Part shown: positions 1 through 13,310 of the stretch, piece after piece
How positions within the stretch are numbered: the stretch's first letter is position 1
Layout: the number at the start of each line of letters is the position of its first letter
Source: Actinomycetota bacterium
GTDB taxonomy: Bacteria; Acidobacteriota; Blastocatellia; Chloracidobacteriales; Chloracidobacteriaceae
DNA length: 13,310 bases
Assembly: GCA_013298335.1 (NCBI GenBank)
Contig: JAAFHI010000019.1
Coordinates: forward strand, 1 to 13,310
Reading direction: 5' to 3'
Position numbers and translations under genes: made by a program
Notes under the pieces: model-generated
What the model was told of the DNA's origin: nothing
The model's database searches: none
The model's input: only the letters and a program-made list of their open reading frames with translations

Positions 1-1
1 A

Positions 2-103
2 AAATGCCAGGACCGCGATCTGGGCAACTGGCTGACCGAAAATTACGCCGTCCCCGAACTTGAAGAAACGAATATTGAGTCTTGGGAGTCCGGGGAGTCT
101 TGA
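2..103 (+). CDS. C-terminal tail of an upstream gene (partial)
   Basis: The frame starting at base 2 is open from the window edge to a TGA at 101-103. It reads KCQDRDLGNWLTENYAVPEL, then a short acidic tail. The first 20 or so residues look like ordinary protein, with Trp, Tyr and charged residues. The last 10 or so (from residue 26, IESWESGES) are translated from the start of the 9-bp array. So the array appears to have invaded or grown at the 3' end of this gene and now supplies its stop codon. The family cannot be recognised from 33 residues. The alternative is that the frame is open by chance; the preceding sequence would settle this. Confidence 0.45.
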   Translation, partial: KCQDRDLGNWLTENYAVPELEETNIESWESGES

Positions 104-200
104 GAGTCTTGGGAGTCTTGAGAGTCTTGGGAGTCTTGGGAGTCTTGGGAGTCTTGGGAGTCTTGGGAGTCTTGGGAGTCTTGGGAGTCTTGGGAGTCCC
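84..200. repeat. 13-unit 9-bp tandem array (GGGAGTCTT)
   Basis: Thirteen consecutive 9-bp units run without an indel. Units 4 and 6-12 are exactly GGGAGTCTT, units 3 and 5 are GAGAGTCTT, and units 1, 2 and 13 carry edge variants (a partial GAGTCTT precedes at 77-83). The period is divisible by three, so the array stays open as repeating Leu-Gly-Ser-type tripeptides on + and Asp-Ser-Gln on -. That is a side effect, not evidence of coding. GGG every 9 bp could also form a G-quadruplex with 6-nt loops. Identical central units and decayed edges are typical of slippage-driven growth from the middle. Confidence 0.95.
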
Positions 201-230
201 GACCAGTTCCGATCTTCTTCCATTTTCCCC

Positions 231-283
231 GACTCCCGAGACGCCCCAGACCCACAAGACTCCCAAGACTCCCAAGACTCACG
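231..283. repeat. Inverted, decayed copy of the 9-bp array
   Basis: About six 9-bp units in reverse-complement orientation: GACTCCCGA, GACGCCCCA, GACCCACAA, GACTCCCAA, GACTCCCAA and GACTCACG. The right half (256-280) is an almost exact reverse complement of the array at 84-200, separated from it by about 30 bp (201-230). In RNA the two would fold into a long hairpin that ends 7 nt before the ATG at 291. The left units are more diverged than the right ones. Confidence 0.85.
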
Positions 284-290
284 TATCAAG

Positions 291-710
291 ATGAGAATTT
301 TCGTCTGGGTAGACATCAAGCGCTGCGAGATCGGCTCCCCCGCCCTCTTTCACTGCTTCTTTTCGACCGTCGCCTACCGCCTCGAACGCGACGACTGGGG
401 TGGCCGCTTCCCGAAAATCATGCGCGGGTTCTACAAGGGACGGCTGATACCGGGCGACGCCGACGCGGCCATCGCGGAACTCGCCGTCATCCGGGAAGAA
501 CTCGAACGCCTTCCAGTAAACGAACTGGTCTGGGATTTCGACGATCTCGACCGTCAGCCGCCGTGGGAGGCGGGCATCCGGGAAACGCTCGCGAGCGCGG
601 CGGAATGCTTCGTGACGCCGAACGGCGATTCCTTACTGGATGTGCTTCACGATGCCTTCGTCCTGAGCCGCACCGACGGCAGCGACGCGCGGATCGTCAG
701 GCAGAACTAG
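291..710 (+). CDS. Imm70-like immunity protein
   Basis: A 139-residue soluble protein with no signal peptide or membrane segment. It resembles the Imm70 family of polymorphic-toxin immunity proteins. The family-like blocks are EIGSPALFHCFFSTVAYRLE (residues 13-32), WGGRFP (36-41), a helical stretch AIAELAVIREELERLP, VWDFDDLDRQPPW (80-92) and FVTPNGDSL (107-115). Such proteins are expected to bind and neutralise a cognate toxin domain in the cytoplasm, but no toxin gene lies in this window. The ATG at 291 was chosen because homology-like sequence begins there. The frame is also open upstream through the 9-bp array to a TTG at 60, but that extension is only repeat translation. No Shine-Dalgarno is visible (the leader is ACGTATCAAG). 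The stop is followed at once by the G-rich heptamer array. The family call comes from recall of conserved blocks, not a search. Confidence 0.75.
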   Translation: MRIFVWVDIKRCEIGSPALFHCFFSTVAYRLERDDWGGRFPKIMRGFYKGRLIPGDADAAIAELAVIREELERLPVNELVWDFDDLDRQPPWEAGIRETLASAAECFVTPNGDSLLDVLHDAFVLSRTDGSDARIVRQN

Positions 711-759
711 GATGGGGGATGGGGGATGGGGGATGGGGGATGGGGGATGGGGGATGGGG
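711..759. repeat. G-rich heptamer array (GGGGGAT), strong G-quadruplex candidate
   Basis: Six runs of five G at 714-718, 721-725, 728-732, 735-739, 742-746 and 749-753, each separated by AT, then GGGG at 756-759. The array begins at the base after the immunity gene's TAG (708-710). Two-nucleotide loops between G5 tracts make this a strong quadruplex candidate in DNA and in the mRNA 3' end. The 91 bp after it (760-850) hold a T8 run (790-797) and two copies of TCCCGGTCT, with no gene. Confidence 0.95.
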
Positions 760-850
760 AGCGTTCCATTCCGGTCTTTCCCGTCAAGTTTTTTTTCATC
801 CGGTGAATCTTCTATCCCTCCCGGTCTCCTTGTCTCCCGGTCTTCTTCAC

Positions 851-878
851 CATCCCCCATGCCCTATCCCCCATCCCC
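851..878. repeat. Inverted copy of the G-rich heptamer array
   Basis: Reads CATCCCCCATGCCCTATCCC and continues CCATCCCC, the reverse complement of the heptamers at 711-759 with slight decay. It ends 2 bp before the stop codon of the LOG gene (881-883 on the - strand). Read from that gene's direction, it places G-rich heptamers right after the stop, mirroring the arrangement on the opposite gene. The two arms could form a large cruciform or RNA hairpin with a loop of about 91 nt. Confidence 0.85.
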
Positions 879-880
879 TG

Positions 881-1708
881 CTAATCATTGAACGTCGGCT
901 CTTCGCTGGTTTCGCCGTAGATCGTGAGCAACTGGTCGCGCAGATACTCGAACGCTGCTTCCGGCGTGTCGGCGAACTGAAACAGGCCCAGGTCTTCCTT
1001 CTCGATCATTCCCCATTTCACCAGCGCGTCGAAGTTCAGAATCTCCCGCCAGTAGCTCTCGCCGTAGATGACGATCGGAATCCGGCGGCGGAGTTTCTTG
1101 GTCTGGAGCAGCGTCAGAACTTCGAGCAGTTCGTCGAGCGTGCCGAATCCGCCGGGGAAAATCACCAGCGCCTTCGCCGGATAGACCAGCCAGAATTTCC
1201 GCAGAAAGAAGTAGTGGAACTCGAAACAGAGTTCCGGCGAGATGTACGGGTTGGGATACTGCTCGAACGGCAGGCTGATGTTCATCCCGACCGTCTTGCC
1301 CCCCGCGAGGGACGCGCCCCGGTTCGCTGCCTCCATGATGCCCGGACCGCCGCCCGAACAGATCAGGAACCGGCGCTGCGTGGTCGGCAGACTCATCGCC
1401 CATTCAGTCAGTTTCCGGGAAAGTTCGACCGCCTCGTCGTAAAACCGCGCCAGTTCGGGGTTTCCGCCCGCTTCGCCGGGGGTTTCGTGGCCGGCGTATT
1501 CGGGCGGATATTTGCCGTCGGGACGCGGATGGATGCGGGCCGAGCCGAAAAAGACGATCGTGTCGCGGACGTTGTGCAGCCGCAGCCGGTTTTCGGGTTC
1601 GAGATATTCGCTCTGGATGCGGATCACGCGGGCCGAGCGGCTGTTGAGAAAATCGAGGTTATGGTACGCCTTCGCGGGTTTGGCGAGGCGGTCTGGGGTA
1701 TCCGACAT
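881..1708 (-). CDS. LOG-family (TIGR00730-like) nucleotide phosphoribohydrolase
   Basis: A 275-residue Rossmann-fold protein of the lysine-decarboxylase-like / LOG family. Characterised members hydrolyse cytokinin riboside 5'-monophosphates or AMP to free base and ribose 5-phosphate. Both signature motifs are intact: SGGGPGIMEAANRGA (residues 118-132) and PGGFGTLDE (185-193). An Arg-Lys pair in FFLRKFWL (about 170) matches the family's substrate-site arginine. It is not a decarboxylase. I chose the ATG at 1708 because family members typically begin shortly before the KAYHNLDFL-type block and GGAG lies 11 nt upstream. In-frame ATGs at 1777 and 1765 would add 23 or 19 residues; the former overlaps the upstream mutase stop as ATGCGTCGTGA. 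It is probably cotranscribed with the mutase. Substrate is unknown from sequence. Confidence 0.9.
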   Translation of the reverse strand: MSDTPDRLAKPAKAYHNLDFLNSRSARVIRIQSEYLEPENRLRLHNVRDTIVFFGSARIHPRPDGKYPPEYAGHETPGEAGGNPELARFYDEAVELSRKLTEWAMSLPTTQRRFLICSGGGPGIMEAANRGASLAGGKTVGMNISLPFEQYPNPYISPELCFEFHYFFLRKFWLVYPAKALVIFPGGFGTLDELLEVLTLLQTKKLRRRIPIVIYGESYWREILNFDALVKWGMIEKEDLGLFQFADTPEAAFEYLRDQLLTIYGETSEEPTFND

Positions 1709-1766
1709 GTGAAAGAAGACTCCGGGTTGAAAGAGTGCGGCAACGTTCCCGTCGCCGGACGCCATC

Positions 1767-2072
1767 TCACGACGCATTCACGGTCGTGTCGTCATCCGTT
1801 TCCGACGTTCCGAGCATCCGGTGCTCCAGTCGGCGCGACTCCTGAATGATGGCGGTAAAAAGACGGTGCAGCGCCTCGTCGTCGAGCGGTCCCCGGTTGG
1901 CGGCGGCCACCTTGGCCAGCACTTCGGCCTCGCGGGCGGGAATCCGGATCGGCAGTCCGGTCTTCTGCTTGACACGGGCGACCTCGCCCACGAGCACGGC
2001 GCGGCGGTTGAGCAGGGCGACGAGTTGTTCATCGAGCGCGTCGATCTGACGGCGGCAATCATCGAGATTCAT
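1767..2072 (-). CDS. AroQ-class chorismate mutase
   Basis: A 101-residue, all-helical, monofunctional chorismate mutase that converts chorismate to prephenate at the Phe/Tyr branch point, in the cytoplasm. Aligned by eye to the E. coli P-protein mutase domain, the active-site set is present: Arg7, Arg24, Lys35, Arg47, Glu48 and Ser79. Glu83 stands at the Gln88 position, a substitution found in many AroQ enzymes. Landmark stretches are CRRQIDALDEQLVALLNRR, VARVKQKTG and FTAIIQESRRLEHR. The start at 2072 (MNLDDCRRQ) fits the family. The frame is open to 2186, but those 38 extra residues overlap the divergent promoter and look non-coding. The Shine-Dalgarno is poor. A TACACT hexamer 8 nt upstream of the ATG could be a -10 giving a near-leaderless transcript, though no -35 is seen. 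The LOG gene follows. Confidence 0.9.
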   Translation of the reverse strand: MNLDDCRRQIDALDEQLVALLNRRAVLVGEVARVKQKTGLPIRIPAREAEVLAKVAAANRGPLDDEALHRLFTAIIQESRRLEHRMLGTSETDDDTTVNAS

Positions 2073-2140
2073 GGCGGGCGAGTGTAGCGCACTTGGGCGA
2101 CCGACGTGGATTTTCACGAAAACTTCGACAGAACCGGACG

Positions 2141-2170
2141 TTGACACTGTACGTTTACCGCCCATATAGT
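2141..2170 (+). promoter_or_regulatory. sigma70-type promoter for the CsgG-like gene
   Basis: A perfect -35 TTGACA (2141-2146) and a near-consensus -10 TATAGT (2165-2170) lie 18 bp apart. Transcription would begin near 2177, leaving a leader of about 75 nt before the ATG at 2252. This is the clearest promoter in the window. It also lies in the divergent spacer with the chorismate mutase. Confidence 0.8.
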
Positions 2171-2189
2171 GCGATACGGTACACAATTT

Positions 2190-2204
2190 TCGAAGAATCT
2201 TCGA
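2190..2204. promoter_or_regulatory. 15-bp palindrome in the early leader (possible operator)
   Basis: TCGAAGAATCTTCGA is a perfect odd palindrome centred on base 2197, roughly 14-28 nt downstream of the predicted transcription start. It could be an operator for a dimeric repressor, or an RNA hairpin (TCGAA/TTCGA with a 5-nt loop). The cognate regulator is unknown. Confidence 0.35.
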
Positions 2205-2251
2205 TTCTGTCTATCTGAAAAGACTTTTTTCAACAAGTGAGGAAAAACATT

Positions 2252-3241
2252 ATGCGGCCTGTGACTCGAATGCTCCTTTGCGCGGCGGCGGTCGGGGGAA
2301 TGCTCTTCGGCATGTCCGACGCGACCTTTGCCCAGCGGAAATCCGGCGGTACCACCCCGGCCTCCGACGCGCCGAAAGACGCCAAGCCCAAGAAGGGCGG
2401 AAAAATCACGGTGGCGGTCATTCCGCAGGACAATCAGCGGAGCTGGACCAAGGACATCATGGTCGCCGAACTCGAAACCGCCCTCGCCGGCGGCCGTTTC
2501 AACATCCTTTCGCGCGATTCGCTCAATTCGGTCATCTCCGAGCAGAAACTCGCCAACTCCGACCTCGCCGATCCGTCGGCGGCCACCAGCGTCGGCAAAC
2601 TTCTCTCCGCGCAGTACGTCATCGTCGCCAAGGCCGTCTCCATCGACGTCAAGGAAAGCAGCATCGGCTTTGGCGGCATCGGCACCAAAGAAAAGAAGAT
2701 GACCGTCAAGGTCAACATGCAGCTCATCAACGCCGAAACCGGCGCGCTCATCAAGTCGGAAAACTACGACGGCAACGACAAGACCAGCTCGACGCAGGCC
2801 GGCAGCTTCGGCAACAACGCCGACGCCCCCGGACAGGAATCCTTCACCAAGATGATGTCCGGTTTCGCCAGGCGCTTCGCGGAAGTCGTCAGCCTCCAGG
2901 TGCCGATTGAAACCACCGTCGCGCTCGTCAAGGACGGCCAGGTCATCATCCGCACCGGTTCCGCCGAAGGCGTCCAGCCGGGCGTCGATTTTGAAGTCAT
3001 TCTCGAAGGCGAACCGATTCGCGACGCCGACGGGACGATTCTCGATCGCGTCGTGAGCAAGGTGGCCGTCATCCGCGCCTCCAAGGTCAATGAAAAAGTG
3101 ACCTACTGCGACATCATCCAGACCTACGACCCGAATTCGAAGTCCGCCGATGCGGCCCCGAACGCCGGTCGTATCCAGACCGACTTCACAGTGCGTCAGG
3201 TGCCGAAAGTCGCGCCGCCCGTCGTGAAGAAGGGCAAGTAA
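2252..3241 (+). CDS. CsgG/HfaB-like exported protein
   Basis: A 329-residue protein. A cleavable signal peptide is clear (residues 1-27, cleavage probably TFA-QR). A Ser/Pro/Lys-rich linker precedes a CsgG-like alpha/beta domain (about 50-210). That domain has the family pattern KITVAVIPQ at its first strand, then RFNILSRDSLNSVISEQKL and a strand ADPSAATSVGKLLSAQYVIV. The C-terminal part (about 217-290) resembles the small beta domain that follows TolB-like folds in FlgT-type proteins, with IIRTGSAEGVQPGVDFEVI. CsgG itself is an outer-membrane lipoprotein pore for curli, but no lipobox is seen here, so this is more likely a periplasmic or envelope-associated relative. The ATG at 2252 was chosen over a GTG at 2237 because GAGG (2239-2242) sits 9 nt upstream and the signal peptide fits. 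It probably works with the next gene. Exact role unknown. Confidence 0.7.
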   Translation: MRPVTRMLLCAAAVGGMLFGMSDATFAQRKSGGTTPASDAPKDAKPKKGGKITVAVIPQDNQRSWTKDIMVAELETALAGGRFNILSRDSLNSVISEQKLANSDLADPSAATSVGKLLSAQYVIVAKAVSIDVKESSIGFGGIGTKEKKMTVKVNMQLINAETGALIKSENYDGNDKTSSTQAGSFGNNADAPGQESFTKMMSGFARRFAEVVSLQVPIETTVALVKDGQVIIRTGSAEGVQPGVDFEVILEGEPIRDADGTILDRVVSKVAVIRASKVNEKVTYCDIIQTYDPNSKSADAAPNAGRIQTDFTVRQVPKVAPPVVKKGK

Positions 3242-3245
3242 TACA

Positions 3246-3312
3246 GTTGAGAATTGAGAATTGAGATTTGAGATTTCGGAACACTCACCGGAATTCTCAA
3301 TTCTCGATTTCT
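3246..3312. repeat. Inverted heptamer array (GAGAATT), probable terminator stem
   Basis: The stretch begins 5 nt after the CsgG-like stop. The forward arm is TTGAGAATTGAGAATT followed by GAGATTTGAGATTTC; the reverse arm is AATTCTCAATTCTC then GATTTCTC. The 14-mer at 3249-3262 is perfectly complementary to 3292-3305, with a 29-nt loop. It is not followed by a T-run, so simple intrinsic termination is unsure. Confidence 0.85.
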
Positions 3313-3419
3313 CCGAACCCTGGCGAATTTTGTGGTGAATGTGACGGACCGGCCCGGAACCCCGCACATCGGGTGTCCGAATGAAGCCCCGGATATTGAA
3401 AGTTCGGAGCATCTGCCGA

Positions 3420-3459
3420 AATTCTCAATTCTCCACTCTCAATTCTCAATTCGTTTTTT
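3420..3459. repeat. Second inverted copy of the GAGAATT array, with T-tract
   Basis: The 14-mer at 3292-3305 recurs exactly at 3420-3433, and TCTCAATTCTCAATTC follows at 3437-3452, then G and TTTTTT (3454-3459). Either inverted copy could pair with the forward arm at 3249-3262, so two alternative folds exist. The 107 bp between the copies (3313-3419) hold no gene or clear promoter that I can see. Confidence 0.8.
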
Positions 3460-3521
3460 CTCCCCGCCCCACATCACTCCGCGCGGGCGGATCGGTTCCA
3501 AACCAAAACAAGGAGCGTAAC

Positions 3522-4808
3522 GTGAAACGCAGTATTCAATCGCTTGCCATATTGTGCCTGTTCTTCGTCGGCCTCGGCGCCGCCGCGCAGGCCGAAACCC
3601 TTAAAAAACGCTACACATTCGATTACAACAGCGCGACCCGGTCGGCGTCCGAAGCCAAGGCCAAGAAGAAGGCCCGCAAACAGTTTCTGGCCGACTTCCT
3701 CGAAACCAAGTTCTCCAAGGAAATCGTGACCAGCCTCGCCGAGGAAATCGACATCGCGCTCGATCCGCCGGAAGATTTCCTCGTGAACTTCGAGGTCAAG
3801 ACCACCAAGTACAACGACGACGAAACCAAGATCATTCTCACGGTCGAAGGCGAAGTGGACCTGCCCGCGATGGTCTCGGCACTCGTCCAGAACAAGGTTC
3901 TCAGCTTTGGCGAACGTCCGCCGAAGGTGATGTTCATTCCGTCGAGCCGCTTCGACAATCCGAAGGCGGCCAAGACCATGCGCGCGCTTGTCTACGAGAA
4001 GATGAAGCAGGCGGGTCTCCAGTCGGTCGCCTTCGAAGGCGTCACCGAAATCACCTCGGTCCAGATCAAGACCTCGCCCAATTCGATCAAGATTCTCGCC
4101 AAGCAGGCCCTTCAGTACGGCGCGGACTACCTCATCTACATCGACCCGGAAACCGACAACCGCCCGGCGTCGGTCGGCGGATACATCTGCGACGCGAACT
4201 TCATCTACACCGTGTTGCGTCCGAACGACAACCGCATCCTCGGCGAAGGCGTCATCAGCCAGCGCGGCAGCGCCAACTCGCAGATGGTGGCCTTCGACAA
4301 AACGCTTGACGAAGCCGCGCCGACCCTCATCTCGCAGGCGGTCGGTCAGCTTTACCAGTCGATCTTCTCCGACAGCGACGTTATCTACGACAAGAAGCAG
4401 TTGAAGAACCAGATCGCCCTGTCGGTCTTCTTCAAGACCAGCCCCGAGCAGACCCAGGCGATCATCAAGGCGCTTCAGGCGCAGGGCGCGTATGTCACGC
4501 TCGGCGTCGGCGCGGGCTCGGACCGCCTCTCGCTCGAAACCACGATGGATGTGCTCGACCTCTACAACTTCTTCAACGACACGACCTTCACGACCGACAA
4601 GGGCACGAAGTTCAAGGCCCCGTCCGTCGGGTACGGCGAGAACACGCTGGACGTCGAAATCGTCGCGCCGACCGCCGCGCCGCGGAAACCGCGTCCGTCG
4701 TCGGCCCCCGCCCGACGATCGAACCCCGGTCCCTCGGCGGGCACCAAGCCCAAAGGGATCGTCTGTAATCTGAAAGGCTCGCTGCGCGCGCCGGGTTCGG
4801 TTCAGTAA
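3522..4808 (+). CDS. Exported protein of unknown function, partner of the CsgG-like gene
   Basis: A 428-residue protein. The GTG start at 3522 is supported by AGGAG (3511-3515), 6 nt upstream, and by the signal peptide it creates (residues 1-24, cleavage AQA-ET). The mature N-terminus is very basic (SASEAKAKKKARKQFLADFL), like the Ala/Lys-rich helix that opens LPP20/FlgT-type periplasmic proteins. Residues 130-290 look like a TolB/CsgG-type alpha/beta fold: a strand KVMFIPSSRF, a helix, then ADYLIYIDPE and GEGVISQRGS. About 295-365 form a further small domain. The last 45 residues are a basic Pro/Ser/Ala-rich tail, probably disordered. There is no lipobox and no membrane segment beyond the signal. 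The gene lies 280 bp downstream of the CsgG-like gene on the same strand. Structural resemblance to FlgT/TolB is by eye; no flagellar genes are present. Confidence 0.6.
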   Translation: MKRSIQSLAILCLFFVGLGAAAQAETLKKRYTFDYNSATRSASEAKAKKKARKQFLADFLETKFSKEIVTSLAEEIDIALDPPEDFLVNFEVKTTKYNDDETKIILTVEGEVDLPAMVSALVQNKVLSFGERPPKVMFIPSSRFDNPKAAKTMRALVYEKMKQAGLQSVAFEGVTEITSVQIKTSPNSIKILAKQALQYGADYLIYIDPETDNRPASVGGYICDANFIYTVLRPNDNRILGEGVISQRGSANSQMVAFDKTLDEAAPTLISQAVGQLYQSIFSDSDVIYDKKQLKNQIALSVFFKTSPEQTQAIIKALQAQGAYVTLGVGAGSDRLSLETTMDVLDLYNFFNDTTFTTDKGTKFKAPSVGYGENTLDVEIVAPTAAPRKPRPSSAPARRSNPGPSAGTKPKGIVCNLKGSLRAPGSVQ

Positions 4809-4820
4809 CCGGTAAGGCAA

Positions 4821-4867
4821 GGGGTCAGAAATCAGGGGTCGGGGATCAGGTTTTACAACTGATTCCC
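4821..4867 (+). terminator. GGGATCA-type repeat arm with probable terminator hairpin
   Basis: About 12 nt after the stop, imperfect heptamers GGGGTCAGAAATCAGGGGTC then GGGGATCAGG (4821-4850) form the forward arm of the fourth inverted array. Its end, GGGGATCAG (4841-4849), can pair with CTGATTCCC (4859-4867) around a 9-nt loop with one bulged T. The T-rich stretch CTCTTTCTTTTTTC follows. This would terminate the gene ending at 4808. Confidence 0.55.
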
Positions 4868-4913
4868 GGCCCTCTTTCTTTTTTCCCGCACGCCCCTTAA
4901 TCTGTGGCTTCGG

Positions 4914-4953
4914 CTCCCTGATCCCTGATTCCTGTTTCCCGATCCTTTTTTTT
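4914..4953. repeat. Inverted GGGATCA-type arm ending in T8
   Basis: CTCCCTGATCCCTGATTCCT followed by GTTTCCCGATCC (4914-4945) is the imperfect reverse complement of 4821-4850 and runs into TTTTTTTT (4946-4953). The T-run ends only 5 nt before the ATG of the reductase gene. If it acts as a terminator for upstream transcripts, that gene would need its own, possibly leaderless, start. Confidence 0.65.
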
Positions 4954-4958
4954 CTCCT

Positions 4959-5816
4959 ATGAAAGTTCTCATTACCGGGGCTGGCGGACTGCTCGGACGC
5001 TGCGTCATCGCCGAATTCGCCCGCCACCACTCGGTGGTTGACCTCGTCCGCGCCGATCTCGACATCTCCGACGCGGCGGCCATCGTGGAGATTTTCGACC
5101 GCGAAAAATCCGATGTCGTCATCAATTGCGCCGCCATGACCAACGTGGACGCCTGCGAAACCGACCGGGACGGCGCGTTCCGCGACAACGCCGACAGCCC
5201 CGGACGGCTGGCGAAGGCCTGTTCGAACGCCCGCGCGCACCTGATTCACGTCAGTACCGATTACATTTTCGACGGAACGAAGGACGGCCCCTACGCCGTG
5301 GACGACACCCCGAACCCGATTTCGGTCTACGGCGCGTCAAAACTCGCGGGCGAAGAAGCCATCCGGAGCGTTTCCCGTCACCACGCCATCGTCCGGGTCG
5401 CCGGACTGTTCGGCAGCGGCGGAAAGAATTTCGCGAGCAAGGCCTACGACCTGCTCACCACGCCCGGCACCGTCAAGGGCATCTCCGACAACCACATCCT
5501 GCCGAGCTACGCCGCGGATGTGGCGTTCTACCTTCGGATGGTCGCGGAAAACCGCGTCGGCGGCACGATCCACGCCGTCAACGCCGGACCGCCATGCAGT
5601 TGGCTCGATTTTGCGACTCACGCCAAATCGCTTCTGGGCGACCGCGCCAAGGCGGAAATCGTGCCGGTGACGGAAGCCGAACTGAACCGTCCGGCGAAAC
5701 GTCCGATGCGGTCGGTCCTCGCGCACACCGCCGACCCGGCGCGCAACCTCCCCGCCCTGCGCGACTGGCGCGAGGCCCTCGCGGAATTTCTTGGAACGCC
5801 TCAGACAAAAAACTGA
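4959..5816 (+). CDS. rfbD: dTDP-4-dehydrorhamnose reductase (RmlD-like)
   Basis: A 285-residue extended short-chain dehydrogenase/reductase of the RmlD family, which reduces dTDP-4-dehydro-L-rhamnose to dTDP-L-rhamnose with NAD(P)H in the cytoplasm. The nucleotide-binding motif GAGGLLG (7-13) is intact. So are HVSTDYIFDGT (97-107) and the catalytic Thr100, Tyr124 and Lys128 in VYGASKLAGE, which lie exactly four residues earlier than T104/Y128/K132 of the Salmonella enzyme. Length matches the family. rmlA, rmlB and rmlC are absent from the window, so the call rests on motifs; a related NDP-sugar reductase is possible. No Shine-Dalgarno is seen: the ATG follows a pyrimidine leader TTTTTTTTCTCCT. 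The TGA stop lies inside the left arm of the inverted terminator downstream. Confidence 0.85.
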   Translation: MKVLITGAGGLLGRCVIAEFARHHSVVDLVRADLDISDAAAIVEIFDREKSDVVINCAAMTNVDACETDRDGAFRDNADSPGRLAKACSNARAHLIHVSTDYIFDGTKDGPYAVDDTPNPISVYGASKLAGEEAIRSVSRHHAIVRVAGLFGSGGKNFASKAYDLLTTPGTVKGISDNHILPSYAADVAFYLRMVAENRVGGTIHAVNAGPPCSWLDFATHAKSLLGDRAKAEIVPVTEAELNRPAKRPMRSVLAHTADPARNLPALRDWREALAEFLGTPQTKN

Positions 5817-5910
5817 ACGCAAAGACACGAAGGCACAAAGACACAAAGGCGTTGAAACGTCTTCCATTCTTTGTGCCTTTGCGTCTTTGTGTCTTTGCGT
5901 TCAGTTTTTT
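5807..5910. terminator. Bidirectional terminator from a long inverted 8-bp repeat
   Basis: Left arm 5807-5828 and right arm 5889-5910 are perfect 22-bp reverse complements. Inner arms continue with related units such as ACACGAAG, GCACAAAG and ACACAAAG against their complements, around a loop near 5850-5866. The outer ends are A6 (5807-5812) and a T8 run (5904-5911), so the hairpin plus T-tract works in both directions. It terminates the reductase (+) and the D-amino-acid oxidase (-). The arm contains the reductase's TGA (5814-5816). Confidence 0.85.
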
Positions 5911-6863
5911 TAGCCGAACAACGCGACAACGTCGTTCGCGCAGCCCCAGCACAAGGTAAAACCCGCGCCGCCGTGGCCGTAGTTGTGAATCACCGTCGCG
6001 CCGTCAGGGAACGTCTCGCGCTCCAGCCGGACGGTCGTCCGACCGGGGCGCAGTCCGACGCGGGTCTCGATGACCGTCGCGTCCGCGAGCGCGGGTTCGA
6101 GTTCGCGGCACTTCCGCAGAATTTCATTTGAAAGTTCGGGATCGGGCGTCCGGTTCCAGTCGTTCGGGACGGCGACGCCGCCGAGGATAATGTCGTCCGT
6201 ACGCGGAATCGTATACGCGATGCGGCGCGGTCCCTCGTCGTCGGTCAGCGCCCGCCGGATGCCCGGATTCGTCACCCGGACGACCTGTCCGCGAATCGGA
6301 AACACCTCTTCATCATTGAGAAGATCGCGCGCGCCGAGTCCGGTGCAGTTGACGACGATCCGGTCGGGCGCGGTCAGTTCGGCGAGGGATTGAACCTCCC
6401 GCTGAAGAATCGTTCCGCCGAGCGATGAAAACCGTTCCACCAGAAACGGCAGGTAGGCGGGCGTCTCGACAATCGGCACGTCCGCCGCCCACCCCATTTC
6501 GTAATCGGGATGAAGTTCATCGGTCCGCGCCCGCCGCACGCCGGTCGAGACCGCCGTTTCCCAAAACGGACGCGGCGCTTCGTGATCGTACAACTCGATG
6601 AACGTCGTCATCGTCACGCCGGGCACGCCCGCCTGATGCTGACGGACGAGTTCGTCGAACGTCGCTTTCGACCACGCGAGAACGCGGTCGCGCGGCTCGG
6701 CGCGAAACGGAAACCAGAGCGCGGCGGCCACATTTGAAGTGGTTTCGGGGGGCAGTTCGCGGGCGACGATTTCGACCGAAAACCCGGCTTCAATCAACCG
6801 GATCGCCGATGTCAGCCCGGAGACGCCGCACCCGACGACGGTGACGAAAGATGTGTAACTCAT
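5910..6863 (-). CDS. D-amino-acid oxidase (FAD-dependent)
   Basis: A 317-residue flavoenzyme of the DAO family, which oxidises D-amino acids to 2-oxo acids with release of ammonia and H2O2. The N-terminal dinucleotide-binding loop is VVGCGVSG (9-16). VVNCTGLGARDL (170-181) matches the second FAD contact. Tyr218 in AYTIPR and Arg272 in GLRPGR fit the substrate-carboxylate-binding residues. The C-terminal flavin signature NYGHGGAGFTLCWGCA (294-309) is complete. No signal peptide is seen, so it is probably cytoplasmic, perhaps for growth on peptidoglycan-derived D-amino acids (inference). The ATG at 6863 was preferred over a TTG at 6884. A weak promoter, TTGACT (6895-6900) with CATCAT (6871-6876, 18-bp spacer), would give an almost leaderless mRNA. 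A glycine/sarcosine oxidase-like specificity cannot be excluded. Confidence 0.9.
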   Translation of the reverse strand: MSYTSFVTVVGCGVSGLTSAIRLIEAGFSVEIVARELPPETTSNVAAALWFPFRAEPRDRVLAWSKATFDELVRQHQAGVPGVTMTTFIELYDHEAPRPFWETAVSTGVRRARTDELHPDYEMGWAADVPIVETPAYLPFLVERFSSLGGTILQREVQSLAELTAPDRIVVNCTGLGARDLLNDEEVFPIRGQVVRVTNPGIRRALTDDEGPRRIAYTIPRTDDIILGGVAVPNDWNRTPDPELSNEILRKCRELEPALADATVIETRVGLRPGRTTVRLERETFPDGATVIHNYGHGGAGFTLCWGCANDVVALFG

Positions 6864-6917
6864 GGTCCGAATGATGACGAGCAAATACTTCGAAAGTCAA
6901 AGTTGCGTCTCCATCCC

Positions 6918-7373
6918 CTAAGCAAAACCTTCCAGACCCCGGCTGAATGACAAGTATGTAAATCGCCTTGATTTCCGCAACCGGGCTTTCAGCTCCGGGC
7001 TTGCAAAATGTGGACAGTCGCCCATCCGGAAGAGACGCAATCCGTCGAGCGGTAATTCCTCAATTCGCGTTGAGTCGAAGACATGATCCACGTAAACCCG
7101 GATGTGTGTGTGATGCTCTTCCCCGGTAACCGGATTGAACACGACCGCCGGTTCGTAGCGCACGAGTGGAAGATCCATACCCTGGAGAAAGTCCGCGAGC
7201 GCCTTTTCGATGAGGAGATATTGATGTCCGGCCAAAAAAGGCGTGATGGGGCCCGGCTTCACGATCTGAAAACGACCATCGCGACACTCGTACAGAGAAG
7301 CCCCGCGTTCTTTACAGTTGATGCAAAAAGGAAAGTTCACCTCATCTATCCGTCCTTTGGGCCTGAAGCACAC
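6918..7373 (-). CDS. Hypothetical CxxC protein, possibly immunity-like
   Basis: A 151-residue protein that I do not recognise. It has one CxxC (Cys17-Cys20 in PFCINCKERG) and a third Cys at 30, suggesting a small metal site or a decayed zinc ribbon. The rest is soluble, with NPVTGEEHHTHIRVYVDHVF in the middle and GLRLFRMGDCPHFASPELKA near the end. That closing pattern (hydrophobic strand, Ser/Pro-Glu-Leu-Lys helix, aromatic strand) faintly recalls immunity proteins of contact-dependent toxins, but this is weak. No ATG exists. GTG at 7373 is the longest start, GTG at 7340 is an alternative, and neither has a good Shine-Dalgarno; the frame stays open to a TAA near 7405. It lies 54 bp upstream of the oxidase gene on the same strand. 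A 5'-truncated gene is possible. Confidence 0.55.
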   Translation of the reverse strand: MCFRPKGRIDEVNFPFCINCKERGASLYECRDGRFQIVKPGPITPFLAGHQYLLIEKALADFLQGMDLPLVRYEPAVVFNPVTGEEHHTHIRVYVDHVFDSTRIEELPLDGLRLFRMGDCPHFASPELKARLRKSRRFTYLSFSRGLEGFA

Positions 7374-7417
7374 CGGGAAATCACCGCGAAAAATCGATAG
7401 CGAACTTTAGAAGACCA

Positions 7418-7690
7418 ACTGGTCGCGGAAAATACCAAATTGGTCGGGCGCACCATGCGACCAGTCGGGGAGTTCACGCGACTGGTCAAGCCAGATTCGT
7501 CATTGGTCGCCTGGATTCGGTGACCAGTCGGGAAGTTCACGCGACTGGTCGGGCGGTTTTTTTTACTGGTCGGACGGATTCGGTGACCGGTCGGACAGTT
7601 CACGCGACCAGTCGGGCGGAATTTTTCATCAGTCGGACTGTTTTGGTGACTGGTCGGACTGTTCACGCGACCAGTCGAAGTGAAATTACG
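7418..7690. repeat. Array of thirteen 21-bp units with GAC-YR-GTC dyads
   Basis: Units start at 7418 and every 21 bp after that to 7670, with no indel. Each begins A-[CT]-[CT]-[AG]-GTC, giving GACTGGTC, GACCAGTC or GACCGGTC cores; the first two are reverse complements of each other. From 7439 on, units group in threes (63 bp, four times): the middle unit of each group ends GTTCACGCG, and the first ends GGTG or similar. Neighbouring opposite cores can form hairpins. 21 bp equals two helical turns. The array fills most of the divergent spacer 7374-7801; the remainder (7691-7801) shows a T8 run (7701-7708) but no convincing promoter. Confidence 0.9.
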
Positions 7691-7801
7691 GAAACTTGTG
7701 TTTTTTTTCGAGTTGAAAGTCCGTTCGGCGATGGAACTTTGCCAAGGCGGCGGAGTGAAAGCGCAGTGTTGTCACCATTTCACTCTCGCAGGTATTTCAC
7801 C

Positions 7802-8476
7802 ATGAACCGCTTTGAATTGACCCGTTACGAATCCATGATCCGCGTCAGCGAATTCGGAACCAGACATTCCACCGATTTCCCCGCCGGGACGCTCGGCGAA
7901 GAACTTTTTCAAAATCTCTCCCGCATCGTCGAACACCTCCGTGCGTACGCCGCCGAAAAGAATTCGCGGCAGGGCGACCGCCGGTTGACCGCCACCCGCA
8001 AAAGCGCCGCCAAGGAAAAACTCTACGAGGAAATGCAGGTCGTCAGCCGGACGGCGCGGATTCTCGGCCTTGAGGATCGCGGCATCGAGCGGAAGTTTCT
8101 CCTGCCCTACGGCGTCGGCGCGCGCCCGCTGGTCGGCCTCGCCCGCGGCTTCGCGAAGGACGCCGAACCGCTCGCGGAACTGTTCATCCGCCACGCCCTT
8201 CCGTCGGATTTCATCGCCCGCCTCAACCGTCTCGCCGACGAACTGGAAACGGCCATCGGCGCACGCGGCGAAGCGACCGAAACGGCGGTCGAAAACAACG
8301 CCACGATTGACAGTCTGATCGAGGACGGCATGACGACGCTCAAAAAACTCGACGTGATCGTCCGCAACACCTATCGCGAACATCCGCTTGCACTCGACGC
8401 CTGGGAACGGGCCAACCACCGCCCGCGAGCCGCCGCCGCGAGCGCGTCCCCGGCAGCGCCATTGCCCACTGCCTAG
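7802..8476 (+). CDS. Conserved helical protein of unknown function
   Basis: A 224-residue soluble protein predicted to be almost all helical, with no signal peptide. It opens with MNRFELTRYESMIRVSEFGT. It continues with a helix ELFQNLSRIVEHLRAYAAE (34-52), a basic segment RLTATRKSAAKEKLYEEMQV (61-80) and a block FLLPYGVGARPLVGLARGFA (99-118). A long helix IARLNRLADELETAIGAR follows near 138-155. The tail is Ala/Pro-rich and low complexity. From memory, proteins of this layout are common in Acidobacteriota, often in several copies, but no function is known to me. The ATG at 7802 was chosen because the frame upstream is only repeat translation; AGG about 10 nt upstream is a weak Shine-Dalgarno. 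An intrinsic terminator follows. Confidence 0.75.
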   Translation: MNRFELTRYESMIRVSEFGTRHSTDFPAGTLGEELFQNLSRIVEHLRAYAAEKNSRQGDRRLTATRKSAAKEKLYEEMQVVSRTARILGLEDRGIERKFLLPYGVGARPLVGLARGFAKDAEPLAELFIRHALPSDFIARLNRLADELETAIGARGEATETAVENNATIDSLIEDGMTTLKKLDVIVRNTYREHPLALDAWERANHRPRAAAASASPAAPLPTA

Positions 8477-8504
8477 AACTCGTACCATCTCTCTTTCGAC
8501 AAAT

Positions 8505-8546
8505 GGAATCGCCGCCGGATGATATGCCCGGCGGCGATTTCCTTTT
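8505..8546 (+). terminator. Intrinsic terminator of the helical-protein gene
   Basis: AATCGCCGCCGG (8507-8518) pairs perfectly with CCGGCGGCGATT (8528-8539) around a 9-nt loop. The stem is extended by a G-U and a G-C pair and followed by TTTT. It begins 28 nt after the stop at 8476. Confidence 0.8.
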
Positions 8547-8584
8547 CAGTTTCCGTCACGGTTCAGTCCATCGAAAATTTCACC

Positions 8585-8614
8585 AAAAAAAAGGCGGAGG
8601 CCGAAGCCCCCGCC
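8585..8614 (-). terminator. Intrinsic terminator of the TonB receptor operon
   Basis: On the - strand, GGCGGGGGC (8614-8606), a TTCG tetraloop and GCCTCCGCC (8601-8593) form a 9-bp stem with one G-U pair, followed by T8 (8592-8585). It lies 36 bp past the receptor's stop codon. A textbook rho-independent terminator. Confidence 0.92.
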
Positions 8615-8649
8615 GCGAGGAATGGGTCAGAAACCCAGAGAAAGGACCT

Positions 8650-11600
8650 TTAGAAGTTGAGACGCAGCGCCAACTGGATGACCCGCGGGTTGCTGCTCAA
8701 CACACGCTGCGGCGTGTTGAAGAGCGGGTTGGTCACCGTGTTGATCTGGGTAATGGCCGCGCCCGACGTCGCCACCGGGTTGACGCCGCGAATCGAACCG
8801 GGCGTGAACTGCGGCGTGTTGGTCACGTTGAACATGTCGGCGCGGAACTGAACGACCATCGATTCGCGAACCCGGAAGTTCTTGTACAGGGTCAGGTCGA
8901 GGTTGTTGATTCCGGGCAGGGTGATGGTGTTCCGTCCGCCGTTGGCGCGAGCGCCGAACTGCGCCTGAACGTAGCGGGCGTTCGGGTTGGTGGCGACCCA
9001 GGCCACGATCGGGCTGGTGGTCGCGAGCGAAATCGGCACCACCGTGCCGTCGGGACGCGGCGCGCCGAAGATGTTGCCAGCGGCGTCAACACCGAACACG
9101 CTGGTACCGACGTTGGCCTGACCGTTCGGGTTGATGACGGTCCGGTCCGCGGCGGCATCGCCGTTGACGTTCGCGTCAGCACCGCTCAGCGGGGTGTAGG
9201 GCTTGCCGCTTTCGAACGTCAGCGTGCCAGCCACCTGGAAACCGCCGAGGAGCGTCCGAAGCGCCCAGTTGTTGCTCTTCAGGAAGAAGGGCAGTTCATA
9301 GATTCCGTTCAGGGTGAAACGGTGGGTGCTGTTGAGGGCCGATACCGCGCGCTCGCGGGTCAGATCCTGGAAGTCTTCCGCGCGACGCGGCGTCAGAACC
9401 GTCGAGAACAGTTCCGCCGTCGAGTCATCGATCAGACGGCTCCAGGTGTAGGACGCACCCAGTACATAGCCCTTGCTGAAGCGCTTGTTGGTCGAAGCCG
9501 AGAAGGCATGATAGGTCGAGTTGCCGATCGGCGACTGGGCCGTGATCACGCCGGCGAGGTTGTTGGCGAGGAACGCCGGAACGATGTTGCCGCCGGCATT
9601 ACGGGCCGTCGCGAGCTGACCGACAGTCGTGGTCAGGGCAGCGAGCTGGGCCGGGGTCGGCGTCGAGGTGAAGGTCGGGATGAACCGGGTGGCGTTCACC
9701 ACCGGCTGGCGGTTGATCTGCTGCTGCACGATCAGGTTGACGCCGCGCGTGCCGAGGTAACGCATTTCAAAACCCCAGTCCTTGCCGAACTGACGCTGAA
9801 CCGAAAGGGACCACGACATCGAATAGGGCACCTGCTGGTCGGGGTTGTACGACGTGGTCCGCGAACGGGCCACGTTCGGATCGGTCGGCGGTCCCGCCGG
9901 AATCGCGCTCGGGCTGATCGCACCAGAGGCAAAGTAGTTCGGAAGCGCCGCCGTCGGCGCGATGTCGATCAGCGAGCTGAACTGCGGGAAGCCCGTCCGG
10001 GCGTTGAGGTAGATGTTGTCGAAGATCACGTCGCGGGCCATCGAGAACGAAGCCCGGATCGAGCTGGTTCCCGGCGCGCCGAAGACGTGATGGAAGAAGC
10101 CGTCGTTGAACTCCGGCGCGTAGGCAATCCCCACCGAAGGCGAGAAATTCTTCTTCTGGGTCTTGAGCTTGCGGAATTCGATCAGCCCCGGCACGCTCGC
10201 AATCGCGTTGGCGGACTGTTCGTCGGCGCTGAACGGCGCCTGCTGGTAGACATAGCGCAAACCGAGGTTGAGGGTGAGGTTCTTGGTGATGCGCCAGTCA
10301 TCCTGGGCAAACGCGAAGAACAGGGTCTGGTTGCCGCTGTAGACACCGCCGCCCAGCGTCCGCTGGTTCAGGCCGTTGGGGGAAATGTCGCGCAGGAAGA
10401 GGTCCGTCGAACCGGCGGTCGCGGTGTACTGATAGTCGCCGCGAACGCGCTGGATGAAGCGGTTGGTGCCGATGGCGCGACGAATGTCCACGCCGAACTT
10501 CATCGAGTGGTTTCCGACCACCCACGAAACGTTGTCAATCAATTGATAGCCGCCGTCGGTACGTCCCTGCGGCGCGTTCGGGTTCGGCCCGATGTTGATC
10601 CCGAATTCACCGAGACCGATATTCGGGAACGTATCCAGACCGAACGGCGCGGGAATGGCCGGCACCGGCGTGTCGTTGACCTGACGGCGATAAGCGAGCC
10701 GGAGCTCGTTGTTCAGCGTCGGCGAGAAGGTGTGAACCCAGGTGTAGGACGTGAGCCGGTTGTCGGTCGGGGTGTTGGTGAAGAAAATCGGCAGCGACGC
10801 CGCCGCATCGATGGCCCGCACCCGGTCATAAAGGAAACGGAAACGGTGAACATCGTTTTCATCCTGATTGAAATCGAGGGTGAGCACGAAGTTCCGCCGA
10901 TTCTGGAAGTTCGGCGCGTTGACCGACACCGGACCGATCGGAATTTGCTGACCGAGGACCGTGATGTTCCGGTCGGACGTCGCCGCGACCGGCAGGTACT
11001 GCCGGAGGAACGCGAGGTTCGCCGCCGAAATGCCGCCAGCGCCGGTCGGGAGCGCCGCCAGCGCCGCGAAACCGGTCGCCGTGGGCGTACGGAAACCGCC
11101 CGCACCCGCCGCCTGACCAGTCACGATACCTTCATAAGAGGTGAAGAAGAACAGCTTGTCCTTGACGATCGGACCACCGATGTTCCCACCGAAGCGGTTG
11201 TTGTCGAACCGAGGATTCACACGCTGCCCCGGTCCGGGGTTGTCGCGCACGACGCCGGCAATCTTCTGCTGCACGTCGAGCGCGTTCAGGTTGCGGTTCT
11301 GAACGAAGAAGTATCCCGTGCCGTGGAACTGGTTCGTTCCCGACTTGGTCACCACGATGAACTGACCACCGGTGCTGCGTCCGAATTCGGCCGCCGACTG
11401 GTTGGTCTGAACCGCCAGTTCGCTGACCGTTTCAGGCGAGATGTACATCGCCGGACCCGTCACCGACTTGTCGTTGTTGTCCACACCGTCAACCATGAAG
11501 TTGTTGTTGCGCGGACGCTGGCCGCCGACCGAACCGCCGGAGCCGACCCCGACGCCGCCGCCGCCCGTCACGTTCGGGATGGTCAGCGCGAGGTTGTAGA

Positions 11601-12102
11601 TGCCACCCGCCGTCGCCGTCTGGCCGAGTTCGACCACCTTGCGGCTTTCGAACGACGATGCCAGCGTCGTGGTCGTCGTTTCGACGAGTTCCGTTCCCGC
11701 CGCCGAGACTTCAACCGTCTCGCTGCCGCCACCGGCTTCGACCGTCACCGGAAGGTCGGTGGTCTGGTTGATGTTGACCGTGACATCCGTCACCGTGGTC
11801 TTCTTGAAGTTGTTTGCCTCGACGTTTACTTCGTATTCGCCGTTGGGCAGGTTGGTGAAAAAGAATTCACCGTTCGAGTTGGTGGACGCATTCTGGGTTG
11901 AATTCGTCTTTTTGTCGGTGATCGAGACCTTCGCCCCGCCGATGACGGCGCCGCTTGAGTCCTTGACCAGACCGCGGACCGTTCCGGTCGTGGTCTGGGC
12001 CGCCGCCGGCACGAGCCAGCCGAGCACGAGCACAAGGCTCGCGAGCGGCAACAGCAGGGCGCGGCGCAGCGTACCGTGGACATTTCCGTTCAGGTACTGC
12101 AT
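8650..12102 (-). CDS. Oar-like TonB-dependent outer-membrane receptor
   Basis: A 1150-residue receptor. The signal peptide spans 1-35 (cleavage AAA-QT). A carboxypeptidase-regulatory-like beta-sandwich covers about 38-122 (GTVRGLVKDSSGAVIGGAKV, then GEFFFTNLPNGEYEV). The plug follows (about 130-270), with QRPRNNNFMVDGVDNND, AEFGRSTGGQFIVVTKSG and NQFHGTGYFF. The rest is a 22-strand-type beta-barrel ending in ALRLNF, with the C-terminal Phe used for outer-membrane insertion. Oar-like receptors of this size are abundant in Acidobacteriota and are thought to import large or polymeric nutrients with TonB-ExbBD energy; the ligand cannot be read from sequence. The start is firm: GGAGGT (12114-12109) lies 6 nt before the ATG. 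It sits 56 bp downstream of the small beta-barrel gene, probably in one operon, and has its own terminator. Confidence 0.95.
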   Translation of the reverse strand: MQYLNGNVHGTLRRALLLPLASLVLVLGWLVPAAAQTTTGTVRGLVKDSSGAVIGGAKVSITDKKTNSTQNASTNSNGEFFFTNLPNGEYEVNVEANNFKKTTVTDVTVNINQTTDLPVTVEAGGGSETVEVSAAGTELVETTTTTLASSFESRKVVELGQTATAGGIYNLALTIPNVTGGGGVGVGSGGSVGGQRPRNNNFMVDGVDNNDKSVTGPAMYISPETVSELAVQTNQSAAEFGRSTGGQFIVVTKSGTNQFHGTGYFFVQNRNLNALDVQQKIAGVVRDNPGPGQRVNPRFDNNRFGGNIGGPIVKDKLFFFTSYEGIVTGQAAGAGGFRTPTATGFAALAALPTGAGGISAANLAFLRQYLPVAATSDRNITVLGQQIPIGPVSVNAPNFQNRRNFVLTLDFNQDENDVHRFRFLYDRVRAIDAAASLPIFFTNTPTDNRLTSYTWVHTFSPTLNNELRLAYRRQVNDTPVPAIPAPFGLDTFPNIGLGEFGINIGPNPNAPQGRTDGGYQLIDNVSWVVGNHSMKFGVDIRRAIGTNRFIQRVRGDYQYTATAGSTDLFLRDISPNGLNQRTLGGGVYSGNQTLFFAFAQDDWRITKNLTLNLGLRYVYQQAPFSADEQSANAIASVPGLIEFRKLKTQKKNFSPSVGIAYAPEFNDGFFHHVFGAPGTSSIRASFSMARDVIFDNIYLNARTGFPQFSSLIDIAPTAALPNYFASGAISPSAIPAGPPTDPNVARSRTTSYNPDQQVPYSMSWSLSVQRQFGKDWGFEMRYLGTRGVNLIVQQQINRQPVVNATRFIPTFTSTPTPAQLAALTTTVGQLATARNAGGNIVPAFLANNLAGVITAQSPIGNSTYHAFSASTNKRFSKGYVLGASYTWSRLIDDSTAELFSTVLTPRRAEDFQDLTRERAVSALNSTHRFTLNGIYELPFFLKSNNWALRTLLGGFQVAGTLTFESGKPYTPLSGADANVNGDAAADRTVINPNGQANVGTSVFGVDAAGNIFGAPRPDGTVVPISLATTSPIVAWVATNPNARYVQAQFGARANGGRNTITLPGINNLDLTLYKNFRVRESMVVQFRADMFNVTNTPQFTPGSIRGVNPVATSGAAITQINTVTNPLFNTPQRVLSSNPRVIQLALRLNF

Positions 12103-12158
12103 TGGTTTACCTCCGTAGCATGGTTCAGAGTCGAAATTCGAAAGGCAGTCACGGGGCC

Positions 12159-12677
12159 TTATTTTTTGCCGATGTGGAACACGACCCCGGCGGAAAACCG
12201 GAGGTTGTTCTGAAAGTTGTCGCCGATCTTGGTGCGGAAGAACTCACCCTGCGCAACCCGCAGCGAAATGTTGTCCCGAACTTTCACGTCAAGACCGCCG
12301 CCGAGGGCGAAGGCGAAACCGCTTCGTCCAGCCGGACCGGTCGTGGTCGCGCCGCCGATCAACCCCTGCGCGTACGGGGTGATGCGCGAATTACTCCGGT
12401 AGGAAAAGCGCGGACCGAACATGTAGCTGACGAGATTCGGGGTGCCGACGCGGCCCTGCTGGAAGTAGCCGCCGAAATCGGCCACCACGCCGACCGACTT
12501 GGTCACGTTGTAGGCCGCCGATCCGCTCACGCCGTTGGTGTTCACGCCGGCGCTCGGAACCAGGTTGAACCGAACGTATGAATAGCCGATCGAGATGTCG
12601 GCCTTGGGCGTATCCTGAGCCTGAGCGCCCGCGCCGAACGCACAGACGAAGCCGAGAAGCAAAAGAAGCTTTTTCAT
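12159..12677 (-). CDS. Small outer-membrane beta-barrel protein
   Basis: A 172-residue porin-like / OmpA-type 8-strand barrel. The signal peptide MKKLLLLLGFVCAFGAGAQA (1-20) is cleaved before QD. The mature part alternates hydrophobic and polar residues in strands typical of this fold: ADISIGYSYVRFNLV, GVVADFGGYFQ, SYMFGPRFSYRS, ITPYAQGLIGGA, FAFALGGGLDVKV, ISLRVAQGEFFR and LRFSAGVVFHIG. There is no C-terminal peptidoglycan-binding domain. It ends in HIGKK rather than a terminal Phe. GGAGG lies 6 nt upstream of the ATG. It is the first gene of the operon with the TonB receptor and may help present substrates or simply be an envelope structural protein. Confidence 0.85.
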   Translation of the reverse strand: MKKLLLLLGFVCAFGAGAQAQDTPKADISIGYSYVRFNLVPSAGVNTNGVSGSAAYNVTKSVGVVADFGGYFQQGRVGTPNLVSYMFGPRFSYRSNSRITPYAQGLIGGATTTGPAGRSGFAFALGGGLDVKVRDNISLRVAQGEFFRTKIGDNFQNNLRFSAGVVFHIGKK

Positions 12678-12792
12678 GGAAATCCTCCAAAGATTTGGAA
12701 AGCAATGACCTCCCTCTAAAACAACCCGCGTACCAAAAGTCCCATGAATACGGAAACACGACGGAAAGCGCTCCCGGCGCCCGTCCTAATCC

Positions 12793-12865
12793 CTCAAATC
12801 AGTATTTTTAAATACACTTCGGGCCCGAATCAGGACGGTTCTCCCGTCCGGCATCCTGATTTGAG
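12793..12865. promoter_or_regulatory. Nested inverted repeats in the divergent spacer
   Basis: The 318-bp spacer between the beta-barrel gene and mqnD (12678-12995) holds no gene. CTCAAATCAG (12793-12802) recurs inverted at 12856-12865. GTATTT-TT-AAATAC (12802-12815) is a perfect dyad. AATCAG-GACGG (12828-12838) pairs with CCGTC (12844-12848) and CTGATT (12856-12861). The outer and inner pairings share bases and exclude each other. These may be operators for either gene, or a terminator/attenuator. Confidence 0.4.
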
Positions 12866-12877
12866 AATTCAAAAAAC

Positions 12878-12896
12878 TAATATGATTCTCATTTTT
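12878..12896. promoter_or_regulatory. Fur-like box overlapping a possible mqnD -10
   Basis: TAATATGATTCTCATTTTT contains TGATTCTCATT (12883-12893), which matches the core of the Fur consensus GATAATGATTCTCATTATC. TATGAT (12881-12886) could be the -10 of mqnD, although no good -35 is seen at 16-18 bp. The box also lies about 200 bp upstream of the outer-membrane operon. TGAGAAT (12862-12868) is an inverted partial copy. Confidence 0.35.
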
Positions 12897-12918
12897 GAAC
12901 GAAAATCAGGATTTTTTT

Positions 12919-12987
12919 GGATGGGAAACCATCCGTGACGGTGACTTCGCACCTGTGCCAGACTGCCGACCGTCCGCTTTACGGGAG
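12919..12987 (+). ncRNA. Structured 5' leader of mqnD (candidate switch)
   Basis: GGATGG-GAAA-CCATCC (12919-12934) is a perfect 6-bp hairpin with a GNRA loop. GACGGT (12937-12942) pairs with ACCGTC (12969-12974). The same CCGT (12970-12973) can instead pair with ACGG (12981-12984), which overlaps the Shine-Dalgarno GGGAG (12983-12987). That gives two mutually exclusive folds, one hiding the ribosome site. It matches no riboswitch class that I can name. Confidence 0.35.
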
Positions 12988-12995
12988 TCCTTTTT

Positions 12996-13310
12996 ATGAA
13001 CCTCACGCTCGGCTATTCGCCCTGCCCGAACGACACCTACATTTTCGGCGCGCTCGCGCTCGGCCTCGTCGCCGCGCCCGGTCTCGCGTTCGACATCCGC
13101 CTCGAAGACGTCGAAACCCTCAACCGCCTCGCGCTCGCGGGAACGCTCGACGTGACGAAGCTCTCGTTCGCCGCGCTGCTCGCACCGGAAATCGAGGAAC
13201 ACTACGAACTGCTCGCGAGCGGCAGCGCGCTCGGACGCGGCTGCGGGCCGCTCGTCATCGCCCGCGAACCCTTTGCGCCGGAAGAACTGGCGCAAAAACG
13301 GATCGTCACG
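12996..13310 (+). CDS. mqnD: 1,4-dihydroxy-6-naphthoate synthase MqnD (N-terminal part)
   Basis: The first 105 residues of a protein that runs off the window; family members are about 270-285 residues. MqnD cleaves cyclic dehypoxanthinyl futalosine to 1,4-dihydroxy-6-naphthoate in the futalosine route to menaquinone. The diagnostic SPCPNDTYIF (8-17) is present, together with LDVTKLSF (51-58) and GSALGRGCGPLVIA (76-89), typical of this periplasmic-binding-protein-like fold. No signal peptide is seen, as expected for a cytoplasmic enzyme. The ATG at 12996 is preceded by GGGAG (12983-12987) at 8 nt. The related enzyme MqnA shares the fold but not this N-terminal motif. No other mqn gene is visible. 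Confidence 0.93.
   Translation, partial: MNLTLGYSPCPNDTYIFGALALGLVAAPGLAFDIRLEDVETLNRLALAGTLDVTKLSFAALLAPEIEEHYELLASGSALGRGCGPLVIAREPFAPEELAQKRIVT

Follow-up and report, generated by a model that had tools for sequence, protein, structure and literature searches.

Palindromes of paired short tandem-repeat arrays at stop codons in the Chloracidobacterium family: possible REPIN-like dispersed elements

The window, the whole 13,310-nucleotide stretch of DNA analyzed here, comes from a draft genome of 1093 contigs in the Chloracidobacterium family (Acidobacteriota). A sequence-only reading had claimed that five of its spacers carry a short-repeat array followed by an inverted copy, and TRF recovers these structures at coordinates near the earlier ones. 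The palindromes and neighboring genes are as follows.

77–198, + strand: first arm of palindrome one, 13.6 copies of a 9-bp unit (GGGAGTCTT; TRF), its start overlapping the end of an upstream + strand frame whose stop lies at 101–103 (by eye)
231–282, − strand: second arm, the inverted 9-bp array (TRF), finishing 8 nt short of the Imm70 ATG
291–710, + strand: Immunity protein 70 (Imm70) gene (PF15601; scanned from 297), between palindromes one and two
710–759, + strand: first arm of palindrome two, seven perfect copies (TRF 7.1) of the 7-bp unit GGGGGAT, beginning at the Imm70 stop
850–878, − strand: second arm, the inverted 7-bp GGGGGAT array (TRF), 2 nt from the stop of the convergent LOG-type gene
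881–1777, − strand: LOG-type gene, convergent
ending at 3241, + strand: CsgG/LpoB-like gene
3246–3275 (TRF 3247–3273), + strand: first arm of palindrome three, a 7-bp GAGAATT array, 5 nt past the CsgG/LpoB-like stop
3291–3312, − strand: first inverted copy of the GAGAATT array
3420–3452, − strand: second inverted copy of the GAGAATT array (TRF), followed by a T run
3522–4808, + strand: gene whose product has two named relatives in a scan of genome contigs
4821–4850, + strand: first arm of palindrome four, a degenerate GGGATCA-like array, 12 nt past the stop of the gene at 3522–4808; weak (one of 500 shuffles as good)
4914–4945 (TRF 4915–4945), − strand: second arm, the inverted GGGATCA-like array; next come eight T, with the RmlD-type gene downstream
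4959–5816, + strand: RmlD-type gene
5807–5855 (TRF 5820–5850), + strand: first arm of palindrome five, an 8-bp array of AAAGRCAC type that includes the RmlD-type stop codon (5814–5816)
5868–5910 (TRF 5868–5900), − strand: second arm, the inverted 8-bp array, touching the stop of the convergent FAD oxidoreductase gene
5910–6884, − strand: FAD oxidoreductase gene, convergent

The left part of each spacer was aligned locally to the reverse complement of the right part, and the score was set against 500 dinucleotide shuffles of both parts. Inverted alignment scores were 75 at 77–296 (best shuffle 32), 46 and 48 at 3242–3470, which was split two ways (best shuffles 27 and 29), and 50 at 5814–5912 (best shuffle 33). 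At 711–880 the score of 49 beats the best shuffle, 45, only narrowly because the spacer is of low complexity, and at 4809–4958 the score of 25 is equaled by one shuffle in 500 (best 25). Four of the five spacers exceed every shuffle; the 4821–4945 pair is weak by this test, and its unit recurs elsewhere in the genome. RNA folding gave z scores of −9.8 (60–300), −4.4 (700–890), −5.4 (3235–3465), −3.4 (4815–4955) and −11.9 (5800–5912). The hairpin at 5807–5910 has an A run on one side and a T run on the other, and the arm of the 9-mer palindrome folds on itself. Rfam, searched with E up to 0.1, gave no match at gathering score; below it, microRNA models hit three of the palindromes six times in all, and two bacterial sRNA models matched elsewhere. 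The units had been described as unrelated, and they do differ from one another, but they are not private to their spacers: four of the five (the 9-mer, GAGAATT, the GGGATCA-like unit and the octamer) also turn up at further sites in the genome.

Among 244 arrays with a period of 6–11 in stretches sampled from four genera, 125 have an inverted partner within 250 bp and 119 have none; the mirror control gave 0/244, and the fourth genus yielded no paired arrays. TRF arrays with a score below 36, fewer than 2.8 copies or a period outside 6–11 were excluded and overlapping arrays were merged; these thresholds keep the 4821 pair out of the 73 elements considered below. Of 356 sampled spacers 60 bp or longer, 90 hold an inverted repeat scoring at least 30, and 36 of the 90 are clearly periodic; among letter-shuffled spacers the count is 0/356 (for the spacers of the window the shuffling was of dinucleotides). 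Palindromes are thus commoner than in shuffled spacers, in line with the sequence-only reading, and like structures are present in other genera and families, in assemblies unrelated to this one. These two results refute chance or an assembly artefact as the source, an idea that the 1093-contig draft could have suggested and that now has a negligible probability.

Unit families are dispersed within and between genomes. An octamer pattern has 95 matches in the genome at about 44 loci (loci by eye), with none for the reversed control, and GGGWTCA triples occur in 18 of 297 Acidobacteriota genomes, with 1201 and 762 overlapping matches in two members of the family. The window and eight further contigs of its genome, picked for octamer matches, hold 18 elements; another 52 contigs of that genome, taken by number, hold 15, eight of which belong to three recurring unit families (by eye). 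Arms measure 25–35 nt in 53 of 80 gene-end entries, with about four copies per arm and units mostly of 7–9 bp. Loops of the octamer family differ between copies in this genome, which is neutral between copying-in and growth in place. For a family in genome G248, nine of ten copies are alike in loop as well as arms (by eye), although these copies were chosen as BLAST matches, which biases them toward shared loops. In IMG/VR, 76 stretches carry the octamer array, with an inverted partner at 23 of 83 sites and the AAAG arm first in 23/23; these stretches are not taken as evidence on other phyla. The octamer hairpin had no match in a plasmid collection searched by BLAST with the low-complexity filter on.

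The elements are closely tied to stop codons. Arms start at a median of 4 nt past the stop, and at 70 of 80 gene ends the distance is no more than 25 nt; without the nine octamer-chosen sequences the median is 3 and 48 of 56 lie within 25 nt. Gene borders come mostly from a simple in-house gene caller. Among 55 elements between tandem genes (five edge elements, part of the 73, were left out of this test), 47 are closer to the upstream stop, seven to the downstream start and one is tied; 33 tandem-gene elements lie no more than 5 nt from the stop, overlaps included, against 8.7 expected if evenly placed in the rest of the spacer. The median distance is 50 nt for non-periodic inverted repeats from these samples (n = 44) and 2.5 nt for periodic ones (n = 40; p = 1e-7). 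In the analysis of a second bacterial family, 24 of 29 stop distances fall between −10 and 25 and four below −40; in these four the element lies within a gene that was perhaps called wrongly. Polarity is similarly consistent: the purine/G-rich tandem array comes first and the pyrimidine-rich one second, on either strand, the G-rich arm leading in 64 of 73 elements (53/55 without the octamer-chosen sequences; 21/25 in the second bacterial family). Divergent spacers are under-used in the family of the window, with 2/68 elements against 61/319 spacers (p = 8e-5; 2/51 and p = 0.002 without the octamer-chosen sequences), the comparison set being spacers of unselected contigs only. Placement is divergent for 5/25 elements of the second bacterial family.

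A genus represented by nine species was compared at orthologous sites, each selected for the array that one of the species had. A convergent cupredoxin/GDPD junction leaves 0–4 nt between the stops in three of eight species; four others carry AATAACC, AACAAAGAACG or AACACGAAG arrays or a 20-bp hairpin that is not periodic, and one further species has a two-copy GTGAGAA array. The first unit of the array at this junction takes in the stop codon. Between infB and rbfA the gap is 1 nt in four species; the spacer is short in G248, and in G352 it is filled by a palindrome of about 190 bp. TAG stands on both sides of this element, a possible target-site duplication (by eye) and the sole such case; no clean or consistent one was found at the sites of the orthology test. 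At spacer B sister species have a GGATCAG seed and G248 the full array, at site E6 G364 has a AAGTTGAAAGTT seed and G352 an array, and the orthologous divergent spacer C holds palindromes in 7/8 species. Arms within one element are more alike than arms of different elements, unit variants being shared at 31 of 49 positions, against a proportion of 0.414 by shuffling (p = 0.001).

The STRR repeats of cyanobacteria are intergenic heptamer arrays. The kinship with heptanucleotide repeats proposed in the earlier reading holds, in that the elements are akin to such repeats of other bacteria, and intergenic heptamer arrays are common to distant lineages, among them the TAACTGA repeats of Beggiatoaceae (PMC4679880). 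As excerpted, that account describes direct repeats mostly just upstream of starts, with a single inverted case, unlike the inverted pairs found here, and proposes S1, Csp and Csr as binders (PMC4679880). Closer in plan are three classes of paired arrays in Geobacter metallireducens, termed “global regulator binding sites” classes 1–3, in which three to five tandem 7–9-mers form mostly opposite-strand pairs at variable distance and are dispersed; a class 3 pair lies between proB and proA, a site that holds a different multicopy sequence in G. sulfurreducens (PMC2700814). These arrays were read as protein-binding sites, with IHF/HU proposed (PMC2700814). Geobacter belongs to another phylum, and stop anchoring, arm co-variation, polarity and empty sites are features of the present elements that do not appear in the excerpted Geobacter account (PMC2700814). 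Two Xanthomonas genomes carry 70 and 75 inverted pairs of GGGAATC heptamers, which have a Nostoc counterpart, GGGGA(C/T)T, and lie mostly up to 50 nt behind stops (coding strand) or before starts (non-coding strand); some stop-codon overlaps, under-represented divergent spacers and a preference for four units are shared with the present elements (PMC4692102). The elements also follow the Xanthomonas plan of a tandem array with a nearby inverted partner and its G-rich strand just past stops. The excerpted Xanthomonas account, however, has one unit family per genome and a quadruplex reading (PMC4692102), whereas many units occur here. A G-quadruplex was rejected as the general cause because GAGAATT, AAAGRCAC, AGTTGAA and AATAACC lack GGG, though other units have it. 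Palindromic A/T microsatellites of Fusarium mitochondria are likewise optional between species and proposed to be mobile, but are very short, mitochondrial and have mononucleotide arms (PMC7218506). REPs are small stem-loops, the GTAG type being tied to genes for REP-associated tyrosine transposases (RAYTs) and the CGTC type not; REPINs resemble the present elements as high-copy extragenic inverted pairs with a spacer, whose ends often provide a stop codon (PMC3116915, PMC3733652). Here, by contrast, each arm is a tandem array, no GTAG/CGTC tag was seen by eye and there is no RAYT link. Among the best matches listed in the open-licence literature, nothing beyond the cited papers concerned such elements in Acidobacteriota or stop-codon-directed repeats.

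The same units are found at many unrelated loci, the elements lie at stop codons and the arms of an element co-vary. Some palindromes were gained whole at junctions nearly gapless in sister species, and families there differ by species. One plan with many units, beyond what tandem slippage alone explains, had been the central claim of the sequence-only reading, and it stands. The explanation we favor, with a probability of about 0.5, is that these are REPIN-like dispersed miniature palindromes anchored at stop codons, perhaps partly kept as 3′-end hairpins. An array at another locus of the genome would be copied into the gap past a stop codon, the second arm would be made or kept matched via template switching across the hairpin, and the hairpin would be tolerated, or favored at convergent gene ends as a two-way 3′-end hairpin that blocks or processes transcripts. 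Against this explanation, no mover and no clean target-site duplication were found, two seed sites resemble growth in place and 119 arrays are unpaired. More tentatively, the palindromes may be mobile and home to stop codons, with near-gapless convergent junctions as hot spots for successive families and a copying pathway that is not RAYT-based; the element end would renew the stop codon and genes would therefore stay intact. Movement of REPINs by RAYTs could account for extragenic inverted pairs with a variable loop, many copies and contact with stop codons, and 22 of the 27 genomes examined have PF01797, with G000, G001, G003, G248 and G159 each holding 5 to 13 matches. Yet none of 21 Y1 transposase genes examined has an array within 600 bp, where REPINs would flank their own RAYT gene. 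G359 has arrays and no PF01797 match, G352 only one match, and G006 has 11 although the sampled member of its genus is without a paired array. GTAG/CGTC ends were not seen by eye, and in most families, the 9-mer excepted, the arms are not hairpins alone. Nothing in the analysis links the copying to a REP-type transposase, and a RAYT mover is very improbable.

Growth in place is a somewhat unlikely alternative, in which a short quasi-palindrome at a gene end (two abutting stop codons, for example) would be lengthened in one arm by replication slippage and its other arm copied via template switching, a process known to homogenize inverted-repeat arms (PMC8604942, PMC7202029). The seeds at spacer B and site E6, the stop codon inside the first unit at the cupredoxin/GDPD junction and the likeness of arms within elements all suit it. 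It fails to explain why dozens of unrelated loci, in separate genera too, have the same units, or the loops shared by the G248 copies, BLAST-picked as those are. This is the mechanism of the earlier proposal, template switching plus slippage: it may keep arms matched and fits the two seed-like sites, but leaves the dozens of same-unit loci and the family turnover at one junction unexplained. That the arrays are sites bound in pairs by a regulator that bends DNA or binds RNA, by analogy with the Geobacter and TAACTGA proposals, would suit opposed units of 7–9 bp in about four copies per arm; with many unrelated units per genome, and different units at orthologous sites, it is improbable. Selection for bidirectional intrinsic terminators or 3′-end RNA hairpins, the repeats being a cheap way to a long stem, concerns function and is compatible with either origin; we consider it a serious possibility, at well below even odds. 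As in intrinsic terminators, stable hairpins lie past stop codons (RNA folds and gene-end survey), divergent spacers are under-used in the window's family, near-gapless convergent junctions acquire hairpins, one of them non-periodic, and A and T runs flank the last palindrome of the window. T runs follow the second arm in 9/38 cases in G000, against 3.4% of 325 random spacer positions, and a T-rich tail (6 of 8) occurs at 9/38, 3/17 and 4/23 gene ends (null 3 to 10%). Most elements nevertheless lack a U tract, and opposite-strand T runs are few (3/22, 3/16 and 1/17). The divergent elements of the second family, the insertion between infB and rbfA, the filled divergent spacer C and a loop in G248 spacer A that already holds an ordinary terminator-like hairpin (by eye) also argue against it, as does a terminator scan of the window, which sees loops of 3–8 only and found 16 sites where shuffles give 16.6. 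A strong role in termination is doubtful; the selection for long RNA hairpins suggested earlier is plausible at some gene ends, though a U tract is missing from most elements.

The paired-array plan is already described in Geobacter and Xanthomonas, and the elements here are a variant of a known, unexplained repeat type. Heptad-type arrays are known in several phyla, with function and birth mechanism unsettled (PMC4679880, PMC4692102, PMC2700814). In the present group, single genomes carry many families, and related species offer empty and filled sites, the filled ones tied to stop codons. The origin of such repeats thereby becomes testable as gains between sister species, and the elements bear on how bacteria gain 3′-end hairpins at junctions too tight for a terminator.

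In five spacers of the window, the sequence-only reading had described a short tandem array followed by its own reverse complement. Such a pair was confirmed in all five (5/5), close to the coordinates claimed; in 500 dinucleotide shuffles four of the spacers were never equalled and the other, at 4809-4958, was equalled once. The window is C496, one of the 1093 contigs that make up a 5.11-Mb draft genome from the Chloracidobacterium family (phylum Acidobacteriota). Genes adjoining the five spacers encode an Imm70 immunity protein, a LOG/lysine-decarboxylase-type protein, a CsgG/LpoB-like protein, a protein without a Pfam match, an RmlD-type protein and an FAD oxidoreductase. The Imm70 gene is flanked by two array palindromes (window 77-710), and the upstream frame extends into the 9-mer array. 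A 63-bp-period array of alternating GACCAGTCGG / CGACTGGTC sub-units, partly palindromic itself, is found at 7459-7677, upstream of an ORF (7700-8476) without a Pfam match.

Array palindromes are a genome-wide and family-wide feature. Arrays of period 6-11 were collected with TRF from 324 kb of the window's own genome, 210 kb of G001 and 265 kb of G003 (other genera of the family) and 80 kb of G002 (a fourth genus). An inverted partner lay at most 250 bp away for 125 of the 244 arrays, while a mirror partner (reversed, not complemented) of equal score was found for 0/244. Strong inverted repeats were also sought in a separate scan, which took in the 356 sampled spacers measuring 60 bp or more across the four genera. 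The comparison with shuffled spacers that the sequence-only reading had proposed did not refute it, with 90/356 real spacers carrying such a repeat vs 0/356 letter-shuffled versions.

Arrays with an inverted partner, and spacers with a strong inverted repeat, by genome
Own genome, unselected contigs: arrays 25/40; spacers 30/102
Own genome, contigs selected for matches to the 8-bp unit of 5807-5910: arrays 30/39
G001: arrays 32/57; spacers 25/101
G003: arrays 38/104; spacers 35/116
G002: arrays 0/4; spacers 0/37

Only 36 of the 90 spacer repeats are clearly periodic and the remainder are ordinary non-periodic ones, so both kinds are present in these genomes. A dispersed non-periodic inverted repeat of the GTTCAGAGT...CCCGCTTTAGCGGG type (stretches L037, L061 and L109 of the own genome, L102 and L105 of G003) is apparently common to two genera of the family.

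Where do the elements lie? The 73 merged elements comprise 55 between tandem genes, 11 convergent, 2 divergent and 5 at contig edges, and none (0/73) is wholly within a called gene. The first arm begins a median of 4 nt after the stop codon (at most 25 nt at 70/80 gene ends), and some overlap the stop; a recount without the window and the contigs chosen for octamer matches gave 3 nt and 48/56. Among tandem elements the upstream stop is closer than the downstream start in 47/55 (p = 2e-8), and the distance to the stop is 5 nt or less for 33 vs 8.7 expected under even placement in the remaining spacer. In the same samples the median stop distance is 2.5 nt for periodic inverted repeats vs 50 nt for non-periodic ones. 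Loops span 3-232 nt. The G-rich arm comes first in 64 of the 73 elements (6 opposite, 3 even), or 53/55 with the chosen contigs left out; since a palindrome reads alike on both strands, this polarity is a property of the element and not of transcription direction. A second bacterial family shows the same pattern: sequence surrounding known GGGATCA arrays in G248, G352 and G359 (that of G195 yielded none) gave 25 elements, 21 of them with the G-rich arm first, at a median stop distance of 4 nt. In spacer A of G248 (L129 6100-6400), the start of a gene, inspected by eye, takes in one arm of a GGGCTTG pair in frame, at the end of a signal-peptide-like region; this arm is absent from some sister species, and an ordinary terminator-like hairpin sits within the loop.

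Orthologous sites compared among species of the genus g109 (nine available) show that gains happen; the sites were picked for an array in one species, so their frequency is not readable from them. At the cupredoxin/GDPD junction, compared in eight species (borders by eye except in G352), the convergent stops are 0-4 nt apart in G195, G364 and G367. Each insert elsewhere spans stop to stop, starting at or a few nt from one stop.

Inserts at the cupredoxin/GDPD junction
G352: AATAACC palindrome, starting within the TAA stop
G248: AACAAAGAACG-type palindrome
G365: AACACGAAG palindrome
G366: perfect 20-bp hairpin, non-periodic
G289: two-copy GTGAGAA array

In G364-G367 a single nucleotide (by eye) separates the infB stop from the TTG start of rbfA. 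At this junction a short spacer is present in G248, and in G352 an AGTTGAA palindrome of ~190 bp, the first unit of which runs over the infB stop. Between LigD and what we take to be a receptor-like gene, the stops are 3 nt apart in G363, an AGTTGAA palindrome is flush with the LigD stop in G352, and G289 has a different short palindrome. A divergent spacer beside a presumably S4-type gene carries palindromes in 7/8 species, which represent three or more unit families (by eye). Single-copy counterparts of arrays also occur at orthologous sites: the GGATCAG array of G248 faces one copy in two sister species, and the AGTTGAA array of G352 one AAGTTGAAAGTT in G364.

Selection may then keep these elements as 3'-end hairpins. 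Their gene-end position and the hairpins at gapless convergent ends favour such a role, as does the under-use of divergent spacers in the window's family (2/68 elements vs 61/319 spacers, p = 8e-5; 2/51, p = 0.002, with the chosen contigs left out). However, U tracts are few, an insertion is present between infB and rbfA, and one divergent spacer holds palindromes in seven species. Of the second family's 25 elements 5 are divergent, which also counts against the role (11 are tandem and 9 convergent); two of those five adjoin, by eye, a tRNA that the gene caller misses. As a further point against it, the genome also has an ordinary terminator: behind a large outer-membrane receptor gene stands, at window 8614-8593 (minus strand), a canonical GC-rich hairpin with eight T, in contrast to the array palindromes.

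Several unit families are dispersed. The octamer of 5807-5910 has 95 genome matches at ~44 loci (our count), with 0 for the reversed control. GGGATCA/GGGTTCA triples have a patchy distribution: among the 297 Acidobacteriota genomes sampled, 18 carry them, including some of the distant family f30. Overlapping matches number 1201 in G003, 762 in G001 and 78 in the window's genome, but the sample's three genomes of g3, a genus of the window's family, have none. Their reversed control (ACTWGGG triples) matched several times in genomes that lack the real pattern (G104, G156, G203 and others), and other heptad families therefore probably exist elsewhere in the phylum. In a G248 family, 9/10 copies, picked as BLAST hits, have a common loop (by eye). 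At L185 (G248:C2:8700-9330) a copy of the ACACGAAGG element seems, on inspection by eye, to be translated through its first arm and loop into a lysine-rich protein tail that stops directly before the second arm. Within octamer elements with both arms readable (n = 18), the free fifth base of matching units agrees at 31/49, compared with 0.414 on average after redistributing the arms among elements (p = 0.001), which fits either a pairing constraint or arm-to-arm copying.

The paired-array plan itself is known: classes 1-3 of paired 7-9-mer arrays are described in Geobacter metallireducens (PMC2700814) and, in Xanthomonas, 70-75 inverted GGGAATC pairs close behind stop codons, without known function (PMC4692102). 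REP elements, like those here, also touch stop codons (PMC3733652). Neither the accessible text of these papers nor the open-licence papers listed in literature searches yielded a case that unites many families in one genome, a purine-first polarity that holds across them, co-varying arms and empty sites at stop-codon junctions; this combination, rather than the plan, is what appears new.

How, then, do the elements arise? A RAYT mover was tested and not supported. The sequence-only reading had suggested template switching plus slippage. The seeds and the arm agreement argue for both at the target, and the single-copy seeds speak against pure copying; the dispersed families, the shared G248 loops and the different families at one junction do not fit that suggestion alone, and point to arrays brought in as copies from other parts of the genome. 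Microhomology at or near a stop codon, an array copied in and arms matched across the hairpin would each have a part. The best account of these palindromes joins such copying in with template switching and slippage where the array comes to lie.
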